Below, piece by piece: positions 1 through 64,000 of a DNA stretch of 64,000 bases. The notes beneath the pieces were generated by a model. The model was given only the letters and a program-made list of their open reading frames with translations. It was not told the origin of the DNA and made no database searches. A program made the position numbers and the translations under genes. Position 1 is the stretch's first letter. Each line of letters starts with the position of its first letter. Source of the DNA: Chloroflexota bacterium (GTDB taxonomy: Bacteria; Chloroflexota; Anaerolineae; Anaerolineales; UBA11579); the NCBI GenBank assembly GCA_013112575.1, contig JABFGG010000005.1:62001-126000 (forward strand), written 5' to 3'.

Positions 1-513
1 GCCGAACACGATGCCGGCCACATTGTCGTAGCCAGGATCATAGGCAAAGTCGACGATGGCGAAGTTCTGATCGGGGTTGGCTTCGGCAGCTGCGGCCACC
101 GCATCACCCATCAAGAAGCCCACACCTACAACCAGGTCACAGCCTTCTTCGATGAAAGCATTCAGGTTGACCTCGTAGTCGGTCTGCTGCTGGGATTCAA
201 GGAAAGAAACCTCAACACCAAAGTCAGCTTCGGCGCGCTCTAAGCCAGCCCAGGCGGTGGCGTTAAAGGACTTGTCGTCGATACCACCGACGTCCGTCAC
301 TTGACATACGCTATGGGCCATCATTTCTTCTTCCATGGGTTCTTCTTCTTCCATGGGTTCTTCCATTTCTTCTTCAGCCGGTTCTTCAGCTGCGGGTTCT
401 TCGGCTGCAGGCTCTTCAACTACAGGGGCTTCTGTTGCAGTGCCGCCGCAGGCTGCTAGCAATAAAGCTGAGACAACCAGGAGAGCCAGAAGGGGAAACA
501 GTTTCTTACTCAT
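1..513 (-). CDS. BMP-family ABC transporter substrate-binding lipoprotein, N-terminal part (truncated by window edge)
   Basis: Reverse-strand reading MSKKLFPLLALLVVSALLLAACGGTATEAP... has a lipobox, a Glu/Met-rich linker, then VCQVTDVGGIDDKSFNATAWAGLERA, typical of BMP proteins. It is absent from the ORF track because it runs off the edge. Confidence 0.85.
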   Translation of the reverse strand, partial: MSKKLFPLLALLVVSALLLAACGGTATEAPVVEEPAAEEPAAEEPAEEEMEEPMEEEEPMEEEMMAHSVCQVTDVGGIDDKSFNATAWAGLERAEADFGVEVSFLESQQQTDYEVNLNAFIEEGCDLVVGVGFLMGDAVAAAAEANPDQNFAIVDFAYDPGYDNVAGIVFG

Positions 514-696
514 GTGGTGCATCCTCCAAAGGATTGTGGATAAAGATGAAGTGCTTGGCGATTTCTCTCTTCGAGCACTTCACATTGCCATTTGGCATAC
601 CGCGTAAGTGTAGCATTAAGGCTAATTGGAGGCAAGACGATTATTTTGGAGTTATCTTAAAATGTTTTAACTTGTCTATACAGAGGTGAACAGAGC

Positions 697-1737
697 TTAT
701 TGTCGTTGCGTGGCGATGATTCCCGACTGTAAATCTTCGAGGATTTCCTCAATGTGCGCCAGCCGGCCTTCACTCAACAACCCGGTATTGATATCCGTGA
801 AAACCAAGGGCGTGTTGATCTCACCCAGCACTTCACCAGCCAGCAAGCGCGGCAGGGCATTTACAAAAGCCTGTGTCAGATCTGGCTGGATGCTCATGAT
901 CCAACGCCCCCGTACACTTTCACTGGGAGAACTGCTGCCAATGATGTTCATCTCGCGACTCGCCAGATAATCCATTAGCGCAGGATCATTGACCCCAGGC
1001 CCCAGGTAAACTGTTTGAACAGAGGTATTTACCAACACATCCGCGGCCGCCTGCCATTGTTCGCTCGTAGATGCAACCGTCGCCTCCGCAAAGATCGGAT
1101 ATTCGTAAAAAGGAGGGAACTTCTGGCGACACAATCCACAGAAAAAGGGCACTCCCGTTAAAAAGCCTTCGCGCGCTTGCTGCCCTGCTGTTGTATCAGA
1201 CACTGAAATGATTCCCACGCGCCATTCGTCTGTCATCATCGCCGCGATATAGCCAGCCATAAAGCCCTGATAGTCGGGGCGTCCACCCTGCCCCCCGATC
1301 ACAGTCAAGTTCCCGGCTGGAGCAGTTCCTTGAACGTTTAGAGACACAAAGCGTACTTGCGGCACTGCTATTACCAATTCCCCTAGATTGCTGGCAGGTG
1401 GCAAGGCCACCACCAGACGTATGTCACCTGCCAGAGTCTCGGGTGTCAGGGCTTGTTGCACTTCAACGAGCAGCCCTTGAGCATCTGCCTGCGATTGCAA
1501 TATTGGCTGCACTTGGGAAAATAAGTTTGGGTCAGTTTCCGGGGCAGCCCACAGGATTAATTTTGCAGGCTCAGAGACTTCCGGCGGCGGTTCGGTTGTC
1601 GGAGGCACCACGATTTCGGCTTGCGGGCTGGGAAGTTCCTCAACAGGTGTATCTGTGCCCCCACATCCAACTAAAATGAGGGATGTCAAAGCAATTGCAG
1701 GAATGAGCTTGAGAAGGAAATAGTTCAAATTGCGCAT
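697..1737 (-). CDS. Lipoprotein with divergent BMP-like periplasmic-binding fold
   Basis: 346 aa; lipobox LILVGCGG; AEIVVPP... with motifs resembling BMP/periplasmic-binding proteins (GGRPDYQGFMAGYIAAMMTDEWRVGIISVSDTTAGQQAREGFLTGV). Confidence 0.55.
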   Translation of the reverse strand: MRNLNYFLLKLIPAIALTSLILVGCGGTDTPVEELPSPQAEIVVPPTTEPPPEVSEPAKLILWAAPETDPNLFSQVQPILQSQADAQGLLVEVQQALTPETLAGDIRLVVALPPASNLGELVIAVPQVRFVSLNVQGTAPAGNLTVIGGQGGRPDYQGFMAGYIAAMMTDEWRVGIISVSDTTAGQQAREGFLTGVPFFCGLCRQKFPPFYEYPIFAEATVASTSEQWQAAADVLVNTSVQTVYLGPGVNDPALMDYLASREMNIIGSSSPSESVRGRWIMSIQPDLTQAFVNALPRLLAGEVLGEINTPLVFTDINTGLLSEGRLAHIEEILEDLQSGIIATQRQ

Positions 1738-1799
1738 TGCGCCGTATTTTACTATCAGTTGTATAATTGACCCTAATTACTACCGAGTCAAATAAACCT

Positions 1800-3149
1800 A
1801 TGGATTTTACTCCTCTCGACGAACAACCCGACGACCCCTCGCAATTGCCTCCTGCGCGCCGTCGCCGCGCCCAGCGCCGCCTCGTCGCACCTATGACGGC
1901 GGACGAGCGCGCCGATTATTTAGAAGAGGTCATCAAGCGCGCCGCGCCTTCCTTTGATTTCTTTATGTTTTCATTGTTTGCCGGTGCCATCCTGGCTCTT
2001 GGCTTCTTGACAGATTCGCCCTACATCCTGGTCCTGGGAGCTTTGCTTTCTCCCATCATGGCGCCTGCCGTCGGCATCTCATTAGCCACTGTGCTGGGCT
2101 CTGGCCGCAATTTTGCACGCAGCCTGGGTGGCATCATTGTCAGCAGTTTCCTGGTCATCCTCGTCAGTGCCCTCATAGGGCTGATTGCACGCCTGTTTAA
2201 TGCCAGCTTCCAGCAAGCGCAAGTCCATTCACAATTATTCTGGATACCTTTCGTAGCCTTAGCTGTCGGAGCTGTCCTGACAGCCGCTTTGCTTGTCCGC
2301 GATGAACAACGCAGCCGCTTACCGAGCGCCATGCTGGCTTATGGTCTCTTTGTCCCGCTGGCCGCGGCAGGTTTTGGTTTGGGTAGCGGTTTCCCTCATT
2401 TATGGCCCGATGGTGTTGTTGTGTTCCTGGTGCATCTGGCCTGGACCACGCTCATTGGCGCCATCACTTTAGCCGTGATGGGCTTCCGTCCGGCCACTTT
2501 GTTTGGTTATTCTTTAGGCGGGGCAGTCGCTTTGGTTGGCATAATTTTAGCAATCGGCTTTGGTGGTGCCGGGGCGGTCCTGGGTGGGCAGTTTGCCCTC
2601 CCAACGGCTACAGCTACCCGCCCACCCACGTTAACACCCACCCAAACTCTTCCTCCTACCCCGGTTCCCCCTACGGAAACGCCTACGATCACCTTGACCC
2701 TCACCGAAACCGTGCCGCCTACCGCCACCTTTACACTTACGCCCACACCCGTGCAAGGATTCGTACAAGTTACCGGTGGCGAAGGTGCCTTTATCCGTGA
2801 TACACCCGGAGGCAATATTGTCACATCTCTGCTCAACAATTCGCTTGTAGAGATCTTGCCGGAAGCACCTGTACAAATCGGCAGTCAGCTCTGGGTACAA
2901 ATCATCATTCTTGAAACTGGCGAACAGGGCTGGATTCAACAAAGGTTATTGGTAGTGCCCACGCCTGCTCTCCCCACAGACACACCCACTGCCACCGTGC
3001 CCTCACCAACCGCTACACAAACAGAAACCGCCACATTTACGGTTACGGCCACTACTACCCCCAGCGACACGGCTACAGCTACAGCAACGAATTCATCTAC
3101 AGCCACGACCACCAACTCTCCCCAACCCAGCGCCACACCAACGCCTTAA
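1800..3149 (+). CDS. DUF389 membrane protein with C-terminal SH3-like domain and Pro/Thr-rich tails
   Basis: Hydrophobic core FSLFAGAILALGFLTDSPYILVLGALLSPIMAPAVGISLATVLG is DUF389-like; C-terminal VTGGEGAFIRDTPGGNIVTSLLNNSLVEILPE...GWIQQRLL is SH3b-like. The ORF opens at TTG 1767; ATG 1800 is preferred. Confidence 0.8.
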   Translation: MDFTPLDEQPDDPSQLPPARRRRAQRRLVAPMTADERADYLEEVIKRAAPSFDFFMFSLFAGAILALGFLTDSPYILVLGALLSPIMAPAVGISLATVLGSGRNFARSLGGIIVSSFLVILVSALIGLIARLFNASFQQAQVHSQLFWIPFVALAVGAVLTAALLVRDEQRSRLPSAMLAYGLFVPLAAAGFGLGSGFPHLWPDGVVVFLVHLAWTTLIGAITLAVMGFRPATLFGYSLGGAVALVGIILAIGFGGAGAVLGGQFALPTATATRPPTLTPTQTLPPTPVPPTETPTITLTLTETVPPTATFTLTPTPVQGFVQVTGGEGAFIRDTPGGNIVTSLLNNSLVEILPEAPVQIGSQLWVQIIILETGEQGWIQQRLLVVPTPALPTDTPTATVPSPTATQTETATFTVTATTTPSDTATATATNSSTATTTNSPQPSATPTP

Positions 3150-3163
3150 CTCATAATCCTGCG

Positions 3164-3192
3164 TTGACTTCAACTACCGGCTTTGGTAAAAT
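3164..3192 (+). promoter_or_regulatory. Putative sigma70-type promoter for rplI
   Basis: TTGACT (3164-3169), 17-nt spacer, TAAAAT (3187-3192), upstream of rplI. Confidence 0.5.
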
Positions 3193-3270
3193 GCGCCCCG
3201 TTTGGTGTGTCGTACCCTGCACCCAAATACGTTTCGTACGAAACGCCATTCTCAGGGCTTGAGGTTATCC

Positions 3271-3957
3271 ATGAAAGTTTTACTCCTAGAAGACGTATAC
3301 AACTTAGGCTATGCTGGAGACGTAAAAAAGGTTGCCAATGGCTACGGGCGCAATTTCCTGCTGCCGCAGGGCTTTGCCACGCTGGCTACGCCTGCCGCAC
3401 TGGCGCAAGTAGAGACCATTCGCGAAGAGGCCAAGGCCAAGCGTGAAGTGCTCAATGCCGAAATGTCAGTTGTTGCCGAAAAGATCAAGGACCTGGAACT
3501 GCTCTTCCCAGCCCGCGCTGGTGAAACGGGCAAACTCTATGGCTCGGTCACCACGCAAATGATCGCCGACAAGCTCCAGGAAGAAGCTGGGGTCAAGCTG
3601 CGCAAACGCCAGATTCACTCCCAACCATTGCGCCAATTGGGCTTGCACACAATCGGTGTACGCCTGACCGTCGACATGATCCCTGAAATCTCTGTGGTGG
3701 TTTATCGTGAAGGCGAGAATCCCGACAATTACAAGATCGCCGCAGAAGAGTTGGCCGCCCTGGCTCAGGATGCTGTTGAAGAAACTCAGGCAGTTGAAGC
3801 CCCGGCAGATGAAGAAGCTGTAGACGAAGCAGAAGAGGTAACATCTGAAACCGAAGAAGTTGAGGCTGCAGAAGCAGAGGTACCATCTGAAGAAAAACCA
3901 GTAGCCGAAGACGAATCAGTTGAAGACGAAACCGAAGCGGAGCCAGAAACTGAGTAG
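3271..3957 (+). CDS. rplI: 50S ribosomal protein L9 with acidic C-terminal extension
   Basis: MKVLLLEDVYNLGYAGDVKKVANGYGRNFLLPQGFA is the L9 signature; the start is internal to the longer ORF (3202), followed by a Glu/Ala/Val-rich acidic tail. Confidence 0.95.
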   Translation: MKVLLLEDVYNLGYAGDVKKVANGYGRNFLLPQGFATLATPAALAQVETIREEAKAKREVLNAEMSVVAEKIKDLELLFPARAGETGKLYGSVTTQMIADKLQEEAGVKLRKRQIHSQPLRQLGLHTIGVRLTVDMIPEISVVVYREGENPDNYKIAAEELAALAQDAVEETQAVEAPADEEAVDEAEEVTSETEEVEAAEAEVPSEEKPVAEDESVEDETEAEPETE

Positions 3958-3997
3958 ACCCAATTCCGTTTTGGGGGACGCTCCCTAAGACGCACAC

Positions 3998-4037
3998 CAA
4001 ACCAGCCTGCTCGACAATGCGTCAGCAGGCTGGTTTG
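3998..4037 (+). terminator. Hairpin terminator after rplI
   Basis: Perfect 13-bp stem CAAACCAGCCTGC / GCAGGCTGGTTTG, 14-nt loop, followed by a moderately T-rich TTATTAG. Confidence 0.65.
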
Positions 4038-4050
4038 TTATTAGACAATT

Positions 4051-5343
4051 ATGACCAATCCTGTCAGCAGCCAACTGCGACAAAAGCGTGAAGAACGCCA
4101 GATTTCTTTGGAAGTAGCCTCCAAAGAAACTCATATCCGGCTGCATTTTTTACAGGCATTGGAGGATGGCGATTTTGGTGCCTTGCCCTCTCACATCCAG
4201 GTGCGCGGTTTTCTACGCTCCTATGCCAATTACCTTGGGCTTGATTCCGCCAACTTACTTTCATCACTGCAGCAAAATTTAGCATCCGAGCCGGAAGAGC
4301 AACCAGAGCTCCTTCCCGAACCTCTGGTTGAGGTAGACGTAGACCAGGGCGAGGCCATCTTCCAGGAGATCGGTTTAGCGCTTGAAGACCGCCGCGAGTT
4401 ACTGGGGCTTTCCACTGAAGACGTTTCCCAGCACACCCGCATCCCGGAACATTACATCGGCTATCTGGAAAAAGGGGAGATGAAACGTTTCCCCTCTCCC
4501 ACACAAGCCCGCGGTATGTTAGGCAACTACGTGGGCTTTCTGGATCTGGAACCAGACCGTTTTCTCCTCCGTTATGCCGAAGGTTTGCAGGCCGAGTTTG
4601 TCGCTCGCCAACCCGTCGTCGAGACCCATCCGGTGGATGAACCTCCGGAACCTCGACAATTTCGTTTGCCACTCTGGTTTCGCAACGTATTTACTGCCGA
4701 CATCCTTTTAGGTGGGGTGGTTCTCGTTGGCCTGCTCGCTTTTATCGTCTGGGGCATTGGTCGCGTTGTAGACATCCAGGCTAGTCAGATCCCTGAACCA
4801 ACGGCCCCTTCCCTGGCCAACGTCCTTCTGCCTTCGAATACACCGCCACCCACCGAAACCAGCACACCCGCCGCAGAAGAAGGTGTGGAGGCCATTCCTG
4901 CCGAAGACCTGATAGCGGGTGGGGAAACCACGGGGGAAGATGGTCAACCGGTTGAGATTTTTCCGGATAGCGGGACTGAGGGCGTGCAGGTATACGTAGT
5001 TGTCCGTCAGCGTGCCTATATGCGTGTCACCATCGATGGCGAGGTCAACTTTGATGGCCGTGTCATCCCCGGCAGCGCCTATCCTTTCAGCGGCCAGGAG
5101 CAGATCGAAATACTTACAGGTAACGGTGCTGCTTTTCAGGTCTCCCTGAACGGAGAAGACCTTGGTTCACTCGGGGCTTTTGGAGAGGTTGTTAGCCTCG
5201 TATTTACCAGCACTGGTGTCGCCGTCCCCACAGCCACCGCCTCCCCCACCATCGATCCCTTACTCCCCACTCCCACAGAAACGCCTACACCTACTATCCC
5301 TCCGACCGCAACCCTGATACCAACAGCTACACCGGCGCCCTAA
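4051..5343 (+). CDS. RodZ-like protein with two N-terminal HTH (XRE/HTH_25-like) repeats, one TM segment and a DUF4115-like C-terminal domain
   Basis: SSQLRQKREERQISLEVASKETHIRLHFLQALEDGDF... and a second copy LALEDRRELLGLSTEDVSQHTRIPEHYIGYLEKGEMKRF...; TM ILLGGVVLVGLLAFIVWGI; P/T-rich tail. Confidence 0.75.
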   Translation: MTNPVSSQLRQKREERQISLEVASKETHIRLHFLQALEDGDFGALPSHIQVRGFLRSYANYLGLDSANLLSSLQQNLASEPEEQPELLPEPLVEVDVDQGEAIFQEIGLALEDRRELLGLSTEDVSQHTRIPEHYIGYLEKGEMKRFPSPTQARGMLGNYVGFLDLEPDRFLLRYAEGLQAEFVARQPVVETHPVDEPPEPRQFRLPLWFRNVFTADILLGGVVLVGLLAFIVWGIGRVVDIQASQIPEPTAPSLANVLLPSNTPPPTETSTPAAEEGVEAIPAEDLIAGGETTGEDGQPVEIFPDSGTEGVQVYVVVRQRAYMRVTIDGEVNFDGRVIPGSAYPFSGQEQIEILTGNGAAFQVSLNGEDLGSLGAFGEVVSLVFTSTGVAVPTATASPTIDPLLPTPTETPTPTIPPTATLIPTATPAP

Positions 5344-7085
5344 AACACCAACTCCATCAAGCGTTGGGGAATAAAAAAGAATACTTCGATAAAGACCAAA
5401 GCCAATACAACCCAGTGTGCAAGATTAATCCTGAAATGCGTTTCCTCTTCCCCCAGCCGCTCCAGAAGTAGGAAGATCGCAAACATAAAGGGCATAAACA
5501 GCCCCGACACAAAGCGCGCCGTACTCCCGGAGATCGGCGCGTACCAGGCAAATAAGGCATAATAGCCGGGGAATAGGAAGGTAGCAAACAGAAAGATTGC
5601 CCAGTACCTGCGTAGGATATCGACCCACATTTCCCTGTACACCACCATTAAGACCAAGGCCAAAATCACATATAAAATCTGATATGGGATCATTCGGTAT
5701 GGTCTTAGCAAGCTCAAGGCCACATCCCCCAACCCGCTCAGCTCACGCGTTATCACATCCTCCCAGGCATGCTCGCGCACATACTTCTGAAAGCTGGGGA
5801 TCTCCTCCGGGGGCATGTCCGGCCAACCCAACTGGTCGCCATGTAAGCGTGTGGTGTTGAGTGCCTGTGTCCAGTTGTCATTCCATACGTAGAAGGTCGT
5901 ATTAACGTTATAAAAATAATGCCCGTACTTGGCCTTGCTCTCCAACAGGTAGGGAGATAATACGGTCAGGAAGATAATTACCGTCAATACGAGATTTAGC
6001 AAGCTTGACAACAACTGTCTTGAATCTCTTTCCCTCCACCAATACACTGCTTGTTTGAGCCCAAAAGCCACGGCAAAAGCCAGCAAGCCCGGCAATACAG
6101 ACGCTTTGACGTAATGCCCAACAGCTAACATAAGCCCCATCAGTACAGCCACCTTCCAATTGCTTTCCCGCAACATCAGCAATGATAGATAGAAGATCAG
6201 GAAATATACAAAGTAGAACAACAACTCAGGCTGGTAATACGCTGCTTTGAATACGAACAAGTTAAAAGCGATGACCGCCAACAAAACGAAACTAGGCAAA
6301 GGTGGCAGATGCCTGCGGATGATCAAACCAGTTCCGCCCAGTATCAGCAGCGACAGGCCGATGTTAATTAGTTTTCCCGAAAGGAATTGTTGCTCCACCG
6401 TCTGCTCCAGATCGACAAATATCGCCTGCAGGTAAGCATATCCGGGCATGAAATTACGCCCGCCCGTATCTCGAAAACCCGAGTTCTTCACACTCGACGA
6501 AAACTCCACCCAGGAAACCTGATCGCTACGCCTGCCATCCGTATTGATTTCAAACGCGTGATACACCGCGCTGCCAACATAGAAGCCTGTCAGAAAAACC
6601 AGCATCATGCCCCACAAATAACGCCGCCGTATCTTCTCCTCCAATTGGGAGAATACCAACACTGCGCTATGTAACAAGGCCAGGGTTACAAACAACAATA
6701 GCGGCAAAACGCGCTGGTAGCTAATGCTGTAGATCTCAGGGATATAAACGCGCACACTCAATGCCAGGGCAGCCAGCACAAGCGCGCCCCCCAAAACCAG
6801 GCTCATGTAATTCATCCGCCGTTGATCGGCTTTAGCTGCACTTTCAAGCTTCTCAACCAAATCCCCACTTCGCCAATTCACCCATGCCAGCGCCAAAGCC
6901 CCCACCACTCCAGCCAAAATGATTGCCGCCAGCAACAACCGGTTGGCCGAATACCCCAGCCACACCGCATTTTTGGGATCACTGGGCAGGCTGAGCAAAT
7001 AAACTAGGCAGAGTAAGCCTTCCAGGCCAATTAGCAAGGCTGATACTGTCAGGAATTGTTGGGGAGTGATCTTGATCTTTGTCAT
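5340..7085 (-). CDS. Multi-pass membrane protein, probable glycosyltransferase-like (GT-C type)
   Basis: 581 aa with many TM helices and periplasmic-loop features resembling GT-C families. Confidence 0.5.
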   Translation of the reverse strand: MTKIKITPQQFLTVSALLIGLEGLLCLVYLLSLPSDPKNAVWLGYSANRLLLAAIILAGVVGALALAWVNWRSGDLVEKLESAAKADQRRMNYMSLVLGGALVLAALALSVRVYIPEIYSISYQRVLPLLLFVTLALLHSAVLVFSQLEEKIRRRYLWGMMLVFLTGFYVGSAVYHAFEINTDGRRSDQVSWVEFSSSVKNSGFRDTGGRNFMPGYAYLQAIFVDLEQTVEQQFLSGKLINIGLSLLILGGTGLIIRRHLPPLPSFVLLAVIAFNLFVFKAAYYQPELLFYFVYFLIFYLSLLMLRESNWKVAVLMGLMLAVGHYVKASVLPGLLAFAVAFGLKQAVYWWRERDSRQLLSSLLNLVLTVIIFLTVLSPYLLESKAKYGHYFYNVNTTFYVWNDNWTQALNTTRLHGDQLGWPDMPPEEIPSFQKYVREHAWEDVITRELSGLGDVALSLLRPYRMIPYQILYVILALVLMVVYREMWVDILRRYWAIFLFATFLFPGYYALFAWYAPISGSTARFVSGLFMPFMFAIFLLLERLGEEETHFRINLAHWVVLALVFIEVFFFIPQRLMELVF

Positions 7086-7162
7086 GCTCAGGCTAACTCG
7101 CGGCGCACATTATAGCAATTGCTGTCTAAAAAAGTCTTAGAGCAACAAAAGTATTAGATGCT

Positions 7163-8536
7163 TTACAAGTCCATTATGTTTGACGCTGCCCTCAAGCCAG
7201 ATAGGTACGCTCCGTGAACCGTTGAAGGATATTCTTCAGATGTAGCCTCACCGGCAAAGAATACACGCTCTCCTATTGGCTTGGCCAAGGTCCGACGAGT
7301 ATCAATGTCAGCCCCAACCGCATTAAAAGAATAAGAACAGTATGCAAAAGGATCAAGTGCCCAGCGCGATATTTGCCAGTCTTCAGGCTCAGGGATGCTT
7401 TGGCCATAAATACCTCTCAAGACGCTCATCGCATCTTCCACGATCTCAGCATCTTCCCATCCATCGATCTTGCGGGCGAATTCAGCTGCGTTGAAACCCA
7501 GCAACACAGGCTGACCTGTATAAGCCGCCATGTTCAGCCATCCATTCCAGCGACCAGGCTCGGAAGATATCCACGCCAGGAATTCCCTGTCCTGCGGCCA
7601 AAACACCTCAGGGAAGCGTAAATACAGCTTGTCCAACAACCCAGCCCCCATCGTGTTGATCGCATCCTGTTTGCCACGGGGCAGGTCGGGCACGAATTTC
7701 ACATTCCCGTTTTGCAACACCCCGATCGGCAGGGTCACGATCACACGATCACCCTTAAATGTACCTTGGCTGGTTCGGATACTGACCCCATCATCCCTAT
7801 AGCTCACTTCCTCAACGATTTGCTCACGCTCAATACTGAGGCCCTTAGCCAGGAATTCAGCGATGCGTCCGTAACCATCTGGGAAGACTTCATCATGACC
7901 ACCAAATTCATCCGCATCATCGAAGTTGACACCGGATAACTCATCGATCCCACCTGCAAACTCCTGCTCAACGCTTGTGCTCAAAAAATGCCAGACCTGC
8001 TTCTTCTCTGTCTCAGACAGTTCGGCCCACATATCCGTGGTTTCTATACTCTCTAATAGGGTCATCCCCTCTTCTGCCTCATCTTCCACGGCACTATATA
8101 ATGCATTAATCGTGCGTTCCATTTCCGCTTGCAATGCATCACTCGCTTCCTGCCCATCGGTGTTATAGAGAATTAGGTCATCATAGTCGGTTTCCACGCG
8201 CTTCACACCTGCCTGATTAGCGAGCTCTGTGATCGGGTTTCCCCTCACACCATGGATCCACGAAGCGCCCATATCAACCGGGATGTCCTCCCATTTCCGG
8301 CTGGTCCACACCCGCCCCCCAATACGATTACGCCCCTCCAGGATCGTGACGGTATGTCCTGAGTCCTGCAATTGTCGCCCGGCTGCCAATCCCGCCATAC
8401 CCGCGCCGATGATCAGAATACTGTCCATGTCAGTTGCATCCTCCTGGTTCTCTTCTACACCAAGGCTTGTGATGGCATTGCAGGCCGAAGCCAAAATCGC
8501 AATCGCACTCAATTTCAAGAATTCTCTTCGTTTCAT
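7163..8536 (-). CDS. FAD-dependent amine oxidase (flavin monoamine oxidase family), exported
   Basis: DSILIIGAGMAGLAAGRQLQDSGHTVTILEGRNRIGGRVWT dinucleotide-binding motif; C-terminal GERVFFAGEATSEEYPSTVHGAYLSGLRAA; N-terminal MKRREFLKLSAIAILASAC signal. Start adjusted to 8536. Confidence 0.9.
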   Translation of the reverse strand: MKRREFLKLSAIAILASACNAITSLGVEENQEDATDMDSILIIGAGMAGLAAGRQLQDSGHTVTILEGRNRIGGRVWTSRKWEDIPVDMGASWIHGVRGNPITELANQAGVKRVETDYDDLILYNTDGQEASDALQAEMERTINALYSAVEDEAEEGMTLLESIETTDMWAELSETEKKQVWHFLSTSVEQEFAGGIDELSGVNFDDADEFGGHDEVFPDGYGRIAEFLAKGLSIEREQIVEEVSYRDDGVSIRTSQGTFKGDRVIVTLPIGVLQNGNVKFVPDLPRGKQDAINTMGAGLLDKLYLRFPEVFWPQDREFLAWISSEPGRWNGWLNMAAYTGQPVLLGFNAAEFARKIDGWEDAEIVEDAMSVLRGIYGQSIPEPEDWQISRWALDPFAYCSYSFNAVGADIDTRRTLAKPIGERVFFAGEATSEEYPSTVHGAYLSGLRAASNIMDL

Positions 8537-8652
8537 AAATACGTCCTCGAATAATCTGGCCAAATTAACTGTATTTTAGTCCCTTCCGAAGAGCCCTACA
8601 CACTTGTGGCTGTGTTAAACTTCAGGACTTATCTAAAATATGACAGGTATCC

Positions 8653-10041
8653 ATGCAAGATAAACGCTTTCATTTAGTTTCTCTCGGCTGTTCCAAGAAC
8701 ACCGTTGACTCCCAATCCATGGCCCAACTGCTGGATCGCGCCGGCTATCAGCCCAGCCCATCCGCCGGTGAAGCCGATGTGCTTATCGTCAATACCTGCG
8801 GCTTCATCGGTCCCGCCAAAGATGAGTCCTATACCGTTTTGGGCCAACTCGCCGAGGGCAAAAACGATAACCAGATGCTGATCGCTGCCGGTTGCCTCAC
8901 CCAGCGTTACGGCGCAGAGGTCGCTCAGCGCGTCCCCGGAATTGACGGCATTTTGGGCACCCGCCGCTGGATGGACATCGTTGATGTCATCGGACAGATC
9001 CGCGAGAAGAAGCATCCCGAGCCTCTCTACCACCTCCCGGATGCCGCCACCGTTGGCACCGACGAAGATGGCGTCATCCGCATTGCTCATTACGGCCCCA
9101 GCGCCTACCTCAAGATCGCCGATGGTTGCCGCCGCCCTTGTGCTTTTTGCGCCATCCCGCTCATCAAAGGCACGCTTGTCAGCCGCCCCATGGATGCCAT
9201 CCTCAATGAGGCTCGTATCCTCCAGGATAATGGCGTGCGCGAGATCATCCTCATCGCCCAGGACTCAACCGACTACGGTCATGATGCCGGGCTCAAGAAT
9301 GGTTTGGCAACACTTCTCGAAGAATTGACCCGCACCGTCCCCGACGTGGATTGGATCCGCATCCTCTACAATTTCCCCGGCTCGGTCACCGATAAGCAAA
9401 TTGAGGTTATGGCCCAACACCAGCAGTTGCTACCCTACCTCGACATTCCTTTGCAGCACGCCCACCCTAAAACCCTCCAACGCATGCGCCGCCCGGCCAA
9501 CATGGATTGGGTTCACAAGACCATCGCCAAGATGCGTACCGCCATGCCCGACCTCGCTATTCGCACCACCTTCATCGTGGGCTACCCAGGCGAAACCGAA
9601 GAGGAATTCCAGACTCTACTGGACTTTGTTGAGGAAATGCGCTTTGACCGTGTCGGCGCTTTCACCTTCTCTTACGAACCCGGCACCAGCTCTGAACCAC
9701 TTGGCGACCCCATCCCCGAAGAAGTTAAAGAGGACCGTCGCGACCGCCTCATGACCCTCCAGCAAGGTATCTCCCTGGAGAATAACCAGGCCCAGGTTGG
9801 CAAAACCCTCGACGTCCTCATCGAGAGTCACGGTGAAGTTGAAGGCAGCGACGAACCCATTGCTCTGGGCCGCACATACCGTGACGCCCCCGAGGTCGAT
9901 GGTATAGTCATCGTCTCAGGTCAGCCCCCCATCGGTGAGATCGTCCCTGTCAAGATCGATGGCGCCATGGCCTATGACCTCACCGGCACAGTCGAAACTA
10001 CCCACTCCATCATCATGCCCGACCAAATCCCCTCAAAATAA
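8653..10041 (+). CDS. rimO: Ribosomal protein S12 methylthiotransferase RimO
   Basis: FHLVSLGCSKNTVDSQSM, radical SAM CRRPCAFCAIPLIKG, C-terminal TRAM-like domain. Confidence 0.93.
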   Translation: MQDKRFHLVSLGCSKNTVDSQSMAQLLDRAGYQPSPSAGEADVLIVNTCGFIGPAKDESYTVLGQLAEGKNDNQMLIAAGCLTQRYGAEVAQRVPGIDGILGTRRWMDIVDVIGQIREKKHPEPLYHLPDAATVGTDEDGVIRIAHYGPSAYLKIADGCRRPCAFCAIPLIKGTLVSRPMDAILNEARILQDNGVREIILIAQDSTDYGHDAGLKNGLATLLEELTRTVPDVDWIRILYNFPGSVTDKQIEVMAQHQQLLPYLDIPLQHAHPKTLQRMRRPANMDWVHKTIAKMRTAMPDLAIRTTFIVGYPGETEEEFQTLLDFVEEMRFDRVGAFTFSYEPGTSSEPLGDPIPEEVKEDRRDRLMTLQQGISLENNQAQVGKTLDVLIESHGEVEGSDEPIALGRTYRDAPEVDGIVIVSGQPPIGEIVPVKIDGAMAYDLTGTVETTHSIIMPDQIPSK

Positions 10042-10046
10042 TTCCC

Positions 10047-11033
10047 ATGCTTGACACAACCAATCCCCAACTCCAATTCGCTCTTGATGCCGTCCGCCAG
10101 GCCAGCCACCTTGTTAAACAGGTACAGGCCGAGATGGTCTCCCCTGCCCTCGAAAAACAGGACCGCTCCCCCGTCACCGTCGCCGACTTCGCCGCCCAGG
10201 CACTGGTAGCTCACAATTTGCAATTGGCTTTCCCTGACGCCGATCTGGTTGGGGAAGAAGATGCCGCCAGCCTGCGCACCGATGATGTAATGCGATCTCA
10301 GGTGACAGCTTTCGTTTCCAATGTCTTTGAAGATGCCAGCGAAGACAATGTCCTCAACTGGATCGATCGTGGGGATGCCGCAGGCCACGGCAAATATTGG
10401 ACATTGGACCCAATCGATGGCACCAAAGGCTTCCTGCGCGGCCAGCAATACTGTGTCGCTCTGGCCCTCATTGAGGACGGTCAAGTGCAGGTCGGTGTGT
10501 TGGGCTGTCCCAACCTTTCTGATGGCTACACGCAAGATATTGGCGGTCCCGGTTCCCTCCTCGCTGCCGTGCGCGGCCAGGGTGCCTGGGTCATACCTCT
10601 GGATGATTCCGTAGATATGCAGCAGATCAAAGTTTCGGAAATTGCTTCAGCCGCCGAAGCCCGCTTCCTGCGCTCTTTTGAGGCCGGACACACCAACGTC
10701 AGCCAGTTAGATGTGATCGCCGAAAAGATGGGCGTAGAAGCCGAGCCTGTACGCCTCGACAGCCAGGCCAAATACGCCATCCTGGCCTCTGGCGCTGGTG
10801 ACCTCATCTTCCGTCTCATCTCCCCCAAAATGCCTGATTACAAAGAAAAGATCTGGGATCAGGCTGCCGGTTCCCTCGTCCTTGAAGAAGCTGGCGGAAA
10901 GATCACCGACCTCGACGGCAAGCCCCTCGACTTCACACAGGGACGCATGCTTACCAAAAACCGCGGTGTCCTGGCATCAAATGCCCTATTGCACGATGCC
11001 GCTTTGGAAGCCATCCATAAGGTCGGGGCATAA
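10047..11033 (+). CDS. 3'(2'),5'-bisphosphate nucleotidase / inositol monophosphatase family
   Basis: KQDRSPVTVADFAAQALV, FWTLDPIDGTKGFLRGQQY-like motif, KIWDQAAGSLVLEEAGGKITD. Confidence 0.88.
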   Translation: MLDTTNPQLQFALDAVRQASHLVKQVQAEMVSPALEKQDRSPVTVADFAAQALVAHNLQLAFPDADLVGEEDAASLRTDDVMRSQVTAFVSNVFEDASEDNVLNWIDRGDAAGHGKYWTLDPIDGTKGFLRGQQYCVALALIEDGQVQVGVLGCPNLSDGYTQDIGGPGSLLAAVRGQGAWVIPLDDSVDMQQIKVSEIASAAEARFLRSFEAGHTNVSQLDVIAEKMGVEAEPVRLDSQAKYAILASGAGDLIFRLISPKMPDYKEKIWDQAAGSLVLEEAGGKITDLDGKPLDFTQGRMLTKNRGVLASNALLHDAALEAIHKVGA

Positions 11034-11040
11034 TTTGAAG

Positions 11041-11060
11041 GGGCGCAGCAAGCTGCGCCC
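11041..11060. repeat. Intergenic palindrome (GGGCGCAGC-AA-GCTGCGCCC)
   Basis: 9-bp perfect arms, 2-nt centre, between convergent genes; same outer arms as the palindromes at 22514 and 62281. Confidence 0.7.
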
Positions 11061-11071
11061 ACTCCTCAATT

Positions 11072-11524
11072 CTATTCGTCATCATCGCGCGACCGGATCA
11101 GCAATAAGGGCCGGTCCACACGCTGTAACACACCTGCCGCTACACTGCCATAAAACACCCTACCCATGCCGCTGCGCCCGTGGCTGGCCATAGCGATCAA
11201 GTCCGCCTTTTCTTTGCGTGCTATATCAATAATGGTCTCCACCACCGGGCCTTGCTCTACTTTTGTTATCACCCGGATGCCCTTGCTCTCCACTTTCTTT
11301 GCCAGGCTCTCAAGATACCCTTTAGCTTCCCCCACCAGGGCTTTGGTCTCCGTGGCATCGATATCCACGTAAGACACCATCGGGTCCATCAATAAATACA
11401 CTGGGGATACCACATCCAAAAAGATCAGCTTGGACCCCAGACAGGCCGCCAATCCTTCCACATGGGGCAGGATCTTCTCTGCGCGTTTTGAGCCATCTAA
11501 CGGGACCAGGATCGTTTCATACAT
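11072..11524 (-). CDS. Universal stress protein (UspA family)
   Basis: MYETILVPLDGSKRAEKILPHVEGLA ... IAMASHGRSGMGRVFYGSVAAGVLQRVDRPLLLIR. Confidence 0.93.
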   Translation of the reverse strand: MYETILVPLDGSKRAEKILPHVEGLAACLGSKLIFLDVVSPVYLLMDPMVSYVDIDATETKALVGEAKGYLESLAKKVESKGIRVITKVEQGPVVETIIDIARKEKADLIAMASHGRSGMGRVFYGSVAAGVLQRVDRPLLLIRSRDDDE

Positions 11525-11720
11525 CTGGCAACTCCTTTAGCTAACCTATTCGCTTCCCTCTCAGTATGAACTTTTTGACAACGAAAACTAGGGGCAGATG
11601 CCCTCAAGATAACTGACAAACGTACTCAAATTACTTTACAAACTATTTACCCTCAAAATACAACCACATAAAGCTCCTTTTCTACAATGCATGCATCAAA
11701 GTCGGACAAAGGAGAAAACC

Positions 11721-12209
11721 ATGAAAAGCAAAACTTTCCTCACTTTCCACTACGCTTTACTGGCCCTCATCCTATTGCTGGCCCTTGGCCTGGCAGTCAA
11801 ACCCGCTTATGCTGACACAGGTGGCGGCACGGGTACTCTGATAGCCGAAGGTGATGGCTTGGCCGGGCTTATCGGGGATGGAGAGATCACCCTCTCCGGC
11901 AACGGCGGCTTGTGGATCAAAGACGCTGCCGGCGATGCTGTCATTGAGATCAGCGGGCGCGGCCAGGCTCAAGAGCTACGCAACGGCTGGGTGCAATATA
12001 TGGGCTTTAACGGCGAGGCGCATGTCACTGGCAGCCACATCTCGGTTGTGCTCTCGGGTGTCGATATCAGCGTAGAAGCCTCTGGCACCGGGCGTTTCTT
12101 CCTGCGTGGCAGCGGCTGGTACGAGGTCAACGGCCAGCGCTACGACTGGACCCCCGACCTAACCGTCATCTCCATCGGCGAACCCGTTGAAATTGCACCA
12201 GCCCCCTGA
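11721..12209 (+). CDS. Secreted protein of unknown function
   Basis: MKSKTF... signal peptide ending near AYA; glycine-rich beta-strand-like repeats. The start at 11721 has a GGAG upstream. Confidence 0.6.
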   Translation: MKSKTFLTFHYALLALILLLALGLAVKPAYADTGGGTGTLIAEGDGLAGLIGDGEITLSGNGGLWIKDAAGDAVIEISGRGQAQELRNGWVQYMGFNGEAHVTGSHISVVLSGVDISVEASGTGRFFLRGSGWYEVNGQRYDWTPDLTVISIGEPVEIAPAP

Positions 12210-12223
12210 TTGGTAAACTAACA

Positions 12224-12258
12224 GAAAAAGAGGATGAGGGTTGCTCATCCTCTTTTTC
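12224..12258 (+). terminator. Intrinsic terminator
   Basis: Perfect 15-bp stem GAAAAAGAGGATGAG / CTCATCCTCTTTTTC with a 5-nt loop, just after the CDS ending at 12209. Confidence 0.8.
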
Positions 12259-12313
12259 TTCACATATTTGACGCAAGCGATGAAATGACATATTTATGAC
12301 AACTTGAAGTATT

Positions 12314-12360
12314 TGTCATTCCGAGCGATTTCGCGAAGCGAAAGAGTGAGGAATCCCTCA
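12314..12360. repeat. Interspersed element TGTCATTCCGAGC...GGAATCCCTCA
   Basis: Shares TGTCATTyCGAGC...AATCCCTC with 21008-21038. Confidence 0.45.
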
Positions 12361-12408
12361 AATCCTTATTAGATAATCGCCTGTTCCATTCAAGGCAGCA
12401 ACTAGGCT

Positions 12409-13242
12409 TTACCTCCTATCAACAAGACCCTGAACTTCTTTAGTGATTTTCTCAAGTTCGGAGAGAGCAAGTCCCAGGCTCTCAGCTTCAGGATTTAGAG
12501 AGCTGATAGTTTGCTCAACTCGCTCCCTAAACCGTTCGGGTTTTATTCCAAATGCCTCTGCCTTAACAATTGCCCCCTTTTCATTCAACAAATAGTTTTC
12601 ATTCAAAGCAAATAAAACTTGTAGGAGACACGCGATTGTGCGAAAGCCGCACCCTGCGATGTAGCTTACATCTCCACGCTCGATGGCTTTCCTTGCCACT
12701 TCTAAAGAAAACCCTGCTTCCCATATGAACTTGTTTATAAGCACCTCTTGCAAGGCCCTTGGATACGGACGCGTTTGTCCCTTGAGGCTCTCAAGTACCC
12801 TATGCGGATCCCATAGTCCGCGACAGATATCAATCTCACCCATGTAAATTGCCGATACAAAACCGTGCGGATGCCCTACCTGATAATCGATTTGAATTTC
12901 TCCGCGATGACAGGCCGCGATCATATCGCTAACCTTTGTGATATCACGATAAAGAAAATCGACCTTCTGTGAATCCACGGTCAACCATGCGCCTCCGTTG
13001 ATCCATGGTCCCCATTCACCGAGAGCTGTGGTCAGTCCCGTCGCATGCGAATCATCCAATTCGGCAGCTACACGATCAAGTGACCCAAGAGCCAACTTGT
13101 CAGCTTGTGAGTAGTAGATTCCGATGTCGAAATCGGACTTGGGCGTGTGATCGCCACCTGCCCGCGAACCGCCCAAAGCAATCGCCTCAATCCCTTCCAC
13201 CTCGGCCAGATGATCGACCACTTCTTGAAGAAGCTCATTCAT
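12409..13242 (-). CDS. Nucleotidyltransferase-domain protein
   Basis: IEAIALGGSRAGGDHTPKSDFDIGIYY is the GS-x10-DxD pol-beta nucleotidyltransferase motif. Confidence 0.8.
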   Translation of the reverse strand: MNELLQEVVDHLAEVEGIEAIALGGSRAGGDHTPKSDFDIGIYYSQADKLALGSLDRVAAELDDSHATGLTTALGEWGPWINGGAWLTVDSQKVDFLYRDITKVSDMIAACHRGEIQIDYQVGHPHGFVSAIYMGEIDICRGLWDPHRVLESLKGQTRPYPRALQEVLINKFIWEAGFSLEVARKAIERGDVSYIAGCGFRTIACLLQVLFALNENYLLNEKGAIVKAEAFGIKPERFRERVEQTISSLNPEAESLGLALSELEKITKEVQGLVDRR

Positions 13243-13248
13243 TTTGCG

Positions 13249-14181
13249 TCACAATCCCCCGCCCTCGATCATAAACACAAATACCAGCGCACAGGCTACC
13301 GCCCCACCTGCCCCCAACACAATCAAAGCCACAATCCCGCAAGCAATCGGCGTGAAGGCCGCCCGGTTCGTGCGCGAATTGACCTCCATCTGACTCGGCT
13401 CCACCCTCTCGCTGGGCCTCGGGCCATCATCAACAGCCCCTGCCAATGTCAGCAATTCATCAAAAATGCTTCGGACGTAATTCTGATCAAGCACCTCAGC
13501 CGTATAATTGGTGATCTGCAACCGGATCGAGTCCGGCATGTAGTTGATCACCCGCAGTTCATACTTGCCTACGGTTTCCATCAGCTTCCGCACAGCTTCA
13601 CGCACTCCGTTAGCATCCAGCATGCCAATCGCCCAGTTTTTATCATCTGCATACACCCCTACATCATCATCCAACCCTGTCCCCCCTATCCCCTCCTTAT
13701 TCAATAAGCCCGCCGCCACGTTTGATAAGACATTCTTGGTGCCGATGCCCATACGTCCACCCACTGGGGCTTCCACAAACAACTCCATTATGGGGCGACG
13801 ATTGTAGCGGCTCCCCGAAGCATACACATACACGTTGACCTGCCTGCCACCATGGCTGCCCTCATATTTGCGGCCACTCAACAAATAACCACTGCCCACC
13901 AATCCCAGCCCTTCGAAGACCTCATTGAACGCATTGTGCCCCTTGCGACGCAGAAACAGACCTAAGCCCAGCCCACCACCTACAGCAACCACCACGAAAC
14001 ACATCAGGCCCACAACAAAGAAAAATGTTCCGGTATCTCTGCCCCCAAACAATTCCCCCGCAGTAGCCCCAAACAAGGCAAGACAAAGGAAGATGCCGAT
14101 GGGGAGCAATGCAAAAACGGGAATCAGCAAGATACGAATGACGGTACGGTCGCGCCAGCGACGGATAACGGGGTCACTCAC
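13249..14181 (-). CDS. Membrane protein of unknown function
   Basis: 310 aa; two N-terminal TM helices and one C-terminal TM; GTG start. Confidence 0.6.
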   Translation of the reverse strand: MSDPVIRRWRDRTVIRILLIPVFALLPIGIFLCLALFGATAGELFGGRDTGTFFFVVGLMCFVVVAVGGGLGLGLFLRRKGHNAFNEVFEGLGLVGSGYLLSGRKYEGSHGGRQVNVYVYASGSRYNRRPIMELFVEAPVGGRMGIGTKNVLSNVAAGLLNKEGIGGTGLDDDVGVYADDKNWAIGMLDANGVREAVRKLMETVGKYELRVINYMPDSIRLQITNYTAEVLDQNYVRSIFDELLTLAGAVDDGPRPSERVEPSQMEVNSRTNRAAFTPIACGIVALIVLGAGGAVACALVFVFMIEGGGL

Positions 14182-14220
14182 AACTTCTCCTCCTCAGGAA
14201 AATGTAAAGGTAAAAGAAAA

Positions 14221-14238
14221 GGCCGCCAGTTGGCGGCC
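14221..14238 (-). terminator. Terminator of rho (minus strand)
   Basis: GGCCGCCA/TGGCGGCC stem; on the minus strand it is followed by TTTTCTTTT. Confidence 0.75.
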
Positions 14239-14247
14239 TTGCGATTT

Positions 14248-15528
14248 TTAGCGGCCCTCGGCTTGTAAGCTTTCGAGGAATTCCATATTGCTGTCGGTCT
14301 TGCCCAGGCGCTGCATGATCGCCTCGGTGGCATTACCCATATCCAAACCGGCCCCGTGTGGCGGGTCGGCGATCATCTGGTTGTACATACGGCGTAACAG
14401 CCACACACGTTGGGTGATGTCCGGGCCAAGCAGCAGTTCTTCACGGCGTGTCGAAGAACGGTCGATGTCCAACGCCGGGAAAATGCGGCGTTCTTGCAAT
14501 TTGCGGGAAAGGTGCAGTTCCATGTTACCCGTTCCCTTGAACTCTTCGTAAATGATGTCATCCATACGTGAGCCGGTGTCCACAAGACATGTCGCACAGA
14601 TCGTCAGCGAGCCACCTTCCTCGATCTTGCGTGCCGCTCCAAAGAAACGCTTGGGCGGATACAAAGCGGAGGGATCAATACCACCCGAAAGGGTGCGCCC
14701 GGAAGGCGTTACTACCAGGTTGTAGGCCCGTGCCAGACGTGTGATCGAGTCCATCAGGATCACCACGTCGCGCCCCACTTCCACAAGGCGTTTGGCACGT
14801 TGTAACACCATCTCGGCCACGCGCACGTGTGAAGAAGCCGGGTCATCAAAAGTCGATGAGATCACTTCGGCATCCACCGAGCGATCCATGTCTGTTACTT
14901 CTTCAGGACGCTCACCGATCAACGCCACCATCAAGGTTACGTCTTCGTATTTAGTGGAGATCGAGTTAGCGATTTCCTTCAAAATAGTAGTCTTACCGGA
15001 TTTGGGCGGCGACACGATCAAACCACGCTGGCCGCGCCCGATCGGTGAGATCAGGTTGATCATCCGCATGGATAGGACGCGCGAACCGGTTTCCAGGTCA
15101 AAACGTTCTTCAGGGAAAATGGGGGTAAGTGTTTCAAATCGGGGGCGATGCTTGGCTTCTTCCCCATCCATGCCGTTTACTGTCTCGACCTTCATCAGGC
15201 CGTAATGCTTCTCAGAGTCGCGCGGCGGTCGCACGTTGCCGATCACCAGGTCACCGTTGCGCAGGCCATAGCGGCGTATCTGCGTTTGCGACACGTACAC
15301 GTCGTCGCGCCCACCCTGGTAGTGGTTGGAGCGCAGGAAGCCTACGCCCTCGTTCATGATCTCCAGGATGCCGCCGCGCACTTCCAGGCCTTCTTTTTCG
15401 GCTTCGGCCTGGCGAATGCGCATCATCAATTCCTCTTTCTTGAGGCGATTGGCGCGGGGTACTTCCAGGTCTTTAGCGTGCTTGCGCAGGTCCGCTAAAG
15501 GCGTGTTTTCCATTTCTAAAATTTCCAT
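14248..15528 (-). CDS. rho: Transcription termination factor Rho
   Basis: [69 protein letters not shown]. Confidence 0.97.
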
Positions 15529-15751
15529 AATTACACTCTCAATGAATTGGGGTCAATGCGTAGCTAAGTTGCTGCTTACAGTCCCCTGACAAAGCAGCAG
15601 GCGTGATGGAACGCCAGATTGTTTGGTTAATGTTTACAGATTTTCATGTACAGAATTGGGGAACAAGTGTTTGCATTATAGCCCAAATGCAGGCAAACGA
15701 CAAGCAGCCCAATAGGAAATTCCTCCCACTGCACTATACATTTTAGCAAGT

Positions 15752-17182
15752 TCATTTCTTCTTAACAGCCGCATACGCATCCAGCGCCATCTGCCTTGAT
15801 ACTTTCACATCCACAATCGGCCTAGGGTACTCCTTGCCAATCTCACAATTTGCCTCTCGCTGAACCTCCACTGGCATTTCCCAAGGCGTGTGGATGTATT
15901 TATCCCGCACCTGGACCAACTCCGGCACCCACCTACGAATATAAAACCCATCGGGGTCAAACTTTTTACTTTGTAAGATCGGGTTGAACACCCTGAAATA
16001 CGGTGCCGCATCTGTACCAGTACCGGCCGTCCACTGCCAGCCGCCATTGTTGTTAGCCGGGTCGCCGTCCACCAAATGCTGCATGAACCACTCCTCTCCC
16101 CAGCGCCAATCAATCAGCAGGTTCTTTACCAGGAAAGACGCCGCGATCATACGCGCCCGGTTGTGCATCCAGCCCGTGGTCGCTAATTGTCGCATGGCCG
16201 CGTCCACCACCGGATAACCCGTTCTCCCTTTTCGCCAGGCTGCAAAGTCCTCCTCATCATTACGCCAGCGGAGGCTGTCATATTTTTCACGGAAGCTGCC
16301 TTTTAGGACATGCGGGTAATGATAAAGAATCGAGATGTAGAATTCCCGCCAGATCAATTCATTCAGCCAGGTTTCGGCACCTCTACGTGCCTCACCGGAA
16401 TTGCCGGCCTTATCCCGAGCCTTTAAAGCAGCCACTACCGCTTGCCTGGCAGACAACATTCCAAAACGCAGGTATGGCGAAAGTTGGGAAGTGCCATCCA
16501 CGTCCATGCGGTTACGCAGCTCGTCGTACATGTAGATAGAGGCCTCATTACCCTGGATGAATTTCTCAAGACGTCGCTGTGCTTCTTGTTCACTGGGAGG
16601 GAATATTAGGGTTTGCCCTCCCTTGGCCTCTGGCAAAGCTTCACTCTGAATCTCATCCGGCGTATTGATGCGCTCAGGCGCCGGTAGGATTTCACTGGGT
16701 CCCGGCAACGGCAATTCTTTCCATCTTCGCATGAACGGCGTGTACACTATATAAGGCTCACCATCTCCCTTCAACACCTCATCCGGTGAACGCAAACTGG
16801 TGCTTCCTACGAGTTCGAGAGGTAACTGGGACCCTACAGATTCATCACGTCTACGCGCATAAGGGCTGTGATCAGCTTTGGCAAATATAGCCTCTGCCCC
16901 ACTTTCTTCCATCACCTGCTTCAAGACCTCCGCAGGCTTTCCACTTCTAACGATCAAACGACCACCCCTTTGCCGCAGGTCATTGTCCAATGACTCCAGT
17001 CCACCATAATGGAAAGTAGCCCGCTTCTCACTATAGAACCTTGAACGTTCAAAGAACGGGTCGCGAATGAAAAGCGGGATGACCTCCTCTCCTGCATCCA
17101 ATGCCGCCTGCAGCGCGGAGTTATCTACCAAACGCAGGTCGCGACGCAGCCACCAGATTGCACGCCGCACAGTTTTAGTCAT
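15752..17182 (-). CDS. phrB: Deoxyribodipyrimidine photolyase (cryptochrome/photolyase family)
   Basis: IWWLRRDLRLVDNSALQAAL; C-terminal TGYPVVDAAMRQLATTGWMHNRARMIAASFLVKNLLIDWRWGEEWFMQHLVDGDPANNNGGWQWTAGTGTDAAPYFRVFNP. Confidence 0.95.
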   Translation of the reverse strand: MTKTVRRAIWWLRRDLRLVDNSALQAALDAGEEVIPLFIRDPFFERSRFYSEKRATFHYGGLESLDNDLRQRGGRLIVRSGKPAEVLKQVMEESGAEAIFAKADHSPYARRRDESVGSQLPLELVGSTSLRSPDEVLKGDGEPYIVYTPFMRRWKELPLPGPSEILPAPERINTPDEIQSEALPEAKGGQTLIFPPSEQEAQRRLEKFIQGNEASIYMYDELRNRMDVDGTSQLSPYLRFGMLSARQAVVAALKARDKAGNSGEARRGAETWLNELIWREFYISILYHYPHVLKGSFREKYDSLRWRNDEEDFAAWRKGRTGYPVVDAAMRQLATTGWMHNRARMIAASFLVKNLLIDWRWGEEWFMQHLVDGDPANNNGGWQWTAGTGTDAAPYFRVFNPILQSKKFDPDGFYIRRWVPELVQVRDKYIHTPWEMPVEVQREANCEIGKEYPRPIVDVKVSRQMALDAYAAVKKK

Positions 17183-17292
17183 TCGTCTTTATTCTCTTTA
17201 TTACGGTTTTCATAGATCAACAGAAAAGCATATGGTGCCAGACAAACGACCGTTACGATTGTGCCAAAGACAAAAATAAATAGGTCATTCAT
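17179..17292 (-). CDS. 37-aa single-TM small protein overlapping the phrB start
   Basis: MNDLFIFVFGTIVTVVCLAPYAFLLIYENRNKENKDE; stop overlaps phrB start by 4 nt (ATGA-type coupling). Confidence 0.55.
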   Translation of the reverse strand: MNDLFIFVFGTIVTVVCLAPYAFLLIYENRNKENKDE

Positions 17293-17461
17293 TACGGCTC
17301 GGCTCCGCGAACAGATATGCGCCAAAGGCCAGGATGGACGGCACCCATAGCCCAACGAACACACCCTCATCTTTCATCCCAAAGAACCACAGGGACACAG
17401 AAAACAGGAAGGATGCCCCTGCTGCAATATAGATCGGTAACTTTCTGCGATTGATTTTCAC
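17285..17461 (-). CDS. 58-aa two-TM small protein
   Basis: GTG start at 17461 preceded by AAGGAG at 6 nt: MKINRRKLPIYIAAGASFLFSVSLWFFGMKDEGVFVGLWVPSILAFGAYLFAEPSRNE. The tracked ATG at 17488 overlaps the predicted -10. Confidence 0.6.
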   Translation of the reverse strand: MKINRRKLPIYIAAGASFLFSVSLWFFGMKDEGVFVGLWVPSILAFGAYLFAEPSRNE

Positions 17462-17487
17462 AACGAACTCCTTGAACAATTTGTGCA

Positions 17488-17516
17488 AATATACACCATT
17501 GTCAACATTTTGTCAA
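17488..17516 (-). promoter_or_regulatory. Promoter of the phrB operon (minus strand)
   Basis: Minus-strand TTGACA (17516-17511), 17-nt spacer, TATATT (17493-17488). Confidence 0.65.
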
Positions 17517-17531
17517 TATATTATCAATAAA
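17499..17531. promoter_or_regulatory. Putative operator: three 11-bp direct repeats
   Basis: TTGTCAACATT / TTGTCAATATA / TTATCAATAAA, exactly contiguous at 11-bp period, overlapping the minus promoter -35 and directly upstream of the plus promoter -35. Confidence 0.6.
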
Positions 17532-17534
17532 TAC

Positions 17535-17563
17535 TTGACAAAATATGTGCAACCTGTTATATT
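17535..17563 (+). promoter_or_regulatory. Promoter of the 17574-18878 genes (plus strand)
   Basis: TTGACA (17535-17540), 17-nt spacer, TATATT (17558-17563). Confidence 0.65.
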
Positions 17564-17573
17564 CTAACCATCG

Positions 17574-18083
17574 ATGGAATTTGAAGAAGCCATGCACACA
17601 AACACATTTCCCACTGTCAGCGGCAAGAACCTCGACCGTAAAAAGTTAACCTTCCCAAAGGACTTCCCTGCTCCATACAATCTCGCATTGATGGCTTTTT
17701 ATCAGCGTCAGCAACTGGATGTTAATACCTGGCTACCCTTCGCCGATCAACTCGATAGCGAGCATGAAGATTTCACTTACATCGAATTTCCGGTTGTCTA
17801 CAAAATGAATCCCATCCAACAGTTTTTCCTCAATGAAGGCATGCGCGCCGGCATCCCCAATCAAAAGGCGCGTGAAAAAACCATCACGCTTTATCTCGAT
17901 AAAACCCGTTTCCTGGGTCAGTTAGGAATTGACTCGCAGAATGAAATTCAGATACTATTGGTTACACAAGAGGGGCAGGTTATTTGGCGGGAAGCCGGGA
18001 TCTTTACCAGCAAAAAGAAACAAGCGCTCGAAAGCATTTTGCAGCAGGAACGCCAATTGCAAGCGAGCAACGTCGTTAGCTGA
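17574..18083 (+). CDS. Protein of unknown function, possibly thioredoxin-fold (ATP10/SCO-like)
   Basis: 169 aa; KKLTFPKDFPAPYNLALMAFYQRQQLDVNTWLPFADQL...EIQILLVTQEGQVIWREAG. The start may be ATG 17592, because the predicted transcript start is near 17570. Confidence 0.55.
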   Translation: MEFEEAMHTNTFPTVSGKNLDRKKLTFPKDFPAPYNLALMAFYQRQQLDVNTWLPFADQLDSEHEDFTYIEFPVVYKMNPIQQFFLNEGMRAGIPNQKAREKTITLYLDKTRFLGQLGIDSQNEIQILLVTQEGQVIWREAGIFTSKKKQALESILQQERQLQASNVVS

Positions 18084-18107
18084 TGCAGCTAACAGAGGAG
18101 CTACATC

Positions 18108-18878
18108 ATGAATAAGATCACCACAAATCAGATCATCACCATCATAGCAACCCTCGTCACCATCACCGTCAATGGCCTCGCCAACGCTATCCCTTTCAAC
18201 GGGCAAGCCACCGGCGAGATCTCGGACCGCTTTGCCATCTACTTTGTCCCCGCCGGTTACGTATTCTCGATCTGGGGTCTCATCTACTTGAGCCTGCTGG
18301 CTTTCACCGTCTACCAGGCCATGCCGGCCCAAAGAGACAATCCCTTACTGAAGAAGATCTATCCAGCCTATTGGATAGGCAGCCTCGCCAATTCCATCTG
18401 GGTCTTCCTGTGGCATTATGAGTTCTTCCCCCTCACACTGGTCGCCATGCTCACGATCCTCGCCACGCTGCTTTACATCTACCGGCAAATCTCTACCGCA
18501 AGTGGCCAGCTCGACAGGAACCAGAAGTGGTTTATCCGCTTCCCCTTCAGTATCTATCTTGGCTGGATATCCGTCGCCACCATCGCCAATGTTTCGCAGG
18601 TACTCTTTTTCACCAACTGGGGCGGCTGGGGCATCTCCGGCCCTACCTGGGCTGTCATCATGCTGGCCGTAGCCGCACTTCTCGGATTGTTGATGCTTTG
18701 GCGTGAACGCGACATCCCCTACGCTCTTGTCCTGATCTGGGCATTTGTCGGCATCGCTGTAAGTCAGGCCGACACGGCTCTTGTAGCCAACAGCGCATGG
18801 GTTACAACCGGGGTATTAGTGATCCTTGGAGCAGTTATCTTCTTCAACCGCAATAAGGCTTCGCAAGTAACTGCATAA
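18108..18878 (+). CDS. TspO/MBR-related membrane protein
   Basis: FAIYFVPAGYVFSIWGLIYLSLLAFTVYQA...YWIGSLANSIWVFLWHYEFF: Trp-rich TM pattern of TspO/MBR relatives. Confidence 0.75.
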   Translation: MNKITTNQIITIIATLVTITVNGLANAIPFNGQATGEISDRFAIYFVPAGYVFSIWGLIYLSLLAFTVYQAMPAQRDNPLLKKIYPAYWIGSLANSIWVFLWHYEFFPLTLVAMLTILATLLYIYRQISTASGQLDRNQKWFIRFPFSIYLGWISVATIANVSQVLFFTNWGGWGISGPTWAVIMLAVAALLGLLMLWRERDIPYALVLIWAFVGIAVSQADTALVANSAWVTTGVLVILGAVIFFNRNKASQVTA

Positions 18879-18943
18879 GTCATCTAAAGGGAGAGCGGGC
18901 GCTATTCCCCGCCTCTCCCTTTCCCCCTTGCTCCCCACCTCCA

Positions 18944-20947
18944 TCATCCCCCACACTCAAACTTTTCCAACACCCCTCCAGGCATCCCATTTGCCTGTCG
19001 TTCCCACACATCACATATCATCCGCTCCACTGCCGGATTGATCTCAGTGGCTTTCTCAGCCAATTCCAGGGCAGTCTGCCACTCGCCTACGCCCGCATAA
19101 CCTTCTATGAAAGGTAAATACTCGGAAGCGTGGTTGGGCGATTCATCCAGCTCAAAGGCTATATCTCCCAATACCGCTACCTGTACCCAATCGCCCTGCT
19201 GCCGCGCCAGGTCGGCCTGCTGAAAGTAATAGCACCAACCCTTCGGCAACTCAGACCCAAACTGTTCAGGCAACGCCGCGCCACCCTCCGCCCTTACCAC
19301 CTCAGCCGGGGCCGACAGCGTCAATATACCCTCGATCTCTTCCGGCAGCCTGGGTAAATGCGCATCGTACAGTGGGTCAAGCACCCGCAGGCACTGCCCT
19401 TTGCGATAGTGCATCACCAACGCCTGCGAAGTCGATCCCCTGAAGATGAACTGCCGGTACGCCTGCTGGATCGCATTATCAGGTTCCAGTTCAGGCAAGC
19501 CCCCGCCCCAGCCGGGACCGACGAAGTTCAACATATACGGCATTTCGGTGGAAGCCAGGTCCGGCGCATAGATCCAGTTCAGCGGGGCCGTCAGCGAGTC
19601 ATCCGTGTAATACACCAGATTTTCCAGTTCCGCCGTCAGCACCACCGTATTGGACTCCAATCCTGGCACGCGCCACACCAACTGCTGGAACATGTCTTTC
19701 TGCAACTCCCAGGCCTGCCGGTAAGTGATGCCTGTCTGGAAATGGAAACTGATCGCCGCCATAACCAACAGTGTGCCAACCCCAACCTGTGCCCACCGCC
19801 AACGCCCCAACAAACTCAACAACCACCCGGCCATCAAGCTGGCTCCAAAGGCCATCGGCAAAAAACCGCGGTCCCAGGGATACACCAGCCGTAACGGCAA
19901 ACCCGCTGCCCAGAAGGACAGCCCCCCTACCAGCAAAGCTGCTATCCCCAGCAAAAGCATGTCGTTGCTGCCCCCCTCATTCTCATCCTTGGAGTTGTTC
20001 CCCAGGGTTCCCCGCAAATACGTAAACGCTGTCACCGCGATTGCGCTTGCCACAACCACGCCCCAATGCAAACCCTTCGTGAGGGGGCCTTGTTTCGTCA
20101 GTACGTTTAGCTCAAATACCCTCGCCCAGGCCAACGCTACAGCTTCCCAGGCATTGGTCAAGATCGTCACCACATAGCCCCCTGCCCCGCCCAACGGGTC
20201 AGCGGCCAGCACCTCGAACACCGTAACCGCGTAGGTCTCTTCACTGGCCAGGCTGAAGCGCCACGCGAACACCCCTACCAGCAACAGCAAATACGGCCAC
20301 CAGTTGCGCACTACCTCTCGGCTTTTTTCTCGCCAATCACCACCCCCTCCTGCCAGCACGATCCAGATAATCAATGGCCGCAACAACTCCAGACCATAGA
20401 AGTATTCCGTCGAGAACATCGCCCCCGCCGCCAGCGCCAGGCTCAACATCGTCCACAGCATTCTTCGTTGACCGCTCCGCAAACCCCACACCATCACCGC
20501 CAGCGACAACAAGAAAAATGTGTAATACAGGAAATACAGACTGTAGATCAGGGCAATACTTTGCTGGCTGAAGCCCGGATATGCTAAAAACAGCAGCGCC
20601 GTCAATAAAGCCACCCTTTCACGCTTGGGCCACACCAGCCGCAGCAGCCACCACAAACTCACTGCCGCCAGCCAGCGCCACAATATGCCGTACAGCTGCC
20701 ACCCAAATGGCATTTTCCCTACGATCGCTGTCGAAATGGCGTACAGCACACCGGAAAATGGGCGATAAGGAGCATAGCCCACAAAGCCCTGCGGTCCCAA
20801 AACCTGCGTGAACCACGCCAGGGGCCAGTCGTCCCAATAGAAACCCAACCACGGGATCAACACCCCAAAGCTCAACCCGCACACCGCCAATAACAAAGCA
20901 GGCACAAACCACCACGCCCCAAAGAATCTACTCAATAAATTTCGCAT
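18944..20947 (-). CDS. Large multi-pass membrane protein (possible glycosyltransferase, GT-C-like)
   Basis: 667 aa; WLGFYWDDWPLAWFTQVLGPQGFVGYAPYRPFSG N-terminal DD loop, many TM helices, C-terminal TPR-like region. Confidence 0.5.
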   Translation of the reverse strand: MRNLLSRFFGAWWFVPALLLAVCGLSFGVLIPWLGFYWDDWPLAWFTQVLGPQGFVGYAPYRPFSGVLYAISTAIVGKMPFGWQLYGILWRWLAAVSLWWLLRLVWPKRERVALLTALLFLAYPGFSQQSIALIYSLYFLYYTFFLLSLAVMVWGLRSGQRRMLWTMLSLALAAGAMFSTEYFYGLELLRPLIIWIVLAGGGGDWREKSREVVRNWWPYLLLLVGVFAWRFSLASEETYAVTVFEVLAADPLGGAGGYVVTILTNAWEAVALAWARVFELNVLTKQGPLTKGLHWGVVVASAIAVTAFTYLRGTLGNNSKDENEGGSNDMLLLGIAALLVGGLSFWAAGLPLRLVYPWDRGFLPMAFGASLMAGWLLSLLGRWRWAQVGVGTLLVMAAISFHFQTGITYRQAWELQKDMFQQLVWRVPGLESNTVVLTAELENLVYYTDDSLTAPLNWIYAPDLASTEMPYMLNFVGPGWGGGLPELEPDNAIQQAYRQFIFRGSTSQALVMHYRKGQCLRVLDPLYDAHLPRLPEEIEGILTLSAPAEVVRAEGGAALPEQFGSELPKGWCYYFQQADLARQQGDWVQVAVLGDIAFELDESPNHASEYLPFIEGYAGVGEWQTALELAEKATEINPAVERMICDVWERQANGMPGGVLEKFECGG

Positions 20948-21007
20948 AACATCCTAAAACAGTCACAAAGTATACAAGAAAACCACATCTATTCACCATA
21001 CACCTTC

Positions 21008-21038
21008 TGTCATTTCGAGCACAGCGAGAAATCCCTCG
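21008..21038. repeat. Interspersed element TGTCATTTCGAGC...GAAATCCCTC
   Basis: See 12314-12360. Confidence 0.4.
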
Positions 21039-21111
21039 TCTGCTATTTGAAAGGTTACAATTCTTTGAGATAGCAACTTGGTAATTCAGCATTGGGATTG
21101 GAGTTATAGCC

Positions 21112-22230
21112 ATGAGAAACGTCAATAAATTTCTATTCATCCTGATTACCCCAATCCTGCCTGCCTGTAATGCACAACAAGTTATGCGTCCCATACCAGG
21201 TGAAGCCGTGACACACACTGCTCCGCATGCTTCTGAAGAAGTACCCACTCTTTCAATTACTCCCTCAGCGGTGCTCAAAACCCTGCCTCCGACTGTTAGT
21301 TCAGCATACATTACACCCACCATATCACCCGAATATATTAGGGAATCGTACAACACAGAAGAGTGGAGTCACTATATTCGAAATGCGGGGATAATTACCA
21401 AAGGCACAGACAGCAACTTATGGTTTGGAATGTCGAATGGATTGTGGTCCTTTGATGGAACCCAGTGGGAACATTTTCCTCGAGAAGAAAAAGAAGATGA
21501 ATATTGGAACTCGGGCCTGGCCATTGCCCCAAATGGCACCGTTTGGTACAGCCTCAACTCTGAGGGAGTATCTTCGCTAACTGATGGCGTCTGGCAAGAT
21601 TTCCCTATTGATCTAAACATATCGGATAATACGGTGTGGTCAGTTGCCACCTCTCCAGATAACAATGCCTGGGTAGGAACACGCTTTAGTGCGTACAAAT
21701 ATGATGGGTTGAGTTGGTCGAAATTGACGGGGAGCGAGGGTGAGGCTCCAGAATTTACACTTTCTATGGTCGCCGATCCTGAAGGCAGTATGTGGTTTGG
21801 AGATGTTGAAGGCGTAGTCAGGTATTTTGATGGCGAAACCTGGTCAGTCTTTCCCCCTGAGACTTATTTAGAAAATGTGCCACTTGGACTAAAAGCGATT
21901 GGACATATGCAAATCGGTCCGGATGGAGCATTGTGGTTTAGCGGCACGCAAATTGGGGTCGTGCATTTTGATGGAATCACTTGGGAGGTCATCCCGATAC
22001 CTGCAAGATCTGATGCTGGAGTAAGAGATTATCCTTTTGTGGTTTCGAGTGAGGGTGATCTATGGATAAGCACTATAGGAGGGTTCACTGTATCCAGATA
22101 CCGAGACGGCAATTGGACCGTATTCGAAAATATGCCATTTCTATATGTAAGAGATATCGAAGAAGGCCCCGATGGAGCTATTTGGTTTGCCACAGACAAT
22201 GGTATTTATCGATACATGTCTTCCGATTGA
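21112..22230 (+). CDS. Lipoprotein with beta-propeller (two-component-regulator-propeller-like) repeats
   Basis: Repeated GxLWF/LWSFDGTQWEHF, MWFGDVEGVVRYFDGETWSVF, LWFSGTQIGVVHFDGITWEVI, IWFATDNGIYRY; lipobox PACN. Confidence 0.8.
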   Translation: MRNVNKFLFILITPILPACNAQQVMRPIPGEAVTHTAPHASEEVPTLSITPSAVLKTLPPTVSSAYITPTISPEYIRESYNTEEWSHYIRNAGIITKGTDSNLWFGMSNGLWSFDGTQWEHFPREEKEDEYWNSGLAIAPNGTVWYSLNSEGVSSLTDGVWQDFPIDLNISDNTVWSVATSPDNNAWVGTRFSAYKYDGLSWSKLTGSEGEAPEFTLSMVADPEGSMWFGDVEGVVRYFDGETWSVFPPETYLENVPLGLKAIGHMQIGPDGALWFSGTQIGVVHFDGITWEVIPIPARSDAGVRDYPFVVSSEGDLWISTIGGFTVSRYRDGNWTVFENMPFLYVRDIEEGPDGAIWFATDNGIYRYMSSD

Positions 22231-22334
22231 TAAAGCAAACAGCCTAAAACCTCAAGTTCAGAGCGATTCATATATTCTCCCCACACTCTCGCTTTGTAGC
22301 GTGTCTTTCGAAATCTGACTTTGGTTTTTTGTCC

Positions 22335-22496
22335 TACATTAAAGGTACATACGGGTACATTAAATCGCCCGATTCCATCCGTTTCTACGCCTTACACCAC
22401 CATATAGCCTGTTTGGGCCATTTCATTTCCCACATATGGGGGTCATAGTACCCCACCCCCTGCAACACCCTACATTAACTACATACGGTACATTAA
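22335..22496. repeat. Two copies of TACATTAA(n)TACATACGG(G)TACATTAA
   Basis: 22335-22364 TACATTAAAGGTACATACGGGTACATTAAA; 22471-22496 TACATTAACTACATACGGTACATTAA. Confidence 0.7.
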
Positions 22497-22513
22497 CCAT
22501 TTTCTTGGCGTAG

Positions 22514-22533
22514 GGGCGACCGGCCGGTCGCCC
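22514..22533. repeat. Perfect 20-bp palindrome GGGCGACCGGCCGGTCGCCC
   Basis: Identical to its reverse complement; intergenic. Confidence 0.85.
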
Positions 22534-22550
22534 AAAGTAGAAACTTACCC

Positions 22551-24452
22551 CTAAGATTTTCTTAGCAACTGGTGCAACACCCGCCCCTCACTCTGCGCAG
22601 GCAATGGCAATCTGGTACTCGCCGCAATCGTCGGCGCCACATCCACCATCACCGCATGCCGTCCCAATTGAGTATCCGGCTTAATGCCAGTCCCCGCCAT
22701 ACACAACACTGCCTCCTCCGTGCCCCTCCCCAACACCACATTGGGGAAACCACAACCATGTGCACTCTGGAATTTCGTAGCAATAAATTTGCCTTCCCCA
22801 TAATCCGCGTCAGACACCCGCCCCGGCTCAATTTCAGCGATGATCTCACCATCCGGTGTCAGCGGCGACCAGTTAAAATCGCCCGTATAACCCGCCGCCA
22901 TCAAATACACCACATCCCCCACCCTGTCGCCCCACATCCCCAGGCTCACCGCATTCTCCTTGGTGATGGCCGCCGCCACCGGATTTTGCCCCGTTTCCTC
23001 GTCCTGATAACTGAGCAGCAGTTGGATAATGCTCTGGCGCAATTCTTCATATTCTTCAGTAGGCACAATGCCCTCAGGGTCGCGCCCCTTCAAGTTAACG
23101 CGGATATGCCCAAGCGCCGGTCCGCCAAAAACCTTCGTCTGGCTCCAATCAATATCTGCAACCCCATCATCATTAGGCTGCCAGGTGATCAAGCCATGCT
23201 CAGCCAGCAAATTGTTAATCGACATGGCCCGCAAATGTGGCGTATGCCCGTGATCTGATACCACCACCAGGGTCACCCCCTCATCCAGCAAAGGCAGCAA
23301 TTCCCCGATCAGGCCATCGGCGATCTGGTAACTCCGTCGCATGGCCTCTTCATACTCTTCGGCTTCATCGGCATTATAGAAAGCAGAAATGGGATCAAAG
23401 TGCCCCCAGATGGAGTGCTGGATATGATCCAGGAAATGCCATTTTAAGAAGACCGCATCGCGGTCATGCTGCTCGACCAAAAGCCGCGCGGCCTTGGCCA
23501 GCCATATACCTTTGTATTCCCCTTCTTCCAGATAAGTATCCAGCCCAACCCAGTTCCTGTCATAACCGCGTGCCCCACAGTTCTCGAGGAACGGCCCCAG
23601 TTCATCAAATAATGCCTGCCCAATTTCAACCGGTTCGGCATAGGTCGCCGGGCTCATCACCTGGCTGCAATACAGGGCAAATTCGGTCATATCTTCAGAA
23701 AGCTGGGCCAGTTTGAAGCGCATAGTCCCTGGCAGTTTTTGGCCTTCAACAGTGAAGTCGACTGTAAACCACTGCGACCAATGGTTGACAGCTATGAAGG
23801 CCCAATCATCGCCACCCGAAAGCTGGATAAAAATACCCGCCTCACCATCCGGATTTTGGGCCGTATACATTTTTAATTCAGGCCCTGAGCCCTGTACATC
23901 CTTATCAGGCAAGATATGAACTTTAGCAGATACCACTCCATCTCCATCAACCCTTTCAACAGGGGTTGCATCGCGCAACCCATCGATCAGGCCAAGGGTA
24001 GCAAAACAGGCGCTCGGGCGGATTTCAAAGGGTGAACGTGTAGCAGGCGAACCCAACCCAGCAATGAAGTAGTTGTCTTCGGTGGTAGCAGGCCAGGCTC
24101 CGGGGAAATTGAGGGTGGCCGTTTTTAATCCGGCTTTATTGGCCGCCTCCCACAGTGTTTCTGCCTGACGTGTGCCGGATAGAAAAGCATTGACACCGCT
24201 ATCCAGTGCTGCACCGGGCTCAACGATGAGGAAGTCCGTGATGCCATGCGTGCCGGGATAAGCCCCGGTGGAAACGCTGGCCCAATTAACCGGAGTCACT
24301 CCAGGGAACACAGAATGCAAGAGGGCATAGCCCCCTCGTCTTCGCATTTCTGCCAGGTTGGGCATGTCCCCTGATTTAATGTATTCTTCCACCAAAGATG
24401 CCACGGCGGCATCCAGGCCGATGACGATGACTTTATCTTGTTGTTCTGCCAT
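22551..24452 (-). CDS. Alkaline phosphatase superfamily / type I phosphodiesterase-nucleotide pyrophosphatase
   Basis: KVIVIGLDAAVASLVEEYIKSGDMPNLAEMRRRGGYALLHSVFPGVTPVNWASVSTGAYPGTHGITDF; GVTLVVVSDHGHTPH. Confidence 0.88.
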   Translation of the reverse strand: MAEQQDKVIVIGLDAAVASLVEEYIKSGDMPNLAEMRRRGGYALLHSVFPGVTPVNWASVSTGAYPGTHGITDFLIVEPGAALDSGVNAFLSGTRQAETLWEAANKAGLKTATLNFPGAWPATTEDNYFIAGLGSPATRSPFEIRPSACFATLGLIDGLRDATPVERVDGDGVVSAKVHILPDKDVQGSGPELKMYTAQNPDGEAGIFIQLSGGDDWAFIAVNHWSQWFTVDFTVEGQKLPGTMRFKLAQLSEDMTEFALYCSQVMSPATYAEPVEIGQALFDELGPFLENCGARGYDRNWVGLDTYLEEGEYKGIWLAKAARLLVEQHDRDAVFLKWHFLDHIQHSIWGHFDPISAFYNADEAEEYEEAMRRSYQIADGLIGELLPLLDEGVTLVVVSDHGHTPHLRAMSINNLLAEHGLITWQPNDDGVADIDWSQTKVFGGPALGHIRVNLKGRDPEGIVPTEEYEELRQSIIQLLLSYQDEETGQNPVAAAITKENAVSLGMWGDRVGDVVYLMAAGYTGDFNWSPLTPDGEIIAEIEPGRVSDADYGEGKFIATKFQSAHGCGFPNVVLGRGTEEAVLCMAGTGIKPDTQLGRHAVMVDVAPTIAASTRLPLPAQSEGRVLHQLLRKS

Positions 24453-24465
24453 TTTGGGTTCCTTT

Positions 24466-25656
24466 CTAGCTACACAGTTTCAGGGCTGTTTGGGCATACA
24501 CTTCAGCTACTTTAAAGATTGAATCAATCTCCACGTATTCATTATTGGCGTGCGCCCCTGCCCCATCCGGGCCATAGGTGCAGGTGGGGATACCATAGCC
24601 ATTTAGCAAATAGGATTCATTGGCGGGACCAGAGACCTGCACGGCCGGATCGATATCAAGAACCTCCCGGACACTGGCACGTAGTGCCGTCAAGACCTCA
24701 GCATCATCAGGAATGATGGTGGGCGGTAGATAGGTTTCAGTTTCCACACTTGCCTGCAAGGAGGGGCGGCGTTGAATTACATCTGCAACCAACCCTTGGA
24801 TAGCGTCTTCGATCTCTTTACGCGGCACGTCTGGAACGAGGCGCATATCGACATGCGCCTCACAAATATCTGGCACCATACTGGGACCAGAACCACCTGT
24901 AATTACCGTCGGGGTGATAACCGTCTCCTTATCTTCAAAAAATGACGAAGCTGCTGGACGCGGAAAAGTCAGTCGTTCCAATCCGCCAATGATCTCTGCC
25001 ATGCCTGTCACAGCATTGTGGCTGCGGTCAGTATCCTGCCAATCCAGTGAGCCACTATGGAAACTCTGTCCGCGCGTGGTGAGCTTAATGCGCCACACGC
25101 CACGGTGCCCGATGTTGGTTCGATCCGAGTCAGGGTAAACATAGATAGCCCCCTTTCCCTGTAATTTGCCAATTTCCTGTAAGTACTTGATACCCAACCG
25201 TCCAGTGGCTCCCGACTCTTCGTCAGGCACACCGATCAGGGTCACACTCATTTTTAATTCCTCAAGGGCGTTTTCCCTGAGCCACCATAAGGCAGCCATG
25301 GCCGCGGCGATGCCACCTTTGTTGTCAATGGCACCGCGGCCGTACATCTGATTTCCTGAAATTTCGCCACTAAAGGGAGGATATTCCCAGTTACTTTCAT
25401 CTCCCACCGGGACGGTATCCATATGACCGATCAATAAGAGGCCGGTCTGCTCTTTAGGCCCCAGATGCACAAGCGCACAGGGGCGCTCTTCTTCCAAAGC
25501 CAAAATCTCTGTATCCAATTCCAAAGAATTGGCAAAAGCAATCATCTCTTCGGCCATGGCGCGTTCGTTGTGCTGGCCGTTTACCGAGGGAGTCTGGATC
25601 ATCTTTTGGGTGAAGTTGAGAGTGGTCTGTATCTGCACTTCCGTGAGCATTGTCAT
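24466..25656 (-). CDS. M20-family metallopeptidase/hydrolase (ArgE/DapE-like)
   Basis: GLLLIGHMDTVPVGDESNWEYPPFSGEISGNQMYGRGAIDNKGGIAA; PDEESGATGRLGIKYL. Confidence 0.9.
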   Translation of the reverse strand: MTMLTEVQIQTTLNFTQKMIQTPSVNGQHNERAMAEEMIAFANSLELDTEILALEEERPCALVHLGPKEQTGLLLIGHMDTVPVGDESNWEYPPFSGEISGNQMYGRGAIDNKGGIAAAMAALWWLRENALEELKMSVTLIGVPDEESGATGRLGIKYLQEIGKLQGKGAIYVYPDSDRTNIGHRGVWRIKLTTRGQSFHSGSLDWQDTDRSHNAVTGMAEIIGGLERLTFPRPAASSFFEDKETVITPTVITGGSGPSMVPDICEAHVDMRLVPDVPRKEIEDAIQGLVADVIQRRPSLQASVETETYLPPTIIPDDAEVLTALRASVREVLDIDPAVQVSGPANESYLLNGYGIPTCTYGPDGAGAHANNEYVEIDSIFKVAEVYAQTALKLCS

Positions 25657-25779
25657 ATTCGTCCTTGATGAAAAACAAAATCAGTGTATCTTATTTAGAG
25701 ACCGGACGGAAGACATGGAAAAGTTACCGTATAATAAAAAATCGTTGGCTGGGGGATGGGGATCTGTTGAGGAGCATAG

Positions 25780-27099
25780 ATGACATCGACTTTGTTGCAG
25801 GCAGACACCATCGTCACACTTGACGCCCAAGACCAAATCTTTGAACCTGGTTATATCGCCCTGGAAGACGGGCGCATCACTGCAATCGGTCAAGATACCA
25901 ATATTAAAAGCAGCTATGATGAAGTCGTAGACTTGGGTGAAAGTTTATTGATGCCTGGCCTGGTGAACACGCATACGCACACACCCATGGTGCTTTTCCG
26001 CGGATTAGCCGAAGGCGTCTCGCTGTTCTCGATGGAAGGATTTCTGGAAGTGCTGCGCGTGCTGGAAGGCGCGGCAGATGAAAGCATGGTCGCAGCAGCA
26101 GTTGAGGTCTCTTGCGCGGAGATGATCCGCACAGGCACGACCTGTTTTGCCGACCAGTATTTTTATATGGACGAGATCCTCCCCGTTGTGCAGAAAAGCG
26201 GATTGCGTGCCGCACTGGCTTATGGCATTGTGGAACTGGGAGATGAAGCATCCAGGGAACGCGAACTGGCGGGAGCGACGCGGCTATTAGAAAGAGCTAA
26301 AGATGGCCCACTGATCAAAGGTTGGGTAGGGCCACATGCCTTTTTCGTAGACAACAGCCTGGAAGCCATCCAACTGGAGCTTGACCTCGCAGAGAAATAT
26401 CAAACAGGATTCCACATCCATCTGGCTACCAACTGGGAAGAAGAGAACTATTGCCAAGAAAACTATGGCATCAGCGCCGTCGAACAGATGAAAAAGATCG
26501 GGGTGCTCGACTACCCCCTGCTGGCAGCCCACTGCATCACTATTCCCGAAGAAGATTTCCCTACCCTTGCAGCCGCTCCCTTCACAGCGGTGATCTGCCC
26601 CTCGGCGGCCATGCGCAGTGCCACAGGCTCATCACCGTTAAAAGCTTTACAAGCTGCAGGAGTCAACACAGCTTTGGGTTCGGACAATGTAGCTAACGCC
26701 AACTCATATGATATGTTCAACGAAATGCAACTGGCGGCCAAGTTAATGTCTTATCGCGAGCAAGAACCTGCGGCCATTCCAGCCCGTGACATCCTGGACA
26801 TGGCAACCATGGGAGGCGCCAGGGCTTTGGGACTGGAAGATGAGATCGGTTCACTGGAAGTGGGCAAACAAGCTGACATCATCGCCCTTGACCAGACTTC
26901 AATTGGTTGGGGCCCGCGTGGTGCCCAGGATATATTTACCGCACTGGTGTATGGTATCTCTGGGATGCACGTCACAGACGTGATGGTAGCTGGGAACTGG
27001 CTGTTACGCGACACGCAATGGACAACGGTCAATTATCCTGCTGCCAGAGAAACCATGAACGAAGACTACAAAGAATTACGCCGCCGCTTAGATGCCTGA
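25780..27099 (+). CDS. Amidohydrolase, S-adenosylhomocysteine/methylthioadenosine deaminase-like
   Basis: LLMPGLVNTHTHTPMVLFRGLAEGVSLFSMEGFL; AHCITIPEEDF; TALGSDNVANANSYDMFNEM; IGSLEVGKQADIIALD. Confidence 0.82.
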   Translation: MTSTLLQADTIVTLDAQDQIFEPGYIALEDGRITAIGQDTNIKSSYDEVVDLGESLLMPGLVNTHTHTPMVLFRGLAEGVSLFSMEGFLEVLRVLEGAADESMVAAAVEVSCAEMIRTGTTCFADQYFYMDEILPVVQKSGLRAALAYGIVELGDEASRERELAGATRLLERAKDGPLIKGWVGPHAFFVDNSLEAIQLELDLAEKYQTGFHIHLATNWEEENYCQENYGISAVEQMKKIGVLDYPLLAAHCITIPEEDFPTLAAAPFTAVICPSAAMRSATGSSPLKALQAAGVNTALGSDNVANANSYDMFNEMQLAAKLMSYREQEPAAIPARDILDMATMGGARALGLEDEIGSLEVGKQADIIALDQTSIGWGPRGAQDIFTALVYGISGMHVTDVMVAGNWLLRDTQWTTVNYPAARETMNEDYKELRRRLDA

Positions 27100-27123
27100 A
27101 ATCCTGGCGGCCAAGGAGCAAAC

Positions 27124-28053
27124 ATGAAACGATTGGTGATCGATACAGACCCCGGCGTGGATGATGCCGAAGCCATCATGATGGCCTCAGTGCATCCAGA
27201 CGCCAGCATAGAAGCCCTCACCGTAGTGGGTGGCAACGTACCCTTGGAGAACACTGTCCCCAACACCCTCAAGATCCTCGACGTACTCGGAGAAGAAGCC
27301 CCTGTATTTGCAGGCTCCCCCGGTCCGCTGGTGTCGCTGCCGGATGAAGACGCAGCCTTCGTACATGGCTCGGATGGCCTGGGCGATGCGGGCTTGCCAG
27401 CCTCAACCCGCAAAGTAGAAGAAGAGCATGCCGCCAATGCACTGGTGCGACTGGCCAATGAAAACCCCGGCGAGTTGAGCCTGATAGCCATTGGCCCGTT
27501 GACCAATGTAGCTTTGGCCACACGCCTGGACCCTGAGCTACCCCAGAAGTACAAAGAACTGATCATCATGGGTGGGGCAGTGTACGCCCAAGGGAACACG
27601 GTCAATACAACCGCGGAATTCAATATTTTCTTCGATCCCGAAGCTGCTTATGTAGTATTTGATGCCTGGCCGGAACTAACCATGATCTCCTGGGAAGCCA
27701 CAATGTCACATGCTATTGGCCCGGATCAATTAAAGCTTTTGAAAAATAACGATAATCCGCGTGGGATATTCTTTGATGCGATCTCAGCCAAGATCATCAA
27801 ATTCATCAAAGAGGTCATGGGACGCGACGAGTTGTTTGGCGCAGACCCGCTGGCTATGGCAGTGGCTTTAGAGCCCGACATAGTAACCAAGATGGCAAAA
27901 CATCACGTGCACGTTGAGCGCTTTGGTGGAGCCAGCCGTGGCCAAACTATTGTGGATTGGAACAATAGGACCGGCAAAGAGCCCAATGCCAACATCGTGC
28001 TGGATGTTGATATGGAGCGTTTCTTTGACTTGTTCCACGCTGCTGTACGTTAG
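27124..28053 (+). CDS. Nucleoside hydrolase (IUNH family)
   Basis: MKRLVIDTDPGVDDAEAIMMAS; LIAIGPLTNVALATRLDPEL; GNTVNTTAEFNIFFDPEAA. Confidence 0.93.
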   Translation: MKRLVIDTDPGVDDAEAIMMASVHPDASIEALTVVGGNVPLENTVPNTLKILDVLGEEAPVFAGSPGPLVSLPDEDAAFVHGSDGLGDAGLPASTRKVEEEHAANALVRLANENPGELSLIAIGPLTNVALATRLDPELPQKYKELIIMGGAVYAQGNTVNTTAEFNIFFDPEAAYVVFDAWPELTMISWEATMSHAIGPDQLKLLKNNDNPRGIFFDAISAKIIKFIKEVMGRDELFGADPLAMAVALEPDIVTKMAKHHVHVERFGGASRGQTIVDWNNRTGKEPNANIVLDVDMERFFDLFHAAVR

Positions 28054-28070
28054 ACGAATAGGAGAATAAA

Positions 28071-28640
28071 GTGCCCGAACATCAAAAAGACCCGTGGGTC
28101 AGTGTACGCACCTACCACGACCTGCCCGGCGATGAAGTCATTTCCAGCTTGCAGAAAGAGATCCGCAGAGGTAACACCGAAAACGCCTGTCTGCTGGCCT
28201 ATGAAATGTACCTGACCAGCCCGGAGATGGAAGCCAAATTGTGGAAACGATTATTGGTAATTGCTGTAGAAGATATTGGCCTGGGTTCGCCAACCGCCCC
28301 TCAATTAATCTACACACTATTCCAGATCCACAATGAATTTGACTACAACGCCCTTGATCGGCCACTGTTTGCCATTCACGCAGTACGTTATCTTTGCGAA
28401 CAGCAAAAAGACCGTTCCAGCGATGAGCTAGTTAATTGGGTGCGCCGAAGTTTAGAACAAGGCCAGGCCAGACCCCAAATCCCAGATTACGCCATCGATA
28501 TGCATACAGCTCGCGGGCAGGAAATGGGCCGCGATCTGAAGCATTTCTTCGCAGAAGGGGCAAAAGTGGCCCCCGAAATGCCGGAACGCAACCTGGAATA
28601 CCGCAAGCGACTGCTCACATTGTTGAACATTGATGAGTAA
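28071..28640 (+). CDS. Stand-alone protein resembling the RarA/MgsA AAA+ C-terminal domain
   Basis: DEVISSLQKEIRRGNTENACLLAYEMYLTSPEMEAKLWKRLLVIAVEDIGLGSPTAPQLIYTLF resembles the RarA C-terminal region (SVRGSxPDAALYWxARM...RRLxxIASEDVGxADPxA); no Walker motifs. Confidence 0.5.
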   Translation: MPEHQKDPWVSVRTYHDLPGDEVISSLQKEIRRGNTENACLLAYEMYLTSPEMEAKLWKRLLVIAVEDIGLGSPTAPQLIYTLFQIHNEFDYNALDRPLFAIHAVRYLCEQQKDRSSDELVNWVRRSLEQGQARPQIPDYAIDMHTARGQEMGRDLKHFFAEGAKVAPEMPERNLEYRKRLLTLLNIDE

Positions 28641-28643
28641 ATG

Positions 28644-28671
28644 TTGACAAGCCGGATTCCTACTGTACAAT
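28644..28671 (+). promoter_or_regulatory. Promoter of the LacI-family regulator gene
   Basis: TTGACA (28644-28649), 16-nt spacer, TACAAT (28666-28671). Confidence 0.55.
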
Positions 28672-28678
28672 AAGAAAT

Positions 28679-28692
28679 CGATTGCGCAATCG
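28679..28692. promoter_or_regulatory. LacI-type operator candidate CGATTGCGCAATCG
   Basis: Perfect 14-bp palindrome with a central CG, located at about +1 of the promoter. Confidence 0.6.
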
Positions 28693-28727
28693 TTTTCTTA
28701 GAAATAAGAGAAGATATATCACACTAT

Positions 28728-29717
28728 ATGACAAAAATGCGAGATGTGGCCAAGCATGCAGGGGTGTCAGTCAGCACGGTTTCGCATGTCATTAACGAGA
28801 CCCGCCACGTAAGCACAGACACACGCCAGCGTGTGTTGGGCGCCATGGATGCCCTAAATTACCAACCCAACCGCCTAGCACGTAGTCTGCGGGTGAAGAA
28901 AACCCAGACAATTGGAATGATCGTGCCGGATAGTTCCAATCCATTCTTTTCCGAGATCGCCCGTCATATCGAAGATTATTGTTTTGAACAGGGATATAGC
29001 GTAATCCTGTGCAACTCGGACGGTGATCTGGATAAGGAACTCTTCTACGCCAACGTTTTGGTTGAAAAGCAGGTAGACGGTATCTTATTCGTGGCGGTGG
29101 GACTCAGCGAAGACAATATCCTCAAATTGAATGCTCAACGCATCCCCATTATGCTGGTTGACCGCCAGATTCCTAATCTTCCCCTGGACAGTGTACTGGC
29201 AGATAACCGTCGCGGAGGGTGGCTGGCAACCCAACACTTGATCGAACACGGGCACAAGCGTATCGGCTGTATCACCGGTTTTTCAGATCTAACCCCCAGT
29301 TCCGAGCGCGTCATCGGCTACCACCAGGCTTTGGAAGAACATAATCTCGGCATTGATGAAACGCTGATCTTGCAAGGGGATTTTCATCTTCAGAGCGGTT
29401 ATGACCGCGCCAATCAATTACTGGATATGAATCAGCCCCCCACCGCTATCTTCTGTGGCAATGACCTGATGGCAATTGGTGCCATGCGAGCTGCGGGGGG
29501 AAGAGGATTGCGGATCCCTGATGACATCGCTATTGTTGGTTTTGATGATATCCCCATTGCCCAGTTCACAAACCCACCCTTGACCTCTATTACACAGCCA
29601 TTAAAAAAATTAGGTCGGTTATCAAGCCAGCTATTGATCGAACGCATTCAAAAAAAAGACTTAGACGTTGCCCAACATATGCTTGAAGTTGACCTGGCTA
29701 TACGACAATCCAGTTAG
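28728..29717 (+). CDS. LacI-family transcriptional regulator
   Basis: MTKMRDVAKHAGVSVSTVSHVINETRHVSTDTRQRVLGAMDALNYQPNRLARSLRVKKTQTIGMIVPDSSNPFFSEI. Confidence 0.95.
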   Translation: MTKMRDVAKHAGVSVSTVSHVINETRHVSTDTRQRVLGAMDALNYQPNRLARSLRVKKTQTIGMIVPDSSNPFFSEIARHIEDYCFEQGYSVILCNSDGDLDKELFYANVLVEKQVDGILFVAVGLSEDNILKLNAQRIPIMLVDRQIPNLPLDSVLADNRRGGWLATQHLIEHGHKRIGCITGFSDLTPSSERVIGYHQALEEHNLGIDETLILQGDFHLQSGYDRANQLLDMNQPPTAIFCGNDLMAIGAMRAAGGRGLRIPDDIAIVGFDDIPIAQFTNPPLTSITQPLKKLGRLSSQLLIERIQKKDLDVAQHMLEVDLAIRQSS

Positions 29718-29842
29718 AAAACTTGTCGCATCCAAGAGAAATTAGGCGTTCACTGAGGAGGTGAAGTTGAAAAAAGGAAAAAAAGAATCACCTGGACTAT
29801 ACTGTTCCACAATCTATATGTTCTATTCACCAAGGAGATGAC

Positions 29843-30916
29843 ATGAAAAAGAGATTGACCCTTATTGCACTGATGCTGATCTTTGCCGTGTTGCTGGCTT
29901 CCTGTGGGGGAGCTGCCGATACCGGCGGCGACGAAGGTGGCGAAGAAGCTGCCGCATTTAACGCAGCTATCGTGATGCCCAATCCCCTGGGCGACCGCTC
30001 CTTCATCGACTCGTCGGCCCGCGGCATTGAGCAAGCTAACAGCGAATTGGACGTAGATGCAGTGATCGTTGAAACACAGGGTGTGGCCGAACATGAAGCC
30101 GCACTGCGTGGCGCCATCCAACAGGGCTATGACATAGTTCTGGGTCTGGCCATCGATGCCGAGTTATTCGTTAACTTAGCGGAAGAGTTCCCGGACCAGA
30201 AATTTGGTTCGCCCTCTGAGATCTTCGCCGAAGACCTGCCGGACAACCTGGCTGCTTACACGATCAACGTACACGAATCCAGCTTCCTCGTGGGCCTGAT
30301 CGTGGGTTCTCTGACCGAGACCAAGACGGTTGGTGCCGTTGTTGGTGGTGACGCTCCTGCTTTGAACCAATTCTACTGGGGCTACAAGCAAGGCGTCCTG
30401 GAAGTGTGTCCGGACTGTGAAGTACTGGTCAGCTACCTGGGCTTCGACTTCGCCAACCCGACCCTGGGTCAGGAAACGGCTATCGCCCAGTATGATGCGG
30501 GTGCGGACATCATCTACCAGGTGGCCGGCCTTTCCGGTGAAGGCGTACTTTCTGCCGCAGCCGAACGCGACCTATATGCCATTGGCGTAGACTCCAACCA
30601 GGATGACATCCAACCAGGCAACATCATCGTTTCGATGATCAAGCGTGTGGACGTGACGACCTACAACCTGATCCAATCCGTTGTTGATGGCACTTACACC
30701 GGTGGCTTCTCCGAACTGGGTCTGGCCGACGGCGCTGCTGCCCTCTCCTGGGACGAAGGCTCAACCACATTTGCCGACAATGGCCCCGCCTCAATGGTAG
30801 ACCAACTTCCAGCTGTCCAGGAATTGGTCGAGGAATACCGCGCTCAGATCCTGGCTGGCGAATACGAAGTATGTAACGCGCTGGTCGAGACCCCTGTCTG
30901 CGATCCCCTGAAATAA
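29843..30916 (+). CDS. BMP-family ABC transporter substrate-binding lipoprotein (purine nucleoside-type)
   Basis: Lipobox LLASCGG; NPLGDRSFIDSSARGIEQA; PDQKFG; VGAVVGGDAPALNQFYWGYKQG. Confidence 0.92.
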   Translation: MKKRLTLIALMLIFAVLLASCGGAADTGGDEGGEEAAAFNAAIVMPNPLGDRSFIDSSARGIEQANSELDVDAVIVETQGVAEHEAALRGAIQQGYDIVLGLAIDAELFVNLAEEFPDQKFGSPSEIFAEDLPDNLAAYTINVHESSFLVGLIVGSLTETKTVGAVVGGDAPALNQFYWGYKQGVLEVCPDCEVLVSYLGFDFANPTLGQETAIAQYDAGADIIYQVAGLSGEGVLSAAAERDLYAIGVDSNQDDIQPGNIIVSMIKRVDVTTYNLIQSVVDGTYTGGFSELGLADGAAALSWDEGSTTFADNGPASMVDQLPAVQELVEEYRAQILAGEYEVCNALVETPVCDPLK

Positions 30917-30940
30917 CACCACTATTACAAAGTAACATCA

Positions 30941-30972
30941 ACCGGCCCCGAGGCGCATGCTTCGGGGCCGGT
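30941..30972 (+). promoter_or_regulatory. Intercistronic hairpin between substrate-binding protein and ATPase genes
   Basis: ACCGGCCCCGA/TCGGGGCCGGT 11-bp perfect stem; no T tract; next gene's SD-like AGAGG follows immediately. Confidence 0.6.
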
Positions 30973-30984
30973 AGAGGATAACCT

Positions 30985-32547
30985 ATGACGAACGCAGTCG
31001 AAATGAAGGGCATTTCCAAGTTCTTTGCGTCCTCGAACGTACAGGCTTCCAGCAATGTGGATTTCTCTGTGGAAACGGGCGAAGTGCATGCCCTCGTAGG
31101 TGAAAATGGTGCCGGCAAAAGCACCCTGATGAACGTGTTGTATGGTCTCGTCGAAGCCGATGAGGGTCAAATTTTTATTGAAGGGAAGGAAGTCAAGATC
31201 GGACATCCTGATGATGCCATTCACCATGGAATTGGCATGGTACATCAGCACTTCAAACTGGTTCCCTCTTTCACCATTGCACAAAACATCATGCTGGGTA
31301 TGGAACCCAGCCAATATGGTCTACTGCAACCCAAAGAAGAGGAAGAGGTCGTACGGCAGTTGGCTGACAAATTCGGCCTGCCTGTAGACCCTTCTGCGCG
31401 GGTCGGAGACCTGTCCGTTGGCATGCAGCAACGCGTGGAAATCCTCAAAAGCTTGCAACGCGACATACGCATATTGATCCTGGATGAGCCGACGGCGGTG
31501 TTAACACCGCAAGAAGTAGAGGAGTTGATCCAGGTGGTACGTGGTCTGACGGAGTTGGGCCAAACCGTTGTTTTTATTACTCATAAATTGGTGGAAGTCA
31601 CCAAGGTTGCCGATCGCGTGAGCGTGATGCGCGGGGGGAAGATGATCGGCACCAAAAAAGTTGCCGAGACGGATATCCCTGAAATGGCGCGCATGATGGT
31701 GGGCCGAGACGTATTGTTCCGTGTAGAAAAAGAGGCCGCCAATCCCGGAGAGGTTGTTTTTGAAGCCAAGCACCTGACGGTGCTGAGCGAAAGTGGCGTG
31801 CCCGCGGTCAAAGACCTATCATTGCAAGTGCGTGCCGGAGAGATCCTGGGCGTTGCAGGGGTAAGCGGCAACGGGCAAAGTGAGTTAATCGATGCCATTG
31901 CTGGCATCAGGCCTGTTGAAATGGGCTCACTCCATCTGGAGAACGATTCCTTAGATGGATTGGATGTTTCTGCCCGTCGGGATAGAGGCGTGGCACATAT
32001 CCCCGAAGACCGCATTCATGTAGGGCTGAACATGGAAACTTCTCTAGAAGAGAACGCCCTGCTTTCGCGTGAAAACCATCCCGATTACAACCGCTGGGGA
32101 ATGCTGATACGGTCCGCAGTGCGTAAATTTGCCAGTTCGATCATCGACCGATATTCCGTCGCTTCAGCCACTCCTGAAGGTGGTATTGTGACGCTATCTG
32201 GCGGCAACATGCAAAAGGTAGTAGTGGGACGCGAACTGGCCGGAGACCCTAAACTGATCCTGGCCAACCAACCCACCCGCGGCCTGGACGTGGGCAGTAT
32301 CGAATTCGTGCACAAAACCCTGATCGAAGCCCGAGATGAAGGCGCAGCGGTCTTGTTGATCTCTGTTGAATTGGACGAGATCTTCTCACTCAGCGACCGC
32401 ATCGCGGTAATCTACAACGGGCAGATCGTGGGTGAATTCGCTGCCAATGAAGCCACAGAATACCAACTGGGTCTTTTGATGGCTGGTGGTTCACTTGATC
32501 AGGAAGAAAGCGCTCAAAAGAAAACCCCGGCTGAAGCTTTACCTTAG
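30985..32547 (+). CDS. ABC transporter ATP-binding protein (duplicated NBD; nucleoside/sugar type)
   Basis: VGENGAGKSTLMNVLYGL; LSVGMQQRVEILKSL; ILDEPTAVLTPQEVEEL; second NBD with GVSGNGQSELIDAIAG. Confidence 0.94.
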   Translation: MTNAVEMKGISKFFASSNVQASSNVDFSVETGEVHALVGENGAGKSTLMNVLYGLVEADEGQIFIEGKEVKIGHPDDAIHHGIGMVHQHFKLVPSFTIAQNIMLGMEPSQYGLLQPKEEEEVVRQLADKFGLPVDPSARVGDLSVGMQQRVEILKSLQRDIRILILDEPTAVLTPQEVEELIQVVRGLTELGQTVVFITHKLVEVTKVADRVSVMRGGKMIGTKKVAETDIPEMARMMVGRDVLFRVEKEAANPGEVVFEAKHLTVLSESGVPAVKDLSLQVRAGEILGVAGVSGNGQSELIDAIAGIRPVEMGSLHLENDSLDGLDVSARRDRGVAHIPEDRIHVGLNMETSLEENALLSRENHPDYNRWGMLIRSAVRKFASSIIDRYSVASATPEGGIVTLSGGNMQKVVVGRELAGDPKLILANQPTRGLDVGSIEFVHKTLIEARDEGAAVLLISVELDEIFSLSDRIAVIYNGQIVGEFAANEATEYQLGLLMAGGSLDQEESAQKKTPAEALP

Positions 32548-32574
32548 CTCCCCTAGTCCGGATCGAGGTACTTT

Positions 32575-33681
32575 ATGGATAGAGCACGACGCAGAAAAAT
32601 ATTTGATGCAATGACCGTCCCAGTCCTGTCTATCATTTCGGGACTGCTGGTGGCAGCGATCTTGGTCTTATTCACGGGAGAATCTCCCTGGGAAGCCTAC
32701 AAGACCTTATTCTCTGCCAGTTTTGGATGTGCTGAACTCTCACGCTGCGCATTATTCAGTATGCTGGAAAGAGCGACACCTTTGATCCTCACGGGCTTGT
32801 CGGCAGTGGTGGCATTTCGTTCCGGCATGTTCAGCCTGGGCCAGGAAGGCCAGATGATGATCGGTAGTATCATGGCTGCCTGGTTGGGTTACGTTGTGAT
32901 GCTCCCGGCCGGCATACACCCGGTGTTCGTGATGCTGGTGGCTATGGCTGCCGGTGGCGCTTACGGCTGGATACCTGGCTGGTTGAAAGTGCGCCTGGGG
33001 GTCAACGAGATCATCTCCACCATTGTGATGAACAGTATCGCCATCTTGTTCCTGGAATACGTGGTGAACTTCCCATTGCGAGCAGATGCTGGCGCTACGG
33101 CTCATTCCCATATCATCCACGAGACAGCCTGGTTGCCCACTTTCTTCCCCGGTTCCAGATGGGGGTTCGGCTTCATAATCGCACTGGCCGCTGCCGCAGC
33201 TGTTTATTATTTCTTATGGCATTCATCTTCTGGCTATCAGCAACGTATGGCCGGGCAAGCACCATTGTTCGCCCGTTTTGGCGGCATCTACAATGAGCGC
33301 ATTGCCATCCGCAGCATGTTCATCAGTGGTGCGTTGGCAGGTCTGGCTGGTGCGATCGAGGTGCTAGGGGTACACCACCGTATCATCACAGGCTTTTCGG
33401 TAAACCTGGGCTTTGATGGCCTCAGTGTAGCTATCCTGGGACAGGTCCATCCTATTGGTGTGGTTATCGTGGGAATGTTGATTGCAGGTGTTCGCCTAGG
33501 AGCACAGCTTGGCTTGCAGATCCAGATGGGTATCCCGCGCGAATTGGGTGGCACAGTGATCGCTTTGATCATCCTGTTCGTGGCTGCAGAAAAATTCTTC
33601 CAGAACAACATTGATACTTTCCGCCAGTTCTGGGAACGCATAAGGCCTAAAGAGCCAGTCGGCGAGTTAGGAGAGGATTAA
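32575..33681 (+). CDS. ABC transporter permease (BPD_transp_2, nucleoside type)
   Basis: FRSGMFSLGQEGQMMIGS; GVNEIISTIVMN; GAIEVLGVHHRI. Confidence 0.92.
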   Translation: MDRARRRKIFDAMTVPVLSIISGLLVAAILVLFTGESPWEAYKTLFSASFGCAELSRCALFSMLERATPLILTGLSAVVAFRSGMFSLGQEGQMMIGSIMAAWLGYVVMLPAGIHPVFVMLVAMAAGGAYGWIPGWLKVRLGVNEIISTIVMNSIAILFLEYVVNFPLRADAGATAHSHIIHETAWLPTFFPGSRWGFGFIIALAAAAAVYYFLWHSSSGYQQRMAGQAPLFARFGGIYNERIAIRSMFISGALAGLAGAIEVLGVHHRIITGFSVNLGFDGLSVAILGQVHPIGVVIVGMLIAGVRLGAQLGLQIQMGIPRELGGTVIALIILFVAAEKFFQNNIDTFRQFWERIRPKEPVGELGED

Positions 33682-33683
33682 AC

Positions 33684-34655
33684 ATGGAAGATATTCTTGG
33701 ATTACTTACCCCCGCCCTGCTGAACAGCAGCATTCGCCTGGCAACCCCTATCATCCTGGCAGCTTTGGGAGGCGCGATATGCAATCGTGCTGGTGTACTC
33801 AACCTTGCGCTGGAAGGCAAGATGCTGCTGGGTGCATTCCTGGGAATCCTGGGCGCTTTCTTCTTCGCCAATACATACATGGGCGTGCTGGTAGCCGTAA
33901 TGGCTGGTGGATTGCTGGGCGCTTTCTTCGCCTTTGTGTACCTGAAATACGATGTAAACCTGATCATCCTGGCTATCGCTATCAACTTGCTGATCCTCGA
34001 GCTAACCGTATACATGATGCGTATCCTGCTGGGTAACGTGGGCACCTGGTCCGACCCCAGCATTCAAAAATTGCCTGACATTGAGATCCCGATCATTCAG
34101 GATATCCCTGTTTTTGGTGACATTGTGAGTGGCTACAACATCATCGTTTATCTGTCTTGGTTCCTGGCAATTGCAGGCTACGTGGTCTTGTTCCACACAA
34201 AGTTCGGGCGCCACATACGGGCGGTAGGAGAAAACCAGGACGCAGCCGAAGCAGTAGGCATCAACTCACGACGCATACAGCTTTTTGCCCTGGTGATCAG
34301 CGGCGCACTGGCCGCGTTAGGTGGCGCCTTCCTCTCCATTGGACATCTCACCCTGTTCACTCGTAATATGAGCAACGGGCGCGGCTGGATCGGCGTGTCT
34401 GCTGCCTTATTTGGTTTTAGCCATCCCATTGGGGTGTTCCTGGCAGGCTTGTTCTTTGGCTTTGCAGATGCCTTTGCTGTGCGCCTGCAAAATGTGACTG
34501 ATCTGCCCCCCAGCCTGATCCAGGTGTTACCGCATTTTGCGACCCTGTTTGCCCTGGTGCTGGTAGCCTTGCGCGAGAAGCTGTCGCTGTATATGGCAAA
34601 ACGAAGGTCAAGCGCGGCGTTACGTAGCGGGTCTGAGGCCGCAACTGCCGACTAA
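33684..34655 (+). CDS. ABC transporter permease (second subunit)
   Basis: ALGGAICNRAGVLNLALEGKMLLGAFLG; IRAVGENQDAAEAVGINSRRIQLFALVISGALAALGGAFLSIG. Confidence 0.93.
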   Translation: MEDILGLLTPALLNSSIRLATPIILAALGGAICNRAGVLNLALEGKMLLGAFLGILGAFFFANTYMGVLVAVMAGGLLGAFFAFVYLKYDVNLIILAIAINLLILELTVYMMRILLGNVGTWSDPSIQKLPDIEIPIIQDIPVFGDIVSGYNIIVYLSWFLAIAGYVVLFHTKFGRHIRAVGENQDAAEAVGINSRRIQLFALVISGALAALGGAFLSIGHLTLFTRNMSNGRGWIGVSAALFGFSHPIGVFLAGLFFGFADAFAVRLQNVTDLPPSLIQVLPHFATLFALVLVALREKLSLYMAKRRSSAALRSGSEAATAD

Positions 34656-34719
34656 TTTCATGCAATAAGCTCAAATATGAAACGGCCTGCCGCTTGGTGG
34701 GCCGTTTCTGAATACAGGT

Positions 34720-35649
34720 ATGACCAAGATACTGATCGATACAGATGTCAGTCTGGGGACGCCTAAAGCCGAGATAGACGATGGCGCGGCTCTCCTCGCG
34801 CTTTTGAATACGTCTGCAGAAATCCTGGGGATCAGTACAGTGTATGGCAACGTACTGATAGAAGATGTAAACAGTAACTTGCTTCGTTTGTTGAAATACA
34901 CCGGGCGGGAGGACATTCCTGTTGCACAAGGAGCGGTTGAAGCCCTGGTTGAAGACGAGGAATGGCTGTCTTTCCTGGCAGAGTGGCAATCACAATATGG
35001 GGGCACCCCTGAATGGGACGGTGCAAGGCCAACACAATCTGCTGTAGATTTAATAATTGAGGTCGTGGGACAAAACCCCGGCGAAGTCATTATCCTGGCC
35101 TTAGGGCCACTCACCAACCTTGCATTAGCCTTACAGCAATCCCCGAAAATCGTGAAACAAGTAAAAGAAGTAGTGATGATGGGTGGATCGTTGAATGACG
35201 TGGAGGAGGCGGAGTTCAATATCCGCAATGACCCTGAGGCTGCCGAAATGGTGCTGCAAGCTGGCTGGCCCATCCGTATGTTGGGGCTGGAGATCACACG
35301 TCAGGCTTTGTTCACTCGCGAAGATTTTGCTGACCTGCAAGCAGGCAACCCAGCGGTGACTTTGCTGCAAGAACAAGCCAAGCAATGGATCCCGATCGTG
35401 GAAGCACAGGGTTGGGAAACTGGGGGATGTTCGCTACACGATGCTGTTGCTGTCGCGGCGTTATTCAAACCAGAACTATTCCAGTTCATGCCCGTTGGTG
35501 TTGAAGTAATTACGGATAGCAATGAAGTAAGGGGAGCAGTGCAAGTGGAAAAGGAAGTACGCGGCAGCCATATCCAAATGGCTGTCGATATTGATGCACA
35601 GGCCTGCCATGCCTGGATCAAACAACAAATACAAGGGCAAATTCTATAA
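34720..35649 (+). CDS. Nucleoside hydrolase with extended N-terminal Asp loop
   Basis: MTKILIDTDVSLGTPKAEIDDGAALLALL; ILALGPLTNLALALQ; GGSLNDVEEAEFNIRNDPEAAEMVL. Confidence 0.88.
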   Translation: MTKILIDTDVSLGTPKAEIDDGAALLALLNTSAEILGISTVYGNVLIEDVNSNLLRLLKYTGREDIPVAQGAVEALVEDEEWLSFLAEWQSQYGGTPEWDGARPTQSAVDLIIEVVGQNPGEVIILALGPLTNLALALQQSPKIVKQVKEVVMMGGSLNDVEEAEFNIRNDPEAAEMVLQAGWPIRMLGLEITRQALFTREDFADLQAGNPAVTLLQEQAKQWIPIVEAQGWETGGCSLHDAVAVAALFKPELFQFMPVGVEVITDSNEVRGAVQVEKEVRGSHIQMAVDIDAQACHAWIKQQIQGQIL

Positions 35650-35674
35650 AACTCATTTCTACGGAGGTACGACC

Positions 35675-36397
35675 ATGGAATTCCACATTCTCGCCGAAGC
35701 CAAAGACATCTCTCGTTACGTATTCTGTCCCGGTAGCCAGGCCCGCGCCAAACGCATCGCGTCTTATTTCGACGATATGCAGTTGATTGATGACAACCGC
35801 GGCATCGTGGTTTATTCAGGCCTGTATAAAGATGTCTTCATGACCGTATGCGGCACAGGTATGGGTGGCGCGGTAGTTGGTATTGCCCTGGAGGAATTAG
35901 CCCATCTAGGAGCTGACACATTTATCCGCGTGGGTTCCTGCGGGGTCTTCCAGGAAGGGCAAAAACCCGGTGACATTATTATCGCTACAGGGACATTCCG
36001 GGCAGGAGGCACAGCCAATGCTTACCTGCCGCTGGCCTTCCCAGCCGTACCCACCTTCAACATCCTACGCAGTTTGGTTGAAGCGGCCGAGCGCATGGAC
36101 GTCGAGCACACCGTCGGTGTGGGTATTGCCGGGGATGCTTTTTATGCTCCCAGAGATCCAGATGCACGCGATTTCCTGGTGGATGCCGGGGTGGTTTCTG
36201 TTGAAATGGAAAGCGATGCTCTCTTCATCATCGGGCAATATCGCGGCTGGCGCACAGGCGCGCTCTACACTTCTGACGGCGCGCCAGGCGAGATCAAACC
36301 GACCTGGGGTGAAGAGGCTTATAAAGAGGGCGAAGGCAAGTGCATTGAGGTGGCATTGGAGGCGATGCTTGAGATCGCCAAGAAGGATGCTGCTTAG
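35675..36397 (+). CDS. Nucleoside phosphorylase (PNP/UDP family)
   Basis: VFCPGSQARAKRIASYFDD; FMTVCGTGMGGAVVGIALEELAHLGADTFIRVGSCG; VSVEMESDALFIIG. Start at ATG 35675 with an upstream GGAGG. Confidence 0.9.
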   Translation: MEFHILAEAKDISRYVFCPGSQARAKRIASYFDDMQLIDDNRGIVVYSGLYKDVFMTVCGTGMGGAVVGIALEELAHLGADTFIRVGSCGVFQEGQKPGDIIIATGTFRAGGTANAYLPLAFPAVPTFNILRSLVEAAERMDVEHTVGVGIAGDAFYAPRDPDARDFLVDAGVVSVEMESDALFIIGQYRGWRTGALYTSDGAPGEIKPTWGEEAYKEGEGKCIEVALEAMLEIAKKDAA

Positions 36398-37468
36398 TTA
36401 GAACTTGCTCCTTAAAGCAGCAAAGCGTTCACGTAAGCCAAAGGCATTTATACGGAATAAATGTTGGCCAGCCATAAGCAGGGCCATGACTGCCAGCATC
36501 ACATTACCCAATTCACGCGGAATACCGGCCTGAATTTGTAATCCGTTTAGCGCGCCGAGGCGCACACCGCCAACAAAGATCGCGGCCAGTACGATGCCCA
36601 GAGGATGGCTTTGACCTAGCAAAGCCACCAGGATACCGTCGAAGTTCTCATCAGCAGAGAAGCCCACCAGAAAACGGTAGTGTACCCCCAGCACTTCGAT
36701 AGCACCAGCTAGCCCTGCCAGTGACCCGCTAAATAACAGCGCCAATGTGACCGTGCGCAGTTCCTTATAACCGCCATATCTGGCAAAGCCCGGCGCTTGA
36801 CCGACCATGCGCTGACGATAGCCAGCCGCAGAAGACCACAAATACAAGTAAACAATAACCACCGCTATAAGCGCAATGAAGAAACCTTGATTGAGTTTGG
36901 TGGCTGGGGCTAATGTACTTAATTGAGCCGTTTGATTGATGGTACCAAAATCTAAAGGGACAAAACCAACCAGAAAACCAGCAACAGCATTCAGTACGAT
37001 GCTGGAAATGATCTCATTGACGCCAATACCGACTTTGAGCAACCCAGGAATAACGCCCCATATCGCCCCGGCGACAGCAGCGGCTAATAATGCCAATAAG
37101 GGGTGCCAGCCAGCCGGGAGAGTTTGATAGGCTACCCAGGCGGCAAAGCCTGCCCCAAGCACCATCTGACCTGCTTGCCCAATACTAAAAACACCCGCCC
37201 GAAAAGCCACGGCGGCAGATAGCCCAGCCAGCATCAATGGTGTAGCAAATTGCAGTGTCGTCCAGAAAGAACAGTTATCTAATTGCCCGCAGCCAAAACC
37301 AGCTGTGAGTAATAAGCGATATGAGCGAAGAGGTGCTTCCCCCGAGAAAAGTAAAAAGAGCCCCCCGGCCAGTAGACCAACCAGGGCTGCTAATACGGGT
37401 CGCCACAATTTGGAACCGGAGAAGCGGTCGCTGGTCAGTACCGAGATATAACTTTGGGAGCCTTTCAT
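36398..37468 (-). CDS. ABC transporter permease, paralogue of 32575-33681 (orphan)
   Basis: FRAGVFSIGQAGQMVLGA; GVNEIISSIVLN; GAIEVLGVHYRFLVGFS; QIQAGIPRELG. No ATPase or binding protein alongside. Confidence 0.9.
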   Translation of the reverse strand: MKGSQSYISVLTSDRFSGSKLWRPVLAALVGLLAGGLFLLFSGEAPLRSYRLLLTAGFGCGQLDNCSFWTTLQFATPLMLAGLSAAVAFRAGVFSIGQAGQMVLGAGFAAWVAYQTLPAGWHPLLALLAAAVAGAIWGVIPGLLKVGIGVNEIISSIVLNAVAGFLVGFVPLDFGTINQTAQLSTLAPATKLNQGFFIALIAVVIVYLYLWSSAAGYRQRMVGQAPGFARYGGYKELRTVTLALLFSGSLAGLAGAIEVLGVHYRFLVGFSADENFDGILVALLGQSHPLGIVLAAIFVGGVRLGALNGLQIQAGIPRELGNVMLAVMALLMAGQHLFRINAFGLRERFAALRSKF

Positions 37469-39570
37469 GCAGGTTTCACTATCACAGCATCAGAGGCCAT
37501 GGTGCCCGCTTCACAAAGCAAAGCAACTGCACCACCATCAAAAGGATCATCCTTGTCCTCAACACTGAATACATGCTCTCCATCTACCCAGGCATCCAGT
37601 TGACCATCTACGCACTGCAAGCTGAATTCATAATGGTTGCCAAAGTCAATTTTAAGGTCTTTTTCAGCCAGGATGAGCTCTTCACTATGAAGTCTTTTTA
37701 CTAATCGCGCTTGTCCCTGCTCTGTAAGCAATAAGGCATAATAGCGACGCATGCCCTGCACCATCACGCCCAAACCTGCTGACTTTGCCAGGTCAACACG
37801 AATGTTAGCTGAGCCCTTATAGTCCTTCCACTGGCGCGTACCCTGCATCAAGAGACCACGGCCTTCGTTCTGCACAAGGCGGTAGGTGTCCTCCCAATAA
37901 TTATCGAGTTGGTCAACCCCATTGACCCAGGCGCGTTGCCACATCTGCCCGGCCTGATCTGGCTTACGAAGGACTATGTCGGGAGGGCCATGCCAGCCCA
38001 GGTAATCGAGGTAGAGTGTTCCGGCAGTAGACCCATCACTCGAAATTTCGAGACCTATTGAAACGATAGGGACGCCTTCCGGCGCTTCTATGCTCCAATC
38101 CAATTCTATGTCAGTATCAGGCTGAAGCGTGGATTCATCTGCATAGATGATTTCCAAGTAGTCATCCGCTCCGTAGTATTGGATAAACAGCTTGACCTGG
38201 ATGGCAGCCTGGTTTTTGGCATCTGCAACCATGCGCGCCTTGACCTGCTGCCCGGAATACAAAGTTGGCGAGGCCAGCAATGGGTAGATCGACTCTTTGC
38301 TGGCTTCTGGAGGGATAAAAGTAGGTGTATGGGCCTGTATAGCATCTTCAGACGAAAGCGCTTGGAAACGGATGGCAAGGCTACGTTTACCTGAAAGGCT
38401 ATGCCCCACTACATTCTCCAACTCAGCGGGGGCCTGTCCCTTCGAAGAAACCTGAAATCCCTGCAACGCGCCGGGTAATTCAAAATGAAAACGGGCCGCA
38501 TCCTTTGGATTTAGAGGAGCTTCACCAGCAAGTTTGCCAACCAGGTTAGCAAGAATGTAACTCTCCTGCACAGCATCTGAAATGGCGCGCCCCCCATCGG
38601 CAGAAGAGATGTACAGGCGATCGGCAATTGGCTGGCGCAAATCTGGATGGGCATCAATGCCAGTCAGGCCATTTTTGATGCCCAATAGACAACCCAAATT
38701 GCCTCCATTGCAATCGGTATCCCAACCGCTTGTATTAGTTATCATCAGGGACTTTTTGAGATCATCTTCTCCATACAGCAAGCCCAGGAGGATGAGGGCA
38801 TGGTTGGGCACGATGTGGCAGTTGCCGCCGTACTTGTCATAGCCATAGTTATCAGCAATATGCTGCCGGGCGATGCGCCAATCTTCTTCTTTGGCATGCC
38901 AGTTTCGTACATCCTCTACCAGTCGCGGCATCAAAGCATCGGAGAGTATTAAACCAAGAGCGGTATCCAAGAGTGTATTTGTATCATCCTCGACAAAGGC
39001 CATGGATTGCATGGCAGCCAGAAGTTGGGCGGCGTAAATGGCTTCGCCATCATGGCTAACGCTGGCAGCCCGCCCCGCAAGGTCTGCGGCCATCTCCGGG
39101 TCACTAGGGACAACCATGGCCCAACTGTCAATGAAAATCTGTGAGCCGATCTGCTGGGCGACAACAGGGCCATTGAGAGCGATTGAGCCGCTGGCAGGTG
39201 CGGAGATGCCCTGCTTCAAACGCAGATAGGCTGTATGTTCTGTTGAATTGCCCAAACCTCCCCACCAGAGGATCGTGCGGTTCTCAATCAGGTAATTGAG
39301 CCAGGTCTCGCCGATGTCGGCGGGGGTGATGTCCAATCCGCTGGCGTGGTCTTCAAGGGCACGGATAAAGGTGAAGGTGCCGCCGATGTCATCATCGGTA
39401 ACGATCAATTGCTGGTCAAGCTGCTCGTGGATATAGCTATCGATCTCCCCAAAGCGTTCGTTGATGCGCTCATAGGTCCAGCCCTCGACAGGACGGCCTA
39501 AATACACCCCGATAAGTTTGCCTAACACGCCGGCATAGACGCGTTCCAGATAATCGGTTGGCAAGGGCAT
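37465..39570 (-). CDS. ADP-ribosylglycohydrolase-family protein with C-terminal beta-sandwich-like module
   Basis: GVLGKLIGVYLGRPVEGWTYERI; TDDDIGGTFTFIRAL; NTSGWDTDCNGGNLGCLLG; C-terminal GNHYEFSLQCVDGQLDAWVDGEHVFSVED. Confidence 0.88.
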   Translation of the reverse strand: MPLPTDYLERVYAGVLGKLIGVYLGRPVEGWTYERINERFGEIDSYIHEQLDQQLIVTDDDIGGTFTFIRALEDHASGLDITPADIGETWLNYLIENRTILWWGGLGNSTEHTAYLRLKQGISAPASGSIALNGPVVAQQIGSQIFIDSWAMVVPSDPEMAADLAGRAASVSHDGEAIYAAQLLAAMQSMAFVEDDTNTLLDTALGLILSDALMPRLVEDVRNWHAKEEDWRIARQHIADNYGYDKYGGNCHIVPNHALILLGLLYGEDDLKKSLMITNTSGWDTDCNGGNLGCLLGIKNGLTGIDAHPDLRQPIADRLYISSADGGRAISDAVQESYILANLVGKLAGEAPLNPKDAARFHFELPGALQGFQVSSKGQAPAELENVVGHSLSGKRSLAIRFQALSSEDAIQAHTPTFIPPEASKESIYPLLASPTLYSGQQVKARMVADAKNQAAIQVKLFIQYYGADDYLEIIYADESTLQPDTDIELDWSIEAPEGVPIVSIGLEISSDGSTAGTLYLDYLGWHGPPDIVLRKPDQAGQMWQRAWVNGVDQLDNYWEDTYRLVQNEGRGLLMQGTRQWKDYKGSANIRVDLAKSAGLGVMVQGMRRYYALLLTEQGQARLVKRLHSEELILAEKDLKIDFGNHYEFSLQCVDGQLDAWVDGEHVFSVEDKDDPFDGGAVALLCEAGTMASDAVIVKPA

Positions 39571-39577
39571 GGTCAGG

Positions 39578-40273
39578 CTAAACCTGCTTGCTCCAAACCC
39601 CGGTCCACTCGGGTAAACGCGCCCATTGGTTCTGACGGATGGTCTCGGCTAACTCGGGACCAAAAAAGAATTCCGTGCGTGCTACAGCCTCTTCGACGCT
39701 CTCAAATTGGTAATCGGTTTGTATTGTGTCGCGGGAATATCCCCACTCACCTTCCAGCCAGGTGTAATACTCGGCCAGTTCCTCATTGGGAGGTGCAGGT
39801 TCGAGCGCGCCGGTGGTGAGCGTTTCGATGATGATCAATGTGCCGCCAGCAATCACCACACGTTCCATATCACGTAAGATCTTGCCGATCTCCGCTTGCC
39901 AGTTATCTGCATACCAGCCACGCAAATGGCCGATAGCCCAGCCAGCCATAACAACATCTGCCCAGCGAGTGTGGAATGGTAAATGACGATTATCACCACA
40001 TACAAGCGGCCAATCCCCTCCAACTTCCTGGCTCCGTTTTTGTTGTTCAAGCAGCATGGGAAAATTCAGATCAAAGGCAAGAATGTCTGCTACCTTCTCA
40101 TGAAGCAGTAGAGGCAGGCGGCCTGTGCCTGATCCGAGGTCTAATACGCGCTTGCCTTCCAATGCCGTTGCCCTTTCGAGAGCAGGCACCAGGTTAGCTT
40201 CGACATCCTCCGGGGCGATCATTTCGTGATATTCTGTGGCGTTGTAAGCGTAAATCTTTTCAAAATGATCCAT
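39578..40273 (-). CDS. Class I SAM-dependent methyltransferase
   Basis: ALEGKRVLDLGSGTGRLPLLLHEKVADILAFDLNFPML. Start at 40273 with an upstream GAGGAAG. Confidence 0.85.
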   Translation of the reverse strand: MDHFEKIYAYNATEYHEMIAPEDVEANLVPALERATALEGKRVLDLGSGTGRLPLLLHEKVADILAFDLNFPMLLEQQKRSQEVGGDWPLVCGDNRHLPFHTRWADVVMAGWAIGHLRGWYADNWQAEIGKILRDMERVVIAGGTLIIIETLTTGALEPAPPNEELAEYYTWLEGEWGYSRDTIQTDYQFESVEEAVARTEFFFGPELAETIRQNQWARLPEWTGVWSKQV

Positions 40274-40325
40274 GTGATCTTCCTCTCGATGATAGGGCTG
40301 AATACATATTATATCGGCTCGCAGG

Positions 40326-41120
40326 ATGCAACAAATGGAATATGACAGCAAACAAGTAGAACTGGAACGAGGGGTAGCGGGCATCCTTTGTGCGCCAAGC
40401 CTGGGTAAAGACACGCCCGCGGTACTCATGCTGCATGGTTTCGCCAGCCACAAGAATGAAGTGGGCGACCTGTTCAAGCTACTGGCAGAAAGCCTGGCAA
40501 CTCAGGGCATCATATCGTTGCGCATTGATTTCCGTGGCTGGGGTGATAGCGCCGGGGATATGGCAGACACAACTGTAGATACACTACGGGAAGATACTAG
40601 GATAAGCTTAGAATACCTTGCTCAACTTGAAGAAACGGACGCATCGCGCCTTGGGTTGTTAGGCTTCAGCCTCGGAGGCGCAACTGCGGTGCTTACTGCC
40701 AGTGAACTCCCAGACCAGATAAAGTCGCTGGTTACCTGGTCCAGCGCGGGAGAGTTGGAAAAGGATTTTCGGCGTTCATTGGGCAATGCAGCATTTGAAA
40801 CTACCCAGAGTGAAGGCGAAGTAGAAATTGATATGGGCTGGCGCAGTGTGAGACTAAAGAAAGGCTTTTTTGAAAGTCTATCTAACTACGCGCCGATTAC
40901 AGCTATCCAGAATTATTTCGGGGCTTTTTTCAACGTGGCAGGCACAGAAGATTTTTCCGCCCACTACCTGGATACCTATTATGAAAATGCTGCCGGGGAA
41001 ATAAAAGACCGGCTCCTAATTGAAGGAGCCGATCATATTTTCAACGTTCTAAATGATAGAGCACCATTTGCTGAACAGGCGCTACAAGCTACCAGTGAGT
41101 GGTTTTTAAAGACCCTTTAG
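40326..41120 (+). CDS. Alpha/beta hydrolase
   Basis: AVLMLHGFASHKNEVGDLFKLLAESLATQGIISLRIDFRGWGDSAGD; LGLLGFSLGGATAVL. Confidence 0.9.
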   Translation: MQQMEYDSKQVELERGVAGILCAPSLGKDTPAVLMLHGFASHKNEVGDLFKLLAESLATQGIISLRIDFRGWGDSAGDMADTTVDTLREDTRISLEYLAQLEETDASRLGLLGFSLGGATAVLTASELPDQIKSLVTWSSAGELEKDFRRSLGNAAFETTQSEGEVEIDMGWRSVRLKKGFFESLSNYAPITAIQNYFGAFFNVAGTEDFSAHYLDTYYENAAGEIKDRLLIEGADHIFNVLNDRAPFAEQALQATSEWFLKTL

Positions 41121-42040
41121 GCCAGTAAATCTGGGTCCAGATCTTTGGCGTCAGGGAAGCTGGTTTGTGTGCCAGGGGCCTGCACACTGATGGCTGCAAT
41201 CTTGTTGGCCCGGTGCATGGCATCCTGCAAAGGCTTGCCTGCTGCCAGGAAATAAGCCAGGCTGCCCACAAAGGCGTCACCTGCACCAGTGGTGTCTTTA
41301 GGCTTCACCGCTTCGGCTGCTACGTGTACAACTTCATCATCCGATACCAATAAACTGCCTCGCTCCCCTAATGTGAGAATGACCATTTTGCAGCCACGCT
41401 GCATAAGTACGCGCGCCGCAGCTTCAGCCTCTTCCATACTGGTTACCGGCATACCTGTAAGCAACTCGGTTTCAGTCTCATTTGGGCAAAAGATATCGCA
41501 CAATCCATAAATTTCTTCAGGTAATTCTGCGCGGGCCGGGGCCGGGTTAAAGATGGTCTGCACACCCAATTCCTTGCCCAACCTCAAGGCGGCAAGATTA
41601 GTCTCCACTGAAATCTCCAATTGGCACACCAGCACCTGGGAGGCTGCAATGATCTCCCGTACTGCTTCAAGGTCATCCTGGTTGAGCACATCATTGGCCC
41701 CTGTCACAATAATGATCGAGTTATCGCCTTCGGGGTTGACGGCAATAGGTGCAACTCCTGAAAAGGCTTGATCCGTAAAGGTCACGCCCGTAGTGTCAAT
41801 ACCAAATGCCTCATAATTCTTATAAGTATCTTCGCCAAAGATGTCACGGCCCAACTTGGTGACCATGGCGACTTCGCCACCCAGCTTGGCAGCCATAACG
41901 GCCTGGTTGGCCCCCTTACCACCATAACCTATCGCAAATTGCGTGCCGTGCAGGGTCTCGCCGATCTTGGGCATACGGGGCACGTAGCTAACCAGGTCAA
42001 TATTGGACGCACCGACAACGCAGATTCTTGGTGGGGTCAT
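41117..42040 (-). CDS. rbsK: Ribokinase (PfkB family)
   Basis: CVVGASNIDLVSYVPRMPKIGETLHGTQFAIGYGGKGANQAVMAAKLGGEVAMVTKLG; DTTGAGDAFVGSLAYFLA. Confidence 0.93.
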   Translation of the reverse strand: MTPPRICVVGASNIDLVSYVPRMPKIGETLHGTQFAIGYGGKGANQAVMAAKLGGEVAMVTKLGRDIFGEDTYKNYEAFGIDTTGVTFTDQAFSGVAPIAVNPEGDNSIIIVTGANDVLNQDDLEAVREIIAASQVLVCQLEISVETNLAALRLGKELGVQTIFNPAPARAELPEEIYGLCDIFCPNETETELLTGMPVTSMEEAEAAARVLMQRGCKMVILTLGERGSLLVSDDEVVHVAAEAVKPKDTTGAGDAFVGSLAYFLAAGKPLQDAMHRANKIAAISVQAPGTQTSFPDAKDLDPDLLA

Positions 42041-42093
42041 TGTGTATCTCCAATGGCAGAATAAGGCAATTTTACACCACTAGTCATCATCTA

Positions 42094-42636
42094 CTACCCC
42101 TCTAAATGGTCTACAAAATGGGATCGGGCCAAGCCTAATGCTGCAACGGTCTTAGCATCATCAAAATCATTTCTATGCAACATCGCATACACTTCAGCAA
42201 CAGGATATTGTTCCACCTTAATATATTCATCAATGTCTTGCTCAAGTGGGTCTGGGCGCAGGTCCTTTGCCAGATAGAGGTGCATATATTCTGTGGAATA
42301 GCCTGGCGCTAAATAGAAATTACCAAGGAATTCCAGCTTGTCAGCCGCCATACCGATCTCTTCACGGATCTCCCGTGCTGCACAGGCTTCCGGCTCTTCC
42401 CCAACCTCCAAAGTGCCAGCCGGTATTTCCAGGATCATGCCGCCCACAGCAGGTCGGTACTGCCGCACAAACCAGATGCGACCTTCATCGTCCACCGGCA
42501 GGATGGCTACCGCGCCATTGTGCTGCAACAGATCAAAGTAAGCTTCCCGGCCGGTTGGGAAACGGATGTGGTCCCGCCGGAGTTTGAAGACCCGGCTTTC
42601 GAACATATCGCGTGAATCCAGCAATTTAAAGTCCAT
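42094..42636 (-). CDS. NUDIX hydrolase, ADP-ribose pyrophosphatase-like
   Basis: GMILEIPAGTLEVGEEPEACAAREIREEIGMAADKLEFLGNFYLAPGYSTEYMHLYLA. Confidence 0.88.
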   Translation of the reverse strand: MDFKLLDSRDMFESRVFKLRRDHIRFPTGREAYFDLLQHNGAVAILPVDDEGRIWFVRQYRPAVGGMILEIPAGTLEVGEEPEACAAREIREEIGMAADKLEFLGNFYLAPGYSTEYMHLYLAKDLRPDPLEQDIDEYIKVEQYPVAEVYAMLHRNDFDDAKTVAALGLARSHFVDHLEG

Positions 42637-42656
42637 CAGTTACCTCTGTAATCAAA

Positions 42657-42683
42657 ATGAGGACACAGAATCTGTGTCCTCAT
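42657..42683 (-). terminator. Terminator of the LysM lipoprotein gene
   Basis: ATGAGGACACAG/CTGTGTCCTCAT 12-bp stem; minus strand continues TTTTGATT. Confidence 0.7.
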
Positions 42684-42706
42684 AAACTTGTCTGTTGCTA
42701 CCAACA

Positions 42707-43333
42707 TCAAGGGATTTGTATCTTATCGCCTACTTTTGGAGTGAAATCAATGCCCTTGCTGTTTGCCAGGGCGATCTCTTCAGGATACACATCCCCAAAT
42801 TTACAGGCTATTGAATAAAAGGTATCGCCAGAAACAACCGTATATTCAGTGGGATGGGGTGAGAGGGAGCGCTGCCCAGTGGCAAATTTGGCTGCGTTTT
42901 GGGGGATAGTCAGACTTTGGCCGGGGCTGACTACGCTTTGTAGCGTAAGACCATTAGCACTTAATAATGCGGCGATGTCGATGTCAAAGCGTCGCGCCAA
43001 GCAGAATGGAAACTCGCCCTTCCTCAAGGTATAGTTATTGGGCACCGTGGGATCAAACTTGGGCTCTACAATACCACCGTCACGCGGGTCTTCTTGAGCA
43101 GGAGGCTCAGGCTGAACTGCAGGGACCACAGCCACAGGTGTGGCAACCTCTTCCTCTTCCGGTGCTTTATCGATGGCTTCTGCCTGCTCAGTTTGGCTCG
43201 CAAAAATGGAGTCTATGGCCTCTGATCCCGACGTAGGAGAAGCAGGCGGAGGTGTAGATGCAGACTGTGTACAGGCCAGGGAAACTAACACGAGTAAGGC
43301 AACGATTGAAATGATGAGGTAGAGTTTCCTCAT
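42707..43333 (-). CDS. LysM-domain lipoprotein
   Basis: Lipobox LVSLACTQ; YTLRKGEFPFCLARRFDIDIAALLSANGL and YTVVSGDTFYSIACKFGDVYPEEIALAN LysM-like repeats. Start moved to 43333. Confidence 0.8.
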   Translation of the reverse strand: MRKLYLIISIVALLVLVSLACTQSASTPPPASPTSGSEAIDSIFASQTEQAEAIDKAPEEEEVATPVAVVPAVQPEPPAQEDPRDGGIVEPKFDPTVPNNYTLRKGEFPFCLARRFDIDIAALLSANGLTLQSVVSPGQSLTIPQNAAKFATGQRSLSPHPTEYTVVSGDTFYSIACKFGDVYPEEIALANSKGIDFTPKVGDKIQIP

Positions 43334-43488
43334 AAGGGTGGCTCCAAGTCGATTGTACGCAGGTAAAGAGATGCGGACACCCGAAAATCCAGATTGATTG
43401 CATACTAGCATAAGCCCGAATCAGCGTCAAGCGGGATAGCGACGCAATCTATTTTGTTTATTTATTACAAGAATTGTGCCAAAGAAAA

Positions 43489-43512
43489 AGGCTTCCCGCG
43501 AGCGAGAAGCCT
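43489..43512 (-). terminator. Terminator of the DUF35-family gene
   Basis: AGGCTTC/GAAGCCT stem; minus strand continues TTTTTCTTTGG. Confidence 0.65.
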
Positions 43513-43538
43513 GTCAGATTCATAGTTGTAGCAGTATT

Positions 43539-43943
43539 TTATTGGCGCAACATTGGGCGGAATTTGTAGCCATAGACCAGCATGCCACGATCTTCTACTG
43601 TAGAGCGCAGTTTACGCGTGACCATCTCAACAGGCATACCGATTTCAACATCATCCAAATCTACATCAGTGAGTTGGGCTGTAATGAGGCTGCCATCATC
43701 AAGCCTGACCATGGCAACGGGATAAGGAGCGAATTCCTGGTAGCCTTCGGGGGCTTCAAAGACGGTTGCAAACGAATAAATTTCACCGGTAATCGTCTCA
43801 GGTTGAGCGACCTGTTCTTCAAGATGGGGTTTGTGCCCGTTGCTGCTGGGGCCAACCACAGCAAGAACAGCCTCTGCCTGGTTTTCTGTTTGCAAGGCGT
43901 AGCGATGTTTCTTCAGTCTCCAATGTCGTGCAATGTCCATCAT
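43539..43943 (-). CDS. DUF35 OB-fold protein lacking zinc-ribbon cysteines
   Basis: MDIARHWRLKKHRYALQ... then GEIYSFATVFEAPEGYQEFAPYPVAMVRLDDGSLITAQLTDVDLDDVEIGMPVEMVTRKL...YGYKFRPML; no Cys in the ORF. Confidence 0.82.
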   Translation of the reverse strand: MMDIARHWRLKKHRYALQTENQAEAVLAVVGPSSNGHKPHLEEQVAQPETITGEIYSFATVFEAPEGYQEFAPYPVAMVRLDDGSLITAQLTDVDLDDVEIGMPVEMVTRKLRSTVEDRGMLVYGYKFRPMLRQ

Positions 43944-44011
43944 TTTCTCCTACTAGTCACAATAATCAGCGTATCTTACCTAGTCAAAACTATCAAAAAC
44001 TCTCAAAAGGC

Positions 44012-45181
44012 TTAAGCATCCGAAGGATAACTTTGCAGCACATGAGTGATGGCTGTGGAACCCGGTCCACCCAGGGATTGAATTAGGGCAGTTTTTGCGC
44101 CGGGAACCTGATTGTCACCGGCTTTGTGGCGCAATTGAAGGGTAGCTTCAATCGCCTGGTACACACCGGTAGCCCCTCCGGGGTTGCCACGCGCTTTGAG
44201 ACCGCCAAATGTGGTTACCGGCAATTCCCCATCAATGCCAATGCCACCATTTTGAGCCAGCTGCCAGCCCTGGCCTGCTTCGGCCAACCCGGCTGCTTCC
44301 AACGAAAGGGCGCTGTAGATCGAATAGGCGTCAAACAATTCAAACAAGTCAGCATCTTTAGGCTGGATATCAGCCTGTGCACAGGCACGTTCTACTGAGA
44401 GTCGCGCGGCCTCCAGGTTCAGGGGATTCTCACGATTGTGCAGGGCCAGTTTATCCGTCACCACGCTGGAACCACCGATATAGACCGGAGAGTGTTCAAA
44501 ATCATCCGGCAGCAGATCGGGACGGGTCAATAATAAAGCCGCGGCGCCGTCTGCAGGCGGGGCCACGTCAAACATATTGAGCGGTTCTGCCACCATACCG
44601 GCCCTGGCATAAGTTTCGGGCTTGATGGCACGCTGGAACATGGCATTGGGGTTGCCTGCCCCATTCGCATGGGCATTGACCGCAAAACCTGCAAAGCCGT
44701 CCTGGGGCACATCATACTCGTGCAAATAGCGGCGCATCAGCATAGCAGCCTGGGCAGTCATAGTCAGTCCATGCACTGCTTCAAAATCGGCATCCAGGTT
44801 GGTGGCGAAAGCCGCTTCGGTTTCACCCGGCAACTGGTCGCTGAGCTTCTCAACGCCCAGTACCAGGGCAGCTTCAATGGCCCCGGAGGCCACAGCCAGG
44901 TAAGCAACACGCAAAGCCATAGCGCCAGAGGCGCCCCCCGCTTCGACAGTAGTGGCTTCTACATTCTCCAATCCGGCATAGTCGGCGATCAAGCTGCCCA
45001 ACTGGGACTGACGCGACAGTGTGGCAGCCAGCATATTGCCTACGTAAAGGGCCTCCGGTTGGATACCAGGGGCATCTTTGAGTACGGCTTCAATGGCAGT
45101 CCCGGCCAATTCACGGATAGACATTTCCCAATGCTCCCCCACTCTCGTTTGGCCGATACCGGCAATTACAACTTCATGCAT
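44012..45181 (-). CDS. Thiolase (archaeal-type acetyl-CoA acetyltransferase-like)
   Basis: MHEVVIAGIGQTRVGEHWEMSIRELAGTAIEAVL; VEAGGASGAMALRVAYLAVASGAIEAALVLGVEKLSDQ; NPGGATGVYQAIEATLQL. Confidence 0.9.
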   Translation of the reverse strand: MHEVVIAGIGQTRVGEHWEMSIRELAGTAIEAVLKDAPGIQPEALYVGNMLAATLSRQSQLGSLIADYAGLENVEATTVEAGGASGAMALRVAYLAVASGAIEAALVLGVEKLSDQLPGETEAAFATNLDADFEAVHGLTMTAQAAMLMRRYLHEYDVPQDGFAGFAVNAHANGAGNPNAMFQRAIKPETYARAGMVAEPLNMFDVAPPADGAAALLLTRPDLLPDDFEHSPVYIGGSSVVTDKLALHNRENPLNLEAARLSVERACAQADIQPKDADLFELFDAYSIYSALSLEAAGLAEAGQGWQLAQNGGIGIDGELPVTTFGGLKARGNPGGATGVYQAIEATLQLRHKAGDNQVPGAKTALIQSLGGPGSTAITHVLQSYPSDA

Positions 45182-45193
45182 CGGTTCAGCTCC

Positions 45194-46273
45194 TTATTTC
45201 ATCACCAGTTTGCCGCGATAACGGGCATAGGTGGCATAGTCGATTTCAGTACGGCGCGATACATAATCTTGTGTTTTGGGCGCTTTGTCACGCCGCGTGA
45301 GGATGTTCTCGGTAACTCGCAAAGCCATGGCATCGGAACCAGCACCGGAACCGAAAGACACCAGCAAAATGCGATCGCCGGGTTCAGCCTCATCCAGGAT
45401 GGCACTCAGGCCGATGATGGCTGCCCCAGAGTATGTGTTGCCGATCTCGGGCACCAGCAAACCGGTCTTAACCTGCTCCGGCTGGAAACCCAATTTGGCG
45501 GCGGCGCGCTGTGGGAATTTTGTATTGGGTTGGTGCACCACGACGAATTTGTAGTCTTCCGGGGTGGTGTTGGTGGCTTCCATCAAGGCGCTTCCGGCCT
45601 GGTGAATGTGCTTGAAGTAAGCCGGTTCACCCGTAAAACGGTTGCCGTGTTCGGGGTACTTTTGATAAGCACGCCGCCAGAAGTCGGGCGTATCCGTTAC
45701 GAATGAGTAGGAAGCCTCTATCACGGCCATAGCTTCTTCAGCAGGGCCGATGATGTAAGCCGCCCCACCCGCACCTGCCGTATATTCCAGGGCATCACCT
45801 GGGCGGCCCTGAGCGGTATCCATACCAATCGCCAGGGCATAATCTGCCATACCCGACCCCACCAGCCCCATGGCTGCCACGATGGCTTCCGTACCGGCCT
45901 TACAAGCAAATTCCCAATCGGCCGCCTGGGTGTTAGGCACGGCACCAATCGCTTCCGCCACGATGGTTGAAGTGGGTTTGACGGCATATGGGTGCGATTC
46001 CGAACCGACCCAAACAGCACGGATGTCCGTCGGTGCAATACCTGCACGCGATAGAGCATTGCGGGCGGCTTCCACCGACATGGTAGCTACATCTTCGTCA
46101 GGCCCCGGCACGGATTTTTCTTTGATGGGCAAACCTGCATTACCACCGGTCCACACCCGCGATACCTCGCTGGCAGGCAAACGGAAACGCGGCACGTAAG
46201 CCCCGTAGCCCACGATCCCAACAGCTCGTTCGGGGATCAACAGATCATTTTGATCAACCATTATTGGCTCCAT
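45194..46273 (-). CDS. Hydroxymethylglutaryl-CoA synthase (archaeal type)
   Basis: [79 protein letters not shown]. Confidence 0.92.
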
Positions 46274-47553
46274 TCCTTCATCAATTCTTCGGCGCGGTCG
46301 ATGCGCACAGTTTTTTCATTTACAAGTTGGCTAGCCAGTTTATCCACTTGCTCCCCTTCAGCCCCGGCTGCAATCGCCACCTGACGGGCGTGCAAGCCCA
46401 TGTGGCCGCGTTGGATGCCTTCCGTAGCCAGAGCGCGGATAGCAGCCAGGTTCTGGGCAAGCCCCACGGAGACAATGATCTCGGCCAGTTCGGCCACGGT
46501 GGTGACCTGCATGAGCTTTAGTGCGGCGCGCGCCGTGGGATGTACTTTGGTGGCCCCACCCACAATGCCGACAGCCATAGGCATTTCAAGAGTGCCAACA
46601 AGATTGCCTTCAACATCAGTGCCCCATGTGCTGAGAGAGGTGTACTTACCATCGCGGGCAGCATAGGCATGCGCTCCGGCTTCGATGGCACGCCAGTCAT
46701 TGCCTGTGGCCAACACCACTGCGTCCACACCGTTCATGATGCCTTTATTGTGTGTGGCCGCCCGGTAGGGATCGGCAGCAGCAAAGGCCCAGGCTTCGAT
46801 AATGCCATCACGCACTTCTTCAGCCGTGTAGTCACCAAAGGCCAAGTCTTCTAACGGTACAGTACAACGCACACGTGCCAGACGGCGGTCGGCCAGATTG
46901 GAAAGAATGCGTAAGTGCACGCGCCCACCGGTGATGGCTTCCACCTGGGGGGCCAGGCGTTCACAGGCCGTATTGACGGCATTGGCACCCATGGCATCAC
47001 GCACGTCGTAGATCAGGTGCAGCACCAGGAATGCGCCGATAGGCGAATCTTCAATGATGCGCACTTCCAGGTCGCGCGGCCCGCCACCCAGCTTTTTGAG
47101 GATGGGGTCGATCTCGCCAGCTTCGGCCAGCAATTCAGTCTTCTTTTCCAGGATGGCCAGGCGCGCAGTTGCAGGATCATTCACGTCCAGCAACTGCATT
47201 TGCCCGATCATCTCCGGTTGGCTGGTATGGGCGGTAAAACCGCCGCCAGCCCGGACCAGTTTAGCCATAAATGAGGCCCCAGCAACGACAGAAGGTTCTT
47301 CTACCGCCATGGGCACGAGTACGTCGCTCCCGTTGACCAGGAAGTTAAGGCCAATCCCAAGCGGTAAATTATGGGTACCGACCACATTTTCGATCATGTG
47401 GTCAGCTTGTTCTACATCCAGGCCACCATCACCTGCCAGCGCGCTGAACTCTTCCGGGCTGAGGAGCTTGCCGGGATCCAGTTGGGCGCGGCGTTCTGCA
47501 AAACTAAGCTTGTAGAAACCGGGGCGACGGGAGTTGTATTCAGTATTTGACAT
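46261..47553 (-). CDS. Hydroxymethylglutaryl-CoA reductase (class II-like)
   Basis: [85 protein letters not shown]-like motif; [16 protein letters not shown]. Confidence 0.93.
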
Positions 47554-47791
47554 AGGCCAAATTCACGCAAATATCCTATAGTACAGGACACAATATAATT
47601 TCATTATTCTCGCAAAAACTATCAAAGTTTTGCAATGCTTCAAAAGCCCCCAAAAAGCACTTGAGTGCACTGGACCTCATAAAAACAGACCGCTCACATC
47701 ATATTTTCTAGTATAGGAGGAGGTTCGCCTATCCGTTATACTTGACCAAAATCTATGCATTCACCAAAAATGTTCTAAGAAAGGGTCGCGT

Positions 47792-48391
47792 ATGGCTAAT
47801 TTATCCTTCATCGAAATCATTTATTGGGCTTCGGCCATCATTGGTGGCACGCTTTTCATCTTCCGTGCAGTGCTGTTTTTCATTGCGGGAGACGTCAGTG
47901 ACGTGGAAGGCACCGACGGTTTTTTTGAAGCCGGAGATGTCGATATATCTGACGGAAGTACTGAAATCCATCATGGTGACACTGACCTGAGCTTCAAACT
48001 CCTGTCACTACAAAGCCTCACCGCCTTCTTCATGATGTTCGGCATCTTTGGGCTGGCGTTTGTGGCTGCCGGTTGGGACGTGATCTGGACAGTCTTCGGG
48101 GGCGCGGCGATAGGTGTGTTTGCCATGTGGGTGCTCGGCCTGATCTTCAACACTATGATACGGCTGCAATCCGAGGGCACCATCGATATAGAGAATGCTA
48201 TCGGGGAGACAGGCACGGTGTATTTGACAGTACCGGCCAATGGCAGTGGGCAAGTTCAGGTCAGCGTCCAAGGTAGTCTAAAAGTGTACGACGCTATATC
48301 TGGAAACAAGAAAAAACTCGCCACCGGCGAAAAAATTAAAGTTGTGGGTGTTGTCACCGGCAACACCTTAATTGTCGAAAAGCTTATCTAA
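47792..48391 (+). CDS. NfeD-like membrane protein with OB-fold
   Basis: TM helices followed by ENAIGETGTVYLTVPANGSGQVQVSVQGSLKVYDAIS...VVGVVTGNTLIVEKL; immediately precedes flotillin. Confidence 0.75.
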   Translation: MANLSFIEIIYWASAIIGGTLFIFRAVLFFIAGDVSDVEGTDGFFEAGDVDISDGSTEIHHGDTDLSFKLLSLQSLTAFFMMFGIFGLAFVAAGWDVIWTVFGGAAIGVFAMWVLGLIFNTMIRLQSEGTIDIENAIGETGTVYLTVPANGSGQVQVSVQGSLKVYDAISGNKKKLATGEKIKVVGVVTGNTLIVEKLI

Positions 48392-48410
48392 TTCTCTACC
48401 GGAGGAAATA

Positions 48411-49850
48411 ATGGACAATGCTTCAGTATTAATAGTTTTTGGGGTAGTTGCGTTTGCCCTGATGGTGTTCTTCACCATCATCTACCTGACCAGCCGCTAT
48501 AAACGCTGCCCGTCCGACAAGATCCTTGTGATCTATGGTCGTGTGGAAAAAGGACGCTCGAGCAAGACCTTACACGGTGGTGGCAAGCTCGTGTGGCCAC
48601 TCATCCAGGACTATGCTTATCTGAGCCTGACGCCCATGACTATCAGCATCCCCCTGGAAGGCGCGCTGTCTTTACAAAATATCCGCATCAACGTGCCCAG
48701 TACCTTCACCGTGGGTGTAAGTACAGTCCCCGAGATCATGACCAACGCTGCGGAGCGCCTACTGCATCTGCCGCCTGGTGAGATTGAAGAAATGGCCAAG
48801 GAGATCATCTTCGGTCAACTGCGCCTTACAGTAGCATCTTTGACGATTGAGCAGATCAATCAGGACCGAGAAAGTTTCCTCGAGTCCGTGCGCCATAACG
48901 TGTCACCTGAACTCAATAAGATCGGCCTGTACCTGATCAATGTGAACATCACGGACATCACGGACACGTCCGAGTACATTGATAGCATTGGTAAAAAAGC
49001 CGCTTCAGAAGCCATCAACGTTGCTGTTGTTGATGTGGCAGAAAATGAAAAAATGGGCGCGATTGGTAAAGCTGACGCTAACCGCGAAAAAGATATCCGC
49101 GTGGCCGAGAATGTCGCCGAAGCTGAAAAGGGCCGCAAAAGGGCGGAAGCCGACCAGCGTATCTTCGTGCAGGAACGTGAAGCCGAAGCTGTCAGTGGTG
49201 AGAATACAGCCAAGGCCAATATTGCCATCTCCAACGCTGACCTGGCAGTGAAAGAAGCCGAGGCAGAACAGCAGGCCGAAGTTGCCAAGCGCCAGGCTGA
49301 AGCCGAGATCCAGCGGGCCGAGTACCTGGCCGAGCAGGAGCGGCTCAAGGCCGTTGAAGTGGTGCGCGAAGAAACCGAAAAAGCTAAGGTCGAGATCGCA
49401 GCTGAGGCCGAAGCTGAACGAGTGCGCCGTGTGGCCAAAGGTGAAGCAGACGGGGTCCTCATGAAGTATGAAGCTGAAGCCGATGGTATGCGCAAGCTGC
49501 TGGAAGCCAAGGCAGACGGCTATGCCAAACTGATCGACAGCGCTGACGGCGACGCTAAAGCAGCCGCTACCCTGTTAATGATCGAGAAGATGGAAGAACT
49601 GGTCGAAAAGCAGGTCGAGGCCATCAGCAACCTCAAGATCGATAAGATCACTGTGTGGGATGCCGGTTCCGGAAACGGTCAGGGCTCCTCCACAGCGAAC
49701 TTCGTATCGAACTTCGTCAAGAGCATCCCTCCCTTGCAAGACATTTCTTCGATGGTAGGCGTGGAATTGCCTGAATATCTGGGCAAGCTCGCTGATGAAA
49801 AAGTTGTAGACGGCAATAGCTCGTCGGAAGAAAAGGAAACGGAGAAATAG
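48411..49850 (+). CDS. Flotillin-family (SPFH/Band 7) protein
   Basis: KCPSDKILVIYGRVEKG-like N-terminus, long EAEAEQQAEVAKRQAEAEIQRAEYLAEQERLKAVEVV coiled coil. Start 48411 with GGAGG. Confidence 0.93.
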   Translation: MDNASVLIVFGVVAFALMVFFTIIYLTSRYKRCPSDKILVIYGRVEKGRSSKTLHGGGKLVWPLIQDYAYLSLTPMTISIPLEGALSLQNIRINVPSTFTVGVSTVPEIMTNAAERLLHLPPGEIEEMAKEIIFGQLRLTVASLTIEQINQDRESFLESVRHNVSPELNKIGLYLINVNITDITDTSEYIDSIGKKAASEAINVAVVDVAENEKMGAIGKADANREKDIRVAENVAEAEKGRKRAEADQRIFVQEREAEAVSGENTAKANIAISNADLAVKEAEAEQQAEVAKRQAEAEIQRAEYLAEQERLKAVEVVREETEKAKVEIAAEAEAERVRRVAKGEADGVLMKYEAEADGMRKLLEAKADGYAKLIDSADGDAKAAATLLMIEKMEELVEKQVEAISNLKIDKITVWDAGSGNGQGSSTANFVSNFVKSIPPLQDISSMVGVELPEYLGKLADEKVVDGNSSSEEKETEK

Positions 49851-49865
49851 AACCTATCGTTCATA

Positions 49866-49894
49866 AAAGGACAGGGTTACTCCTGTCCTTTTTG
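49866..49894 (+). terminator. Terminator after the flotillin gene
   Basis: AAAAGGACAGG/CCTGTCCTTTT stem followed by TGTTTT. Confidence 0.8.
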
Positions 49895-49906
49895 TTTTAA
49901 TCAAAC

Positions 49907-49936
49907 CGCAGATAAACACGGATGAACACAGATAAT
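49907..49936. repeat. Short periodic element CCGCAGATAAACACGGATGAACACAGATAA
   Basis: Three degenerate ~10-11-bp units. Confidence 0.5.
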
Positions 49937-49966
49937 ATGTGATTCTTTGATTACAATCCTTTTCAA

Positions 49967-50761
49967 ATGACGGAAATCATCAGCAGTCGCCAGAACGCTA
50001 AAGTAAAACAGGCGCGCAGCCTGCGCCAGAGAAAGAACCGCGCCAGTCTGGGTCTGTATTTAGCTGAAGGTTTACATCACATTGGAGCAGCAATAGAAGC
50101 GGATGCTCCAATAGCCTATTTGCTTTATGCCCCCGAAATATTGAATAGCGATTTTGGCAGTGAACTGCTGGCCCAGGCAAAGCAGCAAAAAGTGGATAGC
50201 TTCCCAGTGAGTGCGGACGTTTTCGCCTCCATCGCAGAAAAAGACAATCCACAGGGCGTCCTGGCTGTGGTTCGACAGCAACCCCACAAACTGGATGAGT
50301 TTTCTCCAGCCAACCTCGGCTGGGGAGTAGCTCTTGTCGCCCCACAAGACCCCGGCAATGTCGGTACGATCCTGCGCACAATGGATGCGGTGGATGCGGA
50401 TGGTCTTATTTTGTTAGATGGCGGGGTTGACCCGTACCACCCCACAGCCGTGCGGGCCAGCATGGGGGCCTTGTTCTGGCACCCGCTCATCCAGGCCAGT
50501 TTTGAAGATTTTGCGGTCTGGGTAAAGGTGCATGACTATCATGTATATGGCAGCTCTGCCAAAGCCAGGCAGGATTATCGCCAGGTCGAATACCAGAAAC
50601 CTGCCATCTTGCTGATGGGCAGCGAGCAAAAAGGGCTGACACAAGAACAAGTTGAGATTTGTGAAAAGGTTGTCAGACTGACGATGGAAGGGCACGTGAC
50701 CTCTTTAAACCTGGCCGTGGCAACCAGCATCCTTTTATACCAATTTCACCAAATGAAGTGA
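49967..50761 (+). CDS. TrmH/SpoU-family RNA 2'-O-methyltransferase
   Basis: ISSRQNAKVKQARSLRQRKNR; ALVAPQDPGNVGTILRTMDAVDADGLILLDGGVDPYHPTAVRASMGALF; LLMGSEQKGL. Confidence 0.92.
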   Translation: MTEIISSRQNAKVKQARSLRQRKNRASLGLYLAEGLHHIGAAIEADAPIAYLLYAPEILNSDFGSELLAQAKQQKVDSFPVSADVFASIAEKDNPQGVLAVVRQQPHKLDEFSPANLGWGVALVAPQDPGNVGTILRTMDAVDADGLILLDGGVDPYHPTAVRASMGALFWHPLIQASFEDFAVWVKVHDYHVYGSSAKARQDYRQVEYQKPAILLMGSEQKGLTQEQVEICEKVVRLTMEGHVTSLNLAVATSILLYQFHQMK

Positions 50762-50767
50762 GGATAC

Positions 50768-51613
50768 ATGTACCAACTCAATATCGGTTTTCTCCATCCG
50801 GGGGCCATGGGCATCTCTTTAGCGGCCAGCGCACAGAATTCAGGCCACAAAGCATACTGGGTCTCGGAAGGACGCAGCCAGGATACCCGGGAGCGCGCCG
50901 AGAAACATAACCTGACAGATGCCATGACGCTGGCCAACCTGTGTGAAGAGTGCGACATCATTGTCAGCATCTGCCCGCCGGACGCGGCGGAAGATGTTGC
51001 CAAACAGGTTGTGGATGGTGGATTTAGTGGTCTTTATGTAGACGCCAATGCCATTGCCCCACGGCGCGCCCAACGCATTGAGGAAATACTGTCAAAGGCG
51101 CAGATCAACTTTGTGGATGGTGGCGTGATCGGCGGCCCAGCCTGGGAACCGGACTCAACTTACCTGTATCTGTCCGGGGACAGCGCCGAACAGGTCGCAG
51201 CATGTTTTGCAGCCGGGCCTCTGGCCACTGAAGTCCTGGATGGGGGCATCGGCAAAGCCTCTGCGCTCAAGATGTGTTATGCGGCCTACACCAAAGGCAC
51301 TTCGGCCCTGTTGAGCGCCATCCTGGCAACAGCAGAAAACCTGGGCGTACGTGGGGACCTGGAAAAAGAATGGGCCCGCGATGACGAAGACTTTGTCGAG
51401 AAAACCAATCACCGCGTTAGGAGAGTCACGGCCAAAGCCTGGCGTTTCGCCGGGGAGATGGATGAGATCGCCAGCACCTTTGCAGAAGCCGGATTGCCCG
51501 ATGGGTTCCACAAGTCAGCAGGAGAAGTTTATCGCCGCAGTGCTCATTTCAAGGGGACAGAAGAGCTCCCGGAACTCGTGGACGTATTGAAAAGCCTGAC
51601 CCAGAATAAGTGA
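50768..51613 (+). CDS. NAD(P)-binding oxidoreductase, 6-phosphogluconate dehydrogenase-like with DUF1932-like C-terminus
   Basis: IGFLHPGAMGISLAASAQNSGHKAYWVSEGRS; NFVDGGVIGGPAWEPDSTYLYLSG; GKASALKMCYAAYTKGTSALL. Confidence 0.85.
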   Translation: MYQLNIGFLHPGAMGISLAASAQNSGHKAYWVSEGRSQDTRERAEKHNLTDAMTLANLCEECDIIVSICPPDAAEDVAKQVVDGGFSGLYVDANAIAPRRAQRIEEILSKAQINFVDGGVIGGPAWEPDSTYLYLSGDSAEQVAACFAAGPLATEVLDGGIGKASALKMCYAAYTKGTSALLSAILATAENLGVRGDLEKEWARDDEDFVEKTNHRVRRVTAKAWRFAGEMDEIASTFAEAGLPDGFHKSAGEVYRRSAHFKGTEELPELVDVLKSLTQNK

Positions 51614-51668
51614 AATTCGCAAAAAATATCAAGGACATTTGTTTCATTTGCTTTATGCTTAGGAGTTG

Positions 51669-52604
51669 ATGTTCCCTGTGCGTCCAGAAACTGCCGAGAG
51701 ATACCAGGAAAATATGCTGGATGTGCTTTTGCACATTGAAGCCAACCTGACGCGCGAACTCCCCCTGGAAGAACTGGCCGAAGTGGCCGGTTTTTCACCG
51801 TATCATTTCCATCGTATCTTCAGCGAGTTGCAGGGCGAAAAGGTAAAGGAATACATCCGTCGTTTGCGTCTGGAACGAGCCGTGTACCGCCTCAAGGTCA
51901 GTGGCGACAATGTGCTGGACATCGCGCTGGAGTCGGGCTTTAAAACACACGAAAGTTTCACGCGCGCCTTCAGCGAGCGTTTCGATCTAGCCCCTTCTGA
52001 ATTCCGCAGTTGGTTGGAAGGTTTTCGGACGCTGGCAGGCGGCAAGGATTTCAGCCTGGCCCTGGCGGGTTTAAGCAACGATAACCCATTAGAAGCAGTC
52101 AACAAACAAGCACAAGTAGTAGTTGAACAACAAAAACAGCCTGGCATGAACATGGCTTTTGTGCGCTATACAGAAAGTTATGAAAGTGTATTTTCAGAGG
52201 GTTTCCCCCACCCCTGGGAGCCTCTATTTGATTGGGCAGAGATCAAAGGTTTAGATAAAGAAAGCCTAAACTTAATTGGCATCTGTCACGATGACCCATT
52301 GCTTACGCCGCCTGAAAAGATACGCTTTGATGCTTGCATCGAGGTAGATAAGTTGGAAGAACGCCAGAATAAGGTCAACTTTAAACGCCTGGAAGCAGGC
52401 ATATGTGCCGTGCGTAGCCATAGCGGCGGGCCAGAAGAGATCGCCAACACCTATGGAACTATCGGCTTAGAGTGGCTTCCGCATGAAGGCTACTGCCTGA
52501 GTGCTGCGCCGCCTTTCGAAATCTACACGTATGAGTGGGTCGAAGGCAACCCCCAGCGCCAGGACACAAAAGCTTTTATCCCTCTGGAAGAAGTCCCGCA
52601 CTAA
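51669..52604 (+). CDS. AraC-family regulator with GyrI-like effector domain
   Basis: LPLEELAEVAGFSPYHFHRIFSELQGEKVKEYIRRLRLERAVYRLKVSGDNVLDIALESGFKTHESFTRAF; C-terminal GyrI-like. Confidence 0.92.
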   Translation: MFPVRPETAERYQENMLDVLLHIEANLTRELPLEELAEVAGFSPYHFHRIFSELQGEKVKEYIRRLRLERAVYRLKVSGDNVLDIALESGFKTHESFTRAFSERFDLAPSEFRSWLEGFRTLAGGKDFSLALAGLSNDNPLEAVNKQAQVVVEQQKQPGMNMAFVRYTESYESVFSEGFPHPWEPLFDWAEIKGLDKESLNLIGICHDDPLLTPPEKIRFDACIEVDKLEERQNKVNFKRLEAGICAVRSHSGGPEEIANTYGTIGLEWLPHEGYCLSAAPPFEIYTYEWVEGNPQRQDTKAFIPLEEVPH

Positions 52605-52613
52605 GGAGACAGC

Positions 52614-53045
52614 ATGGCAGGATTTGAACTCAGCACAACCATCAAACGCCCCATTGAAGATGTCTTTGCATTCATCAGCAACGTGTGTGTTGGCGTAGAG
52701 ATCATTGATGAGATCATTGCCTGCGAGAAACTGACCGAGGGACCTATCGGCCTGAACACGCGTTTTCTGGAAACCCGGCTGGTCAACGGCAATGAAGCCC
52801 AGGCCGAACTGGAGATCATGGCCTACGAACCACCCCACAAAGTTACCGTCGGTGGGGAGATGGATGGCGTCGAAAGTCTTTACCACTACACATTGACACA
52901 AGATAGCGATAGCACACTATTACATTGGGAAGCTGATATCCGAGCACAGGGTTTACGACGCTTAGTGCTACCGATCTTAGTGGGCTTCCTGAAAACAGAA
53001 GATGCTAAACACCTGGAGAAGGTGAAACAGGCGCTGGAGAAGTAA
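52614..53045 (+). CDS. SRPBCC-family protein
   Basis: FELSTTIKRPIEDVFAFISNV...; typical START/SRPBCC N-terminus. Confidence 0.75.
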   Translation: MAGFELSTTIKRPIEDVFAFISNVCVGVEIIDEIIACEKLTEGPIGLNTRFLETRLVNGNEAQAELEIMAYEPPHKVTVGGEMDGVESLYHYTLTQDSDSTLLHWEADIRAQGLRRLVLPILVGFLKTEDAKHLEKVKQALEK

Positions 53046-53048
53046 ACA

Positions 53049-54269
53049 TTATCTCCAATCAATAATGCTGGCCCCTGACAATTGATCTATTCTTTGTATT
53101 TCCCAAGTGTCAATCCTTAAAAACCAGACTTCTTCAGAAAATACACCGGGCTCATCATCCGGTTCCCTCTTTAAGCTATTGATCAACAAATAATCTGAAT
53201 TCGGGGACCAAAACATGAGTCCAGATGAAACTATCGGAAGTTTACGACCTGGGCCTCCATCTGCTGGAATTAGCCAAATTCCTCTTTCTTTAGGATTCTC
53301 TGCCAGCGCATATAATGCAAGCCATTTGTCATCAGGACTCCATTCAGCCGCTAAAGGCCAGCCATCCACCCCTAGCGGGAGGTAGCTATGCAATATACTC
53401 GCATTGGTTGATTCGAGTTCGATGATAATCAGGGATATATTCCAGCCCTTCAACGAATCATCACCCTCGATACCGGCGATCCAGGCAATGCGCGTCCCAT
53501 CATGTGACCAGGCCGGGCTTGCTATTCGTTCAATTTCTCCAGGCAATTGACCTCGAGGGATTTCCAACTGATTTACACCAGAATTCATGTCATAGACCAA
53601 GGGTTTGTCAGGAAAACCGCTGAACGCAAATTTCCGGCCGTTCGGGGAAAAGGAGGGACCTGAAGAAATTTCCTCAGATAAAACACTTATCTCACCACTT
53701 CGAATATTTAATGTAGACGGGCTTCCGAACGAATAAGGGGCACCATATACACCCATGAGTACGGTATCGGTCCGCCCGGGCCACCACATGGCCCCGCCTT
53801 CAAATTCTTCTTCGTCACCGCTTGTATTGGTCAGGTTCCTGGATGTACAGGATTGATGATCCATCAGCCACAGATTCCACTCCTCAACAAAGAGGGCATA
53901 ACGCAAATCAGAGGATACATTTCTTGAAGCAAAACAATCATAGAGTTGCTGACTATTCCCTTCATCATCAATCGTCCAGATAGTGTCATCAATTCCGTAA
54001 AGCAAACCACTCAATAACCGCATATCCGTTTCAGCCAGCAACGGAACTGTGGGCGTTGGTTTGAAGGTGGGGGTTGGCGAAGCAGTGGACTGAGGGGGAC
54101 GTGTATTTGTAGGCGAAGGCGTGGCTGTTGGAGATGGTGTTTCTGTGTGAACTGCAATGTCGGTATCATTAATTTCAACCAGGGCACAACCAGCAATAAT
54201 CCCCGTAACAAAAACCATCAACAAGATTTGAATAAGTCTTCTCTTGGTCTGCATTTGTAAATTGCTCAT
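53049..54269 (-). CDS. Lipoprotein with TolB/PD40-like beta-propeller
   Basis: Lipobox IAGCALV; SPTATPSPTNTRP linker; FSPNGRKFAFSGF, WSHDGTRIAWIAG, WSPDDKWLALYA, WSPNSDYLLIN repeats. Confidence 0.85.
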   Translation of the reverse strand: MSNLQMQTKRRLIQILLMVFVTGIIAGCALVEINDTDIAVHTETPSPTATPSPTNTRPPQSTASPTPTFKPTPTVPLLAETDMRLLSGLLYGIDDTIWTIDDEGNSQQLYDCFASRNVSSDLRYALFVEEWNLWLMDHQSCTSRNLTNTSGDEEEFEGGAMWWPGRTDTVLMGVYGAPYSFGSPSTLNIRSGEISVLSEEISSGPSFSPNGRKFAFSGFPDKPLVYDMNSGVNQLEIPRGQLPGEIERIASPAWSHDGTRIAWIAGIEGDDSLKGWNISLIIIELESTNASILHSYLPLGVDGWPLAAEWSPDDKWLALYALAENPKERGIWLIPADGGPGRKLPIVSSGLMFWSPNSDYLLINSLKREPDDEPGVFSEEVWFLRIDTWEIQRIDQLSGASIIDWR

Positions 54270-54357
54270 TTTCTCTCCCTTGCCGCGAAACTGCAGCCTT
54301 GCAAAACAGCAAACTTAATTGCCGGGTGGGAACATGACGGCAATAGTGCTGATACGC

Positions 54358-54460
54358 TGGACAAAGTGAAAAGGTGTATGCTATAGCTAGCTTTTTCAAA
54401 GCTTCAGCCTCTCTTCCTCCTTCACAAAAACGCTCTCATTGCAGAGCGTTTTTGTGTTTT
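54358..54460 (+). ncRNA. Candidate small RNA: promoter plus terminator without ORF
   Basis: TGGACA (54358-54363)-18 nt-TATAGC (54382-54387), then ~65 nt including UCUUCCUCCUUC, ending in a perfect 14-bp hairpin CACAAAAACGCTCT/AGAGCGTTTTTGTG (54423-54456). Lies between divergent genes. Confidence 0.35.
54423..54456. terminator. Perfect 14-bp hairpin with A5/T5, possible bidirectional terminator
   Basis: CACAAAAACGCTCT-CATTGC-AGAGCGTTTTTGTG. Confidence 0.75.
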
Positions 54461-54500
54461 CCAAATTGACCCGTGCATATGGGGATGATAACATTCCCGC

Positions 54501-55057
54501 ATGAACTACGCTCCCCTATGGCGACGGCTCGTTGCCTACTTCATTGATGGTTTGATTGCCTTTGGTGTGGTGCTTGTCATCCTGCAAAGCCTGATCTTCC
54601 CCCTGCTTTCCGGCTCCTCGGAGAGTTTTATCTTTCGGGGCCCCGCATTGAAATCTATACCTTATTAACCATCTCCCTACCAGTATGGCTCTATTTTGCC
54701 ATCATGGAAAGCCGCGGCAAGGGCGCCACTGTGGGCAAACGCTTACTAGGCATTCACGTCAAAACAGCAGATGGAGAAGTCTTGACTTTCACCCAGGCTT
54801 TGTCACGCACGATTATCAAATTGCTGCCCTGGGAGATCGCCCATATGGTCATCAACCTGCCGACTAACGCCTGGATCAACCCGGCAACAGGTGTAGTTGA
54901 TCCTGCCAATGCGGTCATGGGGCCATTTCGTAGCGGCATTCTATTGTCAGTTTATTTGTTGGCCTTTGCCTACGTGGTCCTGGCGTGGCGCAGCCCGCAA
55001 AAGCAAAGTCTGCACGACCGCTTTATGGGCACGGTTGTGCTACAAAGTGAGTCTTAG
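54501..55057 (+). pseudogene. RDD-family membrane protein interrupted by a -1 frameshift (true pseudogene, sequencing error, or recoded)
   Basis: Frame 1: MNYAPLWRRLVAYFIDGLIAFGVVLVILQSLIFPLLSGSSESFIFRGP (stop at 54668); -1 frame continues PRIEIYTLLTISLPVWLYFAIMESRGKGATVGKRLLGIHVKTADGE... to 55057. Confidence 0.75.
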
Positions 55058-55617
55058 GCGCGCGAATCCCATAAGGGTTCATCGATGCCCCTCTGTTGAT
55101 TCTCATACCGCCCCATCACAAAAAGCGCATCCGATAAACGGTTGAGGTAGGCCTGGGTCAACTCACCCGGGTCTTCTTCTTGTGCAAGGGTAACTACAGC
55201 GCGTTCGGCCCGGCGGCAGATCGTGCGGGCAACCTGCAAAAAAGCCGCACCCGATGAACCGCCCGGTAGGATGAAATTCTCCAAAGGCCCCACTACTTCA
55301 TTCAATTCATCGATCAACTCTTCCAGGGAATCTACGTGGCGCTGCTCGACGCGCGGCACTTCAAACTCCTTTTTGTCTTCTTCAGGAAAAGCCAGATCTG
55401 ACCCCAAATTGAATAGTTCATTCTGGATATTGGGCAAACTTTGCATAAGCCGATCACTCAAGCCCTGTGCCATGGCCGCACCGATCATTGAATTCAACTC
55501 GTCAACTACGCCATAAGCATCCACCCGCACATGGTTTTTTGGAACACGCTGTCGCGTACCCAGCGAGGTTTCACCCTGGTCGCCTCCACGAGTATAGATC
55601 TTGGTCAAACGGGGCAT
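55054..55617 (-). CDS. Cob(I)alamin adenosyltransferase (PduO type)
   Basis: [90 protein letters not shown]. Confidence 0.94.
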
Positions 55618-55708
55618 GCAGCACCTCAACGTTACAGTTTTGATGGAATTATATCCCAGCCATAAGGTGCTGCTTACATAGCCCCTGCTTTTGCGTTATC
55701 ATAGTTTT

Positions 55709-57442
55709 ATGCGTCGTTTGGAAACCCTACTTTTGGCCGACCGAATCGTGGTCGCTGTACGCTGGCTGGGGCTCATCAGCCTGGCAGCCCTGGCATTTGC
55801 AGGCGATGAGGTTTCCACGGTGCTACAAACCCTGTTTTTTCTAGGTGGTGTGGGCAACTTCATCCTAACCGGGTTAACTCTCTTCCGAAGACGACTACCC
55901 AGCCACGAATATGTCAGCATCGCAGCAGATGTCATCCTGGCCTCACTCTTATTCCGGGTAAGTGGAACCATCAATGGCTCTCTGATCTGGGCGGGTTTAC
56001 TCCCAGTGGTAACTGGCGCAGTTTATTATGCTGCACAGGGCGGGTTGCTCGGAGCCATGCTCAGTCTGATCGGCATGAGTGTTATGGCATTCTTCGATAC
56101 TTCAGTATCTGAGACCTTACGAGCCTTCATTTTGCCCTCAATTGTCTTCCTTGGGGGTGGCCTGGTATTGGGCTTTCTAAGCCGCAACGCCAGCAATGAA
56201 TTAAAGCAGCGCCTGTTGAGTGAGGTGGGCATCGGCGCACAATCACGACGTCTGGCGCGCAATCGTATCCAGGCGGTCTATGACATCACGGCCAAACTCA
56301 ACTCCACCCTCAATTACTCGCGGGTCCTGGATCTGGCGCTGGATGTCAGCAATCAGGCCCTGGCCCAACCGGGCAGAGGTACCCCTCTTGTCAGCGCATT
56401 CTATTTATATAACGGTGGCATGCTTGAAGTGGGTTCTGCTCGCCGCTATACACCATCAGACATGCGCGTAACCTTACGCGGCAAACGTGGGCTGCTGGCC
56501 AGTGCCATCAATGCCGGTACACCGCGCTTCATGAAGAACCCCAGCGCAGACCCGGAGTTCCGTCGTATCGTGGCTCTCAGTAACTGCAAATCTGTATACT
56601 GCTACCCGCTAAAATCGGGGCTGGACGTTTATGGTGTGTTGATCTTCGGCAGCGAAGACGAAAACTATTTTGTCGAAGAAAATCGCGAGATACTTAACAT
56701 CGTGGGCAGAAATGCCCAGGTGTCATTGCAGAATGCACGCCTCTACCAGGAACTCGAAGAAGAGAAGCAACGCATCATCCAGATACAGGAAGAGACCCAA
56801 CAAAAACTGGCGCGTGACCTGCACGATGGGCCTACCCAATCTGTAGCGGCGATTGCCATGCGCGTGAATTTCGCCCGCCGTCTGATGGAACGCGACATCA
56901 ACGCCACAGGGGAAGAGTTGTTCAAGATCGAAGACCTGGCCCGGCGTACCACCAAAGAAATTCGTCACATGCTGTTCACGCTGCGACCACTTGTATTGGA
57001 ATCCTCAGGCCTGGTCCCAGCTCTCGAGTCGATGGCGGAGAAAATGGATGAAACCTACGAGCAAAAGGTCAGCGTGGAAGCCGACCCCGGCATCGATCAG
57101 CAATTGGAATCGCGCAAACAAGCCGTGGCTTTCTATTTAGTAGAAGAAGCGACCAATAACGCTCGCAAGCATGCCGAGGCCGAGCACATCTGGATCCGCA
57201 TCAAGCCAGCGGGCGAAGACCTGGTGCTACTGGAGATCGAGGACGACGGCGAAGGCTTTGACTTGTCTGCCGTTGAAGCCACCTACGATGATCGCGGCAG
57301 CCTCGGCTTGCTGAACATGCGCGAGCGCGCGGAACTTATCAGCAGTGTCTTGCAAATTGACTCACGCCCCAAGCGTGGCACGCGCGTACGAGTGTGGATC
57401 CCCTTGACTGAAGCGGCCATTGAACGCATCAAAAATGCTTGA
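55709..57442 (+). CDS. Membrane sensor histidine kinase (HisKA_3 type) with GAF domain
   Basis: N-terminal TMs; GAF-like region; KLARDLHDGPTQSVAAIAMRVNFARRL H-box; EATNNARKHAEAEHI; GLLNMRERAELISS. Confidence 0.92.
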   Translation: MRRLETLLLADRIVVAVRWLGLISLAALAFAGDEVSTVLQTLFFLGGVGNFILTGLTLFRRRLPSHEYVSIAADVILASLLFRVSGTINGSLIWAGLLPVVTGAVYYAAQGGLLGAMLSLIGMSVMAFFDTSVSETLRAFILPSIVFLGGGLVLGFLSRNASNELKQRLLSEVGIGAQSRRLARNRIQAVYDITAKLNSTLNYSRVLDLALDVSNQALAQPGRGTPLVSAFYLYNGGMLEVGSARRYTPSDMRVTLRGKRGLLASAINAGTPRFMKNPSADPEFRRIVALSNCKSVYCYPLKSGLDVYGVLIFGSEDENYFVEENREILNIVGRNAQVSLQNARLYQELEEEKQRIIQIQEETQQKLARDLHDGPTQSVAAIAMRVNFARRLMERDINATGEELFKIEDLARRTTKEIRHMLFTLRPLVLESSGLVPALESMAEKMDETYEQKVSVEADPGIDQQLESRKQAVAFYLVEEATNNARKHAEAEHIWIRIKPAGEDLVLLEIEDDGEGFDLSAVEATYDDRGSLGLLNMRERAELISSVLQIDSRPKRGTRVRVWIPLTEAAIERIKNA

Positions 57443-57833
57443 TTCGCAACCTGCTCCAGATAAGTTGCGCTTTTGGCTACGGCTATGTGGTTTGCTGATC
57501 GGTTTCTTGTTTTTGGTGTGGTTGCCTTTTGAGGATGTGGATGTAGTCTATACGATATCCCTTGCCATCGCCGTTGGAGCCTGGTTATTGCTGCGGTTGA
57601 TTTACCAAAAGCAATACCATCTTTGGCAATTTGCGCTCTCCGGTTCAGTATTCGGGTTACTGGTATCCCCTTTAGCTCTGACCTTGATGGCCTTCAAAAG
57701 CAGCCTACATGCCCACGGTTTCAGTGACTTTGCACTTCCCCAGATAAGAACTGTTTTGGCTGCAACCCCCTGGTTCATCCTGGGTGGCTTACTTCTGGGG
57801 CTTGCGATCTACACACTAAACCGGCCAGCATAA
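57435..57833 (+). CDS. Small membrane protein of unknown function
   Basis: ~4 TM helices; start overlaps the histidine kinase 3' end. Confidence 0.55.
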   Translation: MLDSQPAPDKLRFWLRLCGLLIGFLFLVWLPFEDVDVVYTISLAIAVGAWLLLRLIYQKQYHLWQFALSGSVFGLLVSPLALTLMAFKSSLHAHGFSDFALPQIRTVLAATPWFILGGLLLGLAIYTLNRPA

Positions 57834-58598
57834 ATGCCAACTCAAAACTCGATCTACTATTACGCTTCAAAAGGTGGCTCTGCCACTAAGCCACCTGTGG
57901 TACTCATTCATGGCGCAGGTGGTGACCATAGCCACTTTCCACACACCGTTCGTCGCTTGCCCGGTTACCGTATCTTTGCCCTCGACTTGCCTGCGCATGG
58001 CAAGTCCGGTGGATTGGGACAGCAAAACATTTCTGCCTACACCTGGCAGGTTCTGGATTGGATGCTTGACTTAGGCATCCCCCATGCGGTGTTTGTAGGC
58101 CATTCGATGGGTGGAGCAATTGCCCAGACCCTGGCGTTGGATCACACGGAACACGTGCTTGGCCTTGGTCTGTTTGGGACGGGGGCGCGCTTACGGGTCG
58201 GGCCAGAGCTGCTGGATAAACTCAGCCGGGAGAACACCTTTGAGGCCGCGGTAGACTTGATCAATTCTGGGTACTTCTCCGGGGAATTGGGACTGACCAT
58301 CCCGGTCAATGTCCGCGGCAAATTAGCCAAAACCCGCCCTCCGGTCGTGCATGGTGATTATCTGGCCTGCAATGAGTTCGACCGCATGGAGGAAATCAAA
58401 AATATAAAAGTACCCACGCTGGTGGTGTGTGGCGAGAATGACCCTATGACCCCACCCAAGTATTCCCAATATCTGGCGGAAACCATCCCCAACGCAAAAC
58501 TTGAACTCATTCCCAAATCCGCCCACTTGGCCATGCTGGAACAGCCTGACCTGGTAGCCAAAGTTTTAGAGAACTTTTTAGACTCCATCCCCTATTGA
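57834..58598 (+). CDS. Alpha/beta hydrolase
   Basis: PPVVLIHGAGGDHSHFPHTVRRLPGYRIFALDLPAHGKSGG; AVFVGHSMGGAIAQTLAL; HLAMLEQPDLVAKVLENFL. Confidence 0.93.
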   Translation: MPTQNSIYYYASKGGSATKPPVVLIHGAGGDHSHFPHTVRRLPGYRIFALDLPAHGKSGGLGQQNISAYTWQVLDWMLDLGIPHAVFVGHSMGGAIAQTLALDHTEHVLGLGLFGTGARLRVGPELLDKLSRENTFEAAVDLINSGYFSGELGLTIPVNVRGKLAKTRPPVVHGDYLACNEFDRMEEIKNIKVPTLVVCGENDPMTPPKYSQYLAETIPNAKLELIPKSAHLAMLEQPDLVAKVLENFLDSIPY

Positions 58599-59383
58599 GG
58601 CGTGTCATCTCACAGATCGTATTTGGATTCCATTGGTTGCTCAACGCGGTGGCCTTCATCATCGAGTTGGTGTTTTGCATTCCCGTATTGGGACGCGCTG
58701 CTAAGTGGCTCTGGAATCTTGTTTTGTTGTTGCCAGGCATCATCAGTCTTATTGTTGATTTCATTCTAAACCTGGCCGGTATCCAACTCGAAAAGAAAAT
58801 GCGGGTGGGTGTCATCGTGCTCAATGCCCCTGACGTGGGGAGGGTGGCCCAACCAGCTGAGATCATACAGGGTCTGACTTTTGCAGAACGCGTTTTCGCT
58901 GAACAGGCCAATGTAAAAATGGTCACCATAGTGGAAACTGCAACGATAGCTCCAGGGAACACAGCCCCCTGGCTACGTTATGAATCACATCCCAGCCCGC
59001 CTGCCATACTGAATGTACATTGCAACCTCTCGGCCGTATTGGAGGATCTATGGCTGGCTGGCGGTCATTTTGAATATTTCATGGCCACACGCTGGTTCGC
59101 TTCAAATTTTCGGCGCGTGTTTGGCCTGGGTTCTCCGCTGATCGTTTTTGTAGTCCGCGGCATAGAGAACTTCGGAGGCTGTTCATTAGGGCCTCTGTCT
59201 GATTACGTGACGATCGTACCCAACAGTCTGATATGCATTGCCCATGAGTTGGGCCATGCCTGCAACCTGCCGCATACAGAGGATCCGAGAAACTTGCTGC
59301 ACCATGCCCGCTGCGATCAACCACAGCTTACACGTTGGCAAGTGGCCGTGCTCCGTGCTTCGCGTCACGTCTCTTACTTTTAA
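58595..59383 (+). CDS. Membrane-anchored protein with metzincin-like HEXXHxxxxxH motif
   Basis: Two N-terminal TM helices; C-terminal LICIAHELGHACNLPHTEDPRNLLHHARCDQPQLTRWQ. Confidence 0.6.
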   Translation: MRRVISQIVFGFHWLLNAVAFIIELVFCIPVLGRAAKWLWNLVLLLPGIISLIVDFILNLAGIQLEKKMRVGVIVLNAPDVGRVAQPAEIIQGLTFAERVFAEQANVKMVTIVETATIAPGNTAPWLRYESHPSPPAILNVHCNLSAVLEDLWLAGGHFEYFMATRWFASNFRRVFGLGSPLIVFVVRGIENFGGCSLGPLSDYVTIVPNSLICIAHELGHACNLPHTEDPRNLLHHARCDQPQLTRWQVAVLRASRHVSYF

Positions 59384-59393
59384 GGAAAGACAA

Positions 59394-59573
59394 ATGAAAA
59401 ACACACTTTACGTTCTATCAGCCTTATTATTCTTTGTCGGCGTTGTATGGATTTTACAAGGCATCAACATCATCCCCGGCAGTTTTATGACCGGTCAGAT
59501 CGAGTGGGCCTTTGCCGGAGCGGTCTGTGTCGTTGTAGGAGTCTTTGTGCTGCGCAACGCCCAAAGCCGTTAA
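59394..59573 (+). CDS. Small two-TM membrane protein
   Basis: MKNTLYVLSALLFFVGVVWILQGINIIPGSFMTGQIEWAFAGAVCVVVGVFVLRNAQSR; start internal to the tracked ORF. Confidence 0.65.
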   Translation: MKNTLYVLSALLFFVGVVWILQGINIIPGSFMTGQIEWAFAGAVCVVVGVFVLRNAQSR

Positions 59574-59576
59574 GCC

Positions 59577-60779
59577 TTGACTTTCATCCGATCCGCTCCA
59601 AAGAAGCCTGTCAAGCTGCAACTGCGCCGTGACCTCGTGCGCAGCATCAAACGCGGGCATGCTTGGGTGTATGCCGATGCACTGCGAAGCAAACCTGACG
59701 CGCCACCAGGCTCCCAGGCTATCTTATTGGACAACCGCGGCGGCCGCGAGATCGCACGCGGCATTTATGACCCCGCGGGAGCAATCACCTTACGCATCGC
59801 CAGTACACAACGCGGCGAGACTTTAGATAATGAATGGGCGGAAAAGCGCATGTCGTATACTTTGGCTATGCGCAAACAGCTATTTGATGAAGATACAAGC
59901 TCCTATCGCCTCTTTAATGGAGAGGGCGACGGCCTGCCGGGGCTGGTGTGTGACGTTTACGGCAAGGCCGCAGTGCTAAAGGCGGATGGCCCTGCCGCCC
60001 AGGCTTTCTGGGATCTAACTGGCATTGCCCACTGGTTAGTTGAGCAGCTTGAACTGGACCTTGTGTACGAACGCTTCCGCGACAAATCGGGTGGGCGTGG
60101 GCAAATCCTTATTGGAAAGGTCCCAGATGAACCCATCCCTTTTGTGGAGCATGGTTTGCAGTTCACTGCCGACCTTGTACGAGGCCAAAAAACAGGGTTC
60201 TTCCTGGATCAACGCGACAACCGGCAACGCATTCAAGCCTTTAGCCAAAATAAACGCGTACTCAATGTATTTGGCTACACAGGTGGGTTCTCGGTATATG
60301 CCGGTGTGGCGGGTGCCTCTCATGTCACCACAGTAGATTTGGCGAAACCCGCTCTCAAAGCTGCCGAAAAGCACTGGCACATTAACAAACTTGAACCTGA
60401 CAAACACATCACGATCGCTGCTGACGCCTTTGAATACCTGGAGGAAGCTGCCAGGCAGAATCAATCCTGGGACCTGGTTATTCTTGATCCCCCATCTTTT
60501 GCCCCTTCAAAAGACAAATTGCCCCAAGCGCGCAAGGCCTACCAGAAGCTGATTGCTGCCGGGGCACAGGTCACCAGCCCTGGCGGCATCCTGGCAGCCG
60601 CTTCATGTTCCAGCCATGTAGATCGAGATACATTTTTGCAATTGTGCGAAGAAGGGGTTTCAAAAGCCCGCCGAAAAGCCATCACCCTCGGCATCCACGG
60701 ACAACCAGCCGACCACCCCGCCCCCCTCGTTATGCCGGAGTTGCACTATCTGAAATTCGTGCTGTTACAATTGGATTGA
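59577..60779 (+). CDS. Class I SAM-dependent rRNA (cytosine) methyltransferase, RlmI-like
   Basis: GHAWVYADALRSKPDAPPGSQAILLDNRGGREIARGIYDP; LDQRDNRQRIQAFSQNKRVLNVFGYTGGFSVYAGVAGASHVTTVDLAKPAL; LVILDPPSFAPSK. Confidence 0.92.
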   Translation: MTFIRSAPKKPVKLQLRRDLVRSIKRGHAWVYADALRSKPDAPPGSQAILLDNRGGREIARGIYDPAGAITLRIASTQRGETLDNEWAEKRMSYTLAMRKQLFDEDTSSYRLFNGEGDGLPGLVCDVYGKAAVLKADGPAAQAFWDLTGIAHWLVEQLELDLVYERFRDKSGGRGQILIGKVPDEPIPFVEHGLQFTADLVRGQKTGFFLDQRDNRQRIQAFSQNKRVLNVFGYTGGFSVYAGVAGASHVTTVDLAKPALKAAEKHWHINKLEPDKHITIAADAFEYLEEAARQNQSWDLVILDPPSFAPSKDKLPQARKAYQKLIAAGAQVTSPGGILAAASCSSHVDRDTFLQLCEEGVSKARRKAITLGIHGQPADHPAPLVMPELHYLKFVLLQLD

Positions 60780-60795
60780 TCAGGAGGAGGTCGTC

Positions 60796-61560
60796 ATGAG
60801 GATTCGATTCTCGTATTTAGCTGTCCTGGCATTTATGCTGAGTGCCTGTAACCTGCCTTTTGCCCCCCCGACACCCACGCCAACTCTGACGCCCAGCGCC
60901 ACAGCAACCGAAACCCCCGTTCCCCCGACAGATACCCCCACGCCTGAACCTAGCGTTACTGCCACAGAAACAGCTATCCCCACAGATACGCTCTCACCTA
61001 CGCCTGAATTTTCACCGACCCCAGAGTTCTCTCCCACGCCCAAGCCGCTGACGGCTACCGCCACCGGCAACGCCTTCTGTCGCTGGGGGCCGGACGTGGA
61101 TTACATTCAATCTTACGTGATTCCCGAAGGGCAAATGGTAGCCGTTGAAGGGCGCAACTTCGCCAGCACCTGGATCTATGTACAATCCCCGGATATCAAT
61201 TGGAAATGTTGGGTGGCCACATCTACCTTTGAACTTAGCGGCGATGTCGAGCAAGTCGAGTTCCGCATCATCGGCCTGCCCATCAATGATGAAGTGCAGG
61301 CACCTAATGGGGTCAGCGCGGTGCGCAACGGCAACCAGGTCACCATTTCCTGGAATGCGGTACAACCCGCCCTGCAATTACAGTACCTGATCGAAGCGCG
61401 CATTTGCCGCAATGGTTTATTCCTGGAGGATGCTTTTGCCACCACCAATACGTCTATCACCATCCAGGATGATACGAATTGCACAAACCCCTCATCTGCC
61501 GAATTACGGGCCAGCAATAAGCTGGGTTATTCTCCTGCGGTAACGGTTCCCTGGCCGTAA
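60796..61560 (+). CDS. Lipoprotein with Pro/Thr-rich linker and SH3-like domain
   Basis: Lipobox LSACNLP; PTPTPTLTPSATATETP linker; CRWGPDVDYIQSYVIPEGQMVAVEGRN. Confidence 0.7.
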   Translation: MRIRFSYLAVLAFMLSACNLPFAPPTPTPTLTPSATATETPVPPTDTPTPEPSVTATETAIPTDTLSPTPEFSPTPEFSPTPKPLTATATGNAFCRWGPDVDYIQSYVIPEGQMVAVEGRNFASTWIYVQSPDINWKCWVATSTFELSGDVEQVEFRIIGLPINDEVQAPNGVSAVRNGNQVTISWNAVQPALQLQYLIEARICRNGLFLEDAFATTNTSITIQDDTNCTNPSSAELRASNKLGYSPAVTVPWP

Positions 61561-61621
61561 CTCGAACAAATGTTTCGTGTTATTGCTAAAAATCAGTTTC
61601 CTATTTTGAAGGAGGAAGAAA

Positions 61622-62023
61622 ATGCCCCCATTTGATATCAATTGGATCGGCGTAATTATTGCCCTGGTGGTCAACATGATCATCGGTGCGGTGTGGTATG
61701 GCGTATTTGCCAACCCGTGGATGGCTGCCATTGGCAAAACGCGTGAAGAAATCGAGGGTGACCAGGACTGGCGCGCCTATGGCGTGGCCGGGCTAAACTC
61801 GCTGATTATGCCAATCGTGATGGGCTTTGTATTGAACTGGGCGGGTGCATCGGGGATTGGCGCGGGTCTCACAGTTGGCTTCATCGTTTGGCTGGGTTTT
61901 ATGGCCATGCCGGTTGCAACCAACTACGCCTTTGCGGGCCAACCCCGTAATTTATGGTTCATCGATGCGGGTTATCACCTGGTCAGTTTCCTGGTAATTG
62001 GTGGGTTGCTGGGCGCGTTGTAA
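61622..62023 (+). CDS. DUF1761-like membrane protein
   Basis: IIGAVWYGVFANPWMAAIGKTREEIEG; 4 TM helices. Confidence 0.75.
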   Translation: MPPFDINWIGVIIALVVNMIIGAVWYGVFANPWMAAIGKTREEIEGDQDWRAYGVAGLNSLIMPIVMGFVLNWAGASGIGAGLTVGFIVWLGFMAMPVATNYAFAGQPRNLWFIDAGYHLVSFLVIGGLLGAL

Positions 62024-62267
62024 CTATCTATAGTCTATTATTACAAAAGGGCTGCCGGGGCAGCCCTTTTTTTATAGCGGTGTTCCGTGAAGTTCATCAC
62101 GTTGGTGTTTTAGAGGGGGGGGGGTACTAGTACTTGTCTGACAAGTATGGTTGGCTTGATTGGAGAATAAACTGCCACCGGACGATACGCCCTGATGAAG
62201 GGCAATTTTTGAGAGAAATAAGCCCATCTTTCCAGACACTGCCATTTCTAGAGTGCGATGAAGTAAA

Positions 62268-62469
62268 TGGCTTTTTACACGGGCGAAGCATGCTTCGCCC
62301 CTACCCCAGACATCTTTAGGGGCAGAGTAGCCATCAAGTTCACCGCTCTCCATTCCTGGGGAGTGCTGAATTATGTGGCTTTTTTGCACGGGCGAGAGGC
62401 CTTGCGCCCCTACACCAACTATCTTAGGGGCAGTGGTAACCATCAAGGTCATTACTCTCCATTCCTGCA
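62268..62469. repeat. Two imperfect direct repeats, period 108 bp, each with a GGGCG...CGCCC palindrome
   Basis: Unit 1 begins TGGCTTTTTACACGGGCG (62268), unit 2 TGGCTTTTTTGCACGGGCG (62376); both contain TAGGGGCAG and CTCTCCATTCCTG. Confidence 0.8.
62281..62300. repeat. Perfect 20-bp palindrome GGGCGAAGCATGCTTCGCCC
   Basis: Identical to its reverse complement. Confidence 0.9.
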
Positions 62470-62536
62470 CAAATTGGAATAATTAGGATAAATAAAGTAC
62501 GATACAATCGTCCATTCACAATTCACCGGAGGAGAA

Positions 62537-63412
62537 ATGCGCTACAGACTCGTCGCCAGCCTGTTCGTTTTAACTGTCCTTGTAACCGCCTGCAACCTGC
62601 CTGGGAGCGAAAATATCTCGGAAGAGGATGCGGTGCGTTTTGCGCAGGAAACCCTGCAAGCGCAGTTGGCTGCTGAGAACCAGCAGCAAGCACAAGATCA
62701 AGCCGCACCTCCGGCTGACCAGGCCCCTGCCGACCAGCCACCGGCTGGAGACACGACGCCTCCCACAGAAACGCCCATCCCCGCTACACCTACTATCACG
62801 CTGACGCCCACCTCAGCGGTGCCGATGGTCTCGGTAACCACAGCCACCAACTGCCGCAACGGCCCCGGCATTCCCTACGACATTGTGGGTTCACTGAGCC
62901 CCGGCCAGAATGGGAATATCGCAGCCCAATCCTCGGTCAATAATTACGTACTGATCCAGAATCCGGCAGGCGGACCCAATTGCTGGCTATGGCTGCAGCA
63001 CGCCACCATCACAGGTGACATCAGCGGACTGCCGGTTGTCACACCACCACCGTCACCAACGCCTACATTCACACCTACCCCGACAATCGACTGGTCGGGG
63101 GCCTGGAACCATTCTGATGATGGTGGCGGCCCCTATACGATGAATATCACCGTCACCGGCAATTCGCTCTCCGGCGCCTTTACAGCCGGGAACAATTTCA
63201 CAATTTCGGGGACTATCAGTGCAGATGGCATGAGTGTTAGCGGCACGATAACCGACACTACTCTTGCCACGAGCGGCCCATTCACCTGGTTCATTGTTCC
63301 AGGCAGCAACAATAACCAATTCAACGGCAATGGAGATATTGGAGCTGGTAGTTTCGGTTGGTGTGGCTGGCGCAATGGCGCCGCTATGCCTGTGCCCTGC
63401 GCAAACCCATAA
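62537..63412 (+). CDS. SH3-domain lipoprotein, tandem copy 1
   Basis: Lipobox VTACNLPG; SVTTATNCRNGPGIPYDIVGSLSPGQNGNIAAQSSVNNYVLIQNPAGGPNCWLWLQHATITG. Confidence 0.8.
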   Translation: MRYRLVASLFVLTVLVTACNLPGSENISEEDAVRFAQETLQAQLAAENQQQAQDQAAPPADQAPADQPPAGDTTPPTETPIPATPTITLTPTSAVPMVSVTTATNCRNGPGIPYDIVGSLSPGQNGNIAAQSSVNNYVLIQNPAGGPNCWLWLQHATITGDISGLPVVTPPPSPTPTFTPTPTIDWSGAWNHSDDGGGPYTMNITVTGNSLSGAFTAGNNFTISGTISADGMSVSGTITDTTLATSGPFTWFIVPGSNNNQFNGNGDIGAGSFGWCGWRNGAAMPVPCANP

Positions 63413-63436
63413 GAATACGCTCTGAGGAGTGAATCA

Positions 63437-64000
63437 ATGAAGCACTATAGACTCATCGCCAGCCTCTTCGTTTTAACTATTCTTCTGACCGCCTGCAACC
63501 TGCCCGGGGGCGAGAATATCTCGGAAGAGGATGCGGTGCGCTTTGCGCAGGAAACCCTGCAAGCGCAGATGGATGCCCAAAACCAGCAGCAAGCACAAGA
63601 TCAAGCCGCACCTCCGGCCGATCAACCGCCAGCGGCCCAGCCACCTGCCGGAGATGCTGCAACCCCGACCGAAACGCTTATCCCGGCTACTCCTACCATC
63701 ACTCTGACACCGACCTCGGCAGTGCCGATGGTTTCGGTAAGCACGGCCACCAACTGCCGCAACGGCCCCGGCATTCCCTACGACATTGTGGGCTCACTCA
63801 GCCCCGGTCAAAATGGGAACATCGCGGCCCAATCCTCGGTCAATAATTACGTCTTGATCCAAAATCCCGCAGGCGGGCCCAACTGCTGGTTGTGGCTGCA
63901 GCATGCCACCATCACCGGTGACATCAGCAGCCTGCCAGTTGTAACACCGCCGCCTTCACCCACCCCTACCTTCACCCCCACTCCAGAGATCGATTGGACC
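63437..64000 (+). CDS. SH3-domain lipoprotein, tandem copy 2 (truncated by window edge)
   Basis: MKHYRLIASLFVLTILLTACNLPGGENISEEDAVRFAQETLQAQMDAQNQQQAQDQAAPPADQ... nearly identical to copy 1. Confidence 0.8.
   Translation, partial: MKHYRLIASLFVLTILLTACNLPGGENISEEDAVRFAQETLQAQMDAQNQQQAQDQAAPPADQPPAAQPPAGDAATPTETLIPATPTITLTPTSAVPMVSVSTATNCRNGPGIPYDIVGSLSPGQNGNIAAQSSVNNYVLIQNPAGGPNCWLWLQHATITGDISSLPVVTPPPSPTPTFTPTPEIDWT

Follow-up and report, generated by a model that had tools for sequence, protein, structure and literature searches.

A predicted two-sided CarH-type operator between a photolyase operon and a P2–TspO operon in an Anaerolineales genome

The 64,000-nucleotide stretch of Chloroflexota DNA analysed here (the window) carries two divergent operons, one including a DNA photolyase gene, the other encoding first P2, a member of an unnamed protein family, and then a TspO-like membrane protein. 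The question raised by this locus is whether the DNA between them is an operator through which light controls both operons, and which regulator would bind it. A sequence-only reading had seen there back-to-back promoters over three 11-bp repeats, and had proposed a B12-dependent photoreceptor of the CarH/LitR type, acting in trans. On the minus strand, sORF1, sORF2 and the photolyase gene are joined through overlapping stops and starts (Table 1); a few other genomes also have, in the vicinity of P2, stretches 48–62% identical to sORF1. The TspO-like label given by that reading is fair, since the ortholog of a near relative (L149, 73% identical) just exceeds the cut-off of PF03073 (TspO_MBR), with 24.3 bits against 24. 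The cobalamin adenosyltransferase gene at 55054–55617 is real (PF01923) and, as already said then, shows no linkage to the locus.

Table 1. Features of the divergent promoter region and of the genes on either side (positions in the window).
Feature	Position	Strand	Source
DNA photolyase, 476 aa	15752..17182	-	PF00875 + PF03441; NCBIfam photolyase models
sORF2, 37-aa membrane-type protein, overlapping both neighbours	17179..17292	-	ORF reading
sORF1, 58-aa membrane-type protein, GTG start, photolyase operon gene 1	17285..17461	-	ORF reading
-10 box TATATT, photolyase operon promoter	17488..17493	-	promoter scan
Left array full repeat (DR) AATGTTGACAA, within minus promoter spacer	17499..17509	-	sequence; consensus PMC9304148
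Left array full repeat (DR) TATATTGACAA, contains minus -35 (17516-17511)	17510..17520	-	sequence; consensus PMC9304148
Left array degenerate repeat (dr) TTTATTGATAA	17521..17531	-	sequence; consensus PMC9304148
Right array full repeat (DR) ATACTTGACAA, contains plus -35 (17535-17540)	17531..17541	+	sequence; consensus PMC9304148
Right array degenerate repeat (dr) AATATGTGCAA	17542..17552	+	sequence; alignment with crtBI promoter
-10 box TATATT, P2-TspO promoter	17558..17563	+	promoter scan
P2, thioredoxin fold without cysteine (ORF-caller start 17574)	17592..18083	+	ORF, domain searches, predicted structure
TspO-like membrane protein, 256 aa	18108..18878	+	ORF; ortholog L149

Direct reading and a promoter scan confirm the back-to-back arrangement of two consensus promoters, TTGACA-N17-TATATT, over tandem 11-bp repeats. 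Each promoter has 11/12 matches, and the two are the best among eight promoter-like sites in 3 kb (mean of 2.5 in shuffles). The left array reads on the plus strand as three contiguous units, TTGTCAACATT, TTGTCAATATA and TTATCAATAAA, which, turned to the CarH orientation on the minus strand, give one degenerate and two full repeats of the published site consensus, nnnnTnnACAn (PMC9304148). The TTGACAA at 17535–17541, described earlier as an inverted motif at the plus -35, is indeed present, but it is more than an inverted copy, being the core of a separate plus-strand array made of one full and one degenerate repeat, which serves the plus promoter. As the two arrays share base 17531, the operator extends over 17499–17552 and comprises five repeats. 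Both -35 boxes are located within full repeats. With the published consensus alone, pairs of repeats spaced by 11 bp are more frequent in 17461–17580 than in dinucleotide shuffles (p = 0.005). With the weight matrix, the window scores 29.3 bits at period 11, and no other period exceeds 17.1, a comparison which is partly circular, the matrix having been built from sites of the same genome.

This architecture is reminiscent of known CarH operators. In Thermus thermophilus, three tandem 11-bp nnnnTnnACAn repeats are found, with the -35 inside one of them (PMC9304148, PMC11796333), whereas the window has arrays on both strands, for two divergent promoters. The operators of Bacillus megaterium are also tandem 11-bp repeats, may include a pseudo-repeat and overlap the -35 or -10 (PMC9304148), but they consist of four tandem repeats, rather than of two adjoining arrays in opposite orientation, one with three repeats and one with two. 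Full repeats are likewise mixed with degenerate ones in the myxobacterial operators (Sorangiineae, Nannocystineae), which lie between divergent genes, with an expected control of two promoters and two control regions per genome (PMC9304148). Our literature search, which was thin on subscription journals, retrieved no mapped CarH operator in Chloroflexota.

The genome (5.13 Mb in 44 contigs) was scanned by pattern for further copies of the operator. The initial scan led to the carH promoter, the divergent carotenoid cluster and folE, a pterin gene; the repeats are present elsewhere in the genome, and notably at the carH and carotenoid promoters. In the carotenoid cluster, crtBI lies opposite plsY, glycosyltransferase, P450, lycopene cyclase and polyprenyl synthase genes, and the intergenic region has one array per strand, according to the same design as in the window. 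An 18-mer at the degenerate repeat of the right array, TTGACAAAATATGTGCAA, is identical between the window and the crtBI promoter, and TNTTGACAANNNNTNNRCA has exactly two matches in the genome, in the window and at crtBI. Of the nine exact matches of TNNRCANNNTNTTGACA in the 5.13 Mb, four correspond to the window, carH, crt and folE, four fall within coding sequences, and the last is intergenic, without a clear target. A pattern for repeats reaching the -35, with a spacing of 12 bp, provides a spacing control: it gives nine sites in the genome, none of which belongs to the four light loci. Weaker pattern sites on contigs C13, C4 and C8 adjoin non-light genes and were set aside as chance. Three operator-like 11-bp units, with cores TTGGCAA, TTGACAA and TTGACTT, were observed at C11:20701-20732 (L049 7700-7735), in an intergenic region directly past a terminator-like sequence and without any clear light gene downstream.

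Which protein could bind these sites? Ten MerR_1 and four B12-binding_2 matches are found in the genome, and they coincide in a single protein, encoded on another contig, C28 (C28:23822-25153; L006 1465-2796). This 443-aa protein, hereafter C28 CarH, has an N-terminal MerR helix-turn-helix domain followed by B12-binding_2 and B12-binding domains, with PF13411, PF02607 and PF02310 all above cut-off, and it matches T. thermophilus CarH with an E value of 3e-27. A regulator of the proposed kind is thus encoded in the genome and, the same operator preceding carH, the carotenoid cluster and folE, it would act in trans. The residues of T. thermophilus CarH that contact adenosylcobalamin (AdoCbl), W131, E141, H142 and H177, are all kept. 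The SignatureFinder motifs are found as GQLW (GxxW), EH and GADVP (GxxxP); at the GxxH site, QEQH, the His is kept and the Gly lost. The NCBIfam equivalog model for CarH, NF052513, gives 135.5 bits, under its cut-off of 400, but this model is narrow and remains the best match. C28 CarH differs from its T. thermophilus counterpart by about 100 extra C-terminal residues, an extension common to most close relatives, and by a Phe in place of His132, the residue of the bis-His light state, the alignment showing mostly Tyr at this position in the Chloroflexota relatives. Downstream of carH lie genes for a TIGR01777 oxidoreductase and a CrtD-like desaturase. On its other side, an MFS transporter resembling tetracycline efflux pumps (L045 8363-9691) is divergent from carH across the same operator, and might also be under CarH control.

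From these domains, residues and sites, we infer that C28 CarH binds AdoCbl, that it binds the repeats of the window, and that light relieves its repression. The region 17499–17552 would then most probably be a two-sided CarH operator, through which both operons are repressed in the dark by CarH in trans, and derepressed by light. In the dark, AdoCbl-loaded CarH would bind the tandem repeats and cover both -35 boxes as well as part of the left spacer, jointly silencing the sORF1-sORF2-photolyase and P2-TspO operons. In the light, the Co–C bond would be broken and CarH released from the operator; the repair and photoprotection genes would be switched on, and so, at the same time, would the other loci having this operator, namely the carotenoid genes, folE and carH.

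The substitution of His132 makes room for another possibility, namely that CarH does bind the operator, but senses cobalamin supply or redox state instead of light, photolysis being weak or uncoupled. In T. thermophilus, His132 is required for the break-up of the tetramer in the light state (PMC10442372), and the H132A protein is unable to monomerise (PMC10442372; PMC11796333); as residue 132 is Phe and not His, the photochemistry of C28 CarH may indeed differ. In Herpetosiphon, another member of the Chloroflexota, in which CarH adjoins crtB, carotenoid production is constitutive (PMC6210107), and anaerobic Anaerolineaceae such as Flexilinea also have both P2 and carH. Position 132 is however variable among proven AdoCbl photoreceptors, with Arg in CtMerR and Tyr in AbDPcob (PMC11796333), the Trp stacking on the Ado group and the Glu are retained in C28 CarH, and the targets are light genes, photolyase and carotenoid genes. 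We therefore regard sensing of cobalamin or redox state as unlikely.

The repeats could also be bound by another MerR-type regulator, devoid of B12. About eight further MerR_1 proteins are encoded in the genome, and in Myxococcus the operator is shared by CarA, a B12-independent paralogue of CarH (PMC9304148). Nevertheless, none of these other MerR proteins has a CarH-type helix (RAWERRYG..GGHRLYS) or a B12 domain, whereas the gene of the B12 protein is itself preceded by the repeats, which makes this alternative very improbable. These proteins were dismissed as binders, being ordinary MerR, duplicated MerR, excisionase-like or citrate-synthase-fused proteins.

The conservation of the operator was assessed in related genomes with a weight matrix trained solely on sites of the home genome, nine periods being compared. 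Among 22 relatives, the DNA preceding carH scores highest at period 11 in 15 cases (combined p of 1.3e-22, the relatives not being independent samples), against 2/21 for control DNA downstream of carH (p of 0.26). A second set, mostly from P2-bearing genomes and partly overlapping the first one (L252 repeats L093), gives 16 of 23 carH loci. Period 9 is likewise raised in AT-rich promoters. In the 718 kb surrounding the 73 P2 genes, six loci reach at least 22 bits at period 11, and none or one at other periods. The operator is found at P2 or TspO promoters of ten other Chloroflexota loci, with matches of at least 15 bits directly 5' of P2 (L178, L182, L187, L193, L205, L214) or of a TspO-P2 operon (L188, L196, L199, L206), many of which have a -10 at 17 bp. 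The expected recurrence of the repeats in relatives is thus observed, in 11-bp register, before carH, P2 and TspO genes. Directly upstream of photolyase in relatives, no operator was found by the weight matrix, period 11 being the best in 2/13. Neither did the home-genome matrix find one in the Anaerolineaceae loci in which photolyase and P2 are adjacent, and where CarH is short and diverged. Photolyase and CarH are nevertheless associated at the level of gene content: this photolyase is present in 13 of 60 relatives, all 13 of which have CarH, while CarH is present in 24 of the 60 (p of 4.8e-7, with the same reservation that relatives are not independent samples). In addition, three genomes (G031, G033, G056) have photolyase, carH and crtB grouped within a few kb, and the carH promoter of Flexilinea flocculi contains TATATTGACAA-AACATAGACAA. 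In another genome (G007; L090 782-1956), P2 and a different gene, of 117 aa, diverge across CGATTAGACAA-TTAATTGACAA-AAAATTGATTT; the latter gene is possibly another CarH target.

That the region would merely hold a pair of strong promoters overlapping in an AT-rich stretch, with repeats as by-products of the -35 boxes, is barely credible: TTGACA is the core of each full repeat and the spacer is AT-rich, but the full repeat in the minus spacer and the degenerate repeat upstream are not promoter elements, period 11 exceeds the eight other periods in relatives while the downstream controls are blank, and the array is common to four light-gene loci of one genome.

The CarH encoded in the genome and the repeats recurring in 11-bp register in related genomes both support the CarH/LitR-type reading, which the absence of either would have refuted. 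They point to a predicted CarH-type operator for two promoters, as part of a regulon comprising four loci or more. Because CarH is encoded in the genome, and the same sites are found at carH, the carotenoid genes and folE, the operons of the window very probably belong with these loci to a light-controlled gene set of known type. The myxobacterial operators control carotenoid genes and carH, to which the home genome adds photolyase, P2-TspO and folE. A comparable set of targets is found in the class II LitR regulons of Pseudomonas (PplR, PmlR), which include photolyase, FolE and a short-chain dehydrogenase (PMC9758184), although these regulators bind TGTACA-N12-TGTACA and have a LOV protein, and not AdoCbl, as partner.

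The least familiar member of the set is P2, for which no match was found in Pfam, NCBIfam or PDB sequences. Its predicted structure (pLDDT of 92) is a thioredoxin-type fold near ResA, Sco and peroxiredoxins. The copy of the window lacks any cysteine, and a conserved Gln-rich stretch, QxQQ..TW, stands in its place in the family. P2 is found at 73 loci, mostly in Chloroflexota, about 15 of which have TspO or photolyase next to it; a CarH-like protein is encoded in 48 of the 49 P2-bearing genomes examined. Among named genomes, the closest proteins to the window copy (63–65% identical) are those of Anaerolineales metagenome-assembled genomes, which makes this order the most likely one for the home genome. 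One plausible, if still tentative, possibility is that the CarH regulon of Chloroflexota includes P2 as a light-response family, which would contribute to photoprotection next to photolyase or TspO, and that the CarH in control has a light switch independent of His132. While the CarH operator itself is of known type, novelty would lie in the P2 family and in the photochemistry of a CarH that lacks His132.

Finally, the predicted operator and its regulon (photolyase, P2-TspO, carotenoids, folE and carH) would give a concrete basis to B12-based light sensing in Chloroflexota, and would tie an unnamed family, P2, to light. Flexilinea flocculi is a cultured strain suited to testing these proposals, which predict that DNA repair would be induced by light in the largely uncultured Anaerolineae.
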